From Corynebacterium mycetoides (GTDB lineage Bacteria; Actinomycetota; Actinomycetes; Mycobacteriales; Mycobacteriaceae): a stretch of DNA of 64,000 nt. The position numbers were made by a program, and so were the translations under genes. Positions 1-64,000 of the stretch are shown here, in pieces. The notes under the pieces are model-generated. The model worked only from the letters and a program-made list of their open reading frames with translations. It was not told where the DNA came from and searched no databases. Position 1 is the stretch's first letter. The number at the start of each line of letters is the position of its first letter. The stretch covers positions 1,798,001 to 1,862,000 of the forward strand of contig NZ_LT629700.1 of assembly GCF_900103625.1 (NCBI RefSeq), given 5' to 3'.

Positions 1-811
1 CATCGCTGTAGGAGTCTTCTCCACCCTCGGTGTTCTGGCGCTGACAGGGCGGCGCGAAAAATCGGAGGCAGCGGAATGGTTTCTGCGCGAAGGGCCAATC
101 GCCACCGGTGGCGACAACATCGTCAATGTCATCCTGGTGGAGTTCCGTGCCTTCGACACCCTCGGTGAGCTCACCGTGCTCGGCGTCGCCGGCATCACCG
201 TGGCGGTCATGTTGCGCTCCCGCCCGCTTCAGCCGCGGGGCAACGCACGGCTGAACAAGCTATCGCCAGTTTCGGACCCGGAGAACAACGTGGTCTTCCT
301 GCGCGCGGCAGCGCGTGTGATCCTGCCGCTTATCGCGATCATCTCTGTGGTGCTGTTCTTCCGCGGTCACAACTCATCGGGTGGTGGATTCGTTGCCGCA
401 CTCGTCGGGGCAGGCGGGTTCGCGCTGCTCTACCTCATGGCGCCCACTGACCAGGCCGCCAAAGTGCGGTGGCCGTACATGACCCTCATCGGCGCTGGCA
501 TTACCATCGGCGCCGCCACCGGTCTGCTCGGCTACTTCGAGGGGTCCTACCTGACCCCGCTACACGCCTACGTCTTCGGCATCCACCTGACCACCGCGCT
601 CATCTTCGATCTCGGTGTCTACCTCGCCGTCCTCGGTGTCATCCTTGCAGCGATCAATCTCGCTGGCATTCCCGCAGATGACCCAGGGGAACCAGATGAC
701 GGGGTTCCCGAGGCCGGCCAGGGTGACGTCGGGCTCATCGTCGATGGAGAACAACTGCCGATACCCGCCGGCGCTCACCCCGCCGCAGAGGACGAAAGGA
801 CAAACGCATGA
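1..811 (+). CDS. mnhA: Na+/H+ antiporter subunit A with fused B domain (C-terminal part)
   Basis: Partial gene: the reading frame is open from base 2 and the start lies upstream of the window. The visible part begins with the end of an MrpA/MnhA subunit, including the conserved NIVNVILVEFRAFDTLGE stretch, and continues without a stop into an MnhB-like domain with four hydrophobic segments and a FFRGHNSSGGGF motif. This MrpA-MrpB fusion is common in actinobacteria. The product is the large membrane subunit of the multisubunit cation/proton antiporter that expels Na+ and balances pH. The stop overlaps the mnhC start by four bases (ATGA), so the genes are translationally coupled. Family assignment is secure; only the length is unknown. 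Confidence 0.93.
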   Translation, partial: IAVGVFSTLGVLALTGRREKSEAAEWFLREGPIATGGDNIVNVILVEFRAFDTLGELTVLGVAGITVAVMLRSRPLQPRGNARLNKLSPVSDPENNVVFLRAAARVILPLIAIISVVLFFRGHNSSGGGFVAALVGAGGFALLYLMAPTDQAAKVRWPYMTLIGAGITIGAATGLLGYFEGSYLTPLHAYVFGIHLTTALIFDLGVYLAVLGVILAAINLAGIPADDPGEPDDGVPEAGQGDVGLIVDGEQLPIPAGAHPAAEDERTNA

Positions 812-1230
812 TCCTCGCACTATCAGTGGGCATACTCATGGCGGGTGCCGTGTACCTCATGATGCGGCCCGACATGTTCCGCATCACCATCGGTTTCGTC
901 ATGCTCAGCCACGCCGCCAACCTGGTGATCATGTCGGCGGGAGGTGTGTCGTGGCGGGGCGAGCCTTTCGGCGCACACGACGACACAACCGGTGCTGCCG
1001 ACCCGCTGCCCCAGGCCTTTGTGCTCACCGCGATCGTCATTTCCTTTTCCATCACCATCGTCATGCTCGTGTCATCCGTGATCGGCAAACCGGGTGACGC
1101 CACCCGAGCGGACGACGACGTCTCCCGCGAATCGCCCCGGCGCCCAGATGCGGACGATGTCGATGAGCTTTACCACGAGCTCGCGCCCGACGCCCGTGCG
1201 ACACCCGAGGTAGGGGACAAGACGCGATGA
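808..1230 (+). CDS. mnhC: Na+/H+ antiporter subunit C
   Basis: 140 residues. Three membrane helices, related to NuoK, with the MnhC-type core (GFVMLSHAANLVIMSAGG, then a segment around DPLPQAFVLTAIVISFSIT). The charged C-terminal tail of about 45 residues, rich in Asp, Arg and Pro, is a cytoplasmic extension typical of actinobacterial versions. The ATG overlaps the mnhA stop by four bases and the stop overlaps mnhD in the same way. It works as a small membrane subunit of the Mrp complex. Confidence 0.94.
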   Translation: MILALSVGILMAGAVYLMMRPDMFRITIGFVMLSHAANLVIMSAGGVSWRGEPFGAHDDTTGAADPLPQAFVLTAIVISFSITIVMLVSSVIGKPGDATRADDDVSRESPRRPDADDVDELYHELAPDARATPEVGDKTR

Positions 1231-2738
1231 TGTTTACCTACGACTTCGTGAGTACTTACCTGGCTCTCTTCGTCGCCATTCCCCTCATCTGTGCCGGAGT
1301 GCTGGTTATCGCTGCACGAGTGCAGTGGCTGCAGTACGTCGTCATGTTTGCCACGCTGGCGCTGAGCCTACTGGCCTCGGGTGGGTTAATCGCCGGCACC
1401 GCAGACGGCACCACGTATGCCAAGGGCACGGGAAGCTGGCCGTTCGGTATCGCGATCCCGTTCGCTGCCGACATGTTTTCCGCGCTCATGCTGACGACAA
1501 CGGGCATCCTGGCGATCGTGTGCGCCTGGTTCGCGGTCGCGAGCGGGTACGCCCGAGAGCGCTACTTCGCCCCGCTTGTGCTGGTGCTCATGACGGGTGT
1601 CAACGGCGCGATCCTGACCGCGGATATCTTCAACTTCTTCGTTTTCCTCGAAGTGATGCTCTTGCCTTCCTACGGGTTGTACGTCTACACAATTCACCGC
1701 CGTGGCGGCAACATCATGGTTGGTGGAGTGCGGCTGTTCATTACCGCCAACCTGTTGGCATCAACCATGTTCCTCACCGGCGTGGCGCTGATCTACGGAA
1801 CGGCCGGGTCCGTCAACCTCGCGCAGTTGCAGGGCGCCGCGGCGCAAGACCCCGCGGTGGCGATTGCGACCAGCGTGGTCATGCTCTCCATGTTGACCAA
1901 AGCGTCGGTTGTCCCGGTTCACTCCTGGCTCGCACGCTCCTACCCGTACACGTCGCCGGCGGTGACAGCGCTGTTCTCCGGCTTGCACACTAAGGTTGCC
2001 GTGTACATTCTGTACCGCATCTACGCCGTGCTTTTCGACGGCGATGAACGCTTCCTCTGGATCCTCGTCGCACTCTTCTCCCTGACGATGCTGATCGGCG
2101 TGCTCGGCGCAGTGGGGGAGAAAGACGCCCGCTCCATTTTGACCTTCCACATGGTGTCCCAGCTCGGCTACATTCTGCTGGGGCTGGCGATATTTACCGA
2201 GCTCGGACTCGTCGCAGGCATCTTCTACCTGGTGCACCACATGCTTGTGAAGGCCTCTCTGTTCATGTCTACCGGCGCCATTGAGGTGACGTACGGGACC
2301 GGCAAGATCGGAGCCCTGGCGGGGATGGCTCGGCGCGAGCCGTGGATGGGCGTTGCGTTTTTCGCGGCCGCGTTGTCCCTTGCGGGCATCCCGCCGTTCT
2401 CCGGTTTCGTGGCGAAGTTCTCGCTCATGCTCGCGGCGTACGAAAAGGGCGAGTTCTACGCCCTGGTAGTCATGGTTGTGGTGTCGTTGATCACGCTGCT
2501 GTCAATGCTCAAAATCTGGGACGGCATGTTCTGGGGGAGGGCAGAAAAGGCTGAGGTCGCGTCAGCTGACGACGGCCGAGCTCGTATCGGATTCTGGATG
2601 GGTGCCCCGGCCGTTATTCTCGCGGCGCTGACGCTGGCGATCGGACTGGGTGCGCAAGTCCTCATGGGATGGTCTGAAGTAGCGGCGCAGAATCTGTTGG
2701 ACACTTCCGGTTACGTGAATGCGGTGATGAACGGATGA
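1227..2738 (+). CDS. mnhD: Na+/H+ antiporter subunit D
   Basis: 503 residues and about 14 membrane helices. Belongs to the NuoL/M/N family of proton-translocating subunits; the motifs VMLSMLTKASVVPVHSWL, SGLHTKVAVY and a lysine-containing VHHMLVKASLFMS helix match the proton-channel helices of MrpD. Length is normal. Its ATG overlaps the mnhC stop (ATGATG) and its stop overlaps mnhE (ATGA). It should form a main ion path of the Mrp complex together with MnhA. Confidence 0.95.
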   Translation: MMFTYDFVSTYLALFVAIPLICAGVLVIAARVQWLQYVVMFATLALSLLASGGLIAGTADGTTYAKGTGSWPFGIAIPFAADMFSALMLTTTGILAIVCAWFAVASGYARERYFAPLVLVLMTGVNGAILTADIFNFFVFLEVMLLPSYGLYVYTIHRRGGNIMVGGVRLFITANLLASTMFLTGVALIYGTAGSVNLAQLQGAAAQDPAVAIATSVVMLSMLTKASVVPVHSWLARSYPYTSPAVTALFSGLHTKVAVYILYRIYAVLFDGDERFLWILVALFSLTMLIGVLGAVGEKDARSILTFHMVSQLGYILLGLAIFTELGLVAGIFYLVHHMLVKASLFMSTGAIEVTYGTGKIGALAGMARREPWMGVAFFAAALSLAGIPPFSGFVAKFSLMLAAYEKGEFYALVVMVVVSLITLLSMLKIWDGMFWGRAEKAEVASADDGRARIGFWMGAPAVILAALTLAIGLGAQVLMGWSEVAAQNLLDTSGYVNAVMNG

Positions 2739-3115
2739 AAGATTTTCTAACGTGGCCGTTTAGGATCCTCGGGTTCTGGGCCTGGTACGCAAAAGAGTTC
2801 GCAGTGGCGAATGTTGCGGTGATTAAGGACGTGGTCACCGTAGGCAACGACGCGACGCCCTCCATCGTGAGGCTTGAGTGCTTAAGCTTCACGGAAGGGT
2901 TCTACACCCTGCTGGCGTCGCTGATCACGATCACACCCGGCACGCTCGTAGTGGGCGCCGGCGACACAACAAGCAAGGGGGTGCGCGTGATGTATGTTCA
3001 TGCGTTGTACTACACCGACATGGATGAACTGCGCGCGGACCTTCGCGAAATGGAGGAGCGCATGCTCAAGGGCCTGATGCTTCGCCCCAAGCTGAACAAG
3101 GAGGCCACGTTGTGA
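2735..3115 (+). CDS. mnhE: Na+/H+ antiporter subunit E
   Basis: 126 residues, shorter than the roughly 158 of Bacillus MrpE. The diagnostic MnhE core is present: a membrane segment followed by SLITITPGTLVVG, then a soluble tail with VRVMYVHALYY and a helix rich in Glu, Arg and Met. It starts with ATG overlapping the mnhD stop and ends overlapping the GTG of mnhF. Confidence 0.92.
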   Translation: MKDFLTWPFRILGFWAWYAKEFAVANVAVIKDVVTVGNDATPSIVRLECLSFTEGFYTLLASLITITPGTLVVGAGDTTSKGVRVMYVHALYYTDMDELRADLREMEERMLKGLMLRPKLNKEATL

Positions 3116-3369
3116 TAGCGGTTGAAATTGCGATCGTGATTTTCGGGTTGTGCGCCATGCCAGCCGGCTACAGGATGCTCGTCGGCCCGTCACGGGCGGA
3201 TCGGGCGACGGCAGCGGACTTAATGGTGTTCTTGCTCATCGGCATGGTTGCCTTGATTGGTTTCCGCAACAGCTCCGGCTACACCCTCGACATTGTCCTG
3301 GTTGCGGCGCTCGTGGCATTTTTGTCTACGGTGTCGTACGCTCGCGTGCTGCTGCGGGGTGATCGCTGA
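3112..3369 (+). CDS. mnhF: Na+/H+ antiporter subunit F
   Basis: 85 residues, three membrane helices, with the MnhF signature RMLVGPSRADRATAADL near the first loop. The start is GTG, chosen because it gives GTGA overlap with mnhE and the family-typical length. The stop and the mnhG start share one base (TGATG). Confidence 0.92.
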   Translation: MIAVEIAIVIFGLCAMPAGYRMLVGPSRADRATAADLMVFLLIGMVALIGFRNSSGYTLDIVLVAALVAFLSTVSYARVLLRGDR

Positions 3370-3749
3370 TGGACATCATGGACGTCATTGGTGATGTGTT
3401 GGTCATCTTCGGGGCACTCAACTTCGCGATTTGCGCCATGGGTTTGATCACTTTCTATGATTTCTATGCGCGCGTCTCGGCTGTGGGCACCGCGGCCGGG
3501 TTCGGAATTTCCTTCGTCGTTCTCGGTGTGTGGTTCAAGGATCCTTCGCTGGCGGGCTTTTTCGTCGCGCTCGTTGCGATTCTGTTGCTGCTGGGAACGT
3601 CCGCGCTGGGGTCGATGTTTATCGCGAGGTCCGCGGCGTTGCGGGGAACGCAGATGACCCGACCTGTGGCCGATGAACTGGGCGTTCTTACCCCGGAGCA
3701 GTTTGAAGCGCGCATGAGCGGGCGCGATGCGCCGGTGGAGGAGCGCTAG
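3369..3749 (+). CDS. mnhG: Na+/H+ antiporter subunit G
   Basis: 126 residues. Three membrane helices with the PhaG/MnhG pattern (GLITFYDFYARVSAVGTAAGFG, then GTSALGSMFIARSA). The tail of about 30 residues is charged. This is the last gene of the mnh operon; no strong terminator follows, and the next gene has its own -10 box 46 bases downstream. Confidence 0.92.
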   Translation: MDIMDVIGDVLVIFGALNFAICAMGLITFYDFYARVSAVGTAAGFGISFVVLGVWFKDPSLAGFFVALVAILLLLGTSALGSMFIARSAALRGTQMTRPVADELGVLTPEQFEARMSGRDAPVEER

Positions 3750-3794
3750 CTGTACCCAACGGTGCGCCTCCTCCGTTCTCGCTGTACGCGGCGT

Positions 3795-3800
3795 TATATT
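3795..3800 (+). promoter_or_regulatory. -10 box of the YhgE/Pip-like gene, probably leaderless
   Basis: TATATT lies seven bases before the ATG at 3808, with no Shine-Dalgarno sequence between them. That spacing places the transcription start at or next to the A of ATG. Confidence 0.5.
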
Positions 3801-3807
3801 GCCTTGC

Positions 3808-5193
3808 ATGAAATGGCGTCTTCTCGTAGCCCTAGTCATTGCGATTGCTGGGGCCTTTTTGCCGATGTCCCCGGTGAGCACGTGGTCGTCGGGCGATGAG
3901 GCGACGGGCGCGCCGCGGGTGACCCCCGGGCCCGATGGGCTTGTCGACGCCCGTCGCGCCGCCGGCGAGGCCGCCGCGAACGCCAGCATGCTCACCAGCG
4001 GCACCGGCCAGCTCAAGGACGGCGTGGTCACGCTCGACGAGGGCTCGACTGCGCTTGTCGACGGCATCGCTGCCGCGAACACGGGTGCGGCCCAGCTCTC
4101 CAACGGGATGGTGGAGCTGCAGGCGGGGACGGGCCAGCTCGCCGCGGGCGCTACCCGCGTGGCCGATGGCGTCGGCGGCGTGGTGGACCAGGTTGTCGGT
4201 TTCGAGGCGGTCCGCGGCCAAGTGCTGTCCACGATCGATTCCGCCCTGGAGCGGATGAAGGATGCTCGGGACCCGGAGGTCATCCAGGCGCGCGAAGCCC
4301 TGCAGGGGCTGCGGGAGCAGGCGCGGACCGCGCAGTTGCCGGCGGACGCGGTGTCGCGGCTCACCGAGCTGAAAAACGGCTCGCGCGAGGTGGCCAACCA
4401 GCTCTCAGTGCCCGGCTACGCCTACCATGACGGCGTCTACTCGGCGACCAATGGCGCCGCGCAATTGGCGAGCGGTCTCAACGAACTCAACAACGGCGCC
4501 GCCCCAGCGCAGGACGGCATCAAGCAGCTTCGCGACGGCTCCGAGAAGCTCGACGAGATGGCCGTGAAGACGGCGGACTCCATCGACACGGTACGCCGCG
4601 CGATTCCGGCCCCGGAGCCCGTTGCGGCGTCGTCAGGCCAGGCGGAGCAGGGCGCGCCGGCGTCGGCGCTCGCTCCGCTGGCGGCGATGCTGATCGCCGC
4701 GCTGGTCACCATCGGCGGCCTCGCGCTCGCCGTCGCTGTCGCCTTCCTGCCTGGACGGAAGTGGTGGGCCGTCGCCGCCGGCACCGGGTTCCTCACGCTG
4801 ATTGGGCTCGTGCTGGTGATGGTGCTGGGCGTGTCCCTCTCCCCGCTCGCCGTTGCTACCGCGGCGCTCGCGCTCGCACTGTCCACTCTCGCTGCGGCTG
4901 GTGTCAGCTGGATGCTGATGGCGGTCTTCGGCACGAAGGCCGGTTTGGGAGCCGCCGCCGTGATTACCGTGGCCGAGATCGGACTTGTCGGGTGGGTGTG
5001 GAAGTCCGCCGCGGCTGGGGCCGTGTCCTCCGTCGCCGCTGCCGTGTCGAGCGCGCTGCCGATGCACTGGCTTACGGCCGCGCTGTCGGCGGCGGGCAAC
5101 GGTGGGTCCACCACCGCGCTGTGGGTCGGAATCGGCCTGAGCGCGGCCATCGCGGTGCTCGGCCTGATCGGCGTGAACCGAACCCGAGCGTAA
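3808..5193 (+). CDS. YhgE/Pip-like membrane protein with X-GA repeat domain
   Basis: 461 residues from the ATG at 3808; an ATG further upstream in the same frame (3727) lies inside mnhG and is unlikely. One N-terminal helix (residues 2-20) is followed by a long extracytoplasmic coiled region with repeated Gly-Ala-rich heptad-like motifs (GTGQLKDG, NTGAAQLSNG, GTGQLAAG, NNGAAPAQDG), then about six helices in the last 180 residues. This architecture resembles YhgE/Pip proteins, which occur with ESX-like or phage-receptor functions, but the N-terminal half is much shorter. No function is assigned. Two copies of the GCTTRTCGACG 11-mer lie in the gene (3939, 4053). Confidence 0.75.
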   Translation: MKWRLLVALVIAIAGAFLPMSPVSTWSSGDEATGAPRVTPGPDGLVDARRAAGEAAANASMLTSGTGQLKDGVVTLDEGSTALVDGIAAANTGAAQLSNGMVELQAGTGQLAAGATRVADGVGGVVDQVVGFEAVRGQVLSTIDSALERMKDARDPEVIQAREALQGLREQARTAQLPADAVSRLTELKNGSREVANQLSVPGYAYHDGVYSATNGAAQLASGLNELNNGAAPAQDGIKQLRDGSEKLDEMAVKTADSIDTVRRAIPAPEPVAASSGQAEQGAPASALAPLAAMLIAALVTIGGLALAVAVAFLPGRKWWAVAAGTGFLTLIGLVLVMVLGVSLSPLAVATAALALALSTLAAAGVSWMLMAVFGTKAGLGAAAVITVAEIGLVGWVWKSAAAGAVSSVAAAVSSALPMHWLTAALSAAGNGGSTTALWVGIGLSAAIAVLGLIGVNRTRA

Positions 5194-5229
5194 ATTCCCG
5201 CCCGCGTCGCCTCTCCGCGTGATATACGT

Positions 5230-5246
5230 TACAGAGCAGTTCTGTA
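5230..5246. promoter_or_regulatory. Inverted repeat, possible operator upstream of the symporter remnant
   Basis: TACAGA-GCAGT-TCTGTA is a perfect 6-bp inverted repeat with a 5-base gap, in the short spacer between two plus-strand genes and about 35 bases before the symporter start. Its position suggests a repressor site over the promoter. No regulator is identified. Confidence 0.35.
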
Positions 5247-5280
5247 CATCTAGGGAGTTGGCGCTGTTGGCCAGAGCCCA

Positions 5281-6038
5281 TTGATCGAAATCGGCTTGCC
5301 GATCGCCCTGTTCGTCATCATGATCGGCATTGGCCTGAGCCTGACCAGCGCCGATTTTGCTTTCCACGCGCGGCGCCCGAGGGCGTCGGTAGTCGGGCTC
5401 ATCGGACAGCTCACGTTGCCTCCGTTGATGGCCCTCGGCATCGCGTGGGCGTTTGGACTAGCCCCGCTCATGGCGCTTGGGGTAGTGCTTGTGGCTGCTG
5501 CCCCCGGGGGAGCGACGTCGAACCTCGCGACCTACCTGGCGCGCGGCTCGGTCGCGCTGCTCATCGGCGTGATCCTCACCCCGGTGGCCATCGGCATGGT
5601 GCTGCGCGCGAAGCAGCCGCAGCTGGCAGAGAAGATCGAGCGTTTCGTCGGCATGGTCGGCGTGATTGTGCTGGTGCTGCTCATCGCTGGAGCCCCAGTC
5701 GCTGGCCTGCTCAACGTCTGCCTCATCCTCATCGGTGGGCTCGTCGGCTGGCTCGGCAGGCTGGACGTGAAAGACCAGCTTGCGATCACATTTATTACAG
5801 CATCCGCAACACCACGCTCGCCATGGTGCTGGCGTTTACGGTGATGCAGAAGCCTGAGGTTGGCGTGGTCTCCGCGGTGTACTCGATCGTCATGTACGTG
5901 AACATGTTCCTCGTCATCGCGGCGGGCAGGCGGATGGTGGCCCGAAACGCCGCGACGCAGGGCGTGCACGGCGATACAGTGGGCGGCGAGAGGAGCCGCG
6001 CATATGGATCAACGAAAACCGACGTCGTAGTGGGATAA
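5281..6038 (+). pseudogene. Bile acid:sodium symporter (BASS) family, frameshifted
   Basis: The first frame starts with TTG at 5281 and gives 187 residues. It matches the N-terminal BASS core (an APGGATSNL sodium-site motif) until about base 5788, where the meaningful translation moves to another frame: IRNTTLAMVLAFTVMQKPE and the last helix are read there, ending at 6038. Adding one base near 5788-5791 would restore an ITFDYSIRNTTLA-type junction. The segment after the SVAL motif (about residue 94) also passes directly into sequence normally some 40-50 residues further on, so an internal deletion is likely too. Even rejoined, the protein would be about 252 residues against the usual 290-330. 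A sequencing error could explain the frameshift but not the deletion. Confidence 0.7.
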
Positions 6039-6630
6039 CCACCCGCGCTTTCAGGAGCACCCCGAACCCAGCCCGGAGGAGTCGCAACGGAAGCTGACTT
6101 CCTACGAAAGCATCGTCGTCGTCCGCGCGGGCCGTGGGTTCAGCCCGACCTACAGCCTTGACGACGACACCGGCCAGCGCATCGGGGAAGTCACCCGCGT
6201 GAGCGAGGGGTTTTTCAAAAAACTCTTCACCCCGGCGAAATTCGCGATTACCGGCGACGGCGGCGTCTCGCTGACCCTGACCCGCAGCGGGAGTAGGTAC
6301 AGCATCACAACCCCTGGCGGCGAAGAGATCGCCACCGCGAAGGCGGGGAACGCGATCTTCCGCCACAAAATGGGCTCAACGATCAACGGCGCACCCTGCG
6401 GAATCGAGTTTTCCACGTCGCAGCTGACCGCCCGGCTCACTCTCGGCGCTCAACCCGCCGCCACCCTGCGCCGGCAGTGGGACGGGGTGTTAAAGGAATT
6501 CGGGTGCCCGCACAGGTGCACCCTGGGCTTCGAGCCCCACACCGACGAGCGGCTGCGCGGCGCAATCATCGGCATCGCCGTGGCGATCGACATGATGATC
6601 CTCGCCGAGCGGCAGGCCAGTTCGTCGTAG
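6004..6630 (+). pseudogene. Small LURP-one/Tubby-like protein with amber codon at position 9
   Basis: A good start (ATG at 6004, preceded by AGAGGAG) reads eight codons and meets TAG at 6028-6030. The same frame then stays open to 6630, and the residues before the next possible start (GTG at 6199) look like real protein, for example SYESIVVVRAGRGFSPTYSL. The whole would be about 208 residues. The beta-strand-rich pattern and turns (SRYSITTPGGEEIATAKAG) recall LURP-one-related/scramblase-like folds, but this is a weak guess. Either the gene is broken by a nonsense mutation or a 143-residue form is made from 6199. It directly follows another broken gene. Confidence 0.55.
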
Positions 6631-6635
6631 AAAGA

Positions 6636-6674
6636 ATCCGCACCGATAACACGAAAGTGTTTGTCAGTGCGGAT
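6636..6674 (-). terminator. Hairpin after tRNA-Pro
   Basis: ATCCGCAC and GTGCGGAT pair across an inner imperfect stem closed by GAAA. On the minus strand it lies just downstream of tRNA-Pro and is followed by TCTTTCT. It could also end plus-strand transcripts from the gene finishing at 6630. Confidence 0.6.
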
Positions 6675-6679
6675 GCGGT

Positions 6680-6756
<77 letters not shown>

Positions 6757-6848
6757 GCGTACGTGATGTACCCCGGATACATTACTCCAGCGCCGGGGGC
6801 GCTCCAAAACGCCTGCTCAGGCCCCGATTGCCACGATCGGGGCGCGAG

Positions 6849-7754
6849 TCAGCCCTCGCGCTCGGTGACGCGGATGAGCGCCGCCGACGGCCGGCAGAAG
6901 ATGCGCACGGGGGCGTACTTGGACGTGCCCAGCCCGTTGGACACCTCCATCCACATGCCGCCATAGCGGTGCATGCCGGAGGCGCGCTCACGGTCGATGT
7001 CGGCGTTGGTCACCAGCGCGCGCTCCCCGGGCAGGCAAATTTGCCCGCCGTGGGTGTGCCCGGCGAGCGCGAGGTCGTACCCGTCCGCCTCGAACGCGGA
7101 GAGCACCCGGCGGTACGGCGCGTGGAGCAGGCCGATGGATAGATCCGCGTCCGCGTTCGGGGTGCCGGCGATCTCCTCGTAGCGGTCCAGGTCGTGGTGG
7201 GGGTCGTCCACGCCCGCTAGGGCGAGACGGACGCCGGCCTCTTTGAACTCCAACCGCTGGTGCGTCGCGTCGCGCCAGCCGCGCTCGACGAACGCGGCCC
7301 GCATCCCCTCCCAGGGCAGATCCACGTAGGAGGGCTCCCGCTTGGAGCCGGAGAGATACTTCAGCGGGTTCACGGGCCGGGGCGCCCAGTAGTCGTTGGT
7401 GCCGAAGACGAACGCGCCGGGCCGATCCAGCAGCGGGCCGAGCGCCTCGAGCACGTAGGGTACGCCCCGCACGTCGGAGAGGTTGTCGCCCGTGTTGATC
7501 ACCAGGTCCGGGTTCAGCGCGTCGAGCGCGCTCACCCACGCGATCTTGTCGCGCTGACCCGGGATCATGTGCAGGTCGGAGACGTGCAGGATGGAAAACG
7601 CGTCCGCGCCGCGCAGGGTACCGGGCGCGAGCAGCGGCAGCCGGTACGTCTTCAACCGGAACTTGTGTAATTCGGCGGCGCCCCAGGTGAGCGTCGACAA
7701 GCCAGCGGCGACAGCCGCACCCGCCGCAAGGTAAACAGTGTGTCGAGTCTTCAT
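6849..7754 (-). CDS. Metallophosphoesterase, membrane-anchored
   Basis: 301 residues. A short N-terminal helix (about residues 5-24) anchors or exports the protein. The calcineurin-like motifs follow in order: HVSDLHM, NTGDNLSD, GTNDYW (GNHD-type, with Asn replaced by Thr and His by Asn), LLHAPY and AGHTHGGQ. This YkuE-like group hydrolyses phosphoesters, often of lipids or nucleotides; the substrate is unknown. The ATG at 7754 is chosen because a -10-like TAACGT lies eight bases before it; GGAGGG also touches it. Divergent from the YqeY-like gene, with 37 bases between the two starts. Confidence 0.85.
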   Translation of the reverse strand: MKTRHTVYLAAGAAVAAGLSTLTWGAAELHKFRLKTYRLPLLAPGTLRGADAFSILHVSDLHMIPGQRDKIAWVSALDALNPDLVINTGDNLSDVRGVPYVLEALGPLLDRPGAFVFGTNDYWAPRPVNPLKYLSGSKREPSYVDLPWEGMRAAFVERGWRDATHQRLEFKEAGVRLALAGVDDPHHDLDRYEEIAGTPNADADLSIGLLHAPYRRVLSAFEADGYDLALAGHTHGGQICLPGERALVTNADIDRERASGMHRYGGMWMEVSNGLGTSKYAPVRIFCRPSAALIRVTEREG

Positions 7755-7791
7755 CCCTCCCAACGTTACAGGTCGCGTAACCTGGGGACCC

Positions 7792-8241
7792 ATGAGTGAG
7801 CTGAAAGACAAAATCCGCGCCGATCTGAAAGAGGCCATGAAGGCCAAGGAGAAGCAGCGCACGGGCACCATCCGCATGCTGCTGGCAGCGATCCAGGCGG
7901 CGGAGACGGAGGGGTCCAAGCACGAGGTCACGGACGAGGAGATTCAAAAGATCATCGCCCGCGAGATCAAGAAGCGCCGCGGTTCCGCCGAGATCTACCG
8001 CGACAACGAGCGCGCCGATCTCGCCGACAACGAGCTCGCGGAGGCCGAGGTGCTCGAGGGCTACCAACCGCGCCAGCTCGACGACGCCGAGCTCGCCGAG
8101 CTTGTCGACGCCGCCGTGGCCGAGACCGGCGCGGAGTCCATGGCCCAGATGGGCGCCGTGATGAAGGCGGCGACGGCAAAGGCCGCCGGACGCGCCGACG
8201 GCAAGCGCCTCTCCGCCGCAGTGAAGGCCCGGCTGAGCTAG
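7792..8241 (+). CDS. GatB/YqeY domain protein
   Basis: 149 residues, the normal length for free-standing YqeY proteins. The helical N-terminal half contains RTGTIRMLLAAIQ and the C-terminal half has the conserved QMGAVMKAATAKAAGRADGK motif, the tRNA-binding tail domain of GatB. A role in tRNA amidotransfer is inferred from the domain only. The ATG lies eight bases after TAACCT, so the transcript is probably leaderless. Confidence 0.87.
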   Translation: MSELKDKIRADLKEAMKAKEKQRTGTIRMLLAAIQAAETEGSKHEVTDEEIQKIIAREIKKRRGSAEIYRDNERADLADNELAEAEVLEGYQPRQLDDAELAELVDAAVAETGAESMAQMGAVMKAATAKAAGRADGKRLSAAVKARLS

Positions 8242-8259
8242 CTTCGGGCCAGCGAGCGG

Positions 8260-10653
8260 CTAGCCGAAAATCTCGTTGAGGCGGCTGCGGGCGTCATCAA
8301 TCTGGCGCTGCAGCTCCTCGAGCTCGGGCGGGGGACCTGCCTCCGGCGCCCGCGGCGCCTCGGGCGTGTTCCTCGTCTGAGTCTGCCGCGGCGCGGCGCC
8401 GTCGGACACGCTCAGCTTGACCAGCGAACCGGGGGCGAGGTTCGGGTCCGTCGGCTCGGCGGCGACCACGGTGCCCCGCGGCGCGCCGTCGCCGAAGACG
8501 GTCTGCAGCACCACGCGCAGGCCCTGGTCCTCCAGGTGCTTGCGCGCCGCGTCCGTGTCCAGCCCGACCACGGAGTCCAGCGCCGCCTGGCGGGTTCCGC
8601 GCTCGTAGAGGGCGCTGGACGCAGGTAGCCCCGCGTCGCGCGCACCCGGAACCGCGTTGGCCATACGGAACCACGCGTCCGCGGCCTCGTTGCCGCCGAA
8701 CAGGGTGCCCTCCGCGCACTGCCGCACCGGGCTCGTGCACAACGGGGTGGTCTGGGTGCCGTCGTTGAAGATGTAGGGGGCGCCCGACAGGGCGTTGTTG
8801 AACCCGAAGAACGCCGAGGACTGGTGCGACTCCGTCGTCCCTGTCTTGGCGGCCACCGGGGTGGTCCAGCCGGCCGCGGAGGCGGCGCGCTTCGCCGTGC
8901 CGCTCTTGACGTCCTCCGACATGCCCTGCGCGAGTGTCCCGGCGACCTCCTTGTCCACCACCTGTTCGCACGCCGGGCGCTCGATGAACACCTCCTGGCC
9001 GTGCTTGTCGGTCACGCGCGCGATCGGGTTGGGCTCGCACCAGCGCCCGTTCGAGGCCAAGGTGGCCCCGACATTGGAGAGCTCGAGGGCGTTGACAGCC
9101 ACGGGGCCGAGCACGAAGGAGCCCATGTTGCCGTCCACCACGGCCTGCTGGATGGAGCGCTGCCCGTCGTAGGTGCCGTCGGCGGTGTAAGAGCGCAGGC
9201 CGAGGCGCACCGCCATGTCCACTGTGGGCTTGACCCCGACCTTCTGCACCAGCTCGATGAAGGTGGTGTTGGGGGACTGCGCCAAAGCGTCGCGAAGCGA
9301 GAGCTTGTCGGCGTACCGCCCGGCGTTTTCCACGCAGTAGGCGTTCGGCGGGCAGTTCTTCGCGCCGCCCGCGCCCATGCCGTAGACCACGGAGCGCTCC
9401 GAGGTGTCCAGCATGGTTTCCAGCCCCATGCCCTGCTCGAGGGCCGCCCCGGCCGCGAAGATCTTGAACACCGACCCCGCTCCGTTGCCCACCAGCGAGG
9501 AGGGCTGCGGCATGATCGTCTGGTTCTGGGCGAGATCGAGGCCGTAGTAGCGTGACGACGCCATCGCGGCGATGTCCCGGGAATCCTCCCCCGGGCGCAC
9601 CACATTGAGCACGCCCGCGACGCCGTCGGCGTTCGGGGACACGCTCGTGCGGATGGCGTTGACGGCCGCCGCCTGCACGTCCGGGTCGAGCGTGGTGGTG
9701 ATGGTGTACGCGCCCGTTTCCAACTCGCCCTGCGACAGGCCCTTCGAGGCGAGGTAGCTCAAGGCGTAGTCGCACATGAAGCCGGCGTCCCCGGCGGCCA
9801 CGCAGCCGTCGGGAAGCAGGTTCGGCTGGGGGAGGGTATCCAGCGGCTCGGCAGACAGCGCGTCCGCCTCCTCCTGCGTGATGGACCCGTAGCCCGCCAT
9901 GTTCTGCAGCACGGTGTTGCGCCGCTGCGTCGCCCCCTCGGGGTTGGTGTAGGGGTTCAAATACTCCACGGACTGCAGCAGTCCGACGAGCAGCGCGGCC
10001 TGCTTGGGGCCCAGCTCGCTCGCGGGGACGTCGAAGTAGGTGCGCGCGGCTGCCTCGATGCCGTAGGAGTGGTTGCCAAAGGACACAAGATTCAGGTACC
10101 GGGTGAGGATCGTGTCCTTGTCTAAGGTCTTGTCCAGATCGGAGGCCATGCGCATCTCGCGCAGCTTGCGCGGGATGGACTGCTCGGTGGCGGCGGCGGC
10201 CTCCTCGTGCGAGTCGGCGTCGACAAGCCAGAGGTAGTTCTTCACATACTGCTGGTCGATGGTGGACGCGCCCTGCTCCACCCCGCCGGCGAGGAGATTG
10301 GTCACCATAGCGCGGGCGAAACCCTGCATGTCCACGCCCTCGTGCTCGTAGAAGCGGCGGTCCTCCGTGGACACCAGCGCATCCTTCGCGTACTGAGAGA
10401 TGGCCTCACTGGGCACCTCGTAGCGGCGCTGGTTAAACACCCAGGCAATGGGCGTGCCCTCGACGTCAGTCACGGTGGTCACGCCGGGGACGTGGCCGTC
10501 GTTGAGGTCGGAGAGGTTCGTCTGCATTGTCTGTGCCGTGCGCGCGACCGCCACCCCGCCCAGCCCGGCGACGGGGGCGAGGCACACGGCGACGGCGAGG
10601 CCCGCGGTAATGATTGCCAGGAGAAGTTTCCAGAGCGAAGTGAGTGCTGACAC
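8260..10653 (-). CDS. ponA: Bifunctional class A penicillin-binding protein with PASTA domain
   Basis: 797 residues. N-terminal membrane helix (about 8-36), then a family 51 glycosyltransferase domain with the catalytic Glu in STEDRRFYEHEG (E97) and the GASTIDQQYVKN motif. The transpeptidase domain has the SxxK serine in GSVFKIF (S394, K397), SPN (460-462) and KTGT (603-606). One PASTA domain follows (about 690-760) and then a Pro/Glu-rich tail. It polymerises and cross-links peptidoglycan outside the membrane. The start is GTG beside a G-rich Shine-Dalgarno stretch. It is divergent from the WhiB-like gene, as pbp1a and whcA are in C. glutamicum. Confidence 0.94.
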   Translation of the reverse strand: MSALTSLWKLLLAIITAGLAVAVCLAPVAGLGGVAVARTAQTMQTNLSDLNDGHVPGVTTVTDVEGTPIAWVFNQRRYEVPSEAISQYAKDALVSTEDRRFYEHEGVDMQGFARAMVTNLLAGGVEQGASTIDQQYVKNYLWLVDADSHEEAAAATEQSIPRKLREMRMASDLDKTLDKDTILTRYLNLVSFGNHSYGIEAAARTYFDVPASELGPKQAALLVGLLQSVEYLNPYTNPEGATQRRNTVLQNMAGYGSITQEEADALSAEPLDTLPQPNLLPDGCVAAGDAGFMCDYALSYLASKGLSQGELETGAYTITTTLDPDVQAAAVNAIRTSVSPNADGVAGVLNVVRPGEDSRDIAAMASSRYYGLDLAQNQTIMPQPSSLVGNGAGSVFKIFAAGAALEQGMGLETMLDTSERSVVYGMGAGGAKNCPPNAYCVENAGRYADKLSLRDALAQSPNTTFIELVQKVGVKPTVDMAVRLGLRSYTADGTYDGQRSIQQAVVDGNMGSFVLGPVAVNALELSNVGATLASNGRWCEPNPIARVTDKHGQEVFIERPACEQVVDKEVAGTLAQGMSEDVKSGTAKRAASAAGWTTPVAAKTGTTESHQSSAFFGFNNALSGAPYIFNDGTQTTPLCTSPVRQCAEGTLFGGNEAADAWFRMANAVPGARDAGLPASSALYERGTRQAALDSVVGLDTDAARKHLEDQGLRVVLQTVFGDGAPRGTVVAAEPTDPNLAPGSLVKLSVSDGAAPRQTQTRNTPEAPRAPEAGPPPELEELQRQIDDARSRLNEIFG

Positions 10654-10811
10654 CCCCTTACCCTAAACCACGCCACCAGCGCGGGGGAATAGTCAAGCCC
10701 CCCTATATGTGTGACCCATTCGACAATGCCGTGGCGCTGTGAATACACTTACAGACACTATTTTGTTCGGTTATGAAAACCACATCGCCTTAAAGCCTCA
10801 AAGGAGACGCT

Positions 10812-11138
10812 ATGACGACAACGCTGGGGCCCCGGAAGTCGGGTTCCGTGGGCCAGATGGTGATCGATCGCGGCGAGTGGGTCACCCTGGCGACGTGCCG
10901 CACGGGCGACCCGGACGCACTGTTCGTGCGCGGTGCGGAGCAGCGCAAGGCGGCGGCGATCTGCCGCGGCTGCCCGGTGGTGATGGAGTGCCGTGCCGAC
11001 GCGCTGGACAACCGCATCGAGTTCGGGGTGTGGGGCGGGCTGACCGAGCGCCAGCGCCGCGCCGTCCTGCGGCAGAACCCCCACGTGACCGACTGGGCGG
11101 CGCACCTCGCCTCCGGCGCCGAGGTCGCCGGGCTGTAA
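10812..11138 (+). CDS. whcA: WhiB-family Fe-S transcription regulator
   Basis: 108 residues. Four cysteines (C29, C51, C54, C60) in the C-Xn-CxxC-x5-C pattern bind a [4Fe-4S] cluster, followed by the G-V-W-G-G turn (residues 72-76) and a basic DNA-contact region (ERQRRAVLRQ). Its place beside the class A PBP matches whcA of C. glutamicum, which acts in the oxidative-stress response. AAAGGAG precedes the ATG. The symbol rests on synteny and is less certain than the family. Confidence 0.9.
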   Translation: MTTTLGPRKSGSVGQMVIDRGEWVTLATCRTGDPDALFVRGAEQRKAAAICRGCPVVMECRADALDNRIEFGVWGGLTERQRRAVLRQNPHVTDWAAHLASGAEVAGL

Positions 11139-11164
11139 TCGGTGCTGTAATTCGCACGGCTGGG

Positions 11165-11170
11165 TAGGAT
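11165..11170 (+). promoter_or_regulatory. -10 box for the 50-residue gene
   Basis: TAGGAT ends six bases before the ATG at 11177, matching the corynebacterial TANANT -10 pattern and implying a leaderless mRNA. Confidence 0.5.
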
Positions 11171-11176
11171 TGCCGC

Positions 11177-11329
11177 ATGACTAAATGGGAATACGCCACC
11201 GTGCCTCTTCTGACCCACGCCACCAAGCAGATCCTGGACACCTGGGGGGAAGACGGCTGGGAGCTCGTCACCATCACCCCCGGGCCCACCCCGGAGAACC
11301 TGGTCGCGTACATGAAGCGCGAGGCGTAG
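11177..11329 (+). CDS. Small conserved protein (DUF4177-like)
   Basis: 50 residues, beginning MTKWEYATVPLLTHATK and containing WGEDGWELVTITPGP, the signature of DUF4177-type small proteins. The stop is followed three bases later by the GTG of the RidA gene, so the two are one operon. C. glutamicum has a similar small gene between whcA and the RidA homologue. Function unknown. Confidence 0.85.
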   Translation: MTKWEYATVPLLTHATKQILDTWGEDGWELVTITPGPTPENLVAYMKREA

Positions 11330-11332
11330 GCC

Positions 11333-11797
11333 GTGGCGGAGACGTTCAGTGAGAAGCTTTCCGCCTTGGGCCTCGAACTCCCCGAGGTTGTAGCCCCGCT
11401 GGCCGCCTACGTCCCCGCCACCCGCGTGGGAAACCAGGTGTGGACCTCCGGCCAGCTCCCGCTCGTGGGCGGCGCGCTGCCCGCGCACGGCAAGGTGGGG
11501 GCGGAGGTGAGCCAGGACGAGGCTTACGACCTCGCCCGGCGCGCGTGCCTCAACGCGCTTGCCGCGGTGGACGCGGTGGCGGGCCTGGACAACGTCGCCC
11601 GGGTGCTCAAGGTGGTCGGGTTCGTGGCCTCCGCCCCTGACTTCACTGGCCAGCCCGCCGTGGTCAACGGCGCGAGCGAGCTCATCGGCGAGATTTTCGG
11701 TCAGGCCGGCGCGCACGCCCGCTCCGCCGTCGGCGTGGCGGTCCTGCCGCTGGACTCCCCCGTCGAGGTGGAGCTGGTCGTCGAGTTGCGGGACTAA
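11333..11797 (+). CDS. RidA/YjgF family protein
   Basis: 154 residues from GTG. Matches the longer actinobacterial RidA-like (YjgF/YER057c) subgroup, with WTSGQLPLVGG, CLNALAAVDAVAG and HARSAVGVAVLPLDSPVEVE. True RidA deaminates reactive enamine/imine intermediates and uses an Arg in the R-x-A/S-V motif, seen here as ARSAVGV. The subgroup's exact substrate is unknown. Probably cotranscribed with the upstream 50-residue gene. Confidence 0.88.
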   Translation: MAETFSEKLSALGLELPEVVAPLAAYVPATRVGNQVWTSGQLPLVGGALPAHGKVGAEVSQDEAYDLARRACLNALAAVDAVAGLDNVARVLKVVGFVASAPDFTGQPAVVNGASELIGEIFGQAGAHARSAVGVAVLPLDSPVEVELVVELRD

Positions 11798-11826
11798 AGC
11801 TGCGCAACAGCTGTAGGCTGGCATTT

Positions 11827-12648
11827 ATGGAGCATCCCGCTTACAGCCAACTGCGTCCGGTCACTCCCTCCGCGTCCGTCGTGCTCTGCCCGAACCCTAG
11901 CTACGCGGCGCTTGAGGGGACGAACTCCTGGGTCATCCGCGCCCCGGAGGACGAGTTCAGCATTGTTATTGACCCCGGCCCGGAAGATGAAGGGCACCTC
12001 AACGTCTTAAGTGCCAAGGGGGAGAAGGTCGCGCTCATCCTGCTCACGCACCGCCACCACGATCACGCGGACGGCGCCGAGCGCTTCCGCCAGCTCACCG
12101 GCGCCCCGGTCCGCGCGTTGGACCCCAAGTACTGCGCCGGCGCCGAGCCGCTTGTCGACGGCGAAGTGATCTCCCTCGACGGCGTCTCACCGCACATCAA
12201 GGTTGTGGCAACCCCGGGGCACACCAGCGACTCCGTGAGCTTCTTTATTTATACGGGCCCGATTGGTGAGGACGGCAGCGGGGACCTCGAAGGCATCGTC
12301 ACCGGCGACACCATCGCCGGGCGCCACACGACCATGATCTCAGAGACCGACGGCGACCTGGGAGATTATCTTGACACGCTGACCATGCTCGAGGAGCAGG
12401 GTGAGGGCGTGCCCCTCTTGCCGGGCCACGGGCCGGACGGCGAGAATGTGGCGTGGTTCGCGCGCAAGTACATTGACCGCCGCACGCACCGCCTCGAGCA
12501 GATCCGCCAGGCGCTCGCCGAGCACGGGCAGGACGCGGATATCAGCACGATCGTGGACGCGATCTACGACGATGTCGACCCGGTGCTGCGCGGCGCGGCG
12601 GAGCAATCCACCCGCGTCGCCCTGCGCTACATCCGCAACGAAGGCTAG
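11827..12648 (+). CDS. Metallo-beta-lactamase fold hydrolase
   Basis: 273 residues. Metal-binding motif LLTHRHHDHADG, with further ligands in ATPGHTSD, VTGDTIAG and LLPGHGPD, as in glyoxalase II and RNase Z/LACTB2-like enzymes. The C-terminal winged-helix-like part (ALRYIRNEG end) is typical of the LACTB2 group. Substrate not determinable. The ATG sits eight bases after TAGGCT, so it is possibly leaderless. Convergent with glxR, eight bases apart. Confidence 0.88.
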   Translation: MEHPAYSQLRPVTPSASVVLCPNPSYAALEGTNSWVIRAPEDEFSIVIDPGPEDEGHLNVLSAKGEKVALILLTHRHHDHADGAERFRQLTGAPVRALDPKYCAGAEPLVDGEVISLDGVSPHIKVVATPGHTSDSVSFFIYTGPIGEDGSGDLEGIVTGDTIAGRHTTMISETDGDLGDYLDTLTMLEEQGEGVPLLPGHGPDGENVAWFARKYIDRRTHRLEQIRQALAEHGQDADISTIVDAIYDDVDPVLRGAAEQSTRVALRYIRNEG

Positions 12649-12656
12649 AACGAGGG

Positions 12657-13340
12657 TTAGCGGGCGCGCCGGGCGAGGTTCTCGGTGTTGACGATGAGCA
12701 CGCTCTTGCCCTCGAGGCGGATCCAGCCGCGGTGGGCGAACGTGGCCAGCGCCTTGTTCACGGTCTCGCGCGAGGCGCCGACAAGTTGGGCGATCTCCTC
12801 CTGGGTGAGGTCGTGGTTGACGCGCAGCGCGCCGCCCTCCTGCGTGCCAAACCGGTTGGCCAGCTGCAGCAGCGTCTTGGCCACGCGGCCGGGGACGTCG
12901 GTGAAGATGAGGTCCGCGAGCGAGGCGTTGGTGCGGCGCAGGCGGCGGGCCAGCACGCGCAGGAGCTGTTGGGAAATCTCCGGGTAGTCGCTGATCCACT
13001 TCTTCAGGGAGTCCGAGTTCATAGTGGCCGCGGTGACCTCGGTGACGCAGACCGCCGAGGAGGTGCGCGGTCCGGGATCGAAGATGGACAGCTCGCCGAA
13101 CATGTCGGAAGGCCCCATGACGGAGAGCAGGTTCTCACGCCCGTCCGGGGCGTGGCGGGCCAGCTTCACCTTGCCCTCGATGATGATGTAGAGGCGGTCG
13201 CCGGGCTCGCCTTCGTCGAATATGGTCGTGCCGCGAGGGAAGTGGACATCCTCCATCTCGCTGATCAGCGCGGTCACCGCGTCGGCCTCCACGCCCTGGA
13301 AAATCCCGGCGCGGGCGAGGATGTCGTGCTCCCCAGTCAT
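12657..13340 (-). CDS. glxR: cAMP-responsive CRP/FNR-type global regulator GlxR
   Basis: 227 residues. N-terminal cyclic-nucleotide-binding domain with the phosphate-cassette region [16 protein letters not shown], then a winged helix with recognition region [20 protein letters not shown] (about 178-197). The sequence is nearly identical to C. glutamicum GlxR over its C-terminal half. Two ATGs are adjacent; the second (13340) has AGGAGG at five bases and matches GlxR's usual length. GlxR controls hundreds of corynebacterial genes in carbon metabolism. A candidate GlxR site lies 53 bases upstream. A membrane adenylate cyclase is encoded at 30793-32319. Confidence 0.96.
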
Positions 13341-13392
13341 CATTCCTCCTACGATGCACGGCTGATTTACAGCAGCCACAGTACCATTGCCT

Positions 13393-13408
13393 TGGGACAT
13401 ACGTCACA
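13393..13408 (-). promoter_or_regulatory. Candidate GlxR operator in the glxR promoter
   Basis: TGGGACATACGTCACA fits TGTGA-N6-TCACA with one mismatch (the third base). Its place 53 bases upstream of the glxR start suggests autoregulation, which is known for GlxR in C. glutamicum. Confidence 0.6.
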
Positions 13409-13425
13409 AAAGGCGAAAAGTGTGG

Positions 13426-13518
13426 TCAATCAGCGAGCAGGCCGGCTTCAAGCCGCTCCATGCCCACCGCGAACGCGCCTAGGATCACGGGTGCCAACGC
13501 TGCATACAGAACCGTCAT
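13426..13518 (-). CDS. 30-residue membrane peptide
   Basis: Thirty residues: [20 protein letters not shown], then [10 protein letters not shown]. One hydrophobic helix with a charged C-terminal end, the pattern of small regulatory membrane proteins. A perfect TATAAT (13549-13544, minus strand) and a GAAAGG ribosome site precede it. The frame could extend 5' to 13686 but would then cross the promoter and nth. It lies upstream of glxR on the same strand. Function unknown; real-gene status rests on the promoter and composition. Confidence 0.55.
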
Positions 13519-13543
13519 GGTGCCGATGCTACCTTTCGCCGCC

Positions 13544-13551
13544 ATTATAGT
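13544..13551. promoter_or_regulatory. Overlapping divergent -10 boxes
   Basis: ATTATAGT contains TATAGT on the plus strand (13546-13551), seven bases before the nth ATG, and TATAAT on the minus strand (13549-13544), serving the 30-residue gene. The two promoters share bases, so their use is probably mutually exclusive. The nth transcript would be leaderless. Confidence 0.55.
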
Positions 13552-13558
13552 GAGATGC

Positions 13559-14362
13559 ATGACTGACCTTACGGCCCCCGCCGCCTCGCTCACGCCGCAG
13601 CGCCGCCGTTCGGGAACCCACCCCGCCGCCCGCGGCCAGGAGACCGCGATCGGGCGGAAGAAACGCGCGCGGCGGATCAACCGCACGCTGGCGGCGGTGT
13701 TTCCCGACGCCCGCGCCGAGCTCGATTACACCACCCCGCTGGAGCTGCTGGTGGCCACTGTGCTCAGCGCCCAGACCACGGACGTGCGGGTCAACCAGGT
13801 CACCCCTGAGCTGTTCGCCCGCTTTCCGACGCCCGAGGCCTACGCCTCTGCCTCCCAGACCGATATCGAGGAGATTATCCGCCCCACCGGCTTCTACCGG
13901 GCGAAAGCTGCCAACCTCATCGGCCTCGGCCAGAAACTGGTGACGGATTTCGGCGGGGAGGTTCCCACCGCGCTGGATGATCTGGTGACGCTGCCCGGGG
14001 TGGGCCGCAAAACGGCGCACGTGGTGCGCGGCAACGCTTTCGACATGCCCGGGCTCACGGTGGACACGCACTTCCAGCGCCTCGTGCACCGGCTCGCGCT
14101 CACCGAGGAGACGGACCCGGTGGCCATCGAGCACGCCATCGCGGCGCTGGTGGAGAAGAAGGAGTGGACGATGTTTTCCCACCGCATCATCTTCCTCGGC
14201 CGCCGCGTGTGCCACGCGCGCACGCCCGCGTGCGGCGCCTGCCCGCTGCGGTTCGACTGCCCCAGCTTCGGGGCGGGCCCGACCGGCCCGGCGGAAGCGG
14301 CGGCGCGCGTGACCGGCCCGGAGCGCTCACACATCCTCGCATTCGCAGGAGTAGGGGAGTAG
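13559..14362 (+). CDS. nth: Endonuclease III (base-excision repair)
   Basis: 267 residues. Helix-hairpin-helix motif [12 protein letters not shown] with the catalytic Lys, the catalytic Asp in TVDTHF, and the [4Fe-4S] cluster cysteines in [17 protein letters not shown] (C-x6-C-x2-C-x5-C). It removes oxidised pyrimidines and cleaves the abasic site. A basic N-terminal extension of about 40 residues precedes the core. First gene of a likely operon with the thioredoxin-like and NUDIX genes; nth next to glxR is conserved in corynebacteria. Confidence 0.95.
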
Positions 14363-14368
14363 GCCACG

Positions 14369-14947
14369 GTGAACAGGTCCGTCCTGACAGGAGTCATCGC
14401 CGCCTTGGCGGCCACGGTCATCGTGCTCGCCGGGGCGTTCGTTCTGCTGCGGCCTTCGGGGGGAACTGCGTCGGATTCTTCTGGGGGTGCGTCGGGTGAG
14501 GCGTCGATAAGCAGCGGGCAGGCTGACATCGGCGCGCGCCCCGACTGCCCGGGGCCGGCCGTCGGCGGGGTGGAGCTCGAGTGCCTCGGCGGCGGGTACG
14601 CCCCGCCCAGCGGCGAAGTCACGGTAGTCAACGTGTGGGCGTGGTGGTGCGAGCCGTGCCGCGACGAGCTGCCAGTTCTGGCGGAGTACGCGGCCGCCCG
14701 CCCGGACGTCACCGTGGTGGGCGTGCACGCGGACGCGTCCGCGGCCAAGGGCGCGGCCCTGCTGACGGAGCTGGGCGTGGATTTGCCCAGCTACCAGGAC
14801 AGCACCAACGCGTTCGCCGGCACGCTGGGGCTGCCCGGGGTCATCCCGATCACGCTCGTGTTCCGCGGGGGCGAGCGCGTGGGCGTGTTCCCCGAGGTGT
14901 TCCACTCCGCCGCGGAGCTCGACGCGGCCGTGAGCGGGGTGCTGTAG
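14369..14947 (+). CDS. Secreted or membrane-anchored thioredoxin-like protein (TlpA/ResA type)
   Basis: 192 residues from GTG, six bases after the nth stop. N-terminal hydrophobic segment (about 7-28), then a Ser/Gly-rich linker and a thioredoxin fold with WAWWCEPCRDELP (CxxC active site) and the cis-proline in GVIPITLVF. It should reduce or shuffle disulfides outside the membrane. Contains one GCTTRTCGACG motif in reverse orientation that forces the rare codon ATA. The last base of its stop directly precedes the NUDIX ATG. Confidence 0.88.
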   Translation: MNRSVLTGVIAALAATVIVLAGAFVLLRPSGGTASDSSGGASGEASISSGQADIGARPDCPGPAVGGVELECLGGGYAPPSGEVTVVNVWAWWCEPCRDELPVLAEYAAARPDVTVVGVHADASAAKGAALLTELGVDLPSYQDSTNAFAGTLGLPGVIPITLVFRGGERVGVFPEVFHSAAELDAAVSGVL

Positions 14948-15643
14948 ATGGCTGACGTGCCCCTTCGCCCCGAGCTCGCGCCCGACTGGATGACGGGAAT
15001 GGTCGCTGGCATGGCGCAGGCGCGCAGCTCCGAGCGGATGCGCCGGACCCTGGACAGCCGCGCCCCGCGCGCAGGCGCCCCCGATGACTCCGCGGTGCTC
15101 ATGCTGCTCACCGGCGAGAGTCCGGACACCGCGGAGATCCTGCTCACCCACCGCACGCCCGCCATGCGTAGCCACTCCGGCCAGATGGCCTTCCCCGGCG
15201 GGCGTATCGACACCACCGATACAGGGCCCGTCGACGCCGCCCTGCGCGAGGCGTGGGAGGAGACCGGCCTTCAGCGTGAGCTGGTGATTCCCCTGGCCAC
15301 GCTAAACGCCGTGTCCACCGCCGGGAACCAGCGCGCCGTGCGCCCCGTCCTGGGGTACTCGGCCGACCCCGGGCATCCCCACCCGGCCAGCCCCGCGGAA
15401 ACCGACGACGTCTTCTTCGCCCCGGTCTCCGAGCTGCTCGAGCCGGGCAACCGCCTCACCGTGGGGGTCATGGGTTTCAAGGGCCCGGCGTTCACGATCA
15501 ACGGCTACCTCGTGTGGGGGTTTACGGGCCTGCTTCTCGACGTCATCTTCGACGCCGCCGGATGGACCCAGCCGTACGACACCACGGTTGTGCCGCTGCG
15601 CCGGGCGCTTTCGGGCTCGCGCAACGACGAGCGCTATTTCTGA
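14948..15643 (+). CDS. NUDIX hydrolase, CoA pyrophosphatase-like
   Basis: 231 residues. The UPF0035 motif (LLTHRTPAMRSHSGQMAFPGG) runs into the Nudix box GGRIDTTDTGPVDAALREAWEETGL, the arrangement found in CoA/NADH diphosphatases. It begins at the base after the preceding gene's stop. Cofactor preference is not proven. Confidence 0.88.
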   Translation: MADVPLRPELAPDWMTGMVAGMAQARSSERMRRTLDSRAPRAGAPDDSAVLMLLTGESPDTAEILLTHRTPAMRSHSGQMAFPGGRIDTTDTGPVDAALREAWEETGLQRELVIPLATLNAVSTAGNQRAVRPVLGYSADPGHPHPASPAETDDVFFAPVSELLEPGNRLTVGVMGFKGPAFTINGYLVWGFTGLLLDVIFDAAGWTQPYDTTVVPLRRALSGSRNDERYF

Positions 15644-15656
15644 CCGCGTCCGGGGT

Positions 15657-15730
15657 ACTATGAGCATTCGCTTGTCCGCACGTGGTCGCAAGGTAGAAGG
15701 TAGTAGAAGGTAGTAGGGAGTATCGCCGGT
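15657..15730 (+). promoter_or_regulatory. Promoter region with GAAGGTAGTA repeats before marP
   Basis: TACTAT at 15657-15662 is a reasonable -10 box. The following leader holds AGAAGGTAGTAGAAGGTAGTAGGGAG, two direct copies of GAAGGTAGTA plus partial ones. The G-rich repeats could help ribosome binding at the TTG start of marP or act as a regulatory leader. Confidence 0.4.
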
Positions 15731-16933
15731 TTGGACGCAGCCTTCATTGTCGACGCAATTTTGGTTCTTGCCATCATTGCCTCTTTCATCAGTGGCTGGC
15801 GCCGGGGTGCGTTGACGTCCATTCTGTCCACGGTGGGTATCGTCGCCGGGCTCATCGTCGGTCTCGCTGTCGCCCCGGCGCTGGTGAACGCCGCCGAAGC
15901 GCTCGCGTTCAAGCTGGCGATCCTGCTGGTCGTGGTGCTGATTTTCGCGGCGATGGGAAGCTCCGTGGGGGTCATCGTCGGCTCCAGGCTGCGCGACCGC
16001 GCGCGCTGGCGCTCCACGCAGGTGGTGGATTCCGTCGTGGGCTCGGTGTTCCAGGCTGTCGCGGTTGCGCTCGTGGTGTGGTTTATCTCGATCCCCCTGG
16101 CGTCGGCCGTCCCCGGCAAGGTCGGTGACGGGATCCGCCAGTCCGCGGTGCTGGGGGCGTTCAACGCCGCGGCACCTGCCGGGGCGGAACAGCTGCCGGC
16201 GCGGCTCGCCGCTTTGTTGAACGAATCAGGGCTTCCGCCACTGGTCTCACCTTTCGCGCCCACGGTCGGGCAGCAGGTCGACGCGCCCGACCCCGACGTG
16301 GTGGATGTCGCCATGGTGGAGCAGGCGCGCCCCAGCGTGGTCCACGTGATGGGCGACGCCGAATCCTGCAGCCGCAAGCTCATGGGGTCCGGGTTCGTCG
16401 CCGCCGACGACTACGTGATCACCAACGCCCACGTGGTGGCGGGCACAGGGGCGGTAGACCTTGACACTGTGCTCGGCGTCAAAAGCGCCGAGGTGGTCTA
16501 CTACAACCCGGACGTGGACATCGCCGTTCTGCGCGCCCCCGGCCTGGGGCTGGACCCGCTGCCGTTCGCGGACGCCGGTTTGGGAGCGGGCGACGACGCC
16601 GTGGTGATGGGGTATCCGCGCTCCGGCCCGTTCGAGGCGGCCCCGGCGCGGATTCGCAGCCGCATCAACATCGCCGGGCCCGACATCTACGCCACCGGGC
16701 GCGTCGAGCGCGAGGCCTACACGCTGCGCGGCAACATCCGCCAGGGCAACTCGGGCGGCCCGCTACTCACGCCCACCGGGGACGTCGCCGGCGTGATCTT
16801 CGGGGCGTCCGTGGACTCCAGCGACACCGGCTACGCACTGACCACGGACCAGGTGCTCTCTGTGGTGGGCCCGATCGCCGACCTGCGCGGGCTCACGGCA
16901 CCGGTGGACACCGGCGCGTGCGTCGCCGGTTAG
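15731..16933 (+). CDS. marP: Membrane serine protease, MarP-like
   Basis: 400 residues from TTG. A CvpA-like domain of four membrane helices (1-150) is followed by a periplasmic trypsin-like protease with triad H234 (TNAHVV), D263 (DVDIAV) and S341 (GNSGG). These positions almost equal those of Mycobacterium tuberculosis MarP, which survives acid and oxidative stress by processing cell-wall hydrolases. Two cysteines (near 213 and the C-terminus) fit the MarP disulfide. The stop overlaps that of the convergent hydrolase by two bases. Confidence 0.92.
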   Translation: MDAAFIVDAILVLAIIASFISGWRRGALTSILSTVGIVAGLIVGLAVAPALVNAAEALAFKLAILLVVVLIFAAMGSSVGVIVGSRLRDRARWRSTQVVDSVVGSVFQAVAVALVVWFISIPLASAVPGKVGDGIRQSAVLGAFNAAAPAGAEQLPARLAALLNESGLPPLVSPFAPTVGQQVDAPDPDVVDVAMVEQARPSVVHVMGDAESCSRKLMGSGFVAADDYVITNAHVVAGTGAVDLDTVLGVKSAEVVYYNPDVDIAVLRAPGLGLDPLPFADAGLGAGDDAVVMGYPRSGPFEAAPARIRSRINIAGPDIYATGRVEREAYTLRGNIRQGNSGGPLLTPTGDVAGVIFGASVDSSDTGYALTTDQVLSVVGPIADLRGLTAPVDTGACVAG

Positions 16934-17892
16934 GAGCCGGCCCCGGTGCCCCCGGTGCCCCCGGTGAGCGCCGCGAACTGCGCGACTGCCGCGGTAAACT
17001 CCGCCGGGTTCTCGATGTGGGGAAGGTTTTTGGCACCCGGCACGCTGAGCTGACGGACCGTGCCCGTCACGCGCGCCTTCTGCCGCGCCACGACCGGCTT
17101 CCACAAACTCTGCCCCGGGTGGATGAGCAGTGTGGGAGCCGCGACGGGGGCGTCGTTCGCGGCGGAACCGGAAAGGGAGACTAGGGGCGGCGTGATCAGC
17201 CGCGAGTTGTGGACGCTGTGCACGAAGGCGTTGTCGATGTCGGCGGCTGTGCGGCGCACGTTCAGCACCTCGTCGAAGCGTGCGGTGCCGTGAAACTGGC
17301 TGGTGGTGTTGATCACGAGGTTGTCCCGGTACACGCGGCGCCGGGTGCGCGGGAAGCGCCTCAGCAGGCGCGACGGCAGACGAGCGACGGTGATGCGGCC
17401 GAGCAGGGGCATGAAGTCCCAGGGCCGCGCTGCCATAGCCGCGCGCAGGTCCGCCGGATGCGCCGCGGAAACAGAGACCAGGCCGGAGACGAGTTCGGGG
17501 TGCAGGGCCGCGGTGACCCAGGCGACGCCTCCGCCCGTGTCCGCCCCGACAACGATCGCGGACTTATGCCCCAGGGTGGAAATCGCCCCCTTGACGTCGC
17601 CTACGGCGATGAGCATCTCGTTGCCCGGCCTCGGCGGCGGCTTGTCCGACATCCCGTAACCGCGCATGTCGAGCGCGGCGACGTGAAAGCCCCGCTCAGC
17701 GAGCGGGGCGATGACGTCGCGATAGTCGAACCACCCGCCGAACGTACCGTGTAGGAGCAGGACAAGGGGGTGTGCGGGTTCCCCCGCGGTGACGGCGTGC
17801 AGGCGGGTGCCGCGGGTATGGAGCAGCTCGTGCTCGAAGTCGCCCTCGAGCTCCACGACTGTGGGCGGGAGTCTGCGGCTGAGCGCGGGCAC
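16930..17892 (-). CDS. Alpha/beta hydrolase, epoxide-hydrolase-like
   Basis: 320 residues. Oxyanion motif LLHGTFGGW, nucleophile elbow GADTGGG with Asp rather than Ser (the haloalkane dehalogenase/epoxide hydrolase class), and the catalytic His near the end in LPHIENPAEF. The C-terminus is a Gly/Thr tail (GGTGGTGAGS) encoded by three tandem 9-bp repeats at 16942-16968. Nineteen bases downstream of the holin-X-like gene, so cotranscribed. Substrate unknown. Confidence 0.85.
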   Translation of the reverse strand: MPALSRRLPPTVVELEGDFEHELLHTRGTRLHAVTAGEPAHPLVLLLHGTFGGWFDYRDVIAPLAERGFHVAALDMRGYGMSDKPPPRPGNEMLIAVGDVKGAISTLGHKSAIVVGADTGGGVAWVTAALHPELVSGLVSVSAAHPADLRAAMAARPWDFMPLLGRITVARLPSRLLRRFPRTRRRVYRDNLVINTTSQFHGTARFDEVLNVRRTAADIDNAFVHSVHNSRLITPPLVSLSGSAANDAPVAAPTLLIHPGQSLWKPVVARQKARVTGTVRQLSVPGAKNLPHIENPAEFTAAVAQFAALTGGTGGTGAGS

Positions 17893-17911
17893 TGCGTCTG
17901 CGTCTCCCGTA

Positions 17912-18517
17912 TTAGTCCTTGGTCACGGCGGTGGAGCCGCCGCGGGTCGGCACCGTGCGGGTGACGGAGCGCTCGTCGGTGACAACCGGGATGCGGCCGG
18001 TCGGCGCGGGGCCGCCGGTGTACAGGGCGCTGTCATCCTCGGCGAGGTTCTTCTGCGCCTGGCCCGGGACGAGGTTCTTCAGCTCGCCCACGGACTCCAT
18101 GGTGCGCTCGGGGGCCTTGACGTTCTTGAACTTGCGGAAGCCGACGAAGGCCAGGATTCCGGCCACCGCGAGCATGACCAGGAAGATGATGAGGAAGGCG
18201 GCCCACCACGGCATCCACAGGTGGAGCAGCGCGGCGAGGAAGAAAAAGAAGAAGAAGGTGGAGTACAGCGCGATCACGCCGGCGGCGGCGAACAGCCCCC
18301 CTCCGACGGCCCCCTTCTTCACCTCGCCCATGACCTCGGTCTTAGCCAGCTCGATTTCGCTGCGGACGAGGCGGGACACCTGCTCGGAGGCGTTCGAGAC
18401 CAGCGCGCCGATGGAGTCCTGGCCCGGCTGGGTGACGTCGGTGTCGCGCAGCGGAATGGAGTCGACCTTGGCGGAGATGGCGGTCGAACCGTTTGTGTAG
18501 AGACCCTTGTTGCTCAC
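17912..18517 (-). CDS. Actinobacterial holin-X-like / DUF1469 membrane protein
   Basis: 201 residues from GTG. The N-terminal half has a conserved amphipathic stretch (SEQVSRLVRSEIELAKTEVMGEVKKGA), followed by two membrane helices (about 75-100 and 105-130), the first with a run of six phenylalanines. The tail is polar. The family is conserved in actinobacteria near serB and marP; phage-holin function is not shown. First gene of a two-gene operon with the alpha/beta hydrolase. Confidence 0.85.
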   Translation of the reverse strand: MSNKGLYTNGSTAISAKVDSIPLRDTDVTQPGQDSIGALVSNASEQVSRLVRSEIELAKTEVMGEVKKGAVGGGLFAAAGVIALYSTFFFFFFLAALLHLWMPWWAAFLIIFLVMLAVAGILAFVGFRKFKNVKAPERTMESVGELKNLVPGQAQKNLAEDDSALYTGGPAPTGRIPVVTDERSVTRTVPTRGGSTAVTKD

Positions 18518-18606
18518 GATGTTTTACCTTCCTCGGTGGCTCGTGCCAGCTAGTTCAACATAAAACCACACTTGCTTTTCTAATGAACGTACCCAATCCT
18601 AGAGGA

Positions 18607-19446
18607 TTATGCGCTGCGGTTGTCTTTGGCGATGCGCTGCGCAACCCAGATTCCGGCCGCGGCGAGCGCGGTGACGCCCGCCACAACTCCCGCTCCGATC
18701 CCCACTTCACGGGCGTTGGGCATCTGGATGAGCGGCTCCGGGTTCTTAAAGGTGCGCACCTCCCAACCGTGCTCCTGGGCGTGCTTGCGCAGCGCCCGGT
18801 CGGGGTTGACCGCAACCGGGTGGCCGACCATTCCCAGCATGGGAATGTCCGTCGCCGAGTCGGAGTAGGCGTAGCTGCCAGCTAAGTCGTAGCCGTGGGA
18901 CTCGGCGAATTCGGTCACGGCGTCCGCCTTGGCATCGCCTTTGAGGAACCGGGTGACGTTGCCGGTCAGCTTGCCGTCAACAACCTCGAGCTCGGTGGCC
19001 ACGATCATGTCCACGCCCAGCTCGCGCGCGATGGGCTCGACGAGGATGTCCGCGGAGGCTGAGATGATGATGACGTCGCGGCCGTGGCGTTTGTGGAACC
19101 CGATGAGCTCTCTGGCCTCGGCGTATATGGCGGGCGTGACCACCGTGCGCATCGTTTCCGTCGTGACGCGGTCGATATCGTCGACCGCCCAGCCCGTGAC
19201 AAGCTGCGCCATATAATCGCGGGTGGAGTCCATGCGCTCGCTGCTGAGCCCCATGAGCATGTAGGACGCCTTCGTCATGTAGATTTCCACGGCCTCTTGG
19301 CGGGTGATCATCCCGTTGTTGAGGAATTCTTTTCCAAACGCGAAGGCGGAGGAGGTGGCGATGATGGTTTTGTCCAAGTCGAAGAAGGCGGCGGTGCGCC
19401 GCGCGGCGGCGCCCGTGGGCTCCCCGGTGCTGTCGTCGACGTCCAT
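18607..19446 (-). CDS. HAD-family phosphatase (SerB-like), membrane-anchored
   Basis: 279 residues from the ATG at 19446. HAD motif I is FFDLDKTIIA, motif II IISAS, motif III lysine in FLKGD, motif IV YSDSATDIPML. A C-terminal hydrophobic helix (IGAGVVAGVTALAAAGIWVA) is typical of the SerB1/CicA-like group. An ATG three codons upstream (19455) overlaps the TACAAT -10 box, so the second ATG, seven bases after that box, is the better start. Probably removes phosphate from a small metabolite or lipid. Confidence 0.87.
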   Translation of the reverse strand: MDVDDSTGEPTGAAARRTAAFFDLDKTIIATSSAFAFGKEFLNNGMITRQEAVEIYMTKASYMLMGLSSERMDSTRDYMAQLVTGWAVDDIDRVTTETMRTVVTPAIYAEARELIGFHKRHGRDVIIISASADILVEPIARELGVDMIVATELEVVDGKLTGNVTRFLKGDAKADAVTEFAESHGYDLAGSYAYSDSATDIPMLGMVGHPVAVNPDRALRKHAQEHGWEVRTFKNPEPLIQMPNAREVGIGAGVVAGVTALAAAGIWVAQRIAKDNRSA

Positions 19447-19525
19447 GCCCGACATTGTAGACGGGCCGCTTGACCCGCGGGCGCACCATTTTCGAAAAAA
19501 AGTACGAGAAAAGTTGTTGATGTGC

Positions 19526-19555
19526 TTGCAACGTTTTCATGGTATGTGTCATAAT
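19526..19555 (+). promoter_or_regulatory. Promoter of the 6C RNA
   Basis: -35 TTGCAA (19526-19531) and -10 CATAAT (19550-19555), 18 bases apart, on the plus strand. The expected start is near 19562, immediately upstream of the two C-loop hairpins. Confidence 0.6.
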
Positions 19556-19561
19556 CGTTCC

Positions 19562-19662
19562 CGCACGGCCCCGATATACAGTGTGGCCTGCCCCGGTCCA
19601 CCCCCCCCGAGACCGGGTTACCGACGGCCCGCGCACACCCCCCCCGAGGCGCGGGCCGTCCC
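19562..19662 (+). ncRNA. 6C small RNA
   Basis: Two stem-loops each expose eight consecutive cytosines. Hairpin 1: CCCGGTC (19592-19598) pairs with GACCGGG (19611-19617) around a loop of CA-C8-GA. Hairpin 2: GACGGCCCGCGC (19623-19634) pairs with GCGCGGGCCGTC (19649-19660) around ACA-C8-GAG; it is a 12-bp stem and may also terminate. This is the defining structure of the actinobacterial 6C RNA (B11 in M. tuberculosis), and the flanks fit: SerB-like phosphatase on one side and the ssd gene on the other. In C. glutamicum 6C RNA is linked to the SOS response. C-rich loops probably pair with G-rich ribosome-binding sites. Ends are estimates. Confidence 0.88.
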
Positions 19663-19688
19663 TTATGCCTTCCTCCGCCGCCGGCATG

Positions 19689-19780
19689 TTGTCCCCGGCA
19701 TGTTGTCCCCGTCTTGTTATCCACAGCATGTTGTCCACAGCGCGATGGTGAAACGTCACCTAGCTGGCGTTTTATCCACA
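19689..19780 (+). repeat. DnaA-box-like array with 14-bp period
   Basis: Four units start exactly 14 bases apart: TTGTCCCCG (19689), TTGTCCCCG (19703), TTATCCACA (19717), TTGTCCACA (19731). Each is preceded by CATG or CTTG. A fifth, TTATCCACA, follows at 19772. TTATCCACA is the classic DnaA box and TTGTCCACA the mycobacterial form; the first two are degenerate. All face the same way, between the 6C RNA and ssd. Confidence 0.6.
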
Positions 19781-19832
19781 GGTTTTCTGCGGGGCCCTTG
19801 TTCCGCCCCGCGCGCTGCGCGAGAGTCGAAGC

Positions 19833-20867
19833 ATGTCACGCACCTCGCCCATCCTCGTCGCCGTCGACGACCCGACAGTGCACTCTGAAGCCGTCCACCT
19901 CGTCGCCGTCGCCGGGCACCCGGTCGTGGATGCCAGCGCTGACCCCGCCGCCTTCCAGCGCAGCTATGAGTCGTGTTTCGCGGTGCTCCTTGATTCCTCC
20001 GTCGTGCCCCCGCCGCACCGACGCCCCGGCGTGTTCCTCGTCGGCGGCGAGCCGGACGAGCTGGATAAGCAGTTCGCGGCCCGCCCATGGAGCGATGACG
20101 CCTTCGTTCTCCCCGCCCAGGCGGCGGATCTGTTGCGCGCCATCGGGGCGCTGCGCCACGGCGGGCTCGAGCACCGCGCGCGGGGCACGGTCGTCGCGGT
20201 GGTGGGTGCGGCCGGAGGGGCGGGCGCGTCGGTCCTGGGGGCGTCGATAAGCCGTTCGTGCGGCGCCGAGCTCGCCCCCTCGCTTGTCGACGCCCACCGG
20301 TACTCCGGCGGCCTCGACCTCCTGCTGGGCGTCGAGAACGCGGTCGGGGCGCGCTGGGGCGAGATCACCGTTGGCGAGGGCGAGGTCGCGCGGGATGACA
20401 TCCGGCGGGCCCTGCCCGCGACCGCCGACGGGATTGCCGTGCTGACTTGCTCGCGCACGACGATCAGTGACCCTTTCGTGTTCGACGCGCCCGCCGTCGA
20501 GCGCACCGTCGCCGCGCTGGGCACGGCCGGGCTGACGGTCGTCGATTGCCCGGTGCAGCTCGTGCCGCAGCGCTGCGACCTCGCGGTCGTGGTCACGCCG
20601 GGGGAGGTGCGCGCGGCGGCCGCCGCCACCCGGATCGGCGCGGAGCTGAGCGCGCGCGGGGTGCAGTGCGTGGCCGTGGCCAGGCGCCGGGCGTGGTCGG
20701 GCCTGTCGGGCGCCGAACTCGAGCGCGTGACCAAGCTGCGCGTGGTCGGCGACGTCCCCGACGTGCCCGGGCTGACGAAGAAGCTGGAGACGGCGGGGCT
20801 GCCGCGTCGCCTCCCGCGGGCGCTGGAACGCTGCGCTCGCGCCGTCTTGGCGGAGGTGGGACTGTGA
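19833..20867 (+). CDS. ssd: Septum-site-determining/TadZ-CpaE-like ATPase
   Basis: 344 residues. An N-terminal receiver-like part (about 1-95) precedes a MinD/ParA-like domain whose phosphate-loop region reads VVGAAGGAGASVLGASI, a relaxed version of the KGGxGKT/S motif in which the usual lysines are missing. The RPWSDDAFVLPA segment is typical of the Rv3660c (Ssd) family. It heads the Tad-like cluster and in M. tuberculosis its homologue affects septum formation. GTG of tadA overlaps its stop (GTGA). Contains an inverted pair of GCTTRTCGACG motifs. Confidence 0.86.
   Translation: MSRTSPILVAVDDPTVHSEAVHLVAVAGHPVVDASADPAAFQRSYESCFAVLLDSSVVPPPHRRPGVFLVGGEPDELDKQFAARPWSDDAFVLPAQAADLLRAIGALRHGGLEHRARGTVVAVVGAAGGAGASVLGASISRSCGAELAPSLVDAHRYSGGLDLLLGVENAVGARWGEITVGEGEVARDDIRRALPATADGIAVLTCSRTTISDPFVFDAPAVERTVAALGTAGLTVVDCPVQLVPQRCDLAVVVTPGEVRAAAAATRIGAELSARGVQCVAVARRRAWSGLSGAELERVTKLRVVGDVPDVPGLTKKLETAGLPRRLPRALERCARAVLAEVGL
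20242..20292. repeat. Inverted pair of the GCTTRTCGACG 11-mer
   Basis: CGTCGATAAGC at 20242-20252 and GCTTGTCGACG at 20282-20292 lie 40 bases apart inside ssd in opposite orientation. They are two of 18 copies in the window; the others start at 3939, 4053, 7692, 8100, 10218, 12150, 14502, 23605, 26429, 35665, 38299, 42289, 44887, 51963, 58195 and 62461. The first copy forces the rare Ile codon ATA. Confidence 0.6.
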
Positions 20868-22003
20868 GGCCGGCCGCGGAGGCGGGCGAGATCATCGCGC
20901 GCGTCAAGCGCCGCCTCGCTCACGAGCCCGTGACGGACCCGGCACGCCTGTCCGCCCTGATCAGGGAGGAGGCGGTCGTGCTCAGCGACGTCGAAGTGCT
21001 GGGCATCATGCGGCAGCTGCGCGACGACACCACCGGTGTGGGGCGCCTGGAGTCCCTTCTGGGCAACCCCGGTGTCACGGACATCTGCGTCAACGGGCCG
21101 TCGAGCGTGTACGCCGATTCCGGAGCGGGCCTCGAGCTCACCGACGTGCAGTTCACCTCGGACGCGGAGGTGCGCCACTTAGCCGCCCGGCTCGCCGCCA
21201 ACTGCGGGCGCCGGCTTGACGACGCCCAACCTTACTGCGACGGCCACATCCTGCGGGAGGACGGCACCCTGTTGCGGTTCCACGCGATCCTGAGCCCCGT
21301 GGCGAGGGCGGGAACGTGCATCTCCCTGCGGGTGCTGCGCGCCACGACGGCCACGCTCGATGACCTGACGCGGCGCGGCGCGATGGATGCGGAGCGCGCG
21401 GAGGTGCTCCGCCGCGTGGTCACGCGGCGCCGTGCGTTCCTCGTCCTCGGCGGCACGGGCGCCGGGAAGACGACGCTGCTGACGGCGATGCTCTCCGAGG
21501 TGGATCCGGGGGAGCGCATCGTGGCCATCGAGGACACCCTCGAGCTCACGCCGCGCCACCCGCACGTGCTCAACTTGACGTCGCGCGGCGCCAACGCCGA
21601 GGGCGCCGGCGAAATCACGCTGGCGAACCTGCTCCGCCAGGCGCTGCGCATGCGCCCAGACCGGATCGTCGTCGGAGAGATCCGGGGTGCCGAGGTGGTG
21701 GACCTGCTCGCCGCGCTGAACACCGGCCACGACGGAGGGGCGGGGACGCTGCACGCGAACTCCATTCACGAAGTCCCGGCGCGGATGGAGGCGCTCGCCG
21801 CGCTCGGCGGGCTGGACCGGCCGAGCCTGCATTCCCAGCTGGCGGCAGCGGTGGACGTGGTGATTGTGGTCAAGCGGCGCCCCGACGGCTCCCGAATCCT
21901 CCACCAGCTCGGCGTGCTGGAGGGCAACCCGGTCACGGCCAGGGTGGTGTGGGACGCGGAGGCGGGGGAGTTAGACGGCTACGCGGAGGTGTTCGGCCCA
22001 TGA
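20864..22003 (+). CDS. tadA: TadA/VirB11-like secretion ATPase
   Basis: 379 residues from the GTG that overlaps the ssd stop. Walker A LGGTGAGKTTLL, Asp box IVAIEDTLEL, Walker B RIVVGEIRGAEV and the His box GHDGGAGTLHANS define a type II/IV secretion hexameric ATPase of the CpaF/TadA branch. It powers assembly of Flp-like pili or a related secretion structure. Overlaps tadB by four bases. Confidence 0.92.
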   Translation: MRPAAEAGEIIARVKRRLAHEPVTDPARLSALIREEAVVLSDVEVLGIMRQLRDDTTGVGRLESLLGNPGVTDICVNGPSSVYADSGAGLELTDVQFTSDAEVRHLAARLAANCGRRLDDAQPYCDGHILREDGTLLRFHAILSPVARAGTCISLRVLRATTATLDDLTRRGAMDAERAEVLRRVVTRRRAFLVLGGTGAGKTTLLTAMLSEVDPGERIVAIEDTLELTPRHPHVLNLTSRGANAEGAGEITLANLLRQALRMRPDRIVVGEIRGAEVVDLLAALNTGHDGGAGTLHANSIHEVPARMEALAALGGLDRPSLHSQLAAAVDVVIVVKRRPDGSRILHQLGVLEGNPVTARVVWDAEAGELDGYAEVFGP

Positions 22004-22776
22004 ACGCCGTCTCCTCGGCGCTCATCGCCGCGGCCCTGGCCACGCCCCCGCCGCGCCCCGCGCACAGGCTGGGCGGCGCGACCCACCGCACGCGCCTCCA
22101 CCCGGCCGTCATTCCGGCCGCGGTGTTCGTGGTTTCGCTGGCCGTCATCGTGTCGGACCGCCTGGCCCTAGTCGTCTCCCTGGGGATTGCGGGGATGACC
22201 CTTGCGCGCGCCGCGGCCGCGTACCGGGACAAGCGCCAGGCGCGGCGCAACCGGGCCATCGTGGCCGGGTTCCTGGGCCACGTGGTCACCCATCTCGAGG
22301 CCGGCTCCACGCCGAGCGACTCGTGCAGGCGCGCCGAGGACCACCTCCCGGATTCGTGCCCGGCGCCGCTCGCGCGGGATCTCCGGCAGCTCGGCGTGTC
22401 GGCGGCGCACGGCGCGGCCCCGCACGACACTGCCGGCGAGCTTGGAGAGGTCGCCGACGTCGCGGCGCTGTGGGCCCTGGCCGTCAACCGCGGCCTGCCG
22501 CTGGCGGCGCTTCTCGCCCAGGCGAGGGACCGCATAGACGCGCAGCAGCGCCATCGCGCGGCGACCGAGGCGGCGCTCGCAGGCCCGAAAACGACCGCCG
22601 TAGTGCTGTCGCTGCTGCCCCTCGCGGGCGTTGCGATGGGATCCGCGATGGGCGCCAACCCGCTCGGTCTCCTGCTCGGCCCGGGCGCGGGCGGGTGGCT
22701 GCTGGTGGCGGGCACGGCGCTGGTGTGCGCAGGTTTCCTCGCATGTCAGCACATCATCGGGCAGGCGGCGGCATGA
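22000..22776 (+). CDS. tadB: TadB-like inner-membrane platform protein
   Basis: 258 residues from the ATG that overlaps the tadA stop. Helices near 30-65, a cytoplasmic GspF-like domain (about 80-190, with ALWALAVNRGLPLAALLAQARDRI), then two helices at the end. Corresponds to the T2SSF half in TadB. Its stop overlaps tadC (ATGA). Confidence 0.84.
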   Translation: MNAVSSALIAAALATPPPRPAHRLGGATHRTRLHPAVIPAAVFVVSLAVIVSDRLALVVSLGIAGMTLARAAAAYRDKRQARRNRAIVAGFLGHVVTHLEAGSTPSDSCRRAEDHLPDSCPAPLARDLRQLGVSAAHGAAPHDTAGELGEVADVAALWALAVNRGLPLAALLAQARDRIDAQQRHRAATEAALAGPKTTAVVLSLLPLAGVAMGSAMGANPLGLLLGPGAGGWLLVAGTALVCAGFLACQHIIGQAAA

Positions 22777-23366
22777 GCGGCTACGGGCTCGCGGCCCTTC
22801 TCACCGCCGCCGCGCTGTGCGCGCCGGGAGCGCCCCCGGCGTCGCGCCTGCGCGGCGGCGCGGCCGGTTTGACCACGAAGAGCCCCCGGGACGGGCCGCG
22901 CGGGCGCCGCGCGCCCGCCTTCGACCGGCACCGCGCCGCGGCCGACATCTCGCTGTTCGCCGTGTGCTACTCGGCGGGGCTTACGGCCCAGGCGTCGGCC
23001 GCCGCCGTGGCCGAATCCTATCGTCCCGGTTCGACCGATCCGCTGGCCGAGAAGTGGCGCACCACCGCGTCGCTGCTGGCCCTCGGCGTTGAGCCGGAGC
23101 GCGCGTGGGCGGACTTCCACGAGGTTCCCGGCGGCGCCGATCTCGCCAGCGTGGTCGCCCTGTCGCATGCCTCGGGCACCGCGGTTACCGCGGGGTGCCA
23201 GAGGATCGCGGACCAGCTCACGCACGCTGCCACTGACGACGCGACGGCGAAGGCCGAGCGCGCCGGGGTGCTCATCGCCATCCCCCTCACCGCGTTTTTC
23301 TTACCCGCCTTCTTTGTTCTCGGACTCATCCCGACGGCAATCAGCCTCGGGGCATCACTTACGTAA
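22773..23366 (+). CDS. tadC: TadC-like inner-membrane platform protein
   Basis: 197 residues. One N-terminal helix, a basic linker and a GspF-like helical domain (DISLFAVCYSAGLTAQASAAAVA; VALSHASGTAVTAGCQRIADQL), then a C-terminal membrane helix ending IPTAISLGASL. Pairs with TadB to form the assembly platform. Eleven bases upstream of the Flp-like gene. Confidence 0.82.
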   Translation: MSGYGLAALLTAAALCAPGAPPASRLRGGAAGLTTKSPRDGPRGRRAPAFDRHRAAADISLFAVCYSAGLTAQASAAAVAESYRPGSTDPLAEKWRTTASLLALGVEPERAWADFHEVPGGADLASVVALSHASGTAVTAGCQRIADQLTHAATDDATAKAERAGVLIAIPLTAFFLPAFFVLGLIPTAISLGASLT

Positions 23367-23377
23367 GGAGCACAACC

Positions 23378-23590
23378 ATGCATCGAATCAACTCTCTCAC
23401 CGCCGCTCTTCTCACCCGCATCCACACGAAAATGACGAACGACCGCGGAATGTCCACCATCGAATACGCTTTCGGCTCCCTGGCCGCGGCCGCGCTCGCG
23501 GGCGTGCTGTACATGGTGGTCAACGGCAACGGCGTCACATCCGCGATCGAAGGCGTGATCACCGACGCCCTCTCCAACACGCCGGGCTAA
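23378..23590 (+). CDS. Flp-pilin-like small protein (DUF4244)
   Basis: 70 residues. A basic leader ends in DDRG-type sequence (NDRGMSTIEYAFGSLAAAALAGV): Gly before the cleavage point, Glu at mature position 5 and a hydrophobic helix, as in type IVb pilins. Likely cut by a prepilin peptidase, but none is encoded nearby. DUF4244 proteins sit at this place in many actinobacteria. Confidence 0.85.
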   Translation: MHRINSLTAALLTRIHTKMTNDRGMSTIEYAFGSLAAAALAGVLYMVVNGNGVTSAIEGVITDALSNTPG

Positions 23591-23602
23591 GGGGGTCGCC
23601 TG

Positions 23603-23896
23603 ATGCTTGTCGACGACCGCGGCTCCGTCACCGTCGAAGCCGCCCTCTCCCTTGCGGTCCTGCTGACGGTGGCCGCCGCGATCGTCGCGGGTGTCGCCAC
23701 CATGGCGGCCTACATCTCGGCGGTGGACATCGCCGCGGCGGCGGCGCGCTCCCACGCCATTGGGGTGGACTTCACGCCGAGCCGCGGCACCGTCACCGTC
23801 GAGCAGGCGGGCGGGATGGTCACAGTCACCGCCGTGGTGCCCGCCCCGGTGACGCCGATGACCGCGACGGCTACCTTCCCGGTGGAGTTCCGGTGA
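23603..23896 (+). CDS. TadE-like pseudopilin
   Basis: 97 residues. DDRGSVTVEAALSLAVLL is the TadE leader and helix start, followed by a small extracytoplasmic part rich in Val and Thr. A GCTTRTCGACG copy covers codons 1-5, so the motif forms the start of the protein. GTG of the next gene overlaps its stop. Confidence 0.85.
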   Translation: MLVDDRGSVTVEAALSLAVLLTVAAAIVAGVATMAAYISAVDIAAAAARSHAIGVDFTPSRGTVTVEQAGGMVTVTAVVPAPVTPMTATATFPVEFR

Positions 23897-24243
23897 TCGT
23901 GCGCATCTGGAACGCCAAGCGAAGGTGGCGGCCCCGGGATGACCGGGGGTACGCCACGGTCACCTCCGCGGGCGTTATCGCCGCCGTAATGGGGCTCTTC
24001 CTCGTGGTCGCGGCAGCCGGGGCCCGGGTGGCGGACACGCACCGCGCCCAGGCGGCGGCCGACTTGTCCGCCGTCGCGGGCGCGCAGGCCCACTACCAGG
24101 GTGCAGACGCGTGCCGCGTCGCCGCCGAGACCGCGGCCGCCAACGCCGCGGCGCTCACCGCCTGCGAGCTCTCCGGGGGCGATGTCATCGTCGCTGCCGC
24201 GGTGGGCGGGGCCGAGGCGCGCGCCCGGGCTGGACCCCTCTAA
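23893..24243 (+). CDS. TadE/TadG-like secreted protein of the helicase-neighbourhood family
   Basis: 116 residues from GTG (GTGA overlap). After a basic leader, DDRGYATVTSAGVIAAVMGLF is the membrane segment, then a helical Ala-rich part with two cysteines (ACRVA and TACELS) that may form a disulfide. This matches the Rv3655c-like family found next to an MrfA/Lhr-like helicase, as here. Its stop overlaps the helicase stop in convergent direction by two bases. Confidence 0.83.
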   Translation: MIVRIWNAKRRWRPRDDRGYATVTSAGVIAAVMGLFLVVAAAGARVADTHRAQAAADLSAVAGAQAHYQGADACRVAAETAAANAAALTACELSGGDVIVAAAVGGAEARARAGPL

Positions 24244-26585
24244 CTGGCGGTCATGCTCACCAGCGCCCCAAGCAGTGCCAACGCCGCCCGCTTGTCCAGC
24301 GGCTGGTTGCCGTTTCCGCACTTCGGAGACTGCACGCACGAGGGGCACCCCGCCTCGCACCCGCAGGATTTCACGGTGTCGTAGGTCGCGGCGATCCACT
24401 CCGCAAACCGCGCGTAACCCTCGTCGGCGAACCCGGCCCCGCCGGGGTGTCCGTCGTAGACAAAGACGGTGGGCAGCAGAGTGTCGGGGTGCAGCGCGGT
24501 AGACACGCCGCCGATGTCCCACCTGTCGCAGGTGGCCAGCAGCGGCAGCAAGCCAATCGCGGCGTGCTCCGCCGCGTGCAGCGCGCCCGGCACGTCCCCG
24601 GCGCCGATGCCGATCTCGTCCAGCACCAGCGGGTCGATGGTGTAGGCCACGGCGCGGGTCGTCAGGCGCTGCTCGGGCAGGTCGAGGGGGATGTGCTCGG
24701 ACACGGTGCCGTCGTCAAGCCGCACGACGTAGCCGGTGACGCGGTCGACCACCTCGACATCCACCCTGGCGACCCACAGTCCGGGCGACGGGTTGGAGCA
24801 CTCCAGGGCCTCGCCCAGGATGGTGATCTCGGTAGTGGACCGCGCGTGGGTGGAGTACCCGGGCGTTCCCGGGGTGGCCAGCGCGACGTAGTCGTCCAGG
24901 TCGAGGGTGTCGATGACGTAGTACTCGCCCTGGTGGATATAGACAGCGCCGTCGTGCACTTGGCTCATCGCGCGGCCCGAATCCACCGTGCCCAAAAGGC
25001 GACCGTCCGTGGTGTCGACGATCATGACCTGCTCACCGGTTCCGCCGCGCAGGCTCACCGAGGAATGCGCGGATTCGGGCGAGATGGCGCCCGCGAGCTG
25101 TGGGACGGCGAACCAGCCCGCCGCGCGGTGCCGCAAAAAGCCGTCCGCCACAAGGCCGTCGACCACCGCGCGCGCCCCGAAGTCGTCGACGTCGCGCGGG
25201 GTGAGCGGCTTTTCCACCGCCGCGCAGTAGACGTGCCCCCGCAGGATGTAGGGGTTAGCCGGGTTGAACACGCTGTTTTCCACGGGCCTGCCCAGCAGGG
25301 CTTCAGGGTGGTTCACCAGGTAGGTGTCCATGGGCTCGTCGCGGGCGATCAACACCACCATCGCCGACTGGCCGCGGCGGCCCGCGCGGCCCGCCTGCTG
25401 GCGAAACGACGCGACGGTGCCCGGGAAGCCGGCCATGACCACGGCGTCGAGCCCCCCGACGTCGATACCCAGCTCGAGGGCGTTCGTGCTGGCCACGCCC
25501 AGCAGGTCCCCGTTGTCCAGGGCGCGCTCGAGCGCGCGGCGATCCTCGGCCAGGTATCCCGCACGGTAGGAGGCGACGCGCTGGGCGAAGTCGGCGCGCC
25601 CGGCGGCCACGAGGTTCTCGGCGGTGCGCATGGCCACGATTTCCGAGGCGCGCCGGGAGCGCACGAACGTGAGTGTCCGCGCTCCCTGATGGATGAGCTG
25701 GGCCATGACATCCGCGGCCTCGGTGGTGGCAGCGCGGCGCACCGGCGCGCCGTGTTCGCCCTCGGCGCCCTCGATGAACCCCGGCTCCCACAGGATGACC
25801 GTCTTCTCGCCGGTCGGCGCGCCGTCGTCGGTCACGGCGGTCACGGCCGTCACGTCGCGGCCGCTGAGCCGGGAGGCCTGCGCGGCGGGGTCCGCGGCCG
25901 TCGCCGAGGCGAAGATGAGCGTCGGCGAGGAGCCGTACGCCTCGCACAGCCGGAGGAGCCGTCGCAGCACGAGGGCGACGTTCGCGCCGAAGACCCCGCG
26001 GTAGGTGTGGCACTCGTCGACCACCACGTAGCGCAGCTTGCGCAGCAGGCGCCCCCACTTGGTGTGGCCGCTCAAGATCGCCGCGTGGAGCATATCCGGG
26101 TTGGTGAACACGAAACGCGACTGCTCCCGTATCCCGGCCCTAGCCTCGACGGGGGTATCGCCGTCGTAGGGGGCGGGGTGCGCCCCCGCCAACCCCGGCA
26201 CCCCCCGGGTCAGCCGCGTCGTCGCCTGGAGCTGATCCGAGCCGAGGGCCTTGGTCGGGGTGAGGTACATCGCGCACGCCGTCGCGTCGGAGGCCAGGGT
26301 GGACAGGACGGGCAGCTGGTAGCACAGGGATTTCCCCGAGGACGTGCCGGTGGCCACGACCACGTCGCGGCCCTCCCAGGCCAGGTCAGCGGCGGTTCGC
26401 TGGTGGGAATAGGGGCGCGTGATGGAGGCGTCGACAAGCATGGCCCGAAGATCGGGGTTCACCCACTCGGGCCACTCGGCGAAGCGGGCGGGGGAGCCGG
26501 GGAGCTTTTCGACGTGCGTGACCGTCGCGGACGGCATGCTGCTGCGCAAGTGCGCGAGGATTTCGTCGCCGATTGAAACTGACAT
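24240..26585 (-). CDS. DEAD/DEAH helicase, MrfA/YprA-like with DUF1998
   Basis: 781 residues. Helicase motifs in order: Q-type SHQ, Walker A ATGTSSGKSL, DECH box, SAT, and motif VI QQAGRAGRRGQ. The C-terminal DUF1998 region holds a Zn site in CGCEAGCPSCVQSPKC. In Bacillus subtilis MrfA (mitomycin repair factor) has this layout and works in nucleotide-excision-independent repair; the role here is inferred. The gene is monocistronic and convergent with the tad cluster. Confidence 0.9.
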   Translation of the reverse strand: MSVSIGDEILAHLRSSMPSATVTHVEKLPGSPARFAEWPEWVNPDLRAMLVDASITRPYSHQRTAADLAWEGRDVVVATGTSSGKSLCYQLPVLSTLASDATACAMYLTPTKALGSDQLQATTRLTRGVPGLAGAHPAPYDGDTPVEARAGIREQSRFVFTNPDMLHAAILSGHTKWGRLLRKLRYVVVDECHTYRGVFGANVALVLRRLLRLCEAYGSSPTLIFASATAADPAAQASRLSGRDVTAVTAVTDDGAPTGEKTVILWEPGFIEGAEGEHGAPVRRAATTEAADVMAQLIHQGARTLTFVRSRRASEIVAMRTAENLVAAGRADFAQRVASYRAGYLAEDRRALERALDNGDLLGVASTNALELGIDVGGLDAVVMAGFPGTVASFRQQAGRAGRRGQSAMVVLIARDEPMDTYLVNHPEALLGRPVENSVFNPANPYILRGHVYCAAVEKPLTPRDVDDFGARAVVDGLVADGFLRHRAAGWFAVPQLAGAISPESAHSSVSLRGGTGEQVMIVDTTDGRLLGTVDSGRAMSQVHDGAVYIHQGEYYVIDTLDLDDYVALATPGTPGYSTHARSTTEITILGEALECSNPSPGLWVARVDVEVVDRVTGYVVRLDDGTVSEHIPLDLPEQRLTTRAVAYTIDPLVLDEIGIGAGDVPGALHAAEHAAIGLLPLLATCDRWDIGGVSTALHPDTLLPTVFVYDGHPGGAGFADEGYARFAEWIAATYDTVKSCGCEAGCPSCVQSPKCGNGNQPLDKRAALALLGALVSMTAS

Positions 26586-26769
26586 CGGGGGAGAAGATTA
26601 CGCCACCACTCGACTGGGTGGGCGATTCATGGCACAATGACTGTCGGTCGCAGATTCTGTGCGCGCCTAGCTAGGTGCTCGCGAGTGTTTGTACGCGGGC
26701 ACCAGGTCCATTCATGGCCTGGTGGTTCCTCGACCGAGTTTCAACCACGATTTTTTGAAAGGCACATCA
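26586..26769 (+). promoter_or_regulatory. cspA promoter and long structured leader
   Basis: CACAAT at 26633-26638 is the likely -10 box, leaving a leader of about 125 bases. It contains the hairpin CACCAGG...CCTGGTG (26699-26723), and ends with GAAAGG before the ATG. Long structured leaders are typical of cold-shock mRNAs and change conformation with temperature; that role is inferred. Confidence 0.45.
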
Positions 26770-26973
26770 ATGGCTACCGGAACTGTCAAATGGTTCAACG
26801 CTGAAAAGGGCTTCGGCTTCATCGCTCCGGAAGACGGCTCTGCAGACGTCTTCGTCCACTACTCCGAGATCCAGGGCAACGGCTTCCGCACCCTCGAGGA
26901 GAACCAGCAGGTCGAGTTCGAGATCGGCGAGGGCGCCAAGGGCCCGCAGGCTCAGGCTGTCCGCCCGCTCTAA
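26770..26973 (+). CDS. cspA: Cold-shock protein
   Basis: 67 residues, full length for CspA. RNP1 is KGFGFI and RNP2 is VFVHYS, both on the beta-barrel surface that binds single-stranded RNA and DNA. The ATG is chosen because GAAAGG lies eight bases before it and the protein begins [10 protein letters not shown] like its relatives. Confidence 0.97.
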
Positions 26974-26991
26974 GCGCGCAGAATATATAAC

Positions 26992-27019
26992 AGCCCCCTT
27001 CCTCCGGGAGGGGGCTTTT
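26992..27019 (+). terminator. Rho-independent terminator of cspA
   Basis: AGCCCCCTTCC pairs with GGGAGGGGGCT, followed by TTTT. It lies 18 bases after the cspA stop and also faces the end of the dedA gene. Confidence 0.85.
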
Positions 27020-27040
27020 GCACGCCCCAAAGCTGGCGCC

Positions 27041-27667
27041 CTAGAGCTTGGACACTCCGCGGCGCACGTCGAGCCATTCGAACAGGCGCACCTGGATTCG
27101 CTGGATGGCCAGGCCGACGAGGGAGCCCAGGGTCACGCCGACGACCATTGCGAGGAGCGGCCAGTCGGCGAACAGCGAGCCGCCGAGGTAGCCCACGCCC
27201 ACCCCCAGAAACGCCCAGATCACTGCCCCGATGGTGTCGTAGACGAAAAACGACAGCCACGGGTAGCGGATCGACCCCAATACGATCGTGGCCACCCACC
27301 GCGCCCAAGGGATGAACCGGGCCACGATGATGGTCACCCCGGCGCGCCGCTTCATGTTCCTTTTCACCCACGTGATGGCCGATCCCGCCTTGGAGTTGGG
27401 GTCGAGGCGGTTGACCACGCCGATGAGGCGGTTGCCGAGCAGGTAGCAAATGTTGTCGCCGATGACGGCGCCGATAATCGCCGCGACGATCACCCCCATC
27501 GGGTTGGGCACGCCGACGGAGGCGGAGAACGCGCCCGCGAGGTTGAGCACCGTTTCCGAGGGGATGATGGGGGCGAGGGCGTCCCCGATGATGAGCAGTG
27601 TCACCAACGGGTAGAAGATCGGCATCTGCATCAGCTGTTCGAGGAAGCTGATCAGGGAATCAATCAC
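27041..27667 (-). CDS. DedA-family membrane protein
   Basis: 208 residues from the GTG at 27667, which has GGAGG at seven bases; longer frames upstream lack a ribosome site. DedA/VTT core with GDALAPIIPSETVLNLAG, GDNICYLLGNRL and FIPWARWVATIVLGSIRYPW, the re-entrant loops. DedA proteins recycle undecaprenyl phosphate or keep membrane potential. Probably monocistronic. Confidence 0.88.
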   Translation of the reverse strand: MIDSLISFLEQLMQMPIFYPLVTLLIIGDALAPIIPSETVLNLAGAFSASVGVPNPMGVIVAAIIGAVIGDNICYLLGNRLIGVVNRLDPNSKAGSAITWVKRNMKRRAGVTIIVARFIPWARWVATIVLGSIRYPWLSFFVYDTIGAVIWAFLGVGVGYLGGSLFADWPLLAMVVGVTLGSLVGLAIQRIQVRLFEWLDVRRGVSKL

Positions 27668-27878
27668 CGACGCACCTCCTTGTGAATGTCGCGCCCCGAA
27701 CCTCTCAGCGATTCTAGTGCGCCGGCCCCACCCGCGCGCACGGGTTGCACCCGCGGTCATATTTCTCTGATACAACTAAGAGAGTTTTATTACCGTACCG
27801 GTGGTGGCGATCCCGCCGTCGCGTCGCAGGCGTCGAGTGGACGCAAATAAGACGTTAATAATAAGGTGCGGATGAACA

Positions 27879-30788
27879 ATGCGAAGTGAGGTGTCACTCA
27901 GCGTGGCGGACAACGGCAAAACCCTCGTCATCGTCGAGTCGGCGACGAAGGCCAAGAAGATCCAGAAGTACCTGGGAGACGACTTTATTGTCGAGGCGTC
28001 GGTCGGGCACATCCGCGATCTTCCCGGCCGCGCGGCCGATATCCCGGCGAAGTACAAGAAGGAGCCGTGGGCCAAGCTGGGCGTGAACCCGGACGCGGGG
28101 TTCGAGGCCATCTACGTGGTCAGCCCCGACAAGAAGAAGAAGGTGGCGGACCTCAAAGCGAAGCTCAAGCAGTCCGACAAGCTGCTACTCGCCACAGACC
28201 CGGACCGCGAGGGCGAGGCCATCGCGTGGCACTTGCTGGAAACGCTGAAGCCCTCGGTGCCGGTTGAACGCATGGTGTTCAACGAGATCACCGAGTCGGC
28301 GATCCGCGAGGCCGCGCGCAACACCCGCGAGCTCGACTACAACTTGGTGGACGCCCAGGAGACCCGCCGCATCCTCGACCGCCTCTACGGCTACGAGGTC
28401 AGCCCGGTGTTGTGGAAGAAGGTCATGCCGCGCTTGTCCGCGGGCCGCGTGCAGTCGGTGGCGACCCGCGTCATCGTGGAGCGCGAGCGCGAGCGCATGG
28501 CGTTCGTCTCCGCGGAGTACTGGGACGTCACCGCCACGCTTGCGGGCGAGAGCGAGTTCGACGCGAAGCTGGTCAGCGTGGATTCCCGCCGCGTCGCCCA
28601 GGGCCGCGACTTCGACGACCGGGGCCGGGTGAAGTCGAAGGACGTCTACGTTGTGGACCAGGCCGCCGCCGAGGCGCTGGCCGAGGGGCTAAAAGGCCGC
28701 GACATGCAGGTCGCGAGCGTGGAGGAGAAGCCGTATTCGCGCAAGCCCTACGCGCCGTTCATGACCTCGACGCTGCAGCAGGAGGCGGGCCGCAAGCTGC
28801 ACTTCACCTCGGCGCGCACGATGCGGATCGCGCAGCGGCTCTACGAGAACGGGCACATCACCTACATGCGTACGGATTCTACCGCGCTGTCCTCGCAGGG
28901 CCTGGAAGCCGCGCGCAACGCCGCCACCGAGCTCTACGGCTCCAACTACGTCACGCCCTCCCCGCGCACGTACGCGCGGAAAGTGAAGAACTCCCAGGAG
29001 GCGCACGAGGCGATCCGCCCGGCCGGCGAACGCTTTGCCACGCCGGGGCAGCTGGCGGGCGCGCTCGATGCCGAGGAGTTCAAGCTCTACGAGCTGATCT
29101 GGCAGCGCACCGTGGCCTCCCAGATGGAGGACGCCCGGGGGATGTCGATGAAGGTGACTGTGGCGGGGCAGGCGCAGTCCGGGGAGCGGGTCGAGTTCGC
29201 CGCGACGGGCCGCACCATCACCTTCCCGGGCTGGCTGCGCGCCTACTCGGACTCCCAGGACAGCGAGACGCATCTGCCCCAGCTGGCGGAGGGCGACGCG
29301 CTGGAGGCGAGAAAGATCACCGCCGATGGGCACAGCACGAACCCGCCGGCGCGCTATACCGAGGCCAGCTTGGTCAAGAAGATGGAGGATCTCGGCATCG
29401 GCCGCCCGTCCACCTACGCCTCCATTATCAAGACCATTCAGGACCGCGGGTACGTGGTCACCCGTGGCAACGCGCTCGTGCCCACGTGGGTGGCGTTTTC
29501 CGTCATCGGGTTGATGGAGAACAACTTTGACACGTTGGTGGATTACGACTTCACCTCCTCGATGGAGGACGAGCTCGACGAGATCGCCCACGGCAACGAG
29601 AACCGCACCCAGTGGCTCACGGGCTTCTACTTCGGTGACGCCGACGCGGACGACAACATGGCCGAGGAGATCGCCCGCCGCGGTGGACTCAAGCACCTCA
29701 TCGAGGCGAACCTGGAGTCTATCGACGCCCGCCAGGTCAACTCGCTGAAGCTTTTCGACGACTCCGAGGGGCGCCCCGTCAACGTCCGCGTCGGGCGCTA
29801 CGGGCCCTACATTGAGCGGGAAGTGGGCACCGACGCCACCGGGGAGCCTGAGTACCAGCGCGCCAACCTCCCGGAGTCCGCCACCCCGGACGAGATCACG
29901 CTGGAGATGGCGGAGAAGCTCTTCGCCACCCCGCAGTCGGGCCGCGAGCTGGGTGTGAACCCGGACAACGGCCGCACGGTGGTGGCCAAGGAGGGCCGCT
30001 TCGGCCCGTACGTCACCGAGCTCGTGCGTGATGACGAGTTGTCCAGCGCCGAGGCGAAAGCCCTGGAAATCGTGGCCAAGGAGCGCGAGGAGGAGGACGC
30101 GCAGCGCGCCGCCGAGGGCAAGCGGGCGAAGAACTGGGAGACGAAAACGGCGGCGGCCCAGAAGGAGAAGCGGGTCGCCGAGTTGGTCGACGAGCAGCTC
30201 AAGCCCGCCACGGCCTCCCTGTTTTCCTCCATGGAGCCCGCGGAGGTGACCCTGGAGGAGGCTTTGAAGCTGCTCAGCCTGCCGCGCGAGGTGGGAGTGG
30301 ACCCGGCGGACAACGAGGTCATCACCGCCCAGAACGGCCGCTACGGCCCCTACCTGAAGAAGGGGTCCGACTCCCGTTCTCTGGCGAGTGAGGAGCAGAT
30401 CTTCTCCATCACGTTGGAGGAGGCGCGACGCATCTACGCGGAGCCGAAGCGCCGCGGCCGGGCCGCCGCGAAGCCCCCGCTGAAGCTGCTGGGGGACAAC
30501 GACGTTTCCGGCAAGCCCATGAGCATTAAGGACGGGCGCTTCGGCCCGTACGTCACCGACGGGGTGACCAACGCGTCGCTGCAGCGCGGCGACACCCCCG
30601 AGACCGTCACGGATGAGCGCGCCAACGAGCTGCTGTCGGCCCGCCGCGCCAGGGAAGCGGAGGAAGGCGGCGCGCCGGCGAAGAAGACGGCCAAGAAAAC
30701 AACCAAAAAGACAACCAAAAAGACAACCAAAAAGGCAGTGAAGAAGACCACGAAGCGCGTTGTCAAGGCGGGCAGCCGCAGGAAGTGA
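27879..30788 (+). CDS. topA: DNA topoisomerase I
   Basis: Up to 969 residues. TOPRIM domain VIVESATKAKKI and DPDREGEAIAW, with the active-site Tyr in YMRTDSTALS. Four C-terminal repeated topo-C domains of the actinobacterial type (RFGPYV/RYGPY motifs), no zinc fingers, and a Lys/Ala/Thr tail. It relaxes negative supercoils behind RNA polymerase. The start is uncertain: GTG at 27903 would begin near the conserved KTLVIVESA region, eight residues shorter. Confidence 0.96.
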   Translation: MRSEVSLSVADNGKTLVIVESATKAKKIQKYLGDDFIVEASVGHIRDLPGRAADIPAKYKKEPWAKLGVNPDAGFEAIYVVSPDKKKKVADLKAKLKQSDKLLLATDPDREGEAIAWHLLETLKPSVPVERMVFNEITESAIREAARNTRELDYNLVDAQETRRILDRLYGYEVSPVLWKKVMPRLSAGRVQSVATRVIVERERERMAFVSAEYWDVTATLAGESEFDAKLVSVDSRRVAQGRDFDDRGRVKSKDVYVVDQAAAEALAEGLKGRDMQVASVEEKPYSRKPYAPFMTSTLQQEAGRKLHFTSARTMRIAQRLYENGHITYMRTDSTALSSQGLEAARNAATELYGSNYVTPSPRTYARKVKNSQEAHEAIRPAGERFATPGQLAGALDAEEFKLYELIWQRTVASQMEDARGMSMKVTVAGQAQSGERVEFAATGRTITFPGWLRAYSDSQDSETHLPQLAEGDALEARKITADGHSTNPPARYTEASLVKKMEDLGIGRPSTYASIIKTIQDRGYVVTRGNALVPTWVAFSVIGLMENNFDTLVDYDFTSSMEDELDEIAHGNENRTQWLTGFYFGDADADDNMAEEIARRGGLKHLIEANLESIDARQVNSLKLFDDSEGRPVNVRVGRYGPYIEREVGTDATGEPEYQRANLPESATPDEITLEMAEKLFATPQSGRELGVNPDNGRTVVAKEGRFGPYVTELVRDDELSSAEAKALEIVAKEREEEDAQRAAEGKRAKNWETKTAAAQKEKRVAELVDEQLKPATASLFSSMEPAEVTLEEALKLLSLPREVGVDPADNEVITAQNGRYGPYLKKGSDSRSLASEEQIFSITLEEARRIYAEPKRRGRAAAKPPLKLLGDNDVSGKPMSIKDGRFGPYVTDGVTNASLQRGDTPETVTDERANELLSARRAREAEEGGAPAKKTAKKTTKKTTKKTTKKAVKKTTKRVVKAGSRRK
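30699..30734 (+). repeat. Three 12-bp repeats in the topA tail
   Basis: ACAACCAAAAAG occurs three times without gaps and encodes Thr-Thr-Lys-Lys units in the basic tail. Slippage can vary the copy number; the tail helps the enzyme bind DNA in mycobacteria. Confidence 0.8.
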
Positions 30789-30792
30789 TGCG

Positions 30793-32319
30793 CTAGTAGC
30801 GGTCCGCCAAGGTGGAGCGCACGGGCCGGGCGAGCTGCGTCATCTTGTTGCGGCCGCGCAGCTCGATGGACTTCATCAGTGTCCAGCGCTGCTGCTCCAC
30901 CTCGTTGGCGGCGCGCAACGTCGCGGCGTTGGTGAGCACGCGCCCCGGGGTGTCCTTGGCCAGATCTGTCAGGCGCGCCGCGGCGTTGACTGCGTCGCCG
31001 ATAACTGTGTACTCGAAGCGGTCAGATCCGCCGATGTGCCCGGCGACGACGTGGCCGGAGGCCACGCCGACACCGGCCTGGAGCCGCAGGTCCCGCAGCT
31101 CCTGGCGCAGTTCGCGCGCTGCCTGCAGTGCGTGGGAGGTGGCGTCGTGAAGCGCCGTGGGCGCCCCGAAGACGGCGAGCGCGGCGTCCCCCTGGAACTT
31201 GTTGATCACGCCCTTGTTGCGGTGCACGACATCGACGACGACCTCGAAAAACTCGTTGAGCGCGCTGACGACGTCCTCGGGCGAGTGGTTGACGGCGAAC
31301 GTGGTGGAGCCGATGACGTCGACGAACACGACGGCAACCTTGCGGTCCTCGCCCCCGAGCTCCGGTTTTTCCTCGAGAGCGCGCTGCGCCACCTCGGTGC
31401 CCACGTAGCGGCCGAAGATGTCGCGCACCCGCTGCCGCTCGTTGAGCCCGCGCATCATCTCGTTGAAGCCGGCTTGCAGGACGCCGATCTCGGAGCCGTC
31501 GTAAATGTCCACCTGGGTGTCCGCCTCGCCCCGGCGCACCCGGTTGATTGCCGCCTGCAGCTCCTTGACGGGGTCGACCACGCCCATGATGGCGAAGATG
31601 GTGCCCACTCCTCCGGTGACCAGCGCGGTGAGGGACAACGCCGCCACCGCGGGCATGAGTTCGCCGGGGGCGTCGGTGAAAAACCCGCTGCGCTGCGCCC
31701 ACACGAGCAGGAGGATGCCGCACAGGGGAATCGCGGTGGTGGTGAACCACGTCATGTACAGCCGTGTCTTGATCGGCGGCTCCAGGGTGGAGTCCTCGAA
31801 GCGTCTCGCCAGGGCGGACGCCGCGATGGGGCGCACCAGGCGCGCGGCTTGGACGTACGTGAGCAGCGCGACGACAAGGCAGGCCATCAGCGTGGACACC
31901 ACGACGACGAGCGTGAGGCGGCCGCTGACGCGGGAGGTGGCGATGGTGGCAATCGCGATGCCGATGAGCCACACCGCGACCACGATGGCGGTCTGCAGCG
32001 TGGGGATGCGTAGAACCAGGTTGCGCACCATGTTTGGGTCGTGGCCCTCCGGCTCCCGCTGCCACTCCAGCACGGGCCTGAACAGGAAGAACGTCACCAC
32101 AATGCCCACCACCACGGCGAAGGCGAAGTAGCTCACCCCGATCACGCCGAGTCCGCCGCCGGTCAGGGAGAGCTCTTCGACCTCTTCCATGGGCAGGAGG
32201 TAGCGGATGAACGCCATGATGGCGATGGCGCCCACGACGTTGGTGCCCAGCACGGTGGCGGCGTAGAGGGGCCACGAGGTGCCCCACAGCCACTTGAAAC
32301 CGCGCCAGATTCTGTCCAC
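30793..32319 (-). CDS. cyaB: Membrane-bound class III adenylate cyclase
   Basis: 508 residues from GTG. Six membrane helices, a HAMP linker (about 255-310, VDPVKELQAAINRVRRGE), then the cyclase homology domain with metal-binding Asp in VVFVDVIGST and FQGDAALAVFGAP, and the transition-state Asn/Arg helix EYTVIGDAVNAAARL. It makes the cAMP that GlxR senses. The layout and place after topA match C. glutamicum cyaB. Divergent from holB. Confidence 0.93.
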   Translation of the reverse strand: MDRIWRGFKWLWGTSWPLYAATVLGTNVVGAIAIMAFIRYLLPMEEVEELSLTGGGLGVIGVSYFAFAVVVGIVVTFFLFRPVLEWQREPEGHDPNMVRNLVLRIPTLQTAIVVAVWLIGIAIATIATSRVSGRLTLVVVVSTLMACLVVALLTYVQAARLVRPIAASALARRFEDSTLEPPIKTRLYMTWFTTTAIPLCGILLLVWAQRSGFFTDAPGELMPAVAALSLTALVTGGVGTIFAIMGVVDPVKELQAAINRVRRGEADTQVDIYDGSEIGVLQAGFNEMMRGLNERQRVRDIFGRYVGTEVAQRALEEKPELGGEDRKVAVVFVDVIGSTTFAVNHSPEDVVSALNEFFEVVVDVVHRNKGVINKFQGDAALAVFGAPTALHDATSHALQAARELRQELRDLRLQAGVGVASGHVVAGHIGGSDRFEYTVIGDAVNAAARLTDLAKDTPGRVLTNAATLRAANEVEQQRWTLMKSIELRGRNKMTQLARPVRSTLADRY

Positions 32320-32322
32320 GCC

Positions 32323-32366
32323 GTACTACCTTAATGCGATGGCGGGGCCCGCGGGGCAGGTAGTAC
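32323..32366. promoter_or_regulatory. Inverted repeat between cyaB and holB
   Basis: GTACTACC (32323-32330) and GGTAGTAC (32359-32366) form an 8-bp perfect inverted repeat, with 28 bases between, in the 57-base divergent spacer. Each half contains TAGTAC, a possible -10 box: ten bases before holB, but only three before the cyaB GTG. It may be an operator, or cyaB may start further downstream. Confidence 0.4.
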
Positions 32367-32376
32367 TGTTGCATGT

Positions 32377-33576
32377 GTGACTGGGGTGAGCGTGAGCGAG
32401 CGCCTCGCGGACATTCCCCGCGTGCGCGAGACGGTTCTGCGGGCCGCTCAGGCCGCGCGGGGTGAGGGGGACCCCTACGCCATGTCGCACGCGTGGCTGT
32501 TCACCGGCCCTCCCGGCGCGGGGCGCTCCCACGCCGCCGTCGCGTTCGCCGCGGCGCTGGTGTGCACCAACCCGGAGGAGATCGGCTGCGGGCGCTGCGC
32601 GGCGTGCCAAGCCGTGTTCAAGGGCGCGCACACGGACGTGGAGCGCATCGAGCCCAAGGAGCTGTCGATCTCGGTGGAGACCGTCCGCGTCATAATCGGC
32701 AAGGCCTCCCGCCTGCCGACGATTGGGAAGTGGCGCGTCATCATCATCGACGAAGCCGACCGCTTTTCGACGGCCGCCGCCGACGCCTTCCTCAAGACAG
32801 TCGAAGAACCCCCCGCGTCGACGGTGATCATCCTCTGCGCGCCGTCGACCGATCCGGAGGATTTCTCCCCCACGCTGCGCTCCCGCTGCCGGCACGTCTA
32901 CATCCCGGAGCCGTCGGAAAGCGAGCTGGTGCGGATCCTCACCCGGGAGGAGGGGGCGAGCGAGGATGTGGCGCGGCTCGCGGCGGCCGCCTCACTGCGC
33001 CACATCGGTCGGGCACGCCGCCTCGTGCGCGACAAGGACGCACGGGAGTTCCGCGCGCAGGTGATCAACCTGGCCGAGCTCGTGTTCCACGGCGACGAGG
33101 TGTTCAAGGCCGTTGCCACTCTGCTCAAGGCCACCGACAAGGAGGCTGTGGCCGCCCACGAATCGGGCGACGCCTTAGAGCGGGAGAAGCTGGAGCAGGC
33201 GCTCGGCGTGGGCGCGCGGGGCAAGGGGGCCGCGAAGGCGCTGCGCGGCGCGGCGGCCAGCGTCAAGGAGCTCGAGGCGCTGCAGAAGAAGCGCGGCACC
33301 CGCCGCACCCGCGACGTCCTCGACCTGGTGCTGGTGGACCTCGCCGGAATCTACCGCGACGCGCTCGTGCTGCGCACCGGCGCGACCGTGGGGCTGACCC
33401 ATCCGGACTACGAGGGGCAGGCACGCGAGATCGCCCAGCAGGTCACCCCGGAGGGCCTAGTGGCCTGCCTGGACGCGATCGCGATCTGCCGCGGCAGCCT
33501 GGACCAGAACGTCACCCCCGTCATCGCCTTCAACGGGATGATCGGCCGCATCCGGCAGGCCTGCAACGTGAAATAA
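32377..33576 (+). CDS. holB: DNA polymerase III subunit delta'
   Basis: 399 residues from GTG. Clamp-loader AAA+ domain with P-loop FTGPPGAGRSHAAV, a zinc site CGRCAACQAVF, and the DEADRFSTAAADAFLKTVEEPP Walker B/sensor region. Sensor 1 is in SRCRHV. The C-terminal collar domain follows. It loads the sliding clamp with DnaX and HolA. Next to topA and cyaB as in other corynebacteria. Confidence 0.95.
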   Translation: MTGVSVSERLADIPRVRETVLRAAQAARGEGDPYAMSHAWLFTGPPGAGRSHAAVAFAAALVCTNPEEIGCGRCAACQAVFKGAHTDVERIEPKELSISVETVRVIIGKASRLPTIGKWRVIIIDEADRFSTAAADAFLKTVEEPPASTVIILCAPSTDPEDFSPTLRSRCRHVYIPEPSESELVRILTREEGASEDVARLAAAASLRHIGRARRLVRDKDAREFRAQVINLAELVFHGDEVFKAVATLLKATDKEAVAAHESGDALEREKLEQALGVGARGKGAAKALRGAAASVKELEALQKKRGTRRTRDVLDLVLVDLAGIYRDALVLRTGATVGLTHPDYEGQAREIAQQVTPEGLVACLDAIAICRGSLDQNVTPVIAFNGMIGRIRQACNVK

Positions 33577-33650
33577 CCTGCCGGTTTTCGTGGCGGGCGA
33601 GACCTGGGTTAAGCTAGTGCCTCGGTACAACCGCCTTGTGTGTTTGTCCG

Positions 33651-33723
33651 GCCACCTTAGCTCAGTCGGTAGAGCATCTCACTCGTAATGAGAAGGTCGC
33701 GAGTTCGATTCTCGCAGGTGGCT
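33651..33723 (+). tRNA. tRNA-Thr (anticodon CGT)
   Basis: A 73-base cloverleaf. Acceptor stem GCCACCT/AGGTGGC, D-arm AGCTCAGTCGGTAGAGC, anticodon stem TCTCA/TGAGA with loop CTCGTAA and anticodon CGT, T-arm with GTTCGATTC. The CCA end is not encoded. The 3' base overlaps the stop codon of the minus-strand gene after it. Confidence 0.95.
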
Positions 33724-34175
33724 CACTTTTGTTTCCGCCGGTAGTACACCTGCCGGCGTACCGTGGCCACGGTGTCGCCCGCCTCATCGGTCACCTCGGT
33801 GTCGAACCAGTGCAGGTACTTGGACCCGTCGGCGGTTTTTTCCTTGATTAGCTCGTAGGTCTCGTCGGGGATCTCCATCACCGCGGTGATGGTGCCCGTG
33901 CCGGGTTTGAGGAACTTCACCTCGCCGGCGACGTCCCACACTGTGTACTCCTTGCCCAGGCGCGCCATCGAGGCGAGCATGAAGAAGGGGTCCGTCATGG
34001 CCATGATGGTGCCGCCGAAGGCGACGCCCGCGGCGTTCCGGGTGAGTGTGTTTACCGTGTGGGTGACCACGACGCGGGATCCGTCGTCGGTAAATTCCTT
34101 GAGACGGATTCCGGCGCCGATGAATGGCGGCCAAAAGTTCATGTAACGGCGCAGAGTTTTCGCGGAGAAGTGCAT
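33723..34175 (-). CDS. Hotdog-fold thioesterase-like protein (DUF4442)
   Basis: 150 residues. HotDog region with NTLTRNAAGVAFGGTIMAMTDPF and a following beta strand pattern; DUF4442 proteins are PaaI/YiiD-like thioesterases. No clear catalytic residue can be named. The stop TGA shares its final base with the end of tRNA-Thr, so the two genes share one base on opposite strands. Upstream lies an acyl-CoA synthetase on the same strand, suggesting acyl-thioester metabolism. Confidence 0.78.
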   Translation of the reverse strand: MHFSAKTLRRYMNFWPPFIGAGIRLKEFTDDGSRVVVTHTVNTLTRNAAGVAFGGTIMAMTDPFFMLASMARLGKEYTVWDVAGEVKFLKPGTGTITAVMEIPDETYELIKEKTADGSKYLHWFDTEVTDEAGDTVATVRRQVYYRRKQK

Positions 34176-34207
34176 TGCCAGAGTTTAACGCCGGTTTAAC
34201 GCCGCGC

Positions 34208-35881
34208 CTACCGCTCGTCTTCGCGTGTCGACGCCGGAAGCAGGCGCGGGACTACCTTTCCCGTCGCGTTGCGGGGCAGGTCCTCGACGAAGTTGACATC
34301 GCGGGGAATGGAGTGGTCCGCCAAGTTGTCGCGGACCCACGCGCGCACGGCGTCGGCGGTGAGCGCCCGCCCGGCGTTGTCACGCGTGGGTACCACCCAT
34401 ACGGCAATGCGCTGGAAGGCGTCCGCGTCATCGACGCCGCCGGAGTGGACGTCGTCGATGCCGGGCATGCGTTCAAGCGTCTCGGTGACGGATTGCGGGT
34501 GGACGTTCTCGCCGCCGACGATGATCATGTCGTCGTTGCGGCTGAGCACGTGGAGGAACCCGTCGGCGTCGAAATAGCCCAGGTCGCCCATCTCCACGAG
34601 CCCGTCGATGGTCACGATGGGGGTCTCGGGGTTGGAGTATCCCTTCAGCGCGGTCTCGTTGTTGAGGAAGATGCGCCCGACTTGGCCCCGGGCGACCTCT
34701 TTGTCGTCGTGGCCGTAGATGCGCAGGATGGTGCCTGGGGGCACGCGGCCGGCGACGGTGGGGTTCGCCGCCACGAGTTCGGGCTCGGCGCAGGCGGCGA
34801 GCGCGAGTTCGGTGGATCCGTAGTAGTTGGCCAGGATCGGGCCGAAGCGCTCGATCATGCGCTCCACGATGACGGGGGTCAGCGCGTTGCCGGCGGAGGC
34901 GATGAACTTCAGGCTGGAGGTGTCCCACTTCTCGTTGTCGGCGACGTCGAGCATCTGCTTGAAAAAGATCGGCGAGGACAACAGGCCGTCGCACCGGTAG
35001 TGGTCGATCTGGCGGAAGACGTTTTCCGGGTCGAAGACGCGCTGGGTGACAATGGTGTTGCGGGCGCCGAGCGAGACGTTGACGGCGGACCAGCCCCAGG
35101 TGTGGAACATCGACGCGGTGATCTGCATCGTCATGCCGGCGTGCCACGGCACGGCGGCGAGGTAGCCGGCCACGACTAGGGGCAGCACGGGCTCGGGTCG
35201 CAGAATGCCCTTCGGGACTCCGGAGGTGCCCGAGGACATGAGCACGATGTTGCCGTGCCGCGGGAAGGCGGGGAGTTTCGGCAGGCCCGCGTCGCCTGCC
35301 TTGATGATGCTGTCCAGGGTGTCGTCTGTGCCGTGCGCGGCGGCGGTGTGCGCCCAGACGACGTCGATGCCGTCCATCTCGTCGGGGATGCGCTCGGCGA
35401 ACTCGTCGTCGATGAACAGCACGTTCACGTTGTTTTCGGCGAAGATGCCGGCGAGCTGCTCGGGTGAGGAGCCCACGTTGAGAAGGAACAGCTCGCCCCC
35501 GGCGTAGCCCTTGGCCCCCATGGGCAGGATGATGCCGCGCCCGTTGCGGGCCATCACGCCGATGCGCAGGGCGTCGAGCCGGCGTTCCTCTTTGCGCGCG
35601 AGCAGCCATCGCGCGACGGTGCGCGCCTGGTCGCGCAGCTGGCGGTAGGTGAGGACACCGTCGTCGTCGATAAGCGCGTTGCGCTGCGGGCTGACGGTTG
35701 CACCCTGCTCGATCTCCCGGGCGGTGGTGAAGCGGTACCGCGCCAGGGTGGGCACGGTCAGGGCGAGGCCGCGCGGTGTGCCTTCGACGTCGAGTACCCC
35801 CGCGCGGACGGCGGCGCGGACGAAGCGGGCGAGGGAGGTGGCGGTGAAGGCTGCGCGCTGCAGGGGGTTCAGTGGCGGCAT
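34208..35881 (-). CDS. Acyl-CoA/acyl-AMP synthetase
   Basis: 557 residues. Motif MSSGTSGVPKGI binds ATP phosphate; YYGSTELALA and GDLGYFDADGF, followed by SRNDDMIIVGGENVHPQ and the catalytic Lys in NATGKVVPR, complete the ANL enzyme set. Related to FadD12/FadD2-like ligases of actinobacteria. Activates a carboxylic acid with ATP and CoA; chain length unknown. Thirty-two bases upstream of the thioesterase-like gene. Confidence 0.9.
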   Translation of the reverse strand: MPPLNPLQRAAFTATSLARFVRAAVRAGVLDVEGTPRGLALTVPTLARYRFTTAREIEQGATVSPQRNALIDDDGVLTYRQLRDQARTVARWLLARKEERRLDALRIGVMARNGRGIILPMGAKGYAGGELFLLNVGSSPEQLAGIFAENNVNVLFIDDEFAERIPDEMDGIDVVWAHTAAAHGTDDTLDSIIKAGDAGLPKLPAFPRHGNIVLMSSGTSGVPKGILRPEPVLPLVVAGYLAAVPWHAGMTMQITASMFHTWGWSAVNVSLGARNTIVTQRVFDPENVFRQIDHYRCDGLLSSPIFFKQMLDVADNEKWDTSSLKFIASAGNALTPVIVERMIERFGPILANYYGSTELALAACAEPELVAANPTVAGRVPPGTILRIYGHDDKEVARGQVGRIFLNNETALKGYSNPETPIVTIDGLVEMGDLGYFDADGFLHVLSRNDDMIIVGGENVHPQSVTETLERMPGIDDVHSGGVDDADAFQRIAVWVVPTRDNAGRALTADAVRAWVRDNLADHSIPRDVNFVEDLPRNATGKVVPRLLPASTREDER

Positions 35882-35973
35882 GTGTCAACTTTCGGGGTCG
35901 CGGCGTGAGTGGACGGTTTGACAATTTGCGGGTCAAAATCATTTACATGATATCCCTAACAACGCTCGAAGTG

Positions 35974-36001
35974 TTGCGTATGTTACATATGTGGCTAGAG
36001 T
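35974..36001 (+). promoter_or_regulatory. Promoter of the SGNH esterase gene
   Basis: -35 TTGCGT (35974-35979) and -10 TAGAGT (35996-36001) with a 16-base spacer containing ACATATGT. The start would be near 36008, giving a leader of about 90 bases. The rest of 35882-36098 shows no gene. Confidence 0.45.
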
Positions 36002-36098
36002 AGCCTCTGTTGTATACGGGTGCTCTCCGCCCAGTAACGCTCGGGCTGCGCCCGGGGATTAACCCATGGAGCACGCACAACCTCAGAGGAGCCTAGAC

Positions 36099-36935
36099 AT
36101 GTCCCCACGTACCTTCCTCCGCCGCGTCGCGGCCACATGCGCAGCAGTGATCACCGCGTGCGCCGTTGCCCAGGCGCCCCAGGCGCACGCGCAGGAGCGC
36201 AACATGGTGATTTTCGGCGACTCCGTGATTGCGGACCCCAACGCGCCGCAGTGGCTCGCCGGAAAGCTGGGCCTAGATCCGCGCGGCTCCTCCAACGTGG
36301 GCACATGGTGCCCGCAGAGCCCGACCAACTGGGGCCGCCTCGCCGCCGCCAAGCTCGGTCTGCAGGCGTGGGACTACTCGTGCACCGGAACCACCACCAT
36401 CTCCCGCGGCCCGCAGCTGTACACGCAGGTTGATCGCGCGCTTAACGACGGCGGGCTCAACGCCAACACAGCCCGCGTCATCATCTCGACCGGCTTCAAC
36501 GACACGTACAACAACGAGGGACGCCCCGACGCTGACGTCCGGCGCGACTTTGTGAACTACATGGTTCCGCAGATCAGCCGCATCCGCGCCGCCGCGCCCA
36601 ACGCCCGCATCCAGTTCGTCGGGTACCCGAAGATCACCTCCGGCGACCGCGTCTGCCTGTTCCACGTCGCCCCGAACACCTCCGACTGGACCCCGTTTCC
36701 GCAGGTGGAGCGCTGGGAAAACCAGGCGCAGTGGATGCAGGTGGATGCCGCGGTCGCGACCGGCACCGAGTTCCTCGACCTGAAGCCCTCCACGTGGGAC
36801 AACAACATGTGCTCGCCGGACAGCCAGCGGATGTGGGCCGGCCTCGTCGACTTCTACGCCGGCGCGGGCAACCTGCCCATCCACGTCAACCAGCGCGGAC
36901 ACGAGCACGTATCCAACGTCATCGCGGCGTCCTAG
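36099..36935 (+). CDS. Secreted SGNH/GDSL esterase
   Basis: 278 residues from the ATG at 36099, which AGAGGAG precedes at nine bases; a frame start at 36066 lacks one. Signal peptide about 1-31 ending AHA. GDS nucleophile motif is IFGDSVIADP (S42), with an oxyanion Gly/Asn in STGFNDTYNN and the Asp-x-x-His-like end at VNQRGHEHVS. Four to six cysteines suggest disulfides. Related to actinobacterial lipases and the Rv0518 group; acts outside the cell on esters. Substrate unknown. Confidence 0.85.
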   Translation: MSPRTFLRRVAATCAAVITACAVAQAPQAHAQERNMVIFGDSVIADPNAPQWLAGKLGLDPRGSSNVGTWCPQSPTNWGRLAAAKLGLQAWDYSCTGTTTISRGPQLYTQVDRALNDGGLNANTARVIISTGFNDTYNNEGRPDADVRRDFVNYMVPQISRIRAAAPNARIQFVGYPKITSGDRVCLFHVAPNTSDWTPFPQVERWENQAQWMQVDAAVATGTEFLDLKPSTWDNNMCSPDSQRMWAGLVDFYAGAGNLPIHVNQRGHEHVSNVIAAS

Positions 36936-36955
36936 CACCGTGCCGGGCGCCGGCG

Positions 36956-36961
36956 CTAGTC
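36956..36961 (+). promoter_or_regulatory. -10 box of the mycothiol-dependent dehydrogenase
   Basis: TAGTCT lies about seven bases before the ATG at 36969 with no ribosome site, so the transcript is likely leaderless and independent of the esterase. Confidence 0.45.
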
Positions 36962-36968
36962 TCGGGGT

Positions 36969-38069
36969 ATGAGTCACACAGTCCAAGGAATCGTTGCCCG
37001 AGAGAAGGGGAGCGACGTCGAGCTCGTTGACGTCGTCATTCCCGAGCCGGGGCCGCACGATGTGGTCGTGCGCGTCCAAGCCACCGGCGTGTGCCACACC
37101 GACCTCGCCTACCGCGACGGGGATATCGCGGACGAGTACCCGTTCCTTCTTGGCCACGAGACCTCCGGCATCGTCGAATCCGTCGGCTCGGACGTCTCCC
37201 ACGTCGCGGAGGGCGACTTCGTGGTGCTGAACTGGCGGGCCATCTGCGGGGAGTGCCGCGCGTGCCGCAAGGGCGACGTGAAAAACTGCTTCAACACCCA
37301 CAATGCCTCCAAGCGCATGACGCTGACGGACGGCACCGAGCTCACGGCCGCGCTCGGCATCGGCTCGTTCGCGGAAAAGACGCTCGTGCACGAGAAGCAG
37401 TGCACGAAGGTCAACCCCGAGGAGGATCCCGCGGCCGCGGGCCTGCTCGGCTGCGGGATCATGGCCGGGCTCGGCGCGTCTGTGAACACGGGCGCGGTAC
37501 AGCGCGGCGAGTCCGTCGCCGTTTTCGGCCTCGGCGGGGTGGGCCTAGCCGCCGTGGCGGGTGCGCAGCTGGCGGGAGCGACCACGATCGTCGCGGTCGA
37601 CCTGGACCAGCGCAAGTGTGACGCCGCCATCCAGCGCTTCGGCGCGACCCACGCTGTGTGCTCGAAGGGGCTGGGCGAGGACGAGGTCATCGACGCGGTG
37701 CGGGAACTCACCGGTGGCTTCGGCGCGGATGTCACCGTCGACGCGGTTGGCATCCAGCCGACGTGGCGCCAGGCGTTCTACTCGCGCGACTTCGCCGGGC
37801 GGATGGTCATGGTGGGGGTGCCCAACACGACCGACCACATCGACCTCCCCGCCATCGACGTCTACTCCCGGGGCGGGTCCATCAAGCCGGCCTGGTACGG
37901 AGACTGCCTCCCGGAGCGCGACTTCCCCGCCTACGTCGACCTGCACCTGCAGGGACGATTCCCGCTCGGGGAGTTCGTTTCCGAGCGCATCGGCATCGGC
38001 GATGTCGAGGAGGCGTTTGCCAAGATGAAGCGTGGCGACGTGCTGCGAAGCGTGGTGGAGTTCTCATGA
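36969..38069 (+). CDS. adhE: S-(hydroxymethyl)mycothiol dehydrogenase
   Basis: 366 residues. Medium-chain Zn alcohol dehydrogenase: catalytic Zn ligands in ATGVCHTDL and GHE, structural Zn cysteines in [18 protein letters not shown]-binding [10 protein letters not shown]. The subfamily oxidises the adduct of formaldehyde with mycothiol (the Rv2259/MscR group). In C. glutamicum the corresponding gene is called adhE/fadH and also precedes an MBL hydrolase. ATGA overlap couples it to that gene. Confidence 0.9.
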
Positions 38070-38692
38070 CGCTGCGGATTGAAAACGTGGTCACCTCGGG
38101 CGTGTTCCGCCTCGACGGGGGCGAGTGGGACGTGGACAACAACGTCTGGATCGTCGGCGACGACTCCGAGGTCTACATCATCGACGCCGCCCACGACGCC
38201 GAAGCCATTGCCAAGGCCGTGGGGCAGCGCACCGTCAAGGGGATTATCGCCACCCACGGCCACAACGACCACGTTGACGCCGCGCCCCTTCTGAGCACGC
38301 TTGTCGACGCCCCCGTGTACCTGCACCCCGGCGACGACATGTTATGGCTCGACGCCAACCCGGGCGAAAAGTTCCTCGAGCTTTCCGACTGCCAGGTGTT
38401 CCCGATCGCCGGCACCGAGCTGAAAGTTCTGTCGACCCCGGGCCACTCGCCCGGGTCGGTGGTGCTCTACGCCGAGGAGGCGGGCGAGCTGTTCTCCGGC
38501 GACACCCTGTTCCAGGGCGGCCCCGGCGCGACGGGGCGCTCGTACTCGTCGTTTGACACGATCATTGAGTCACTGAAGACCCGGGTCCTGGATCTGCCCG
38601 CGGAGACGATCGTGCGCACCGGGCACGGGGATCACACCACCATCGGTGAGGAAGCCCCCCACCTGGAGGAGTGGATCAGGCGCGGCCACTAG
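38066..38692 (+). CDS. Metallo-beta-lactamase-fold hydrolase paired with the mycothiol dehydrogenase
   Basis: 208 residues. Glyoxalase II-like metal motif [10 protein letters not shown], with [14 protein letters not shown] and RTGHGD. The tight coupling with the preceding gene, also seen in mycobacteria (Rv2259-Rv2260), suggests it hydrolyses S-formylmycothiol to formate and mycothiol; this is inferred from context. The stop overlaps the convergent DUF2304 gene by 17 bases. Confidence 0.86.
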
Positions 38693-39023
38693 CGCCGTCG
38701 GGTGCCGTCGCGTTCTGCAGCGCGACGGCACGGGCGAGGCGCGCGTAGCGCAGTTCTTGCTCGCGGAAGCGGGTCCACGTGGAGATCGTCGTAAAGAAAA
38801 ACGCGACGATGAGCACGTAGAGCATGAGGTCGGTGCCGCGGTCCACGCCGAGCCAGTTGGCCACGACAGTGACGTCGTCGGGGCGCAGGATCGCCCACAC
38901 AGCGGCCACCATGAGGGCGACGAAGCCGATTTTGACCCACGCCTTGGCGTTTGCTTTTTTGCGGTTGGTGAAAAAGTAGAACGCCAGGGCGAGCGCGGCG
39001 ACGAGAAGCAGGACCTGGATCAC
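38676..39023 (-). CDS. DUF2304 membrane protein
   Basis: 115 residues from GTG. Three membrane helices with short loops and a charged tail; DUF2304 proteins regularly neighbour GT2 enzymes. The GTG overlaps the stop of the preceding glycosyltransferase by four bases, so they are coupled. May help lipid-linked sugar transfer. Confidence 0.8.
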   Translation of the reverse strand: MIQVLLLVAALALAFYFFTNRKKANAKAWVKIGFVALMVAAVWAILRPDDVTVVANWLGVDRGTDLMLYVLIVAFFFTTISTWTRFREQELRYARLARAVALQNATAPDGASGRA

Positions 39024-39736
39024 GGCAGCCTCCGTGCGACAATGCCGTCGGCCAGGATGTTGACGCCGTTGATCAGCGACTGCCCCTTGCTCATCGAGTA
39101 CTCCGTGTACAGGATGTCCACCGGCTCCTCGGCCACGCGCCAGCCCTGCGTGTCAATCATGGACACGATTTCGGAGGCGTGCGACATCCCGTTCATGCGG
39201 ATGTTCATTTCGTCGGCGACCTTCTTGTTAAAGGCGCGCAGCCCGTTGTGGGCGTCCGACAGGCCCAGGCGTCGTGTGCGCGGCGACAGCAGGACAACAG
39301 TCTTGAGCACCACTCGTTTGATCCAGGGGACCTGGGTGTTGTCCTGGCCGGCGAAGCGGGTCCCCACGACAATGTCGATGGGTTCCTCGCGCAGCCGGCG
39401 AACCATCTTGACCACGTCTTTTACCTGGTGCTGGCCGTCGGCGTCGAAGGTGACGAAGTACTTCGCGCCGGGCTGCGCGCGGGCGTACTCCACACCCGTC
39501 TGGATGGCCGCGCCCTGGCCAAGGTTCACGGGGTGGTTGACAAGGTGCGCGCCAGCGGCGCGGATCGCGGCGGCGGAGTTGTCCTCGGAGCCGTCGTTGA
39601 CGGCGACGACGTTGGGAAACGTCTCGCGCGCGTGCTCGATGACCTCCTGGATGACCGGCCCCTCGTTGTAGCAGGGGATGACCAACCAGGTGTCAGAGAA
39701 GTCCCGGTTCTCCGGGTGGTCCTGGATATCGTCCAT
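39020..39736 (-). CDS. GT2 family glycosyltransferase
   Basis: 238 residues from the ATG at 39736; a GTG four codons upstream is possible. DPM1/Dol-P-like fold: VIPCYNEG, VNDGSEDNS, DADGQHQ and a conserved GTRF. Its kind transfers a nucleotide sugar to polyprenyl phosphate. Part of the rhamnose cluster. Confidence 0.86.
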   Translation of the reverse strand: MDDIQDHPENRDFSDTWLVIPCYNEGPVIQEVIEHARETFPNVVAVNDGSEDNSAAAIRAAGAHLVNHPVNLGQGAAIQTGVEYARAQPGAKYFVTFDADGQHQVKDVVKMVRRLREEPIDIVVGTRFAGQDNTQVPWIKRVVLKTVVLLSPRTRRLGLSDAHNGLRAFNKKVADEMNIRMNGMSHASEIVSMIDTQGWRVAEEPVDILYTEYSMSKGQSLINGVNILADGIVARRLP

Positions 39737-39752
39737 AGCACCGCCCACGTTA

Positions 39753-40547
39753 CTAGCTGCGGTGGAAAAGTTGCGCGTACACGCGGGTGAGCAGCGCGGT
39801 TGGCAGCATGCGGTAGGCGGTGCGCGCCGCCAGGTTGAACCGGGCGCGCCACGGGCCGATGAGCCCGTAGGAGACCAGCCTGGCCTGCATGTCTTTTTCC
39901 GCGGCGAACATTCCCTTGCCCGTGCGCCGCGCGAACTGCGCCGGGTTGACCCGGAAGTACGTCAGGGGCTCGGGCAGGTTGTGCAGGCGCCACCCACCCG
40001 CGGCCAGGCGCGCGTAGAGGTCGTAATCCTCCATGAGGTGCACGTCCGTGTACCCGCCGACTTCCTTGACCGCCGCGGTGCGCAGCATGACGGAGGGGTT
40101 GTTGATGGGGGAGTTGATGCGCAGGTAGTCGTGCGGGTCTTCGGGGAGCCTGCGGATCGCCCCGCCGTCACCGGGTGCGTCGGCGAACTCCTCGACGGCC
40201 GTGCCCACCGCACCCGTCTCGGGGTGCGCCTCCAGGTAGGCCACCTGGGCCGCGAAGCGCTCCGGTTTGGCCACGTCGTCGCTGTCCAGCCGCGCCACAT
40301 ACGTCGACGTGATCGTGTCCAACCCCGCTTGCGAGGCCAGCCCGGAGCCGACGTTGCGCTCGAGCGTGACCACGCGCACCCCGCGCGCCGCAGCTACCTG
40401 GCGCACCTCGTCGGAGACGGCCCCGTCGAAAACGAGGACGATCTCGTCCGGGGGGAGGGTCTGGGCGAGAAGAGAGCCAAGAGCGAGGTCCAGCTCGTCA
40501 GCGCCGGTTCGGTGATACGCGGTGACGAGGGCAGAGAGGCTGGGCAT
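39753..40547 (-). CDS. GT2 family glycosyltransferase, rhamnosyltransferase-like
   Basis: 264 residues. LVTAYHRTG, VFDGAVSDEV, LDSDDVAKPERF (DxD), INSPINNPSVMLR and MEDYDLYARLA are the family A motifs. Directly after rmlA, so rhamnose or galactofuranose is a plausible donor; not proven. Confidence 0.85.
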   Translation of the reverse strand: MPSLSALVTAYHRTGADELDLALGSLLAQTLPPDEIVLVFDGAVSDEVRQVAAARGVRVVTLERNVGSGLASQAGLDTITSTYVARLDSDDVAKPERFAAQVAYLEAHPETGAVGTAVEEFADAPGDGGAIRRLPEDPHDYLRINSPINNPSVMLRTAAVKEVGGYTDVHLMEDYDLYARLAAGGWRLHNLPEPLTYFRVNPAQFARRTGKGMFAAEKDMQARLVSYGLIGPWRARFNLAARTAYRMLPTALLTRVYAQLFHRS

Positions 40548-40568
40548 GGGGCTGATACTAGCGCGCCC

Positions 40569-41432
40569 CTAGTCCCTCGCGGCGTCGATGAGGTAACGCC
40601 CGTAACCGGATTTGAGCATCGACTGGCCCAGTTCCGCAAGCGCCTCCGCGGAAATGAGTCCCTCCCGGTACGCGGCGACCTCGGGGGAGCCGATGACTGT
40701 GCCGGTGCGTTTCTGAATCACTTCGACATAGGCGCTGGCCTCGCTCATGGAATCGATGGTGCCGGTGTCGAGCCAGACGTCGCCACGCTGCAGGCGGTGC
40801 ACCTGGAGCGCGCCGCGGCGCAGGTACTCCTCGTTGACGGAGGTGATCTCGAGCTCACCGCGCTCGCTCGGGGTGATGGTTTTGGCGATGTCGACGACCT
40901 CGTTGTCGTAGAAGTACAGCCCGACGACGGCGTAGGGCGATTTCGGGTGGGCGGGCTTTTCCTCGATGGAGGTCGCGGTGCCGTGCTCGTCGAAGGAAAC
41001 GACGCCGTAGCGCTGCGGGTCGGAGACTTCGTAGGCGAAGATGGCGCCGCCCTGGACGTCGCGGACGCCGCCGAGGATTTCTGTCAGGCCGGCGCCCTCG
41101 AAGATGTTGTCGCCGAGTACGAGCGCGACGGAGTCGTCGCCGATGAAGTCCTCACCGATGATGAAGGCCTGGGCCAAGCCTTCCGGTTTCGGCTGCACCG
41201 CGTAATGGATCATGATGCCGAATTGGGAGCCGCTGCCAAGCAGCCGCTGAAATGCGTCAGCGTCTTCGGGGGTGGTGATGACGAGGACCTCGCGGATGCC
41301 CGCGCTAATGAGGGTGCTCAGCGGGTAGTAGATCATGGGCTTGTCGTAGATCGGCATGAGCTGCTTGGAAACGGCCTTGGTGATCGGGTAGAGACGCGTG
41401 CCCGATCCGCCCGCGAGGATGATGCCCTTCAT
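40569..41432 (-). CDS. rmlA: Glucose-1-phosphate thymidylyltransferase
   Basis: 287 residues. Nucleotidyl motif [19 protein letters not shown] with pyrophosphate-binding Arg and Lys, plus LGDNIF (metal Asp) and EKPAHPKS. Makes dTDP-glucose, the first step of dTDP-L-rhamnose synthesis. Twelve bases after rmlCD. Confidence 0.95.
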
Positions 41433-41443
41433 GGGTGCTCACT

Positions 41444-42772
41444 CTAGTGGGCGAGGTAGACGGCCAGCGCCGCCCGCCAGTTGGTCGGCGTGAACCCGGC
41501 GGCCTTAATCTTGTCCAGCGCAAGCGTCGATTCCGCCGGCCGGGGGGCCTCGGGGCCATTGAGCTCGTGGTACTGCGCCGTGGTCACGGGCGTGACGTTG
41601 GCGGGGTCGCTGCCCATCCCAATGAACACGCTCATGGCTATTTCGTCGCGGCCGACCGTGTCCCCGTCGGAGGTGATGTTGTACACCCCGTAGTCCGCGC
41701 CCGTGGAGAGCAGGTGCGCGATGCCCTTGGCCAGGTCGCTGGCGGCGGTGGGGCGGCCGCGCTGATCCGAGATGACGCTCGGGGTGGCGCCGGACTGCGC
41801 GAGCCGGGCCATGGTGGCCATGAAGTTCGCGCCCTCGCCGAACACCCAGGAGGTGCGGATGACGTAGTGGCGCGGCGCGCCCGTGGCCGCGGTTTCGCCC
41901 GCGGCTTTCGACGCGCCGTAGGCGCTCAGCGGCGAGGGCAGCTCGTCTTCGGTGTGCACCTCGACCGTGCCGTCGAAGATGTAGTCGCTGGAGACGTGGA
42001 CCAGGGTCAGGTCGTGCTCGGAGGCGATGCGGGCAAGCCCCGCGACCGCGTCCGCGTTGACCGCCCACGCTGTTTTCCTGTCGGTCTCCGCACCGTTGAC
42101 ATCGTTGTAGGCGGCGCAGTTGATAATCGCCCGGTACTCGTTCCAATCGCGCGCCGGAGGGTGGGTGATGTCGAAGTCCTCGCGGGTGCAAAACTCGGCC
42201 TCGCGCTCGGAATAGAGTGTGCGCAGCGCCCGGCCCAGCTGGCCATTGGCCCCCGTGACGAGGATCTTGCGGGGTGGCACGGTGGGGGCGTCGACAAGCG
42301 GCGGGTGATTGAGATCCGCCTCAGATAGCTCGGCGGGCTCCAGCGGCCAGTCGATCTCGCGGTAGGAGCAGTAGGCGTACGCGCCGTTCGGGTTGTAGCG
42401 GGCGTTGACCAGGTAGGTGTATGTGGTGGCGTCCGCGAGCGCCTGGAAGCCGTTGGCCACCCCGCGCGGGACGAACACCGCGGTGTCCGGGCCGATCTCG
42501 ATGCCGAACATCTCGCCGAAGGTGGCCGAACCCTCCCGCAAGTCCACCCAGGCGGCGTAAACGTGGCCCGTGGCCACCGAGACCCACTTGTCCCACGGCT
42601 CGGCGTGCATGCCGCGGGTAGCGCCGCGCCGGGCATTGAAGGAGATGTTGTTCTGCACCGGGCGTAACCGCTGGCCGGACCAGTTTTCCTTGAACCAGCC
42701 GCGGTTATCCTCGTGGAGGGTTAAGCGGTGGATCTCCAGGCCGTCGATGGGGGTGTTCTCCATGGCAGTCAT
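41444..42772 (-). CDS. rmlCD: Fused dTDP-4-dehydrorhamnose 3,5-epimerase / reductase
   Basis: 442 residues. Residues 1-165 are RmlC (cupin, with GMHAEPWDKW for the catalytic His); from about 170 an RmlD reductase begins with Rossmann motif VTGANGQLGRAL and has the SDYIFDG and YGASKAAGE (Tyr-x-x-x-Lys) sites. The fusion is known in corynebacteria. A GTG/ATG choice 3 residues apart exists. One 11-mer lies near the linker. Confidence 0.94.
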   Translation of the reverse strand: MTAMENTPIDGLEIHRLTLHEDNRGWFKENWSGQRLRPVQNNISFNARRGATRGMHAEPWDKWVSVATGHVYAAWVDLREGSATFGEMFGIEIGPDTAVFVPRGVANGFQALADATTYTYLVNARYNPNGAYAYCSYREIDWPLEPAELSEADLNHPPLVDAPTVPPRKILVTGANGQLGRALRTLYSEREAEFCTREDFDITHPPARDWNEYRAIINCAAYNDVNGAETDRKTAWAVNADAVAGLARIASEHDLTLVHVSSDYIFDGTVEVHTEDELPSPLSAYGASKAAGETAATGAPRHYVIRTSWVFGEGANFMATMARLAQSGATPSVISDQRGRPTAASDLAKGIAHLLSTGADYGVYNITSDGDTVGRDEIAMSVFIGMGSDPANVTPVTTAQYHELNGPEAPRPAESTLALDKIKAAGFTPTNWRAALAVYLAH

Positions 42773-42848
42773 ACTAGGCGGTGTGTAGCGCAGCGACGTG
42801 TGCCACGTTCTTCAGCGGCGACGGCCTTGAAATCGCCGTGCCGGCTGC

Positions 42849-45033
<2,185 letters not shown>

Positions 45034-45043
<10 letters not shown>

Positions 45044-46296
45044 TCCGGCAACTCGGTGCGGTGGATCCAGGCGTCGAGAACGCCGTCGACGTCCGCGCCG
45101 GGCGCGTGGGCCTTGAGCGCGTTGGCCAGGTCGAAGGGCTCAACGATGCCGTGGGCGTTTTTCGCCACGTAGTCGCGAACCGCGGCGAAGAAGGCGGCGT
45201 CGCCGACGAGGCGTCGTAACGCATGCAGCGTGATCGCGCCGCGCTTGTACACGCGGTCGTCGAACATGTCCCGCGGGCCCGGGTCCGCCAGAGTGAAGCT
45301 CTGCGGCGTGAGCTTGCGGTAGTGCTCGCGCACGAGCGTATCGACGCTCCCGCCGACGTGATCCGCCCACAGCCACTCGCAGTAGCAGGCGAAACCCTCG
45401 TTGAGCCAGATGTCGCTCCACTGCGCGATGCCCAGCGAGTTGCCGAACCACTGGTGCGCCAGCTCGTGGGCGATCAGCCGCTCCTCACCGCGCAGGTGGT
45501 TGGTGCCGAAGATGGACAACCCCTGCGCCTCCAACGGGATCTCGAGGGGATCCTCGGTGACCACGACCTCGTAGCGCTCAAACGGGTAGGGGCCGAAGGT
45601 CTCCTCGAAGAAGTCGAGCATCGCCTGCTGCTTCACAAAATCGCCGGGCTGGGCGTTGTACGGCAGCCACGCGCTCGTGTTGCGGCCGAGTTCCACGTGC
45701 GCGTACTCGCCCACCTGGACGGTGGCCAGGTACGTCGCCGTCGGCTTTGCGGTGGTGTTGGTGATCACGGTGTAGCCGCGGTCGGCGCGGATGTCGATGG
45801 AGTACGTCGCCTTCTCATCCGGGGTGTCGTCGCAGGGGAACCACGTGGGTGCCCCGTTGGGCTGGCTGGCCACCAGGGAACCGTCGGTCAGTTCCTCCCA
45901 GCCGAGCAAGCCCCACGGTGTGCGGCGCGGGCGGGGGTTGCCGCCGTAGTTGATGATCAGGTCGAACTCCTCGTCCACCGCGACGGCCTCCGCAAACGTG
46001 ATGCGCAGCTTGCCGTTCGACTGCTTGAACCGGCGTACCCGGATGTCGCCGCCGGTGCGGCTGCGGGCGGTGATGCGACGCGCCACCATCGACGGCTGCA
46101 GGTCGAGGGTCATGTGGTCCACGTCGCGCCAGGTGGTCAGGGTTAGGGTGGCCGTGCCCTCGAGCCGGTTGGGGCCGACCTTGTAATCCAGGTTGAGGTC
46201 GTAATGGCGCACGTGGAACCCGAGGTTGAACTCCACGCCCGTGTAGGCGTCGAAGGTGCCGGGGACGGGAGTCGAGCGCAGCCTGTGGTTATTCAT
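45034..46296 (-). CDS. M1-family aminopeptidase, compact form
   Basis: 420 residues, about half the usual M1 length. Zn site HELAHQWFGN with the third ligand in LNEGFACYCEWLWA, plus an amino-terminal beta saddle domain. The C-terminal alpha superhelix of large M1 enzymes is missing. No signal peptide, so cytoplasmic. Compact M1 peptidases occur in corynebacteria. Confidence 0.88.
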
Positions 46297-46330
46297 AGCC
46301 GCATCAGTGTACCCGCGGAACGAAAAGCAA

Positions 46331-46369
46331 ACGCGCCCGCCCGCTCTCGGGGAGCTGGGGCGGGCGCGT
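46331..46369 (-). terminator. Terminator of the first mycolyltransferase gene
   Basis: ACGCGCCCGCCC and GGGCGGGCGCGT form a 12-bp stem with a 15-base loop. On the minus strand it lies after the mycolyltransferase stop and is followed by TTTGCTTTTCG. Confidence 0.75.
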
Positions 46370-46386
46370 GCTGCGCATCGGCTGTG

Positions 46387-47538
46387 CTACATGCCGAAGG
46401 CGGGCGCGATGGTGGTGTACCAGGACTTCTCAATGTCGTCGCGCCAGTACGGCCACGAGTGGGTGCCGACGTTGCGGAACTCGTAGGTGGCCGGAATGCC
46501 CTCATGCTCGAGCTTGGCGCGCAGGTCATGGGAGCACTTGTTGATGGCGGCCTCAATCACGCCGCCCTCGACCTGCAGCTGGGTGGAGGCGACGCTGGCG
46601 ACGACCTCGGGGGCGCCCTGCCCGACCAGGAAGCCGACCTGGTCGGGGCGGCCCGCCAGGCCGGTGGCAGTGGAGATGTAGAGCGCGGTGCCGCGCAGCT
46701 TGTCTGCGTTGAGCAGGGCGTCGTTGTAGCGGTTGTACTCGCTGCCCATCGGGCCCCACATCATCTCCGGGGTCACGGTGCGGAAGTCCCCGGTTCCGGA
46801 GGCGCGGTTGACGGTCAGGCGCGCGAAGTTGTAGGCGTGCAGCGACGAGGTGGCGGCGCAGCCGGAGAAGGAGGCCGCCGCGTCGTAGAAGCCCGGGTTG
46901 TGCGTGGGCAGGACCAGCGAGGTGGTGCCGGACATGGAGAAGCCGACGATCGCCCGGCGGTCATCCGCGTCGAGGGTCTCCTCGATCGGGCCCGGGAGCT
47001 CCTTGGTCAGGAACGTCTCCCACTTCTGGGGGCCGGTGATGTAGGGGGACCGGACGTTGTCATCGACCCAGTCGGTGTAGTACGTGAACGCGCCGGCCTG
47101 CGGGATGACGACGTTGACGCCCTTGCCCTGGAAGAACTCGCGGGTGTTGTACATCTTCAGCCAGTCGGCGTCCTGCTCCGCGCCGCCGGCGCCGTTGAGC
47201 AGGTAGATGATCGGTGCGCCGGAGACGCGCTGGCCTTCTGCGTCGGTGGCGGGGATGACGGCGATGGGGATGTCGCGGTCCATCGAGGGCGAGTAGACCT
47301 TGTAGGACAGCACGTTGTGGTGGTCCACCTGCTGGGTCCACGACTGGGGCTTGTTTCCGGACACGGTCATGGTGGGATTCGCCTTGGCGTCCCACTCTTT
47401 GACTACTCCCACGGCCGCGGAGCCTGCCACCTGCTCGGCCGGGACAGCCCCGGCGTGGGCGGACGGGGCCAGCGGTGCGGCACCGAGGGTGATCGACAGC
47501 GCCGCGAGGGCGGCGAGTACGGAGCGCTTGGGGTTCAT
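46387..47538 (-). CDS. cmt: Mycolyltransferase (antigen 85-type)
   Basis: 383 residues with a signal peptide (about 1-29, ending AHA). Esterase D/Ag85 fold: YLLNGAGGAEQ, nucleophile in VGFSMSG (S201), ASFSGC and catalytic His in VGTHSWPYW. Transfers mycolic acid between trehalose monomycolate and trehalose or arabinogalactan, outside the membrane. A second copy lies 400 bases upstream. Confidence 0.93.
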   Translation of the reverse strand: MNPKRSVLAALAALSITLGAAPLAPSAHAGAVPAEQVAGSAAVGVVKEWDAKANPTMTVSGNKPQSWTQQVDHHNVLSYKVYSPSMDRDIPIAVIPATDAEGQRVSGAPIIYLLNGAGGAEQDADWLKMYNTREFFQGKGVNVVIPQAGAFTYYTDWVDDNVRSPYITGPQKWETFLTKELPGPIEETLDADDRRAIVGFSMSGTTSLVLPTHNPGFYDAAASFSGCAATSSLHAYNFARLTVNRASGTGDFRTVTPEMMWGPMGSEYNRYNDALLNADKLRGTALYISTATGLAGRPDQVGFLVGQGAPEVVASVASTQLQVEGGVIEAAINKCSHDLRAKLEHEGIPATYEFRNVGTHSWPYWRDDIEKSWYTTIAPAFGM

Positions 47539-47719
47539 GGGAATCCTTAAACTTATCTCGAGCGTGGGGTGGACAGGGTCTATCGGGTCTATCGGTGATA
47601 ACTTAGCCCACGTTTCATTGGAATTCGAACGGAAATCGCCCGGCGTTGTTACTAAAGTGAAAATTGTTGCTTACCGACGCCTCCGTCGCCGCGCATTCCC
47701 AGCCGCGGTCGGGCGCCGA

Positions 47720-47739
47720 TTGCACACGTGTGTAACAAT
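47720..47739 (+). promoter_or_regulatory. Near-palindrome and -10 box upstream of the 36-residue peptide
   Basis: TTGCACACGTGTGTAA (47720-47735) is palindromic except for one pair and overlaps TAACAAT (47733-47739), a good -10 box. The transcript would start near 47746, with a leader of about 60 bases. The rest of 47539-47807 shows no other feature. Regulator unknown. Confidence 0.45.
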
Positions 47740-47807
47740 GAGCCCGATCTGAGCGACTCCACTTCCAGGAACCGCACCGTCTAGCGAACTAGCAAAGGAA
47801 ACACAGC

Positions 47808-47918
47808 ATGAACATCATCGAAGCACTCCAGCTCCAGATCAACGAGTTCCTCGGCCAGCTGATCCACTTCGGATCCTCCGCCTCCTCCAACCTGTCTCTG
47901 AGCCTGGGCCTCTTCTAA
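47808..47918 (+). CDS. 36-residue amphipathic peptide, candidate PorA/PorH-like mycomembrane protein
   Basis: MNIIEALQLQINEFLGQLIH is an amphipathic helix (hydrophobic Ile, Leu, Phe face; Gln, Glu, Asn, His face), then FGSSASSNLSLSLGLF, a Ser-rich end with alternating Leu/Ser. AAAGGAA precedes the ATG at 7 bases. No signal peptide and no cysteine, as in the corynebacterial porins PorA and PorH, which are 45-57 residues long, lack signal peptides and are mycoloylated. It lies between two mycolyltransferase genes on the opposite strand. It has no obvious sequence identity to PorA/PorH that I can see, so the class is inferred from size, composition and place. Confidence 0.65.
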   Translation: MNIIEALQLQINEFLGQLIHFGSSASSNLSLSLGLF

Positions 47919-47919
47919 G

Positions 47920-47932
47920 CCCCGCTTCGGGG
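47920..47932 (+). terminator. Short hairpin after the 36-residue gene
   Basis: CCCCG-CTT-CGGGG, just after the stop. No T-run follows, so termination is uncertain. Confidence 0.3.
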
Positions 47933-47945
47933 TCTAGAGCCCGGA

Positions 47946-49163
47946 TTACAGCCCGAGCGCGGGCTTGAGCGTGGTGTCCCAGGACTTCTTCAGATCCTCG
48001 CGCCACCCTGGCCAGGAGTGGGTGCCCGTCGGGCGCAGCTCCCAGTGGGCGCCGATGCCCGCCCGGTCCAGCTTGGCCTTCAGATCGTGGGTGCAGGCGT
48101 TGACCGCGGCCTCGATCACGCCGCCCTCCACTTGCAGGGTCGCCGCATTCTGCGACGCGGCCGCAGGGCTAAACCCTCTCGCCTGCAAATACCCCGCCAT
48201 GTCCGTCTCCGCGGCCAGGCCGGTCGCAGAGGACACATACAATTCAGTGCCGCGTAGGCGCTCCGCGTTCACCAGTGCGTCGTTGTACCGGTTGTAGGTG
48301 GAGCCCATCGGCCCCCAGATGTTCTCGGGCGTCAGCTCCCCCGAGCCGCGGTTAACCGTCAGGTGCGCGTACGCCCAGGGCAACGGCGTGGACGTGGCGG
48401 CGCACCCGGAGAAGGAGCCGACAGCCGCGTACTGGCCCTGGTAGTGCTGGGCCAGGAGCAGGGCGGACGTCGCCGACATGGAGAACCCGACCACGGCGCG
48501 CGTGCCGTTTGCCTGGGCGTAGGGCTCGATGGAGGCGGGGAGTTCCTCGCCGAGGAAGGTCGACCACATCTGCTTGCCGTGGTAGTAGCTGTTGGTCTCC
48601 GGCACCGATAGCCAGTTGACGTAGTAGGAGAACGCGCCCTCCATCGGGATGACCACGTTGACGTTTTCGTCCTTGAACACCTCCCACACCGTCTGGCCCG
48701 CTTGCGCGATCCAGTCTGTGTTCTGCTCTGAGCCGCCCGCGCCGTTGAGCAGGTACACGGTGGGCGCACCTGCGGTGGCCGCGGGGCGGAACGCGACCGG
48801 GATGTCGCGCTCCATGGACGCCGAGTGCACGGTGAGGGGGACAAAGCCGTAGCGCGGCGCGCTGCTGAACCACAGCTGATTGCCGCCGGTGTAGGTCGCG
48901 GGAGCGGTGAGCAGGGGCTTGACCTCGCCGGGAAGAGCCGCGGGCGGCTCCGGCATGTTGTCTGCTGCGGCCGCGTCGTCAGCCTCCGCGGGGAGATTGA
49001 GCAAGATCGCGGCGTCGGAGGGCGTCGCGTCGGCGAATTCGGGCGCCACTGCACCGTCGGCCGTCTCGGCCGAGATCGGGCTGGTTGTCAACGCGGACGG
49101 GACGGCCACTGCCGTCAGGGCGGTCAGCGCCGCCGCCGCGACGCTGGTGCGGGAGAGCTTCAC
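47946..49163 (-). CDS. cmt: Mycolyltransferase (antigen 85-type), second copy
   Basis: 405 residues with a signal peptide (about 1-32). An acidic, Ala/Asp-rich linker (about 33-75) sets it apart from the first copy. YLLNGAGGSEQ, nucleophile in VGFSMSA (S228) and His in GTHSWPGW show the active site. The two enzymes are clearly paralogues and differ mostly in the N-terminal 90 residues, which suggests different acceptors or location. Confidence 0.93.
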   Translation of the reverse strand: MKLSRTSVAAAALTALTAVAVPSALTTSPISAETADGAVAPEFADATPSDAAILLNLPAEADDAAAADNMPEPPAALPGEVKPLLTAPATYTGGNQLWFSSAPRYGFVPLTVHSASMERDIPVAFRPAATAGAPTVYLLNGAGGSEQNTDWIAQAGQTVWEVFKDENVNVVIPMEGAFSYYVNWLSVPETNSYYHGKQMWSTFLGEELPASIEPYAQANGTRAVVGFSMSATSALLLAQHYQGQYAAVGSFSGCAATSTPLPWAYAHLTVNRGSGELTPENIWGPMGSTYNRYNDALVNAERLRGTELYVSSATGLAAETDMAGYLQARGFSPAAASQNAATLQVEGGVIEAAVNACTHDLKAKLDRAGIGAHWELRPTGTHSWPGWREDLKKSWDTTLKPALGL

Positions 49164-49310
49164 GGGTTGCTCGCTTTCTTATCGGTTTTCGCTCGGGTTA
49201 CCCCAGGATTTCCATGATCTTGCCAGATCCCGCACAAATTTCACGTCGAGCGGGCCGGCCCGCACGCCCTGAGCGGACACGGCGCCGAAACTCCACGTAT
49301 CCTGAGGGAC

Positions 49311-50723
<1,413 letters not shown>

Positions 50724-50741
50724 CCTCCGCTTAGCGACGTA

Positions 50742-50773
50742 AAAAGGGGCCCACCTGGCGGTGGGCCCCTTTT
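50742..50773 (+). terminator. Terminator of lpd (bidirectional)
   Basis: AAAAGGGGCCCACC pairs perfectly with GGTGGGCCCCTTTT around TGGC. The A/T ends allow action on both strands, also ending transcription from the convergent SRPBCC gene. Confidence 0.9.
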
Positions 50774-50810
50774 GTGGCGCCTCGGGAACTCCGGGCGCCG
50801 TCCTTATTCC

Positions 50811-51269
50811 TTATGCTCCGGAGACTGCCGCGGCGACGGCGTCGAGGCCGGTCTCGAGGAAATCATCGTTGAACTGCTCGGAGAAGGAGCGGACCTGCTC
50901 GTTTTCGATCTCGGAGCGGTCGTACGTCAGCTTGACGCGGGTTGCGTCGGGGCCTTCCGGCTCGAGCTCGTAGAGCCACTTGGCGCCGACCTCGGCGCCG
51001 GAGGTGGTGTTCTTCGTGTTCTTCCAGCCCACGACCTTGTTCTCCTGGAGAGCGAAGACCTCGTTGCGGGTCTGGTAGTCGCCGTTCTCGTTCTTCATGT
51101 TCATGGTAAAGGTGTCGCCGACGGCCTTGAAGCGCTCGCCCTGGTCGAGAGAGACAACCATTCCGGAGTTGTCGGTTTCCACGTGGCGCTGCGGGTTGGT
51201 AAGCAAGTCGTAGATCGCCTCTGCGCTTGCGTCGATGGTACGGGTTGCTGAGTTAGTTGAGTTAGCCAT
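50811..51269 (-). CDS. SRPBCC-family protein
   Basis: 152 residues from the ATG at 51269, which follows TACGCT by eight to nine bases. Polyketide-cyclase/START-like fold with SATRTIDASAEAIYDLLTNP, a GERFKAVGDTF strand and WLYELEP. Helix at the C-terminus. Likely binds a hydrophobic ligand; not known. Longer frames upstream lie inside ramB. Confidence 0.82.
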   Translation of the reverse strand: MANSTNSATRTIDASAEAIYDLLTNPQRHVETDNSGMVVSLDQGERFKAVGDTFTMNMKNENGDYQTRNEVFALQENKVVGWKNTKNTTSGAEVGAKWLYELEPEGPDATRVKLTYDRSEIENEQVRSFSEQFNDDFLETGLDAVAAAVSGA

Positions 51270-51291
51270 GCCACCAAGCGTAGAGATTTTT

Positions 51292-52695
51292 TCAGTACGG
51301 GGCGATGGAGGTCGTGTGCGGATCCACCGTGATGCCGTGCTGGATGGACGGGAACGCGCGCTGCGCGCACCCCTGCCTCGGGCACACGCGGCAGCCGGCG
51401 CCGATGGGCGTCGCCTGCGAGACGTCGTCAAGCGCCATGCCCTCGGCGTAGATCGTGCGCTCCGCGTGCCGCGTCTCGCAGCCGAGGCCGATGGCGAAGA
51501 GCTTCTCCGTCTCACGGAAGTGGAAGCGGTGGTGGCGCACCGTGCGCGCGATCCACAGGTAGGCGCGCCCGTCGGGCATCGCGGCGTGCTGGCGCACGGT
51601 CTCGCCCGGCCGCGTGAAGGATTCGTAGATGCCCCACAGCGGGCAGGTGCCGCCCGAGGTGGAGAAATGGTAACCGGTGGCAGACTGCCGCTTCGAGATG
51701 TTGCCCGCCCGGTCGACCCGCACGAACGTGAACGGCACGCCCCGCATGTTCGCGCGCTGCAGGGTAGACAGGCGGCTGGCAACCGTCTCGTATCCCACTC
51801 CGAAGACGTGGCACAGGTAATCCACGTCGTAGCCGCCGCGCTCGGCTTCCTCGTGCACCATGGAGTAGGGCAGGAGTGTGGCGGCGGCGAAGTAGGCGGC
51901 GATGCCGCGCTTCGCCAGGTTCACCGAGGTCTCGGAGGTGAATGGCTCGGCGGCCACGTGGGCGTCGATAAGCGAGCCCGCTTCGAGGAAGCTCAAAGCC
52001 GAGGCTAGCCGGAAGGCGCGCTGGCCAGAGGAGAGGATGGGGGACAGCGACAGGACGCCGGACTCGAGGTCGAGGTGGTGGAGCACCCCGCTTTCCGACG
52101 GACTGGTGCGCACGTCCACCCCGTGCTCGTCGGCGAGATAGGTGGCGAGCGCGCGCTCGGTGGCATGGATGCCGAAGCGCTCGACCCCGAGCCGCCCCGC
52201 CAAAGCCTCGGCGGTGTGGTCGATGTCGTCGAGGTAGTTCTGGCGCGAGTAGAAGAAGTCGCGCACCTCGTCGTGCGGCATGGTGAGCGTCTCGTGGCTG
52301 GACACCCGCGAATCCAGGGCCAGCGTGAGCTTGTCGCGGGCGTTGGAGTAGCGGCGGTGCATCTCCACCACCGATCGAGCGATGGCCGGGTGGCGGTAGA
52401 TCAGCTCCGAGAGCTCCTGCAGCTCGACGCTCGGCGCACCCAGCTCCTGGTCGGCGACGACGTCTTTGAGCTCGGCGAGCAGGCGGGAATCGTCGTCGCG
52501 GGAGAAGAACGTGGCGTCGACGCCGAACGCCTCCGTGATGCGCTTGAGCACGGGCACCGTGAGCGGCCGCACGTCGTGCTCGATCTGGTTGACGTAGCTC
52601 GCGGACAGTTCGAGCGTGGCGGCCAGGGAGGCCTGGCTCAGGTTGCGCTCGCGCCGCAGCTGGCGCAGCCGCGAGCCCACGTAGGTCTTGGACAT
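51292..52695 (-). CDS. ramB: Transcription regulator RamB of acetate and carbon metabolism
   Basis: 467 residues from the ATG at 52695. N-terminal XRE helix-turn-helix ([33 protein letters not shown]), then an IrrE-like/DUF2083 region, and a C-terminal short-chain sensing domain with CxxC-type cysteines ([10 protein letters not shown]). In C. glutamicum RamB represses aceA, aceB, pta-ack and others and its gene adjoins sdhCAB. An XRE plus ImmA-like family. Confidence 0.93.
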
Positions 52696-52712
52696 GGCCC
52701 ACATTTAACCAT

Positions 52713-52760
52713 CTTGTTAAGCCGCTTGTTAAGCCGTTTGTTAAGCCGCGTGTAAGCACC
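52713..52760 (-). repeat. Three and a half 12-bp repeats in the ramB promoter
   Basis: CTTGTTAAGCCG at 52713 and 52725, TTTGTTAAGCCG at 52737, then a degenerate copy at 52749 (CGTGTAAGCACC). On the ramB strand each reads CGGCTTAACAAG. They begin 18 bases before the ramB ATG and cover the -35 region of a TTAAAT -10 box that lies seven bases from the ATG. Confidence 0.65.
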
Positions 52761-53083
52761 CGTGAGGATCCGGGTGGGCGCATGAACAATCAAAAGTTTG
52801 ACACCCTTCGGGGTGGCACCGGAGGGGCTGCGGACACTCTCCGTGAAAGACGTGTCGAAGCTCACAATCCCGCGGCACCGTACGGGTCGGGCGTTACCAA
52901 AGTGCTGGATGTGAAGGTGAGAGCCCCTGGCAGCGGGAACGCCCCCGGCCCGCCGCCGCCCCGCGCAGGAGACTGATTCCGCCGGTCGGCCTGCGTGGCC
53001 CGGCCAGGCGGGCCGGCGGGCGGGGCGATAAGTGGGTAAAGGACCGATCCATTTCGTAGAGTAATACCGACACTGGAGGTGCC
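52761..53083 (+). promoter_or_regulatory. sdhCAB upstream region
   Basis: A 323-base stretch without a convincing gene. CGTGTCGAAGCTCACA at 52851-52866 fits the GlxR pattern TGTGA-N6-TCACA with two mismatches. A GC-rich hairpin (about 52996-53020, GGCCCGGCC with GGGCCGG) lies in the middle. TAGAGT or TAATAC near 53060-53068 may be the -10 box, and GGAGGT lies four bases before the sdhC ATG. sdhCAB is carbon-controlled in C. glutamicum. Confidence 0.5.
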
Positions 53084-53857
53084 ATGACTGTACAAAACGC
53101 AGACCGTGACGCAATTCGCCACGGAAAAATTACTGAAGCGCCGCTGCGCGAGCGGCCGTCCGTCCCCACCTGGGCAGTGAAGATGATCATGGCCGTCACC
53201 GGCCTGATCTTCGGCCTATACGTTCTCGGCCACATGGTCGGAAACCTCAAGATCTTCATGCCGCTCCACAGCAACGGCGTGGCCCCGATCGACGAGTACG
53301 GCCACTTCCTCCGCACGATGGGCGAGCCGATCTTCCCTTACGCGGGACTGCTCTGGATCATCCGCATCGTGCTGCTCGTAGCGCTCGTGCTCCACGTCTG
53401 GGGCGCGTTCACGCTGCGCGGCCGCTCTTCGAAGTCCCGTGGCAAGTTCAGGCGCACGAACCTGATGGGCGGCTGGCAGTCCACCGCGACGCGCTCGATG
53501 CTCATTACCGGCGTCATCCTGTTGCTGTTCCTGATCTTCCACCTGCTCGACCTGACCTTCGGCCAGGTCGTGGCATCCGACGAGTTCGTCCACGGCGCCG
53601 TGCGCAACAACATGCTCGCCACCTTCGCCCCGGGCCGCTGGTGGGTGGTCGCTGTCTACGTGATTGCCAACCTCGCCCTGCTTCTCCACCTCACCCACGG
53701 CATCTACCTCGCCGTCTCCGACCTGGGTTGGCTGGGCAAGCGCGGCCACGCCATCATGGTGATCCTCGGCTACATCCTCCCGGCGATCGTGGTGATCGGC
53801 AACATCGCCATGCCGGTGGCGATCTCACTCGGCTGGGTCCCCGGCTTAACACGGTAA
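53084..53857 (+). CDS. sdhC: Succinate dehydrogenase cytochrome b subunit
   Basis: 257 residues. Five to six helices with His ligands for two haems (in LGHMVGN, LVLHVWGAF, LIFHLLDL and LLLHLTHGIY), the type B single-subunit anchor that uses menaquinone. GGAGGT ribosome site. First gene of sdhCAB; sdhA follows 21 bases later. Confidence 0.95.
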   Translation: MTVQNADRDAIRHGKITEAPLRERPSVPTWAVKMIMAVTGLIFGLYVLGHMVGNLKIFMPLHSNGVAPIDEYGHFLRTMGEPIFPYAGLLWIIRIVLLVALVLHVWGAFTLRGRSSKSRGKFRRTNLMGGWQSTATRSMLITGVILLLFLIFHLLDLTFGQVVASDEFVHGAVRNNMLATFAPGRWWVVAVYVIANLALLLHLTHGIYLAVSDLGWLGKRGHAIMVILGYILPAIVVIGNIAMPVAISLGWVPGLTR

Positions 53858-53878
53858 CGGCGAACTAGGAGAAAAATT

Positions 53879-55980
<2,102 letters not shown>

Positions 55981-55981
<1 letters not shown>

Positions 55982-56730
55982 TGAAACTGACACTTGAGAT
56001 CTGGCGTCAGGCCGGACCCGAAACTGAAGGAAGCTTCGAAACCGTCCAGGTGGACGACGCGGTGGAGCAAATGTCCATCCTCGAGCTCCTCGACCACGTG
56101 AACAACAACTACGTCGAGGCCGGCAAGGAGCCGTTCACCTTCGCCTCCGACTGCCGCGAAGGCATCTGCGGCACCTGTGGCGTGACCGTCAACGGCCGCC
56201 CGCACGGTGCGGGGCAGAACACCACCGCGTGCCTGCAGCGCCTGTTCAACTACAAGGACGGCGACACGCTGCGCATCGAGCCGTTCCGCTCCGACGCGTT
56301 CCCGGTGATCAAGGACCTCACCGTGGACCGCTCGGCGCTCGACCGCGTGATGCAGCAGGGCGGCTACGTCTCCGTCCATGCCGGCACCGCCCCGGACGCC
56401 GACACCCTGCACGTCAACCACGAGACCGCTGAGCTCGCGCTCGACTACGCGGCCTGCATCGGCTGCGGCGCCTGCGTGGCGGCGTGCCCGAACGGCGCGG
56501 CGCACCTGTTCACGGGCGCCAAGCTGAAGCACCTCAAGCTCCTCCCGCTGGGCAAGCAGGAGCGCGGCAAGCGCGCCCGCCAGATGGTGGATGAGCTGGA
56601 GACCAACTTCGGCCACTGCTCGCTCTACGGCGAGTGCGCCGACGTGTGCCCCGCCGGCATTCCCCTGGATGCCGTGGGTGCCATCAACGCCGAGCGCGCC
56701 CGCGCCGCATTCCGCGGTAAGGACGACTAA
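55981..56730 (+). CDS. sdhB: Succinate dehydrogenase iron-sulfur subunit
   Basis: 249 residues. [2Fe-2S] cysteines in CREGICGTCG with a later Cys in TACLQ; [4Fe-4S] and [3Fe-4S] sites in CIGCGACVAACP and CSLYGECADVCP. Passes electrons from FAD to menaquinone. Follows sdhA with one overlapping base. Confidence 0.96.
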
Positions 56731-56738
56731 ACCTGCCC

Positions 56739-56744
56739 TATAAT
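56739..56744 (+). promoter_or_regulatory. -10 box downstream of sdhB
   Basis: Perfect TATAAT, nine bases after the sdhB stop. A leader of about 42 bases contains two copies of CACGACAGTC and an AAGGA ribosome site. It lets the next gene be expressed apart from sdhCAB. Confidence 0.5.
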
Positions 56745-56791
56745 GGGTAGCAATCACGACAGTCCACGACAGTCACAGACAAGGAATCACC

Positions 56792-57163
56792 ATGGCTAAC
56801 ACCCACGAGTCGGTCGCAGACATCCGCAGCGAGAGCTTCCCGGATTATCAGCAGCGCATCGAGGACGCCTACATCGAGGGCTACGATCCCGTCTCCCTGG
56901 GCGCCCCTCACTCCTCGCTGAACACCCACTCGATGTGGATCGCCATGGGCCTCATCCTCGCCTCGCTGTTCGGCGTCGGGCTCTCGGTGTGGGGTGCGGC
57001 CGCCTCGATCTGGGGCATGGGCTCCGAGACGAACATCGGGCAGCGCCTCCTCACCCTTGGTCTCATTGAGGTTGCGGTCACGGCTATCGCCGCGTTCGTG
57101 CTCATGCGGATCGGCCGCCGCGAGTTCAAGGAGTACCGCACCCGCACGGGCCGTGTGAACTAG
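56792..57163 (+). CDS. Two-helix membrane protein of the sdh locus
   Basis: 123 residues. The N-terminal part is hydrophilic, then two membrane helices (about 48-75 and 84-108) and a basic end. It is conserved after sdhB in corynebacteria. No function known; sdh assembly would fit the place but is only a guess. Confidence 0.78.
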   Translation: MANTHESVADIRSESFPDYQQRIEDAYIEGYDPVSLGAPHSSLNTHSMWIAMGLILASLFGVGLSVWGAAASIWGMGSETNIGQRLLTLGLIEVAVTAIAAFVLMRIGRREFKEYRTRTGRVN

Positions 57164-57173
57164 GTGAACTAGT

Positions 57174-57224
57174 CAACGCAAAAGCACTCCCCGCCGATCC
57201 CAGGCGGGGAGTGCTTTTGCGTTG
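57174..57224. terminator. Long bidirectional terminator
   Basis: A perfect 22-bp stem: CAACGCAAAAGCACTCCCCG plus CC pairs with its complement around a loop GATCCCA. Each arm has an A/T run (CAAAAG, CTTTTG) in the stem. Ends the sdh-linked transcript. Confidence 0.85.
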
Positions 57225-57247
57225 GGACACCTGCTTTAATCAACAGT

Positions 57248-58531
57248 ATGGCCACACACGCTACTGGGCTCCCGGCACCGGCGAATGAAGCAGAGCGCCG
57301 CCGTCAGCTGCGCAATCACAAGATCGCCGTCACGGCCCTCCTGGGCGTGATGGCAGTGATTTTCCTGACGTGCTCGTGGTGGCAGGCCCAGGGCACGGCT
57401 CCGGGGTGGGTCGGCTACGTGCGCGCCGCCGCGGAGGCCGGAATGGTGGGCGGGTTGGCGGACTGGTTCGCCGTCACGGCACTGTTCCGCCGCCCGATGG
57501 GCCTGCCGATACCGCATACCGCCATCATTCCGCGCAAGAAGGACCAGGTGGCGGGGGCGCTGAGCGACTTCGTGAGCGAGAACTTCCTCAACTCCGACAC
57601 CATCACGGAGAAGGTGGTGCAGGCCCGGGTTCCGGAGCGTGCCGGTGCCTGGCTCGCGCAGGAGTCGAATGCGCGGCGCGTGTCGGAGTACATCGGCGGC
57701 CTGACCGCGCGGGTGGTCGCGTCGATAGACCCTGCGGATGCCGAGCGCGTCATCAACACCCACGTGATCGGCCGCATCGGAGAGCCGGTGTGGGGCCCGC
57801 CGCTGGGCCGCGCGCTCGAGGGACTCATCGAGGACGGGAAGGTGGAGCCCGTAGTCAACGACGTGATCGCGTGGGCGCGCACAAAGGTCGACGGCATGGA
57901 GGACACCGTGGTCACCATGATCGATGAGCGCATGCCACGCTGGGCCCCCAAGTTCGCCAAAGACTTGGTCGGCGAGCGCGTCTACCGGGAGCTGGTGGAG
58001 TTTATGCGGGAGGTGGACACGCAGCCGCAGCACGAGGCGCGCCGCGCGATCCGCCGCTACATCAGCCAATTCGCGTATGACCTCCAGTTCGACGCCGACA
58101 TGATCAGCCGCGTCGAGGCGGTCAAGGCGGACGTGATGGGCTCCGCCGCGGTCACCTCGGCCGCCGGAGGGCTGTGGGAGCAGGTTTCGCGCGCGCTTAT
58201 CGACGCCTCCTCCGACGCTTCCTCACCCCTGCGCCGCAAGCTGGTGTCGCTGTGCGTGGAGTGGGGCAGCAAGCTGGAGCGCGACCCGGAGGTCCAGGAG
58301 CAGGCGCAGGATCGCGTCGCCGCCGCCACCCGCTTCCTGGCGGACAACGGCGCCGGCGAGATCGTCGGGATTATCTCGGAAACCATCCAGCGCTGGGACG
58401 GTGACGAGGCGAGCGAAAAAATCGAGCTCATGGTGGGCAAAGACCTGCAGTTCATCCGCCTGAACGGAACCGTCGTCGGTGCATTGGCGGGCGTGGCCAT
58501 TTACACTGTGTCCCAGATCCTCTTCCATTAG
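57248..58531 (+). CDS. DUF445 family membrane protein
   Basis: 427 residues. N-terminal helix (about 24-45), then GGLADWFAVTALFRRPMGLPIPHTAIIPRKK, the DUF445 signature, a long helical middle and a C-terminal membrane segment ending VGALAGVAIYTVSQI. Family function unknown. TTTAAT seven bases before the ATG suggests leaderless mRNA. Confidence 0.88.
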   Translation: MATHATGLPAPANEAERRRQLRNHKIAVTALLGVMAVIFLTCSWWQAQGTAPGWVGYVRAAAEAGMVGGLADWFAVTALFRRPMGLPIPHTAIIPRKKDQVAGALSDFVSENFLNSDTITEKVVQARVPERAGAWLAQESNARRVSEYIGGLTARVVASIDPADAERVINTHVIGRIGEPVWGPPLGRALEGLIEDGKVEPVVNDVIAWARTKVDGMEDTVVTMIDERMPRWAPKFAKDLVGERVYRELVEFMREVDTQPQHEARRAIRRYISQFAYDLQFDADMISRVEAVKADVMGSAAVTSAAGGLWEQVSRALIDASSDASSPLRRKLVSLCVEWGSKLERDPEVQEQAQDRVAAATRFLADNGAGEIVGIISETIQRWDGDEASEKIELMVGKDLQFIRLNGTVVGALAGVAIYTVSQILFH

Positions 58532-58564
58532 CGGTTTGGCACGACTCGACGAAAGCGGGACATC

Positions 58565-59239
58565 ATGACCTCGGAGAACACGCAAGACAACAACAGGAGC
58601 TACGACAACGGCTCAATCATGGACAGCCTGCGCGGCGCAGGCGAGGCGCTGCTGGCGGCCGGCTCCGCGCTGGGCAGCGCGGTGGGGACGTTCGCTTCCA
58701 ATTTCCGCGAGGAGCGCACGGCGAGCACCAGCGGCGCGCATGCGGCTGCTCAAAACGGCGAGCAGCAGCAGGACACGGTGGGAGCGCAGCTGCGCGCGGC
58801 CGTGGACCATGCGCGCAGCGCATTCAACTCGGCGGACAACGACCATGACTTCCGGGCCGCCGTGTCGTCGTTTGCCGCGGACGCGGAATCGATCTTCCGC
58901 GACATCGCGGGATCCGTCACCCGCGCCGGGGGAGCAACCGCGGACTCGAGTGAGGGTGAGCAGGTCAAGGCCGCGTTCGGCAACGCCGTGGGGGAGGTCC
59001 GCCAGACCTTCAACCAGGCCGTCGCCGGCGTGCGCAACCGCGCCGAGGAGTCCGACATTGACGCGGAGGGCGCCGTCGCCGACATGCGCGACCGCCTGGA
59101 CGCGCTGATTGAGAAGCTGTCCGCGCAGCTCGGCGGCGCGGAATCCGCACCGGAGGATGGGGCGCGTAGCCAGGCCGATACCATTGAGGGCGAAGTGGTC
59201 CATAATGATGATGGCGACCAGGCCACCGACAAGAACTAA
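58565..59239 (+). CDS. Helical acidic protein of the corynebacterial CGLAU_01105 type
   Basis: 224 residues, with no membrane segment. Ala, Gln, Asp and Glu rich with amphipathic helices (VGAQLRAAVDHARSAFNSAD; VGEVRQTFNQAVAGVRNRAEE) and a low-complexity end. Probably forms coiled helices. Thirty-three bases after DUF445, so cotranscribed. Function unknown. Confidence 0.75.
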   Translation: MTSENTQDNNRSYDNGSIMDSLRGAGEALLAAGSALGSAVGTFASNFREERTASTSGAHAAAQNGEQQQDTVGAQLRAAVDHARSAFNSADNDHDFRAAVSSFAADAESIFRDIAGSVTRAGGATADSSEGEQVKAAFGNAVGEVRQTFNQAVAGVRNRAEESDIDAEGAVADMRDRLDALIEKLSAQLGGAESAPEDGARSQADTIEGEVVHNDDGDQATDKN

Positions 59240-59260
59240 GTAGATGGAGTAGGCCCGAAC

Positions 59261-59578
59261 GTGTTGGACATGAGCACCCTGGGGCTCGCCGGGTACATCC
59301 TGAGCGTGCCTGCGATAGTGCGCAACTTTTTGTTCCTTGCCGTCGGCATCGCCGGCTTCGTGGGTGCTGTTCTCGCGGTGATGACGCGGGACGACGCCTA
59401 CGACGCGGCGGGCCGCCAGAACAAATGGGCGTGGGTCGCCATCCTGGCGGTTGCGGGAGCGGTCTGCCTGCTCCGGTTGCCGCTGATCTCGTGGTTCGGG
59501 GTGGTCGCGATCGGCCTCTACTATTTCGACGTGCGGCCGCAGTTGAACAACATCATCCGGGGCAACTACGGCTGGTGA
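59261..59578 (+). CDS. DUF2516 membrane protein
   Basis: 105 residues from GTG; an ATG is present three codons later. Three membrane helices, ending in YFDVRPQLNNIIRGNYGW, the DUF2516 end. Conserved in mycolate-containing actinobacteria next to deoC-like genes. Function unknown. Confidence 0.82.
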   Translation: MLDMSTLGLAGYILSVPAIVRNFLFLAVGIAGFVGAVLAVMTRDDAYDAAGRQNKWAWVAILAVAGAVCLLRLPLISWFGVVAIGLYYFDVRPQLNNIIRGNYGW

Positions 59579-59582
59579 GCTA

Positions 59583-60131
59583 GTGGATGACCTGCAATGG
59601 CTGGCCACGAGGACGGGCGAAAGCGCCCTCGGGGGCCAGCCTTTCGCCTCCGACGGGCGCCACCTTGCCGGCGTGGTCGTGGAGCCCACCCGGGTCCGGG
59701 CGGCGAATTCGGGGAGCGTGCCGGTCATCGCCGTGGTGGGCTGGCCCGGCGGCCGGCACCACAGCGTGATCAAGGCGGCGGAGGCGCGTTTGGCGGTGGA
59801 CATGGGCGCCGACGAGGTCTGGTTGGTCGTCGACCCCGGCGCGGAGGGGGACAACGAGGTCCTCGCCGATGTTGTCGCCGTGCGACAGGCCGTCGACGCT
59901 CCGGTGAGGCTCGGGGTATTCTACCGGGGCTGCCCAGAGGTGGTGCGCGCGGGCGAGCTGGCGGGCGCGGACACGCTCGTGTGCGAGGACGCCGACGACC
60001 TCCCGGACACCTCCCTCACCGTGGCCCTTATCGGAGTCGACGACAGCGTGGACGCCGTGGTGGCGGCCCTGGATCGAGGCGCCGCCTACGCCTTTACGGG
60101 CGTCGCTACAGCGCGTCAGTCACCTCGTTGA
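59583..60131 (+). CDS. DeoC-fold protein lacking catalytic lysines
   Basis: 182 residues from GTG, shorter than DeoC (about 220). The TIM-barrel part VIAVVGWPGGRHHSVIKAAEARLAVDMGADE corresponds to DeoC VIGFPxG...K.EA..A...GADE. In DeoC the Schiff-base Lys sits in VKTSTGF and a second Lys in VKASGG; here the aligned stretches are TLVCEDAD and ALIGVDDS, with no Lys. Aldolase activity is therefore doubtful. Overlaps the convergent LmeA-like gene by 26 bases. Confidence 0.65.
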   Translation: MDDLQWLATRTGESALGGQPFASDGRHLAGVVVEPTRVRAANSGSVPVIAVVGWPGGRHHSVIKAAEARLAVDMGADEVWLVVDPGAEGDNEVLADVVAVRQAVDAPVRLGVFYRGCPEVVRAGELAGADTLVCEDADDLPDTSLTVALIGVDDSVDAVVAALDRGAAYAFTGVATARQSPR

Positions 60132-60882
60132 GGTTGACGTTGTTCCCGCTGAGGGTCACTCGCAGGCCGCCCTCAATGACCGTGAAATCCTCCACCTTCA
60201 TGCTTCCGAACACCACGTCGCGCATGCCCTCGCGCAGCGCCTGCGAGATCCGCTCCGCCACCCCGCCGGGCAATTCAATGCCGAAGAGCTGGGTGGACTC
60301 GGCCACGAAGGTGAGCTGGCCTCCCTCCATCTCGGGGCGCAGGTCGATCCCCGCGAGGCCGCCGGTAAAGGTGATGGAGACGGTGCCTTCCGACGGGTTG
60401 GAGCGCACGTCCGAGACCGTGACAAAGTTGTGCAGCAGTTCCGCGGGCACCCCGTCGACCTGGCTGAGCGCCGTGCCGAGCTGCTGCTGGAGGATGGCGT
60501 GCACGAACGCGTCGGGAAGCTCTGTCGACACTCGCAGTGAGTCGGCGACGGTCTGGTCACCGGAGACCGACACCCCTTCCATCTCCACGGTGGCTGCCGG
60601 CTGCCCTGTGAAATTGGTTCCGTCGAGCACGAGGGTCGAGGGCATCGACAGCGTCATGTGTGGCACCTTGCCCCCCAGCAGCCCGAGGGTCAGCGGGTCG
60701 GACCCGAACGACACCTGGGCGTCCTGGGTCGTCGGCGCGGGTGCTGCCTCGTCGAACTGAGACTCTATCTGGTCCGAGATGTAGGCGCGGAGGCCGAACT
60801 CGGCGACGAGGATGATGACCAGCAACGCCGCGAGGATTCCGACGAAGATCTTCCAGGCTAGCGAGCCGTTGGTGCGTTTCAT
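60106..60882 (-). CDS. DUF2993 / LmeA-like phospholipid-binding protein
   Basis: 258 residues. N-terminal anchor helix (about 10-30), then the BPI/SMP-like DUF2993 fold with repeated beta segments (GKVPHMTLSMPST, NVNLNEV end). LmeA binds phosphatidylinositides and helps lipomannan elongation in mycobacteria. Extracytoplasmic. Seven bases after the methyltransferase gene, same strand. Confidence 0.82.
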   Translation of the reverse strand: MKRTNGSLAWKIFVGILAALLVIILVAEFGLRAYISDQIESQFDEAAPAPTTQDAQVSFGSDPLTLGLLGGKVPHMTLSMPSTLVLDGTNFTGQPAATVEMEGVSVSGDQTVADSLRVSTELPDAFVHAILQQQLGTALSQVDGVPAELLHNFVTVSDVRSNPSEGTVSITFTGGLAGIDLRPEMEGGQLTFVAESTQLFGIELPGGVAERISQALREGMRDVVFGSMKVEDFTVIEGGLRVTLSGNNVNLNEVTDAL

Positions 60883-60889
60883 GGGGCCA

Positions 60890-61699
60890 TCATACGTCCG
60901 CGACGTGTTCCCACCCGATGGTCAGGGTGTTGTCCCGCAGGCGCCGGCGCACCGGGTGCAGGGGCCAGCCCTGCCGGAGCAGCTCCTCGTGGGCGTTGCG
61001 CCAGCGCACCCTCGGCCCATGCGGCGCCCAGCCGGCGGCGTGCTCCCAGGCGGTATCCATGGCGGTGAGCAGCGTGTGGATCTTGTGCCCGGGGGTGTTG
61101 TTGTGGATCAGTGCCTTGGGCAGCCGTTCCGCCACATCGGAGGGCCGCGCGACGTCCTCGGGGTCCCAGGCCAGGGTGAGGGAGCGCGGGCCGTGGGCGT
61201 CGAGAAGCACCCATGCCGCGCGGCGGCCGAGCTCGTCGCATGTGCCCTCGATGAACAACCCGCCGGGGGCGAGGCGGGATGCCACGGTCTCCCACACGGC
61301 GGGGACGTCCGCCACGTCGTACTGGCGCAGCACGTTGAACGCGCGGACCAGGTGCGGGGTATAGCCGGCGAGCTCGAACCCCCCGAGCTGGAAGCGGACA
61401 CCGTCGCGCGGCGGCAGGACGCGCTCCGGGTTGATTTCCAGGCCGATGACCTCCACATCCGGGTTGATGCGGCGCAGCCACCCGGCCCACTCCACGGTGG
61501 TGGTGTGGGACGCCCCGTAGCCGACGTCGATAGCCAGCGGCGCCGGCACCGAGCGCAGCACCTCGCGCACGTCCGGGTTGTAGCGCGTCCACCTGTCCGA
61601 ACGCCGCAGCCGGTTGATCCCGGTCGTGCCGCGGGTGATCACGCCGAACGGCCGGTCGCGCCCGAACTGCGCGCGCAGATTATGGGCGTGACCGGCCAT
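60890..61699 (-). CDS. Class I SAM-dependent methyltransferase-like protein
   Basis: 269 residues. SAM-binding motif IDVGYGASHTTTVEWAG, then VIGLEINPERVLPP (acidic loop) and NVLRQYD. Rossmann-like order is complete; target is unknown. Forms an operon with the DUF2993 and probably the DUF2505 gene. Confidence 0.8.
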   Translation of the reverse strand: MAGHAHNLRAQFGRDRPFGVITRGTTGINRLRRSDRWTRYNPDVREVLRSVPAPLAIDVGYGASHTTTVEWAGWLRRINPDVEVIGLEINPERVLPPRDGVRFQLGGFELAGYTPHLVRAFNVLRQYDVADVPAVWETVASRLAPGGLFIEGTCDELGRRAAWVLLDAHGPRSLTLAWDPEDVARPSDVAERLPKALIHNNTPGHKIHTLLTAMDTAWEHAAGWAPHGPRVRWRNAHEELLRQGWPLHPVRRRLRDNTLTIGWEHVADV

Positions 61700-61726
61700 G
61701 TTGAAACGAATGGAGGGAGGGTGCCG

Positions 61727-62218
61727 CTAGAGGTTGTCGCTGATCCACTGGTCGGTCAGCGCCGCCTCGTTGGTGAGGATCTCCTCGAGCGCGTCGGCGA
61801 TCTTCGGCTCGAGCGCCGCGCCCATGAACGGGATGGCGACCTTAACCTCGTTATCGTAGGTCAGCGTGGTGGTCTCACCCGCGCCGGCGAGGGCGATGTC
61901 GCCGCTGAAGTCGACCGGGGTGCCCTTGACGTCACCCGTGAAGTCGAGCTTGGCGTTCTCCCCCTCGAGGGCGCCGACGTTGACGACGCGCTTGAGCTTG
62001 AGGTCCTGGGAAATCATCGCCCGGGCGGCCTCGGGGAGGATGGACTGGGGCAGCACCTCGAAGAGGGTGGCCGACGAGCCGTCGAACTCGTTGAGGGTCC
62101 CCGGCTCCGGCGACAGCTTCTCCGCGATGAACTCCCAGTACTCCTTGGTGGTCAGCGCCTGGTGAACCTTCGCGGCGGAGTGGTTGATGGTCAGAGTTAC
62201 TTCGCTATGTGCGGTCAT
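61727..62218 (-). CDS. DUF2505 protein (SRPBCC-like)
   Basis: 163 residues. Beta-rich START/Bet v1-like fold pattern: VTLTINHSAAKVHQALTTKEYWEF, then VLPQSILPEAARAM and LTYDNEVKVAIPFMG. Lipid binding is likely by fold. Divergent from murB, with 24 bases between the starts. Confidence 0.8.
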   Translation of the reverse strand: MTAHSEVTLTINHSAAKVHQALTTKEYWEFIAEKLSPEPGTLNEFDGSSATLFEVLPQSILPEAARAMISQDLKLKRVVNVGALEGENAKLDFTGDVKGTPVDFSGDIALAGAGETTTLTYDNEVKVAIPFMGAALEPKIADALEEILTNEAALTDQWISDNL

Positions 62219-62242
62219 GGGTCACAGACTACCGTGGTGGGG

Positions 62243-63250
62243 GTGTCCGATTCATCTTTTTCAGCCCTGACCACCCTCCGCGTCGGCGGCTCGCCCCGCT
62301 CGCTTCTGCGCTGCACGAGTGCGGGCGAACTCGCGTCGACCGTTGCGCGTCTCGACACCGCGGGTGAGCCCCTGCTCGTGGTCGGCGGCGGTTCCAACCT
62401 CGTCGTCGCCGACGGGCCTTTGGACCTGACCGCCGTGGTGGCCGCCAACGAGGGCATCGAGCTTATCGACGCCACCACGCTGCGCATCCAGGCCGGCACC
62501 CCGTGGGACGACGTCGTGGCCTTCGCGGTGGATCGCGGGCTGGCGGGCATCGAGGCACTCAGCGGCATCCCCGGGTCGGCCGGCGCCACGCCGGTGCAAA
62601 ACGTCGGCGCCTACGGCGCGGAGATCTCCGACGTGCTCACTCGCGTGCACCTGTACAATCGCCGCACCGGCGAGCGGGAGTGGGTCTCCGCCGACTCGCT
62701 GGAGCTCGCCTACCGCTACTCCAACCTGAAATTCACGGCCCGCGCCGTCGTGCTGGACATCGAGCTGCGCCTGGATGCCCGGGAGCTGTCAGCGCCTCTG
62801 CGCCACCTCGGTGGGAAGCGTCTGCCGCTGGCCCAGGCGCGCGAGGAGATCCTCGCCACGCGCCGGGCCAAGGGGATGGTGCTCGATCCTGCCGATCACG
62901 ACACGTGGTCGGCCGGCTCGTTTTTCACCAATCCGATCGTGGATCCCGCGCTCGCGGACTCCATCGACGTCGCAGTCGGCGAGCCGGGAATGCCGCGCTT
63001 CCCGCAACCGGACGGCCACGAGAAGCTGTCGGCGGCGTGGCTCATCGAGCGCGCCGGGTTCCCCCGCGGCTACCCCGGGGACGACGCCCCGGCGAGGCTG
63101 AGCACCAAGCACACCCTCGCGCTGACCAACCGCGGAAACGCGGCTGCCCGGGACATCGTCGAGCTGGCCCGGACCGTTCGGCGGGGCGTCGAAAAGCGAT
63201 TCGGCGTCACCCTCGAACCCGAACCGGTGTGGGTCGGGGTGGAAATTTAG
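62243..63250 (+). CDS. murB: UDP-N-acetylenolpyruvoylglucosamine reductase
   Basis: 335 residues from GTG. FAD motif VVGGGSNLVVAD, GIPGSAGATPVQNVGAYG, the proton-donor Ser in SAGSFFTNP and a C-terminal Glu region. Reduces the enolpyruvyl group to make UDP-MurNAc, a precursor of peptidoglycan. A type I MurB, since the ordinary Tyr loop is present. The stop overlaps that of the convergent ligase by two to four bases. Confidence 0.95.
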   Translation: MSDSSFSALTTLRVGGSPRSLLRCTSAGELASTVARLDTAGEPLLVVGGGSNLVVADGPLDLTAVVAANEGIELIDATTLRIQAGTPWDDVVAFAVDRGLAGIEALSGIPGSAGATPVQNVGAYGAEISDVLTRVHLYNRRTGEREWVSADSLELAYRYSNLKFTARAVVLDIELRLDARELSAPLRHLGGKRLPLAQAREEILATRRAKGMVLDPADHDTWSAGSFFTNPIVDPALADSIDVAVGEPGMPRFPQPDGHEKLSAAWLIERAGFPRGYPGDDAPARLSTKHTLALTNRGNAAARDIVELARTVRRGVEKRFGVTLEPEPVWVGVEI

Positions 63251-64000
63251 CCCTCAAGCATCCGCATGAGCTCGTCTTGCACCTCGCGCCGGCGGACCTT
63301 GCCCATCTGGTCGCGGGGCAGCTCGTCGAAGTGGTAGAACGTGCGCGGCACCTTGTAGCCCGTGAGGTTCTCCCGGGCGTACGCGCGCAGGTTCTCCGGC
63401 TCGAGCTCGGCACCCTCGCGCAGGGTGACGCAGGCGACGACGTCCTCGGAGCCGTCGGTACGTGGGCGGCCGACGACGGCGACGTCCTCCACATCCTCGT
63501 GCCGGCGCAGGACCTCCTCCACCTCGGAGGGGTAGACGTTGAAGCCGCCGGTGATGATGAGCTCCTTGATGCGCGAGACCAGCTTGATAAAGCCGTCCGG
63601 CTCCATCACGCCCATGTCGCCGGTGCGGAACCAGCCGTCGTGGAACGCGTTCGCGGTGGCCTCCGGGTTGTTGAGGTAGCCGTCGAATACCTGCGGGCCG
63701 CGCACCAGGATTTCGCCGGCTTCGCCGTAGGGCATCTCCCGATCCAGGTTCTCCGTGTCCGCGATGCGGATGTCGGTGTCCGGGAAGGGGATGCCGATGT
63801 AACCCGGCCGGCGGTCGGCGCTCTCCGGGTTGCCAACGATGATCGGTGAGGTCTCCGTCAATCCGTAGCCCTCCACCAGGCGCCCGCCGGTGAGCTCCTC
63901 CCACTCATCAATCACGGCGACGGGCAGCGACGACGCGCCGGAGAAGCCGATAGACAGGCACGACAGATCCACGTCGTCCTCCCTGGCCTGGCGGACGATG
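63247..64000 (-). CDS. fadD: Long-chain acyl-CoA ligase (C-terminal part)
   Basis: The gene runs past the right edge; about 251 C-terminal residues are visible. GYGLTETSPI, FRTGDMGVMEPDGF, SRIKELIITGGFNVYPSEVEE and the catalytic Lys in QMGKVRRREV are ANL motifs. Probably activates fatty acids for degradation or mycolate supply. The symbol is a family assignment. Confidence 0.9.
   Translation of the reverse strand, partial: IVRQAREDDVDLSCLSIGFSGASSLPVAVIDEWEELTGGRLVEGYGLTETSPIIVGNPESADRRPGYIGIPFPDTDIRIADTENLDREMPYGEAGEILVRGPQVFDGYLNNPEATANAFHDGWFRTGDMGVMEPDGFIKLVSRIKELIITGGFNVYPSEVEEVLRRHEDVEDVAVVGRPRTDGSEDVVACVTLREGAELEPENLRAYARENLTGYKVPRTFYHFDELPRDQMGKVRRREVQDELMRMLEG

Follow-up and report, generated by a model that had tools for sequence, protein, structure and literature searches.

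A conserved 36-codon gene next to Cmt1-type mycoloyltransferase genes of Corynebacterium encodes a candidate leaderless peptide of the mycomembrane

In Corynebacterium mycetoides, an open reading frame of 36 codons lies between two mycoloyltransferase genes, which raises the question of whether so short a frame is a gene at all and, if it is, whether its product belongs with the small mycomembrane peptides that carry no signal sequence. The latter had been proposed in an initial annotation, which likened the product to the corynebacterial porins PorA and PorH. The window, that is, the whole stretch of 64,000 nucleotides that was analysed, comes from a genome of 2.27 Mb present as a single contig, and the locus has the following features.

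46387..47538, minus strand: cmtA, divergent mycoloyltransferase gene (349 bits to C. glutamicum Cmt1)
47723..47732, no strand assigned: palindrome CACACGTGTG, overlapping the first base of the -35 element
47732..47737, plus strand: sigma-D-like -35 element GTAACA, spacing-specific in 65 of 128 family upstream regions
47754..47757, plus strand: -10 element CGAC with an N16 spacer to the -35 element; CGAC in 13 of 65 family sites
47794..47799, plus strand: ribosome-binding site AAAGGA, 8 nt 5' of the ATG, with a Shine-Dalgarno-like match in relatives
47808..47918, plus strand: peptide gene, 36 codons, MNIIEALQLQINEFLGQLIHFGSSASSNLSLSLGLF; genus-wide family (alignments A1 and A2) under purifying selection
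47905..47943, plus strand: stem-loop around the peptide stop codon, between the peptide gene and convergent cmtB (fold -20.9 kcal/mol)
47946..49163, minus strand: cmtB, second mycoloyltransferase gene, convergent with the peptide gene (308 bits to Cmt1)
49311..50723, plus strand: lpd, dihydrolipoamide dehydrogenase gene, the usual downstream neighbour (Pfam pyridine nucleotide-disulphide oxidoreductase); the name is taken from the C. glutamicum literature

The frame, its translation into 36 amino acids and its ribosome site are as originally described, and both flanking genes are indeed of the Cmt/antigen-85 type, the closest solved relative of both being Cmt1 of C. glutamicum. With Cmt1 as query, cmtA is the better match in the window (331 versus 291 bits), and the best of the six matches of cmtA in genome G065, which we take to be C. 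glutamicum ATCC 13032, is Cmt1. ProtX is present in G065 as well, and the Cmt1 match in this genome reaches 810 bits. Transcription of the peptide gene is predicted to start near 47763. The stem-loop around the stop codon (z -2.0, with 7 of 200 shuffled sequences folding equally well) is a possible terminator without a U-tract; no T-tract terminator was found in a scan of the peptide gene region of the window.

That the 36-codon frame is a real gene is essentially certain. When searched at E<=0.01 with a profile of 94 family sequences (A2), 190 of the 242 Corynebacterium genomes contain the peptide, as do 185 of the 235 good assemblies; a profile of 27 sequences (A1) matches 211 of the 242 genomes at the loose cutoff of E<=1. 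Single-sequence searches give matches in 174 of the 242 genomes at E<=10 and, counted by hand, in about 150 at E<=0.01. Four other genomes encode copies that are 78-86% identical to the peptide of the window, and the 190 positive genomes have one match each, with the exception of G042 and G199. Among 401 genomes of the family, some of which belong to the same genus, nothing convincing was found outside Corynebacterium. The matches from outside the genus were weak and short and were rejected, and the best of them (5.9e-4) carries an in-frame stop codon.

For comparison in greater depth, 141 loci were used, which are the places around the best matches listed and not all 190 positives (144 minus three same-genome duplicates). 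A codon test on the 113 of 141 copies that are gap-free, 36 codons long and free of N yielded pN<pS for 736 of the 757 pairs and, among independent (non-overlapping) pairs, for 44 of 46, with a median dN/dS of 0.31 over 748 usable pairs and the highest variability at third codon positions. All 141 copies have a start codon (134 ATG, six GTG, one TTG), and 137 have a run of at least four bases matching the ribosome site, a number that is raised by the fact that the start was picked partly by that match. In one locus (L142, genome G113), the frame enters a stretch of N and its end is unreadable; it is included in the locus counts and left out of the codon test. The initial annotation had made its proposal dependent on amino-acid conservation and on frames uninterrupted in close relatives: the former extends over 190 of 242 genomes under purifying selection, and stop codons are absent from the close relatives. 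Its observation holds, and the case is stronger than it stated.

The gene is absent from the family libraries that were searched. None of the 94 members has a Pfam match at E<=0.01, the peptide of the window has no NCBIfam match at E<=1, and positions 47500-48000 of the window contain no Rfam match at the gathering threshold. A protein-database search with a natural relative of 41 amino acids returned two unnamed matches among four candidates, so that the annotation status of the family is partly known from this one relative. In the open-licence literature, taken as papers without their supplements, no paper was recognised as describing the peptide, and three fragments of the C. glutamicum peptide had no match in the texts.

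The position between two mycoloyltransferase genes, on which the initial annotation laid weight, is true of the window but is not the rule. A reverse-strand Cmt gene follows the peptide gene in 38 of 141 loci, in four at a distance of more than 1.4 kb, whereas a reverse-strand Cmt gene upstream, divergent from the peptide gene, occurs in 128 of 141 loci (139 genomes). The downstream neighbour on the plus strand is lpd in 114 of 141 loci; the early loci were fetched with flanks of 1.5 kb, so an absent lpd may simply be out of range there. Cmt genes were called by a similarity of at least 60 bits, which covers the paralogues alike. Sixteen genomes have no Cmt match that reaches 1e-40, or none at all; the peptide is found in none of these but in 190 of the 226 others, a comparison made by hand and confounded by shared ancestry. 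Of the 52 peptide-negative genomes, three were inspected (G060, G126 and G137; loci L149, L150 and L151), and all three have a Cmt gene adjacent to lpd with no detectable peptide in between; the peptide seems to have been lost in some species. About 24 kb separate the peptide gene from cmt1 in C. glutamicum, and the order of M1 peptidase gene and cmtA known from the window was not found beside cmt1 in the stretch fetched there.

The upstream region contains a conserved promoter of another type than expected. A -10 box had been assigned to the gene initially; a simple consensus scan of 47538-47960 found no sigma-70-type promoter, and the signal that is conserved is the sigma-D-like promoter at 47732-47757. 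The upstream site described as near-palindromic is even a perfect palindrome, but it is present in one of 128 upstream regions, the window's own included, and is not conserved. Published sigma-D elements comprise a -35 GTAAC(A/G) and a -10 GAT, and the rsdA promoter reads GTAAC-15 nt-CTCGAT (PMC6338062); the spacing upstream of the peptide gene is the same as in this published promoter. In the 128 upstream regions, obtained by dereplicating the 141 loci by upstream similarity, the relaxed pattern GTAAC[A/G]-N16-CG[ATC][TCA], which was chosen after reading these regions, has a match on the peptide strand in 65, with a mean of 0.75 in shuffled sequences. At other spacings between 8 and 24 it occurs in 0-6 of the 128, and at N16 on the opposite strand, toward the Cmt gene, in 21. 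Its density is 2.03 sites per kb upstream of the peptide gene versus 0.018 per kb elsewhere in the loci. Among patterns tried earlier, GTAAC-N14-18-CG[AT]T matches 27 of 128 regions (shuffle mean 1.2); the published form taken strictly, GTAAC[AG]-N13-17-[CG]GAT, matches five (shuffle mean 0.5, largest 3). Even the relaxed site is absent from 63 of 128 regions. In the window itself, the pattern of the copy at 47732-47757 is matched twice over 64 kb, against 0.62 chance matches, so that this copy alone proves nothing. The second match is GTAACG-N16-CGA at 39729-39753 on the minus strand.

The -10 element in the 65 sites is CGTT in 25, CGCT in 19, CGAC in 13, CGAA in six, and CGAT and CGTA in one each. 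Thus, the -35 element and the spacing are those of sigma-D, but the -10 element is mostly not the published GAT. Since GTT is the published -10 motif of sigma-H (PMC6338062), control may be mixed; nevertheless, the promoter P2lpd of C. glutamicum, which has a GTT at -10, has been shown to depend on sigma-D (PMC6338062). According to the same work, cmt1, cmt2 and rsdA are the only genes whose sigma-D promoters are conserved across species, and its promoter comparison, as far as available to us, mentions no peptide gene. The sigma-D regulon is reported to include cmt1, porH and protX (PMC11175481). From its promoter sequence, the peptide gene is likely to be under sigma-D or sigma-D-like control, with sigma-H possibly sharing in it, and it seems to be subject to the same envelope-stress control as the adjoining Cmt gene. 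Many species (e.g. L061, L112 and L131) have another conserved element, TGTCATAAT, farther upstream than the sigma-D-like promoter, which is perhaps a housekeeping promoter or a regulator site; CATAAT is found in 49 of the 128 regions compared with 5.0 in shuffled ones.

The C. glutamicum copy links the family to a transcript that has already been described. The ortholog, MPIHEQIIFFINEILGYGLHAGSSAFSNLSHSIGLF, is encoded at 3001-3111 of the stretch fetched from this genome (L129), and lpd starts at 3275. Its calculated average [M+Na] mass is 3983.5 when unmodified and 4462.0 when a C32:0 mycolate is attached; applied to ProtX, this calculation yields 3896.3, against a reported 3897.0. Transcription from P2lpd has been mapped to a start 360 nt ahead of the lpd start codon, and the promoter was assigned to lpd, with a potential small RNA suggested as a further product (PMC6338062). 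By coordinate arithmetic, this start falls at about position 2915, the peptide ATG follows about 86 nt further on, and CTAACG-N16-CGTT is found at 2880-2905. By these coordinates, the P2lpd transcript, published as the product of an lpd promoter or as an RNA in passages that name no peptide, most likely carries the peptide frame. In C. glutamicum R, lpd has been reported not to depend on sigma-D (PMC6338062).

The peptide is predicted to be an amphipathic alpha-helix, in agreement with what the initial annotation had read from the residues. AlphaFold2 models a single helix from residue 3 to residue 32 (mean pLDDT 97.3 in the best and 88.5 in the worst of five models). Over 94 members, both column conservation (permutation p 5e-5) and hydrophobicity (p 0.002) have their largest moment at 100 degrees per residue. 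The conserved residues form a near-invariant polar strip, E5-N12-G16-H20-S23-S27, in which N12 is found in 94%, G16 in 100%, H20 in 96%, S23 in 100% and S27 in 93% of members, and E5 in 84% (otherwise mostly Asp). S24 (98%) and S26 (83%) complete an SSxSS motif present in 77 of 94 members, an SS pair being present in 93, and the near-invariant pair S23/S24 is embedded in a Gly/Ala/Ser context. Strip and hydrophobic face are 114 degrees apart and not opposite, and such a strip would also suit contact with a protein in place of a pore. The C-terminal residue is hydrophobic in 92 of 94 members, Lys and Arg are absent from 79, and Cys is absent from all. The family members are 33-41 amino acids long, and inspection revealed neither a Sec or Tat signal sequence nor a charged, signal-peptide-like N-terminus; the lack of a signal peptide had been noted at the outset. 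A Foldseek search against the PDB gave no matches, which is expected for a lone helix and uninformative.

These properties recall several peptides of the corynebacterial envelope. C. glutamicum is not known to have a protein O-mycoloyltransferase other than Cmt1, also named MytC, which acts on Ser and less frequently on Thr in surroundings of Gly, Ala and Ser without a strict consensus (PMC11066868). Mycoloylated residues have been reported at S37 of ProtX, S15 of PorA and S56 of PorH, all of which lack signal sequences (PMC5310785, PMC11927696). The passages and the part of Table 1 of the published O-mycoloylome that were covered (PMC11066868) do not name the peptide. Like ProtX of C. glutamicum (cg2875, 38 amino acids), it is short, lacks a signal sequence and has a Ser-Ser pair (PMC5310785). 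ProtX is a member of the sigma-D regulon and a substrate of Cmt1/MytC (PMC11175481, PMC11927696), a likeness that the peptide may share in part through its sigma-D-like promoter. In contrast to the peptide, ProtX has its modified Ser at the C-terminus and is encoded at a different locus, and no homology between the two is detectable (hhalign probability 0.4 over 5 columns). PorA and PorH of C. glutamicum and PorACj of C. jeikeium are likewise short, at 40 to about 57 amino acids, and have no presequence (PMC3792995). PorA and PorH are encoded between groEL2 and ppk2, whereas the peptide is found at cmt1-lpd; channel activity has been shown for PorA, PorH and PorACj and is putative for the peptide. 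Short PorA and PorH fragments were absent from the stretch fetched for them (L152). Since ProtX is reported to lack homology to PorA and PorH (PMC5310785), this kind of peptide is defined by its mode of life and not by homology; even for PorACj, homology to other porins was called "very poor" by its authors (PMC3792995). The likeness to PorA and PorH proposed initially stands with respect to short length, missing leader, predicted helix, Ser motif, linkage to Cmt genes and, in part, promoter, but it extends neither to the porA/porH locus nor to homology with ProtX. Because the peptide has no recognisable relation to ProtX and is not encoded at the porA/porH locus, that it works like these peptides is better supported than that it is a member of them.

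The explanation that we favour is that of a leaderless, single-helix peptide of the envelope, which would be transcribed from its own sigma-D-like, envelope-stress promoter divergently from cmt1 and exported by whichever route PorA, PorH and ProtX take. Cmt1 would esterify mycolate to S23 and/or S24, the helix would then lodge in the mycomembrane, and the polar strip of E5, N12, G16, H20, S23 and S27 could pack against its own copies or against another mycomembrane protein, giving a small oligomer or a structural or assembly component. Judged from its sequence, the product is probably a small outer-envelope peptide. For O-mycoloylation by Cmt1 at S23/S24, which is argued by analogy, the chances are about even, and pore formation is something that we infer from the same analogy. 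The explanation as a whole may equally be right or wrong: against it stand the upstream regions without even the relaxed promoter (63 of 128), the mostly non-GAT -10 elements, the missing homology to ProtX, the published limitation of conserved sigma-D promoters to cmt1, cmt2 and rsdA, the independence of lpd from sigma-D in C. glutamicum R, the angle between strip and hydrophobic face, the retention of Cmt gene and lpd without the peptide in G060, G126 and G137, and the distance between cmt1 and the peptide gene in C. glutamicum.

The main rival, in itself rather unlikely, is that the peptide, instead of being a bulk constituent of the mycomembrane, assists Cmt1 or the assembly of mycomembrane proteins as a partner; its helix would dock via the polar strip on Cmt1 or on the substrates of Cmt1 and help in the selection, delivery or assembly of the latter. 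Such a function agrees with the linkage to a Cmt gene (128 of 141 loci) and with the sigma-D-like promoter, as well as with the spread of the peptide, which exceeds that of ProtX (about 150 versus 7 of 242 genomes in single-sequence searches at E<=0.01). In addition, further assembly factors for mycomembrane proteins are expected by the authors of one study in the sigma-D regulon (PMC11175481), and adapter proteins for Cmt1 have been raised by those of another (PMC11066868). However, purified MytC suffices to mycoloylate PorA in vitro (PMC11927696), which argues against an obligatory adapter, and the C. glutamicum gene is about 24 kb from cmt1. Both readings could be combined if the peptide were the missing assembly factor of the sigma-D regulon, linked to Cmt1, itself mycoloylated, and helping Cmt1 to choose or deliver leaderless substrates or scaffolding their insertion; this appears quite unlikely. 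If true, a core component of the corynebacterial envelope would have been hidden by its small size. It would bear on the route of leaderless peptides to the mycomembrane and on the choice of substrates by Cmt1, questions that have been tied to unknown sigma-D members or adapters in the published discussions available to us (PMC11175481, PMC11066868). Most of the genus has conserved the candidate, the model strain C. glutamicum ATCC 13032 included, and it comes with exact coordinates, predicted masses and candidate sites; it also offers an alternative reading of the published "lpd" sigma-D promoter.

This promoter, assigned as it is to lpd (PMC6338062), would also suit regulation of lpd by a translated leader peptide or an attenuator, and where no Cmt gene lies downstream, the peptide gene is mostly 24-280 nt upstream of lpd on the same strand. 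A regulatory leader is nevertheless very improbable, as cmtB intervenes in reverse orientation in the window and a reverse Cmt gene lies downstream in 38 of 141 loci, the amino acids are conserved with helical periodicity, copies exist away from lpd (L099, L102), and no Rfam match was found. The potential small RNA suggested for the same promoter (PMC6338062), in which the frame would be incidental, is hardly credible given pN<pS in 44 of 46 independent pairs with third positions most variable, the start codon in all 141 copies, the ribosome-site match in 137, even if the start was picked partly by it, and the lack of an Rfam family. A hydrophobic type I toxin, bacteriocin or secreted signal peptide would be equally small, hydrophobic and helical by prediction, yet it is a far-fetched reading for a peptide with almost no basic residues, one match per genome except in G042 and G199 among 190, and a fixed place in most loci.

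Some loci deviate from the common arrangement. L099 (G057) and L102 (G042) each have the peptide gene at another place, near genes that by eye encode a trypsin-like protease and a TypA-like GTPase, and G042 additionally retains a copy near lpd. A C. glutamicum chassis strain carries the deletion cg0414-cg0440 (PMC7533341), which may or may not include the peptide frame. In L111 (G038), a gene that resembles a transposase by eye lies between the peptide gene and a co-oriented Cmt gene, and this locus is rearranged.
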